Below the pieces are notes generated by a model that saw only the letters and a list, made by a program, of their open reading frames with translations, was not told the origin of the DNA and searched no databases. Positions 1 to 6,038 of a stretch of 6,038 nt of DNA are shown piece by piece (position 1 is the stretch's first letter; every line of letters begins with the position of its first letter). Origin of the DNA: a bacterium. GTDB lineage: Bacteria; UBA9089; CG2-30-40-21; SBAY01. A program made the translations under genes and the position numbers. The stretch is from NCBI GenBank assembly GCA_040757115.1, contig JBFLYA010000197.1, forward strand, positions 844 to 6,881, written 5' to 3'.

Positions 1-750
1 TATCTATCCTAAAATTTATTCCTTTTTAATACACCTCCCTCTATGAAACCTAACCCCAATGTTTATAATGTATTATATATATCTACATCACCTCCTAAAC
101 ACCCCCAAAATCTACCCTCTTAATATTATAGTCCCTTGATTTTACAGAGGTTAATAGGTCCGACCCTCGAAAACTTACTTCTGTTGTCTTTATCGACTTA
201 ATCAATCATAAACTTTAACCACTTTAGAAGGGACAACTATATAACACCTCCTCATCTTGATGTCAACTAAGCAGATTATTTCTTTTTTGTCGCTTTGGCA
301 TTTTTTATCACCCACCCAAAACTCTCCCCAACCCGCACCATAACTAAAAACCATTTGCAACGCTCTCAGATCAAAAATTAGGTAAATTAGGTTCAAAAAT
401 AAGTTTGATGAGACAAAAACGAGAAAGTTTCATTTTAGCCATCAGATTTTGGACACACTTATCCTCCGGAAGGTAATTGGAAGGTCATAAAAGAAAAAAG
501 TAGGTGAGAATTATGAAGGGTATCATCTTCCATGCCAGGAACCATTATAAAACCATCTCTTAGCCGCTGGCATATTCTTCAGGATTTCCTCAATATCTTC
601 TTTTTTCTGGACTTTCGTAAATTTTATGCTACTATTGAGCCTATCTAAAGTTCTCTTTATCCTTATCAATCTGTTTATTTTGTTCAAAGATGGCAAAATT
701 AGGTTCAAAAGCCTGATGATTTTTTTGCAACTTATCCTTTGAAGTTGAGT
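1..750. other. Gene-poor AT-rich stretch, no supported gene
   Basis: I see no convincing coding region here. The open frames present are short, lie on the minus strand, start with TTG and lack a clear ribosome binding site (for example 61 codons at 708-523 and 64 codons at 396-202). Neither resembles a family I recognise. The 61-codon frame is charged and helical-looking in its second half, so it could be the tail of a decayed gene. A 14-base word, AATTAGGTTCAAAA, occurs at both about 387 and 697, which hints at a short dispersed repeat. No terminator or RNA gene is evident. Confidence 0.5.
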
Positions 751-780
751 GGATAAAAAATGCTTTACCTATTTTTCTTT

Positions 781-877
781 CCTTTGCGTCCTTTGCGTTA
801 CTACTTTGTGCCCTTTGTGGTTTATCCTTTTTTAACCGCAAAGAACGCAAAGAAATCGACCGCAAAGAACGCAAAGA
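781..877. repeat. CGCAAAG 9-bp repeat cluster with inverted arms
   Basis: A 9-bp unit CCTTTGCGT occurs twice in tandem at 781-798. Two diverged CTTTGTG versions follow at 804-820. The reverse-complement form then appears as two identical 18-base copies of CCGCAAAGAACGCAAAGA at 836-853 and 860-877, 24 bases apart. The arm at 782-797 pairs with 837-852 or 861-876 with one mismatch, so the cluster can fold in two alternative ways. It also creates open frames on both strands (plus 760-963, minus 874-641) whose proteins merely translate the repeat. Such CGCAAAG clusters are intergenic in many unrelated genomes, and their function is unknown to me. Confidence 0.85.
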
Positions 878-950
878 TTAAAGGCAAAAGGAATCATAAA
901 AAATCCACGAAACTCCAGAAGTACTTTTTTGCAAAAAAATTAAAAATTAG

Positions 951-982
951 TTGCATAAATTAAGATTATGGTATATAATCTT
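951..982 (+). promoter_or_regulatory. Sigma-70-type promoter with overlapping palindrome
   Basis: TTGCAT (951-956) and a perfect TATAAT (974-979) are separated by exactly 17 bases, which is optimal for a housekeeping sigma factor. A perfect 8-bp inverted repeat, AAGATTAT (962-969) and ATAATCTT (975-982), covers the -10 box with a 5-base loop. It could be an operator or simply a chance AT-rich palindrome. Transcription would run into the attC-like site at 1025. The only frame just downstream is an 18-codon one (1023-1079) that lies inside that site. Confidence 0.55.
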
Positions 983-1024
983 AGGAAGAAGGGGAAAAAA
1001 GAGGATTGCAGAGAGAAGTTTTAT

Positions 1025-1081
1025 GCCTAACGAATTAAGAATTTGTGTGGAGCAACGCCGACACACAATTCTGGGTTGAAC
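1025..1081. other. attC-like recombination site 1 (candidate)
   Basis: The outer boxes GCCTAAC (1025-1031) and GTTGAAC (1075-1081) match the attC consensus RYYYAAC and GTTRRRY. Between them is a hairpin: AGAATT (1038-1043) pairs with AATTCT (1067-1072), and GTGTG (1045-1049) pairs with CACAC (1062-1066). T1044 is left as a single unpaired base, comparable to the extrahelical bases of true attC sites. The outer boxes pair better on the minus strand, where GTTAGGC would be the cleavage box. No integrase gene is present in the window. It could instead be an ordinary dispersed hairpin. Confidence 0.4.
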
Positions 1082-1083
1082 TA

Positions 1084-1184
1084 ACACAATGGAGTATTAT
1101 TTGGAATTTGAATAAAAGGCTATTTTGTATTTGGTAGGTTTAGTTATCTATTTTTGAGACTTCTATAGTCCGCTTTAATCCAGG
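1084..1184. other. Short spacer, nothing recognised
   Basis: This AT-rich spacer lies between the first attC-like site and the 299-bp inverted-repeat element. I see no frame longer than a few codons and no clear signal. If the two attC-like sites bound a cassette, this is its left part. Confidence 0.4.
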
Positions 1185-1483
1185 GTAACTATTCAGCCAC
1201 AGATGGACACGGATGAAACACTGAAAATTTGTGAATCGTGTCCGTTTTCCGTGTCCGTAATTAGGTTGAAGGCTGAAGGGTTCTTCTCTTTCTGACTTTT
1301 ATTTTCTATCCTTCTTGATTCTCTGCCAGTGGAGGAAATTTCCACCCCCAACCCCCGCCAGCGGGGGACAACCCACCTCTGACCTCTATCTTCTGTCCTC
1401 TGCCTTCTGCTCTCTGTCCTCTGCTCTCTGCCTTCTGCTATTTATCCGTGCTAATCCATGTTAATCAGTGGCTGAATAGTTAC
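1185..1483. repeat. 299-bp MITE-like element with 16-bp terminal inverted repeats
   Basis: GTAACTATTCAGCCAC (1185-1200) is matched perfectly in reverse complement by 1468-1483. The similarity continues inward as imperfect ACGGAT/ATCCGT arms (1201-1214 against 1444-1467). Inside are further nested repeats: GACACGGA/TCCGTGTC words (about 1206-1258), a C-rich hairpin CCCCCGCCAGCGGGGG (1352-1367), and a heptamer tandem array (1378-1440). No transposase frame is present, so if mobile it would depend on enzymes elsewhere. I see no clear target-site duplication, since the immediate flanks AGG and AAT differ. It may be a composite of several small insertions rather than one element. Confidence 0.7.
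1378..1440. repeat. Heptanucleotide tandem repeat, nine units
   Basis: Nine consecutive 7-base units fill exactly 63 bases. Seven of them (1392-1440) fit TCTGYYY strictly: TCTGTCC, TCTGCCT, TCTGCTC, TCTGTCC, TCTGCTC, TCTGCCT and TCTGCTA. They are preceded by TCTGACC (1378-1384) and TCTATCT (1385-1391). The strand is almost purely pyrimidine apart from the fixed G. Heptanucleotide short tandem repeats are known from cyanobacterial intergenic DNA, but the unit here does not by itself assign the organism. Confidence 0.85.
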
Positions 1484-1512
1484 AATTTTCCTGAAAATGT
1501 ATCTTTTTCTTC

Positions 1513-1542
1513 TTGACATCAAATATCCTAATATGATAAACT
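1513..1542 (+). promoter_or_regulatory. Candidate promoter upstream of the toxin-antitoxin pair
   Basis: A perfect TTGACA box lies at 1513-1518. The best -10 candidate is TAAACT (1537-1542) at 18 bases, a 4/6 match to TATAAT. Transcription would cross the attC-like hairpin at 1591-1649 and reach the antitoxin start at 1733, leaving a leader of about 185 bases. A second TTGACA at 1697-1702 has no matching -10 box. Confidence 0.4.
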
Positions 1543-1590
1543 TAAAATAACTTTACAAAGCCCTCAAAAAGACTGCCACAAAGTGGCTTA

Positions 1591-1649
1591 GTTCAACAAG
1601 TCGTTGGAGTGGATGTGCTAACGCACGCCGCTCAACTCTGTCGTTAGTC
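1591..1649 (+). other. attC-like recombination site 2 (candidate)
   Basis: The layout follows an attC site box by box: GTTCAAC (1591-1597), a 5-base spacer, GTTGGAG (1603-1609), a central hairpin with GTGC-TAAC-GCAC at its tip, CTCAAC (1631-1636), a 6-base spacer, and CGTTAG within GTTAGTC (1643-1649). The inner boxes pair with one extra G on the left arm, the position where true attC sites carry an extrahelical base. The last box deviates from GTTRRRY at one base. A small separate hairpin GCCAC-AAA-GTGGC (1575-1587) sits just upstream. No integron integrase is in the window. Confidence 0.45.
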
Positions 1650-1732
1650 AGAAAGGAACAAGGGTGGAAAGTTGATTGGACAGTAAACTGAAATTTTTGA
1701 CAATACTACTTATTTAAGAAGGAAGGAATTTT

Positions 1733-1930
1733 ATGAAAGTAGCCGATTTAAGCAAAGAAGAGTTCAAGGTGTTAATGGGTGAGGTAATTGAAGAAAAATT
1801 TAAGGGATTCTTTGATCCTGACTATGAGCTTGAATTACAAAACGAATTTGTTCAAAGATTGGAAAACTCAATCGCATCTAAAGAAAGAGTTCCCTTTGAA
1901 GATGTGAAGAAAAAACTCGGGTTGGTTTGA
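1733..1930 (+). CDS. RelB-like antitoxin of a toxin-antitoxin pair
   Basis: This small acidic protein of 65 residues is likely the antitoxin that would bind and neutralise a RelE-type ribonuclease toxin encoded directly after it. The sequence begins MKVADLSKEEFKVLMGEVI, then has a DPD motif (about residues 28-30), a Glu-rich helix, and ends with a VKKKLGL tail. This layout is typical of the small 60-80 residue antitoxins paired with RelE/ParE-like toxins in many bacteria. No helix-turn-helix is apparent, so autoregulatory DNA binding is not predicted from sequence. The start is supported by GGAAGGA (1721-1727), six bases before the ATG. The stop codon TGA overlaps the next gene's ATG by one base (A1930), implying translational coupling. 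The family call rests on motif style and context, not on a search. Confidence 0.7.
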   Translation: MKVADLSKEEFKVLMGEVIEEKFKGFFDPDYELELQNEFVQRLENSIASKERVPFEDVKKKLGLV

Positions 1931-2195
1931 TGTACAAAGTTGAATTTACACCTCAAGCCGAAGAAGATTTATCTTGCATTGATAAAACTATTGCAAAACG
2001 GATTGTTGATAAAGATAGAATGGTTTTGTCAAAATATAGGACATATTATCAGTGAACCACTAACAGGGAAATTTATAAGGTAAGTATAAACTGAGGGTTG
2101 GTGATTGGCGAATAATATATTCAATTGAACATCGGAGCAAGATTTATAAAATATAGAAAGATATACCGGTGCGAAATATTCCACAAGGAGTTTAA
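1930..2195 (+). pseudogene. RelE/ParE-like toxin, broken by frameshifts
   Basis: The frame opens with MYKVEFTPQAEEDLSCIDKT, the characteristic beginning of RelE/ParE-superfamily mRNA-cleaving or gyrase-targeting toxins. It runs into a stop at 2053-2055 after only 41 residues, whereas the family is usually 80-95. Homology continues in other frames. From about 2015, one base on, it reads IEW then IISEPLTGKF. From 2091, one further base on, it reads LRVGDWRIIYSIEHRSK, the conserved core strand region. A stop at 2154-2156 then interrupts the tail, which could run to TAA at 2193-2195. Two +1 insertions (near 2011-2014 and 2075-2090) plus a stop explain this. The toxin is therefore probably dead while its antitoxin is intact. 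Sequencing error could account for one lesion but hardly all three. Confidence 0.75.
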
Positions 2196-2427
2196 TACAA
2201 ATATCAAAATGTCCAAATCAAAAGGACAAAGCAAAATGCAAAAATATACCCAAATAAATTAAGTTTGCAAATATTTTGCTCTAAAAAGGGATCAAGGATT
2301 CGAGGGGTCAAGGAGAAGGCTCTTGGATAAAAATAGGAAGTAAGAAATGGGAAATAGGAAGTAAATAAAACAAAATTCCTACTTTCTACTCTCTACTTAA
2401 AAAGTGGGGGTGAAGGAAAAAATTTGC
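2196..2427. other. Intergenic repeat patchwork before the caspase genes
   Basis: No gene is seen here. The stretch is a series of low-complexity periodic words: an A-rich segment with repeated CAAAAT/CAAAAG words (2203-2250), three 8-base units TCAAGGAT, TCGAGGGG and TCAAGGAG (2292-2315), and the heptamer tracts listed separately (2335-2398). I could not find a convincing -35/-10 promoter pair for the downstream gene in this segment. Confidence 0.5.
2335..2398. repeat. Second heptanucleotide tract, purine block then pyrimidine block
   Basis: The purine block reads AGGAAGT, AAGAAAT, GGGAAAT, AGGAAGT (2335-2362) in register 7, with the 13-base word AAATAGGAAGTAA repeated 21 bases apart (2331 and 2352). 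The pyrimidine block reads TTCCTAC, TTTCTAC, TCTCTAC (2376-2396), three units of YYYCTAC. The two blocks are partly complementary (AGGAAGTA against TACTTTCT/TTCCTACTT), so a weak hairpin is possible. Confidence 0.65.
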
Positions 2428-2480
2428 GGTGTGCGAAGGCTAATAAAATTACCGCTTAATTTTATCCGGGAGCGTTCACC
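2428..2480 (+). promoter_or_regulatory. AT-rich hairpin in the leader of the caspase unit
   Basis: ATAAAATTA (2443-2451) and TAATTTTAT (2457-2465) form a perfect 9-bp stem over a CCGCT loop. Outer arms GGTG..CG (2428-2435) and CG..CACC (2473-2480) can extend it imperfectly. There is no T-run after it, so it is not a standard intrinsic terminator. The word AGCGTTCA (2471-2478) recurs at 5859-5866 after the second caspase gene, in another inverted repeat. Confidence 0.4.
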
Positions 2481-2487
2481 CAAAAAA

Positions 2488-2497
2488 AAGGAGGTGA
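2488..2497 (+). promoter_or_regulatory. Orphan perfect Shine-Dalgarno sequence
   Basis: AAGGAGGTGA is fully complementary to the usual 16S rRNA 3' tail, yet no ATG, GTG or TTG follows within the normal 5-12 base spacing. The true start of the caspase gene is 61 bases further on and has its own AGGAGG. This may be the remnant of a lost leader peptide, a ribosome standby site, or chance in a purine-rich stretch. Confidence 0.35.
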
Positions 2498-2557
2498 GTT
2501 TTTAATCAAAGGTAGAGTTCCTATCAAAACTCAAATAACAAAAAGGAGGAGTTTATC

Positions 2558-3394
2558 ATGGCAAAAGGAATAGCACTAACAATTGGACTTAACTCAGTTG
2601 ACCCAAAGCATTATGGAGGGTGGTCAGGCGATTTGAATGCTTGCGAAGCAGATGCAGAGGATATGGCGTCTATCGCTAAATCCAAAAAATTTAAGGTTAA
2701 AACCTTATTGACAAAATCTGCTACCCGAACAAAGGTGATGGAAGAAATCTCTAACGCCGCTAAAACACTAACTAAAGGTGATATTTTTATGGTGAGTTAT
2801 TCAGGACACGGAGGACAGTTGCCTGACCTCAACAATGATGAACCTGATGCTCAAGATGAAACCTGGTGTCTGTATGATGGGGAATTAGTGGATGACCAAT
2901 TATACTCTTTATGGGGGAAATTTAAAGAGGGCGTGCGTATTCTTGTCTTTTCTGACAGTTGTCATAGTGGCACAGTAACTAAAGCCGCATATTACCAGGG
3001 GACAATTAATAGCCGAAGCTCGAATATTGGTTCTTCGCAGGTAAAATATCGTTTTATGCCACCAGATGTCGCACTACGCACCTACCGAAATAACAAAGAT
3101 TTCTATGACGAAATACTAAAAGACCGAATACTAAAAGAGGCTAAAGCAAAGGTTAAAGCGGCGGTTTTACTAATTTCAGGTTGTCACGATAATCAATTAT
3201 CTTCGGATGGTGATTTTAATGGCTTGTTCACTGGACAGTTGCTCAGGGTCTGGAAAAATGGGGCATTTAAAGGTAACTATAAAAAATTCTATAAGTCTAT
3301 ACTTCTGCGTATGCCGCCAGACCAAACACCTAATTATTTCTGGGCAGGTAAGCTCAACCCTAAATTTGAAGCACAAACACCATTTACTATCTAA
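2558..3394 (+). CDS. Caspase-like cysteine protease (metacaspase, peptidase C14)
   Basis: This 278-residue single-domain protease is predicted to cleave proteins through a Cys-His dyad. It opens with the first caspase strand KGIALTIGLN and has the catalytic His84 in SYSGHGGQ. An acidic stretch with the DExxCLYD motif (residues 100-107) and VDD (111-113) follows. The catalytic Cys135 lies in SDSCHSGT. After it come YRFMPPDVALR (164-174) and a second-subunit block LLISGCHDNQ through DFNGLFT (204-225). In metacaspases the Asp of DSC contributes to a basic (Arg/Lys) P1 preference, so cleavage after Arg or Lys is likely but unproven. No signal peptide or membrane segment is visible, so it is probably cytoplasmic. 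The start is firm: AGGAGG (2544-2549) sits eight bases before the ATG. It lies 103 bases upstream of a second caspase gene on the same strand, suggesting co-transcription. Both catalytic residues are present and the length looks complete. Confidence 0.9.
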   Translation: MAKGIALTIGLNSVDPKHYGGWSGDLNACEADAEDMASIAKSKKFKVKTLLTKSATRTKVMEEISNAAKTLTKGDIFMVSYSGHGGQLPDLNNDEPDAQDETWCLYDGELVDDQLYSLWGKFKEGVRILVFSDSCHSGTVTKAAYYQGTINSRSSNIGSSQVKYRFMPPDVALRTYRNNKDFYDEILKDRILKEAKAKVKAAVLLISGCHDNQLSSDGDFNGLFTGQLLRVWKNGAFKGNYKKFYKSILLRMPPDQTPNYFWAGKLNPKFEAQTPFTI

Positions 3395-3401
3395 AAGTAT
3401 A

Positions 3402-3471
3402 GGACGCAGATAAACGCAGATTTTCAGGATTTTTAAATATACATCCTGATAATCTGCGAAAATCTGCGTCC
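3402..3471. repeat. 70-bp ACGCAGAT palindrome between the caspase genes
   Basis: Two 29-base arms (3402-3430 and 3443-3471) match in 25 of 29 positions around a 12-base AT loop. Each arm carries two ACGCAGAT-type words (a perfect GGACGCAGAT outer end) and a CAGGAT inner end. In RNA it would make a long stem between the stop of the first caspase gene and the ribosome site of the second (AGGAGG, 3486-3491). No U-tract follows, so it is not a typical terminator. It could reduce read-through or stabilise one part of the message. It looks like a dispersed palindromic repeat inserted within the operon. Confidence 0.8.
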
Positions 3472-3497
3472 CATAACCTATTTTCAGGAGGATAAAA

Positions 3498-5816
3498 ATG
3501 AAAAAGAAGGCGTTATTAGTGGGAATAAATAGATATAAGTATGTGTCTTGTCTTAGAGGATGTGTGAATGATGTCAAAAATATGAACCATATATTACAGA
3601 CATATTTCGAATTTAAACAAGAGAATATCCGTTCTCTAATTGATGAAAGTGTTACTCGAGACCATCTTATGTCAAGATTAAGCTGGTTAATAGATGATGC
3701 TGAACCTGGAGATGTTCTGGTATTTCATTTCTCAGGACACGGCTCCCAGATAATTGATAGAGGCGTCCTTGATGAATTGAATGACCATAGGGACGAGATA
3801 CTCTGTCTGTATGATATGGACTTCCGTAATGCAAACAGTTTTTTAACTGATGATGATTTTAGTAAAACCTTTAACCGATTACCCAAAGGTGTGAATCTTT
3901 CGGTTATTATTGATTCCTGTCATTCAGGAACGGCAACTCGAGAAATAGAATCTTTACAAAGGGAGGTAAAAGCTACTCCTACTATCCAATATCGGTATCT
4001 TTTACCACCAGATGATATTGCTTTACGGGAAAGAAGTATTCCAATATCTGTAAGGCGATTTACAAAATCCGTGGGGAGAAATTGTGCCGATGTGGGTATT
4101 AATCATATACTCTTAGCCGCCTGCGAAGATAGAGAGTCCGCCGCAGATGCCTATATAGCCGATAGTTTCAATGGCGCCTTTTCTTATAATTTATGCAAAT
4201 GGATAAGAGATACTAATGGAAATTTAACCTATCAAGACCTGATAATTCGTGTTCAGAGAAGTCTCTTACATAATGGGTTTGCCCAGAAACCACAATTAGA
4301 AGGACCACGGGAACTCCGGGGAAGAAAGATGTTCTCAGCAACAGAAGAGTCACCGGTTAGGGTTTCAGATTCTTTGTATAAAAACCGATATTGTATTACT
4401 CAAAAAAACTTATCTCTCCCCTTAGCTCAAGGAATGATACTTGGGACATCATCAGAGTTTAACGGCACTGTCAGGGTAAATAATCTATCTTCATCCAAAA
4501 CACGGGATTTAAGCAGAGAATCTAATCCGGAAGTAATTGAAGGATTAGAAAATGGAGGGTTTATAGTATCAAATGTTTTAGAATTTCAGCCTGCAAAACA
4601 GCGCTCCTTAGACAAAGGAGAACAATTAGAACCACTTCAACTCCTGGTAGAATGTGGCCCGAATGAGGAAACCGTATTTTTAACCGCAGAAAATGGAATC
4701 TGGAAGTGGTATTTTGGTGAGTCAGAAAGAACCTATCGCACAGGGTTAAGAGCCCCTGGAGTAGAATCACACATAAAATCTTTTAAAATACCCTTTATAA
4801 CACAGGAAATTACTACCAGAGGTATCAGGAGTAAATTTATTTATTGTTTGAAGTTTATTAAAGATTGGGTTGATGAACAAGTGGAGAAAGCAATCAACGG
4901 GATTATCTTTAAAATAGAAGAAAAGAATGTTAAAGAGGGATTCAGGGTAATTACTGACGATTTTAATAACATCCAACCTTTTAATGATTTGCCATCTTTA
5001 AAAGGCAAAAAGATATTACTCTTTATTCACGGGACATTTAGCTCAACCGCAGGTGGATTTGCTGCTATTACAGGAGACACAATTAAAAGATGGAAAAATA
5101 AATATGATATGATATTAGGATTTGACCATAAAACATTATCAAAAACACCGGAAGAAAATAGCAGGGAGATGTTAGAAATTCTACCTGATGGTTTTCAGGT
5201 TGATATAATTTCTCATTCAAGAGGAGGATTGGTATTAAGGAGTTTAACAGAGTTATGCCAGAGTGAATTAGTTAAAAAAGCGATAGTAGTTAATAAAGCG
5301 ATAATGGTTGGAACACCAAATGCCGGCACAACTTTAGCCGACCCAACACGCTGGAAAACAATGGCTGATTTGCTCACAACACTATTTAGTTTAACTGGCG
5401 GCGCCTGGTTAAAGATTGCATTACCTTTCCTTGCAGGAGTAATCAGATATCTTTCTTCTCAATTAGACAAGCCGGAAGTTATCCCCGGATTATGGGCACA
5501 AAATCCTAACTCACCGTTTCTAACCAGACTAAATCAAAGTCAAAGTCCTACAAACACTACCTATGCGGCTATTACATCAGATTTCGAGCCAAGAAATTTC
5601 TTTCAGAAAGCAGTCCTTGAAAATATCCTGGATATGGTTGCTGATGCATTCTTTGGGTACGCTAATGATATGGTGGTAAATACAAAAAATATGACCTCGA
5701 TAGAAATAGCCGATGAATATCACCAACATTTTACTCAAGAAAGAAATGTTCATCATTGCAATTACTTTACTTTTAAAGAGACAATTGATGCCATAGAAAG
5801 ATTTATGGAAACATAG
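3498..5816 (+). CDS. Caspase domain fused to an alpha/beta-hydrolase (lipase-like) domain
   Basis: This 772-residue two-enzyme fusion starts with a caspase-like protease domain (about residues 1-280): first strand KKALLVGINRY, catalytic His81 in SGHGSQ, DExLCLYD (99-106), Cys141 in DSCHSGT, YRYLLPPDDIALR (165-177), and AACEDRE..FNGAFS (207-229). A linker of about 220 residues follows, with mixed strands and Arg/Lys-rich spots but no family I recognise. The C-terminal domain (about 500-772) is an alpha/beta hydrolase: oxyanion loop FIHGTF (509-514), nucleophile Ser574 in ISHSRGG (a GxSxG elbow with Ser in the first place), VGTPNAGT (604-611), probable acid Asp724 in NDMVV, and probable base His753 in HHCNYF. 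A hydrophobic stretch (about 634-651) may be a lid or membrane-contact helix. There is no signal peptide. AGGAGG (3486-3491), six bases before the ATG, fixes the start. The hydrolase would act on an ester, perhaps lipid, but the substrate is unknown. Confidence 0.88.
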   Translation: MKKKALLVGINRYKYVSCLRGCVNDVKNMNHILQTYFEFKQENIRSLIDESVTRDHLMSRLSWLIDDAEPGDVLVFHFSGHGSQIIDRGVLDELNDHRDEILCLYDMDFRNANSFLTDDDFSKTFNRLPKGVNLSVIIDSCHSGTATREIESLQREVKATPTIQYRYLLPPDDIALRERSIPISVRRFTKSVGRNCADVGINHILLAACEDRESAADAYIADSFNGAFSYNLCKWIRDTNGNLTYQDLIIRVQRSLLHNGFAQKPQLEGPRELRGRKMFSATEESPVRVSDSLYKNRYCITQKNLSLPLAQGMILGTSSEFNGTVRVNNLSSSKTRDLSRESNPEVIEGLENGGFIVSNVLEFQPAKQRSLDKGEQLEPLQLLVECGPNEETVFLTAENGIWKWYFGESERTYRTGLRAPGVESHIKSFKIPFITQEITTRGIRSKFIYCLKFIKDWVDEQVEKAINGIIFKIEEKNVKEGFRVITDDFNNIQPFNDLPSLKGKKILLFIHGTFSSTAGGFAAITGDTIKRWKNKYDMILGFDHKTLSKTPEENSREMLEILPDGFQVDIISHSRGGLVLRSLTELCQSELVKKAIVVNKAIMVGTPNAGTTLADPTRWKTMADLLTTLFSLTGGAWLKIALPFLAGVIRYLSSQLDKPEVIPGLWAQNPNSPFLTRLNQSQSPTNTTYAAITSDFEPRNFFQKAVLENILDMVADAFFGYANDMVVNTKNMTSIEIADEYHQHFTQERNVHHCNYFTFKETIDAIERFMET

Positions 5817-5818
5817 AG

Positions 5819-5874
5819 ACACCACACCTATTTATTTAGAATGTTAAAATTTTTGGTAAGCGTTCAGGTGGTGT
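5819..5874. other. Inverted repeat just after the fusion gene
   Basis: ACACCACACCT (5819-5829) pairs with AGGTGGTGT (5866-5874) apart from a two-base bulge, over a 36-base AT-rich loop that contains AGCGTTCA. It begins two bases after the stop codon. It lacks a T-tail on the plus strand, so termination is possible but not shown. Confidence 0.4.
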
Positions 5875-5884
5875 AACAAAAGGA

Positions 5885-6028
5885 GATATGGAGATTAAGG
5901 GGATATTATTTAAAAAATTGAAATTAGTAGAAACTGATAGAAATTTATGGAAATTTGTTGTTTTCCACAATCAATTTCTACCTATTTCTATAAATTTCAA
6001 TCTATTTCTATTATCTTATCTCCATATC
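5885..6028. repeat. 144-bp palindromic MITE-like element at the window end
   Basis: Perfect 11-base ends GATATGGAGAT (5885-5895) and ATCTCCATATC (6018-6028) enclose two A/T-rich arms. The left arm is made of GAAATT/TAGAAA words and the right arm of their complements TTTCTA/AATTTC. The centre closes with GAAATTTGTTG (5950-5960) against CAATCAATTTC (5968-5978), 9 of 11 matching, over a 7-base loop. The whole could fold into one long hairpin and may end transcription of the caspase unit. No coding frame lies inside. The element may continue past the window edge. Confidence 0.7.
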
Positions 6029-6038
6029 ACTCTTATCT

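What the first reader, a model, noticed from the sequence alone, without database searches (positions are those of the whole stretch)
2558..5816. Tandem caspase genes as one possible protease-effector module
Two adjacent same-strand genes each encode a caspase domain with an intact His/Cys dyad (His84/Cys135 and His81/Cys141). The second also carries a hydrolase. A stand-alone protease next to a protease-effector fusion resembles initiator-executioner logic. Caspase-like proteases are known in bacterial conflict systems, and metacaspases usually cut after Arg/Lys. That this pair forms a defence or programmed-death system is inference. No nucleic-acid sensor, STAND ATPase or cyclase gene is visible in the window.
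Basis: partly seen in the sequence, partly recalled or inferred. Interest (0 to 1): 0.7.

Follow-up and report, generated by a model that had tools for sequence, protein, structure and literature searches.

The report
Caspase gene beside caspase–lipase fusion gene
Two neighbouring bacterial genes encode a small caspase and a caspase fused to a lipase-like enzyme; related caspases in many distant microbes also sit beside a second protease and often a lipase, which suggests a protease-controlled membrane-damaging unit that nobody has yet tested.

Summary
Gene 1 (2558-3394) is a 278-aa caspase, orthologous to Geobacter GSU0716 (PDB 3bij, 66% identity). Gene 2 (3498-5816) is a 772-aa fusion of a metacaspase-like domain and a DUF7379 lipase-like α/β-hydrolase whose triad S574/D724/H753 is invariant in 17 of 17 homologues. 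Both caspase dyads are intact.

This exact pair was found in only two genomes of one genus (386 sampled). However, 97% identity between them starts 18 bp before gene 1 and covers both genes, so they appear to travel together. In 30 of 65 loci elsewhere, GSU0716-type caspases have a second protease and/or lipase-like hydrolase as the next gene: hydrolase–caspase fusions in Bradyrhizobium and Undibacterium, DUF7379–CHAT in Solimonas and B. algeriense, papain–hydrolase in Rhodobacteraceae. DUF7379 is fused to or beside a clan-CD protease in nearly every strong locus examined.

Best model: a two-protease, one-lipase effector unit with proteolytic control of a membrane-attacking lipase. Composition and recurrence are shown; activation, toxicity and immunity are inferred. 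No known defence gene lies nearby. Caspase/α-β-hydrolase pairing is already published for VMAP conflict systems, so this is a new variant of a known kind.

The parts
2540..2557 (+). Leader with Shine-Dalgarno-like AAAAAGGAGG just before gene 1; left end of the segment shared with G001
   Evidence: Read directly; blastn between window and G001 contig: shared segment 2540-6038 at 97.2%
2558..3394 (+). Gene 1: stand-alone GSU0716-type caspase (C14), 278 aa, dyad H84/C135, no extra domain
   Evidence: (3bij, E 7.5e-126)
3398..3474 (.). 77-bp palindromic dispersed repeat between the two genes (8 copies at 95-100% in the genome, many partial ones)
   Evidence: also present in G001
3498..5816 (+). 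Gene 2: metacaspase-like caspase fused to a DUF7379 lipase-like hydrolase, 772 aa
3501..4301 (+). Gene 2 caspase domain, residues 2-268, dyad H81/C141
4353..4997 (+). Gene 2 middle region, residues 286-500: no Pfam family; conserved in the Planctomycetota full-length homologue (E 1.3e-30); structure not resolved
5016..5813 (+). Gene 2 DUF7379 hydrolase and tail, residues 507-772; nucleophile S574, acid D724, H753; oxyanion-side H511-G512

Best explanation
The two genes form one effector unit of two cysteine proteases and one lipase-like enzyme. Gene 1 is a free GSU0716-type caspase. Gene 2 carries its own caspase domain at the N-terminus and a DUF7379 serine hydrolase at the C-terminus. Most likely the hydrolase is kept inactive or misplaced in the full-length fusion, and is released or unmasked by proteolysis, by the fused caspase, by gene 1, or by one activating the other. 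The freed hydrolase would then attack lipids or other esters and damage the cell's own membrane. Shown: the two-gene composition, intact catalytic residues in all three enzymes, purifying selection, movement of the two genes as one cassette in two genomes, and recurrence of 'GSU0716-type caspase plus second protease plus lipase-like hydrolase' in unrelated lineages with both protease and hydrolase families exchanged. Inferred: that proteolysis controls the hydrolase, that the target is lipid, that the outcome is growth arrest or death, and that the trigger is an invader or stress.
For: Catalytic residues intact. dN/dS about 0.24-0.36 between the two genomes by NG86, with the gene-2 caspase domain the most constrained part (2 changes in 280 residues against 24 in 492). 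Shared segment begins at 2540, 18 bp before gene 1, with unrelated DNA upstream. Of genes next to 65 GSU0716-type caspases 31/129 encode a protease and/or lipase-like hydrolase, against 3/665 farther genes (Fisher 5e-23). With queries not taken from those neighbours the figure is 7/129 against 3/665 (p 2e-4). Protease-hydrolase fusions next to a GSU0716-type caspase: DUF7379-CHAT in Solimonas (25 bp gap) and B. algeriense; hydrolase-caspase in Bradyrhizobium and Undibacterium; papain-hydrolase in Rhodobacteraceae, Sinorhizobium and Rokubacteria. Direct fusion to GDSL/SGNH lipase in Rhodobacteraceae and rhizobia; patatin next door in a Desulfobacterales genome. DUF7379 is in 8/47 genomes with a GSU0716-type caspase against 6/386 sampled genomes. 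DUF7379 is fused to or next to caspase, CHAT or C11 in nearly all strong loci. Lipase relationship. Published precedent: VMAP caspases always neighbour an α/β-hydrolase gene (PMC7159879).
Against: The exact pair is confined to one genus in the sample. About half of GSU0716-type loci show no such neighbour (35 of 65). Some partners are neither protease nor lipase (chitosanase GH46, GH18, guanylate cyclase), so the GSU0716-type caspase may be a general regulator. The first statistic is partly circular, because some query proteins came from the neighbours. In the Planctomycetota genome gene 2's homologue stands without gene 1 beside it. No sensor gene is in the 13-kb G001 contig. The full-length fold model is poor (pLDDT 44.6), so no autoinhibitory contact can be read.
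Confidence: 0.45

Rival explanations
1. The two genes are independent stress or housekeeping proteases that happen to lie side by side; gene 2's hydrolase is a metabolic esterase or thioesterase and the proteases handle damaged proteins.
For: In G001 the neighbours are housekeeping genes (FliN-like, methyltransferase, GatC, dCMP deaminase, CBS). Full-length pairing is confined to one genus. A repeat insertion separates the genes.
Against: Both genes are conserved as one block with different upstream DNA; the same combination of parts recurs in unrelated lineages.
Confidence: 0.25
2. The unit is a reduced relative of a published ternary conflict system (VMAP, EACC1 or EACC2 type): caspases and α/β-hydrolase are the effectors and the sensor/ATPase part is encoded elsewhere in the genome.
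For: VMAP systems pair caspase domains with an α/β-hydrolase gene, and a vWA-caspase accompanies a VMAP-caspase plus hydrolase, that is two caspases and one hydrolase (PMC7159879). Relatives of the parts carry TPR-S, pYEATS, TCAD7, TIR and SIR2-AAA.
Against: No MoxR, vWA or VMAP gene on the 13-kb G001 contig; VMAP-C not found in the genome (but no positive control rang); EACC1-type caspase model scores far under its cut-off (43.5 and 31.1 against 140).
Confidence: 0.15
3. The unit acts outwards: proteases and lipase are a secreted or injected degradative set used against competitors or for nutrition, as suggested by chitosanase, GH18, L,D-transpeptidase and M15 partners of some relatives.
For: Cell-wall and polysaccharide-degrading partners (L087, L126, L197; M15 fused in Rhodobacteraceae). 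The Geobacter sulfurreducens metacaspase operon contains an amidase (PMC3501461).
Against: No signal peptide in either protein by eye; no hydrophobic stretch long or strong enough for a membrane helix in gene 2; no secretion genes on the G001 contig.
Confidence: 0.15

Closest known systems
GSU0716 family (Geobacter sulfurreducens caspase, PDB 3bij; uncharacterised)
   Same: Gene 1 aligns end to end, 66% identity, same dyad and length
   Different: In the window it stands before a caspase-lipase fusion; partners elsewhere vary
VMAP ternary conflict systems (Kaur et al. 2020, PMC7159879)
   Same: Two caspase domains with one α/β-hydrolase as co-operating parts
   Different: No MoxR, vWA or VMAP component nearby; caspase and hydrolase are fused; caspases of other subfamilies
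EACC1/EACC2 caspase systems (PMC7159879, PMC8195603)
   Same: Two-gene layout with a caspase fused to a variable C-terminal domain; proteolytic activation proposed
   Different: The first gene is a second caspase, not a membrane EACC protein; the model score is far below cut-off
DUF7379-CHAT proteins (for example Ruegeria SPO_RS20450, Solimonas, Paracoccus)
   Same: Same hydrolase domain fused to a clan-CD protease
   Different: CHAT lies C-terminal of the hydrolase instead of caspase N-terminal
Bacterial gasdermin and CARD-NLR systems with proteases (PMC13236601 and its account of earlier work)
   Same: Protease-controlled death effector; phospholipases can replace gasdermin in some
   Different: No gasdermin, CARD or NLR-like ATPase here; the effector is fused to a protease
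Multi-metacaspase operons (Asplund-Samuelsson et al. 2012, PMC3501461)
   Same: More than one metacaspase per operon was already reported in 20 operons
   Different: Those were not linked to a lipase-like partner or to one caspase subfamily

Membership tests
Prokaryotic caspase homologues (C14, orthocaspase/metacaspase) | p20 domain with His-Cys dyad | tested here: met
   H84/C135 and H81/C141; Pfam C14 over cut-off
Prokaryotic caspase homologues (C14, orthocaspase/metacaspase) | Cleavage after Arg/Lys | not testable with these tools
   Acidic residues before the catalytic Cys are present (D133, D139), but specificity needs an assay
GSU0716 family | End-to-end similarity with intact family motifs | tested here: met
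   66% over 278 residues; 67 relatives in many phyla share the motifs
DUF7379 (PF24096) lipase-like hydrolases | Full-length domain match and Ser-Asp-His triad | tested here: met
   170 bits against cut-off 33; S574, D724, H753 invariant 17/17
DUF7379 (PF24096) lipase-like hydrolases | Lipolytic activity | not testable with these tools
   Sequence and fold neighbours are lipases; no assay
VMAP ternary conflict system | MoxR, vWA and VMAP genes in the neighbourhood | tested here: not met
   None on the 13.2-kb G001 contig; only about 1 kb read beyond gene 1 and 8.8 kb beyond gene 2
VMAP ternary conflict system | VMAP-C anywhere in the genome | tested here: inconclusive
   No match, but no control genome rang
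VMAP ternary conflict system | Caspase domain paired with an α/β-hydrolase | tested here: met
   Fused in gene 2; published rule
EACC1 two-gene system | EACC1-associated caspase type and 5' EACC1 gene | tested here: not met
   43.5 and 31.1 bits against cut-off 140; the gene before is not EACC1
Bacterial gasdermin / CARD-NLR | Gasdermin or NLR-like ATPase gene adjacent | tested here: not met
   None on the window contig or G001 contig
PADLOC known defence systems | Complete system call | tested here: inconclusive
   Only a generic 'caspase' model is hit by both proteins; full system rules were not run

The most novel reading that the evidence does not exclude
An undescribed class of self-contained prokaryotic effector modules built around GSU0716-type caspases: a constant caspase gene plus a gene that fuses a second protease (caspase, CHAT or papain type) to a lipase-like serine hydrolase (DUF7379, other α/β-hydrolase), working like pyroptosis with a lipase in the place of gasdermin.
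Probability: 0.3. Interest if true: 0.75.

Novelty: new variant of a known kind. Interest (0 to 1): 0.5.

Why it matters
Prokaryotic caspases are widespread, yet the substrates and partners of most are unknown. If GSU0716-type caspases are constantly matched with a second protease and a lipase, with both partner families freely exchanged, this points to what such caspases control and gives a two-gene, sensor-free unit in which caspase-controlled lipase activity can be tested directly. It would also give a function to DUF7379, a domain no paper in the held library mentions.

Tried and rejected
Recent tandem duplication: rejected, the caspases are about 30% identical and have different nearest relatives. 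EACC1 system: rejected by score and gene content. Phage origin: no full-length match in phages; viral contigs carry stand-alone caspases of both kinds but no pair. Single-protein scan of genome contigs with gene 2 found nothing. Full-length structure of gene 2 was too poor to use; the C-terminal model is good only in the hydrolase core. The N-terminal hydrolase of the Bradyrhizobium/Undibacterium partner could not be confirmed by profile comparison (probability 10%) or PDB search; it rests on HG, AHSLG, ND and H motifs and weak Pfam hits. Two further phylum-level DUF7379 surveys gave few new cases.

Full report
1. What is there. The window is the right-hand 6038 bases of a 6881-base contig. 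Two + strand genes lie at 2558-3394 and 3498-5816. Gene 1 is a 278-aa caspase that matches Geobacter GSU0716 (PDB 3bij) end to end with E 7.5e-126, 66% identity. Gene 2 is a 772-aa protein: caspase domain 2-268, whose nearest solved relatives are plant, trypanosome and yeast-type metacaspases, and a DUF7379 α/β-hydrolase at 507-679.

2. The hydrolase is intact and lipase-like. In 17 DUF7379 proteins from many lineages S574, D724 and H753 are invariant, as are H511-G512 before the nucleophile. A profile of 16 of them finds a solved putative lipase (7x2p, E 2.8e-8), Geobacillus lipases (about 2e-6) and PlaB phospholipase (2.4e-4). A model of residues 286-772 has a confident hydrolase core (pLDDT mostly 86-94 from about residue 477 to 605 of gene 2) and its best Foldseek matches are lipases. 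That it acts on lipids is inference.

3. The two genes behave as a unit in the genus. Genome G001 of the same genus has both genes at 97% identity. The shared stretch starts at window position 2540, 18 bp before gene 1; further upstream the DNA is unrelated. Both genes are under purifying selection (NG86 dN/dS about 0.24 and 0.36), and the gene-2 caspase domain changes least. A palindromic 77-bp element, with 8 copies at 95-100% in the genome, sits between the genes; it is probably a mobile repeat and not a designed regulator.

4. Is the pair conserved? Not as such. Among 386 sampled genomes only G000 and G001 have it. The nearest relatives of the gene-2 caspase are stand-alone caspases in the same phylum (47-49%). 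One full-length gene-2 homologue (863 aa) lies in a Planctomycetota genome that also has a gene-1 orthologue, but on another contig. A second, divergent caspase-DUF7379 fusion (1197 aa) lies in G349 in a same-strand row with two CHAT-like proteins, an Hsp70 and a propeller protein (the last two named by reading the sequence).

5. The parts recur together. DUF7379 is strongly tied to clan-CD proteases: fused to CHAT in Solimonas, B. algeriense, Ruegeria, two Paracoccus, Ensifer, G326, G428, G419, G414 and G757; next to a CHAT gene in G403, G715 and G747; near a C11-like gene in G418; only G851 has none among the strong matches. In G326 a gene that reads as a C11 clostripain stands directly before the DUF7379-CHAT gene.

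6. A scan of GTDB genomes with gene 1's family gave 67 loci from bacteria and archaea. Of 129 genes next to the caspase in 65 usable loci, 31 encode a second protease and/or lipase-like hydrolase, against 3 of 665 farther genes. This test is partly circular, because some queries were taken from those neighbours; with independent queries it is 7/129 against 3/665, p 2e-4. Partners include a papain-like C1 gene (Deltaproteobacteria, Nitrospirae, Nitrosocosmicus), papain-hydrolase fusions (Rokubacteria, Gemmatimonadetes, all 14 Rhodobacteraceae-type loci, Sinorhizobium plasmids), hydrolase-caspase fusions (Bradyrhizobium, Undibacterium), DUF7379-CHAT (Solimonas, B. algeriense) and a patatin-C11-CHAT row (Desulfobacterales). 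In Rhodobacteraceae and rhizobia the caspase itself carries an N-terminal GDSL/SGNH hydrolase, in Rhodobacteraceae also an M15 peptidase. The 14 Rhodobacteraceae-type loci are related and should count as about one lineage; without them 17 adjacent genes remain. DUF7379 is found in 8 of 47 genomes with a gene-1 relative against 6 of 386 sampled genomes; genome size differs between the sets, so this is only indicative.

7. How it most likely works. Two proteases and one hydrolase in one unit, with the hydrolase fused to a protease, fit proteolytic control of a damaging hydrolase. The order of events is not known: the fused caspase may cut its own linker, gene 1 may cut gene 2, or gene 2 may activate gene 1. 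No step of this has been shown. Neither protein has an evident signal peptide, and gene 2 has no stretch strong enough for a membrane helix, so action inside the cell is more likely.

8. Known or new. Caspase domains next to α/β-hydrolases are a published rule for VMAP conflict systems, where two caspases and one hydrolase can occur together (PMC7159879). Operons with several metacaspases were reported in 2012 (PMC3501461). No MoxR, vWA, VMAP, EACC1, gasdermin or NLR gene was found near this pair, although only about 1 kb beyond gene 1 and 8.8 kb beyond gene 2 could be read. I file it as a new variant of a known kind: it works like these systems but is a member of none that I tested. The recurring pattern around GSU0716-type caspases was not found described in the papers searched, which cover open-access text only.

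Noticed in passing
window 1735-2200: A 65-aa ORF (1735-1932) followed by a broken frame starting MYKVEFTPQAEEDL looks like an antitoxin gene with a decayed RelE/ParE-type toxin gene.
   Followed up: no
L005 3-710 (contig, just left of the window): End of a transposase-like ORF (235 aa, open at the contig edge).
   Followed up: no
window 3398-3474: 77-bp palindromic repeat with 8 copies at 95-100% identity and many partial copies across the genome.
   Followed up: partly
window 5849-6038; L007 8149-8520: Repeat at the contig end that also occurs a second time on the G001 contig and resembles a stretch near another caspase gene (C85) of this genome.
   Followed up: no
L006 3076-5316 and L007 8733-9989: Two more caspase genes in this genome: a WD40-repeat caspase and a caspase with a C-terminal zinc-ribbon-like motif.
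   Followed up: no
L163 7817-19001: Same-strand row of two CHAT-like proteins, a coiled-coil protein, a propeller protein, an Hsp70 and a caspase-DUF7379 fusion in G349.
   Followed up: partly
L130-L142, L145: Rhodobacteraceae-type loci: papain-hydrolase gene directly before a gene for GDSL lipase, GSU0716-type caspase and M15 peptidase in one protein.
   Followed up: partly
L098 766-6400: Caspase, patatin phospholipase, C11 clostripain and CHAT genes in a row in a Desulfobacterales genome.
   Followed up: partly
L155, L156, L157: Other tandem caspase genes in unrelated genomes (G251, G366, G146).
   Followed up: no
L202-L227; phage record LR745208.1: Stand-alone caspases of both kinds on contigs classed as viral, including a 485-kb phage genome.
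   Followed up: no
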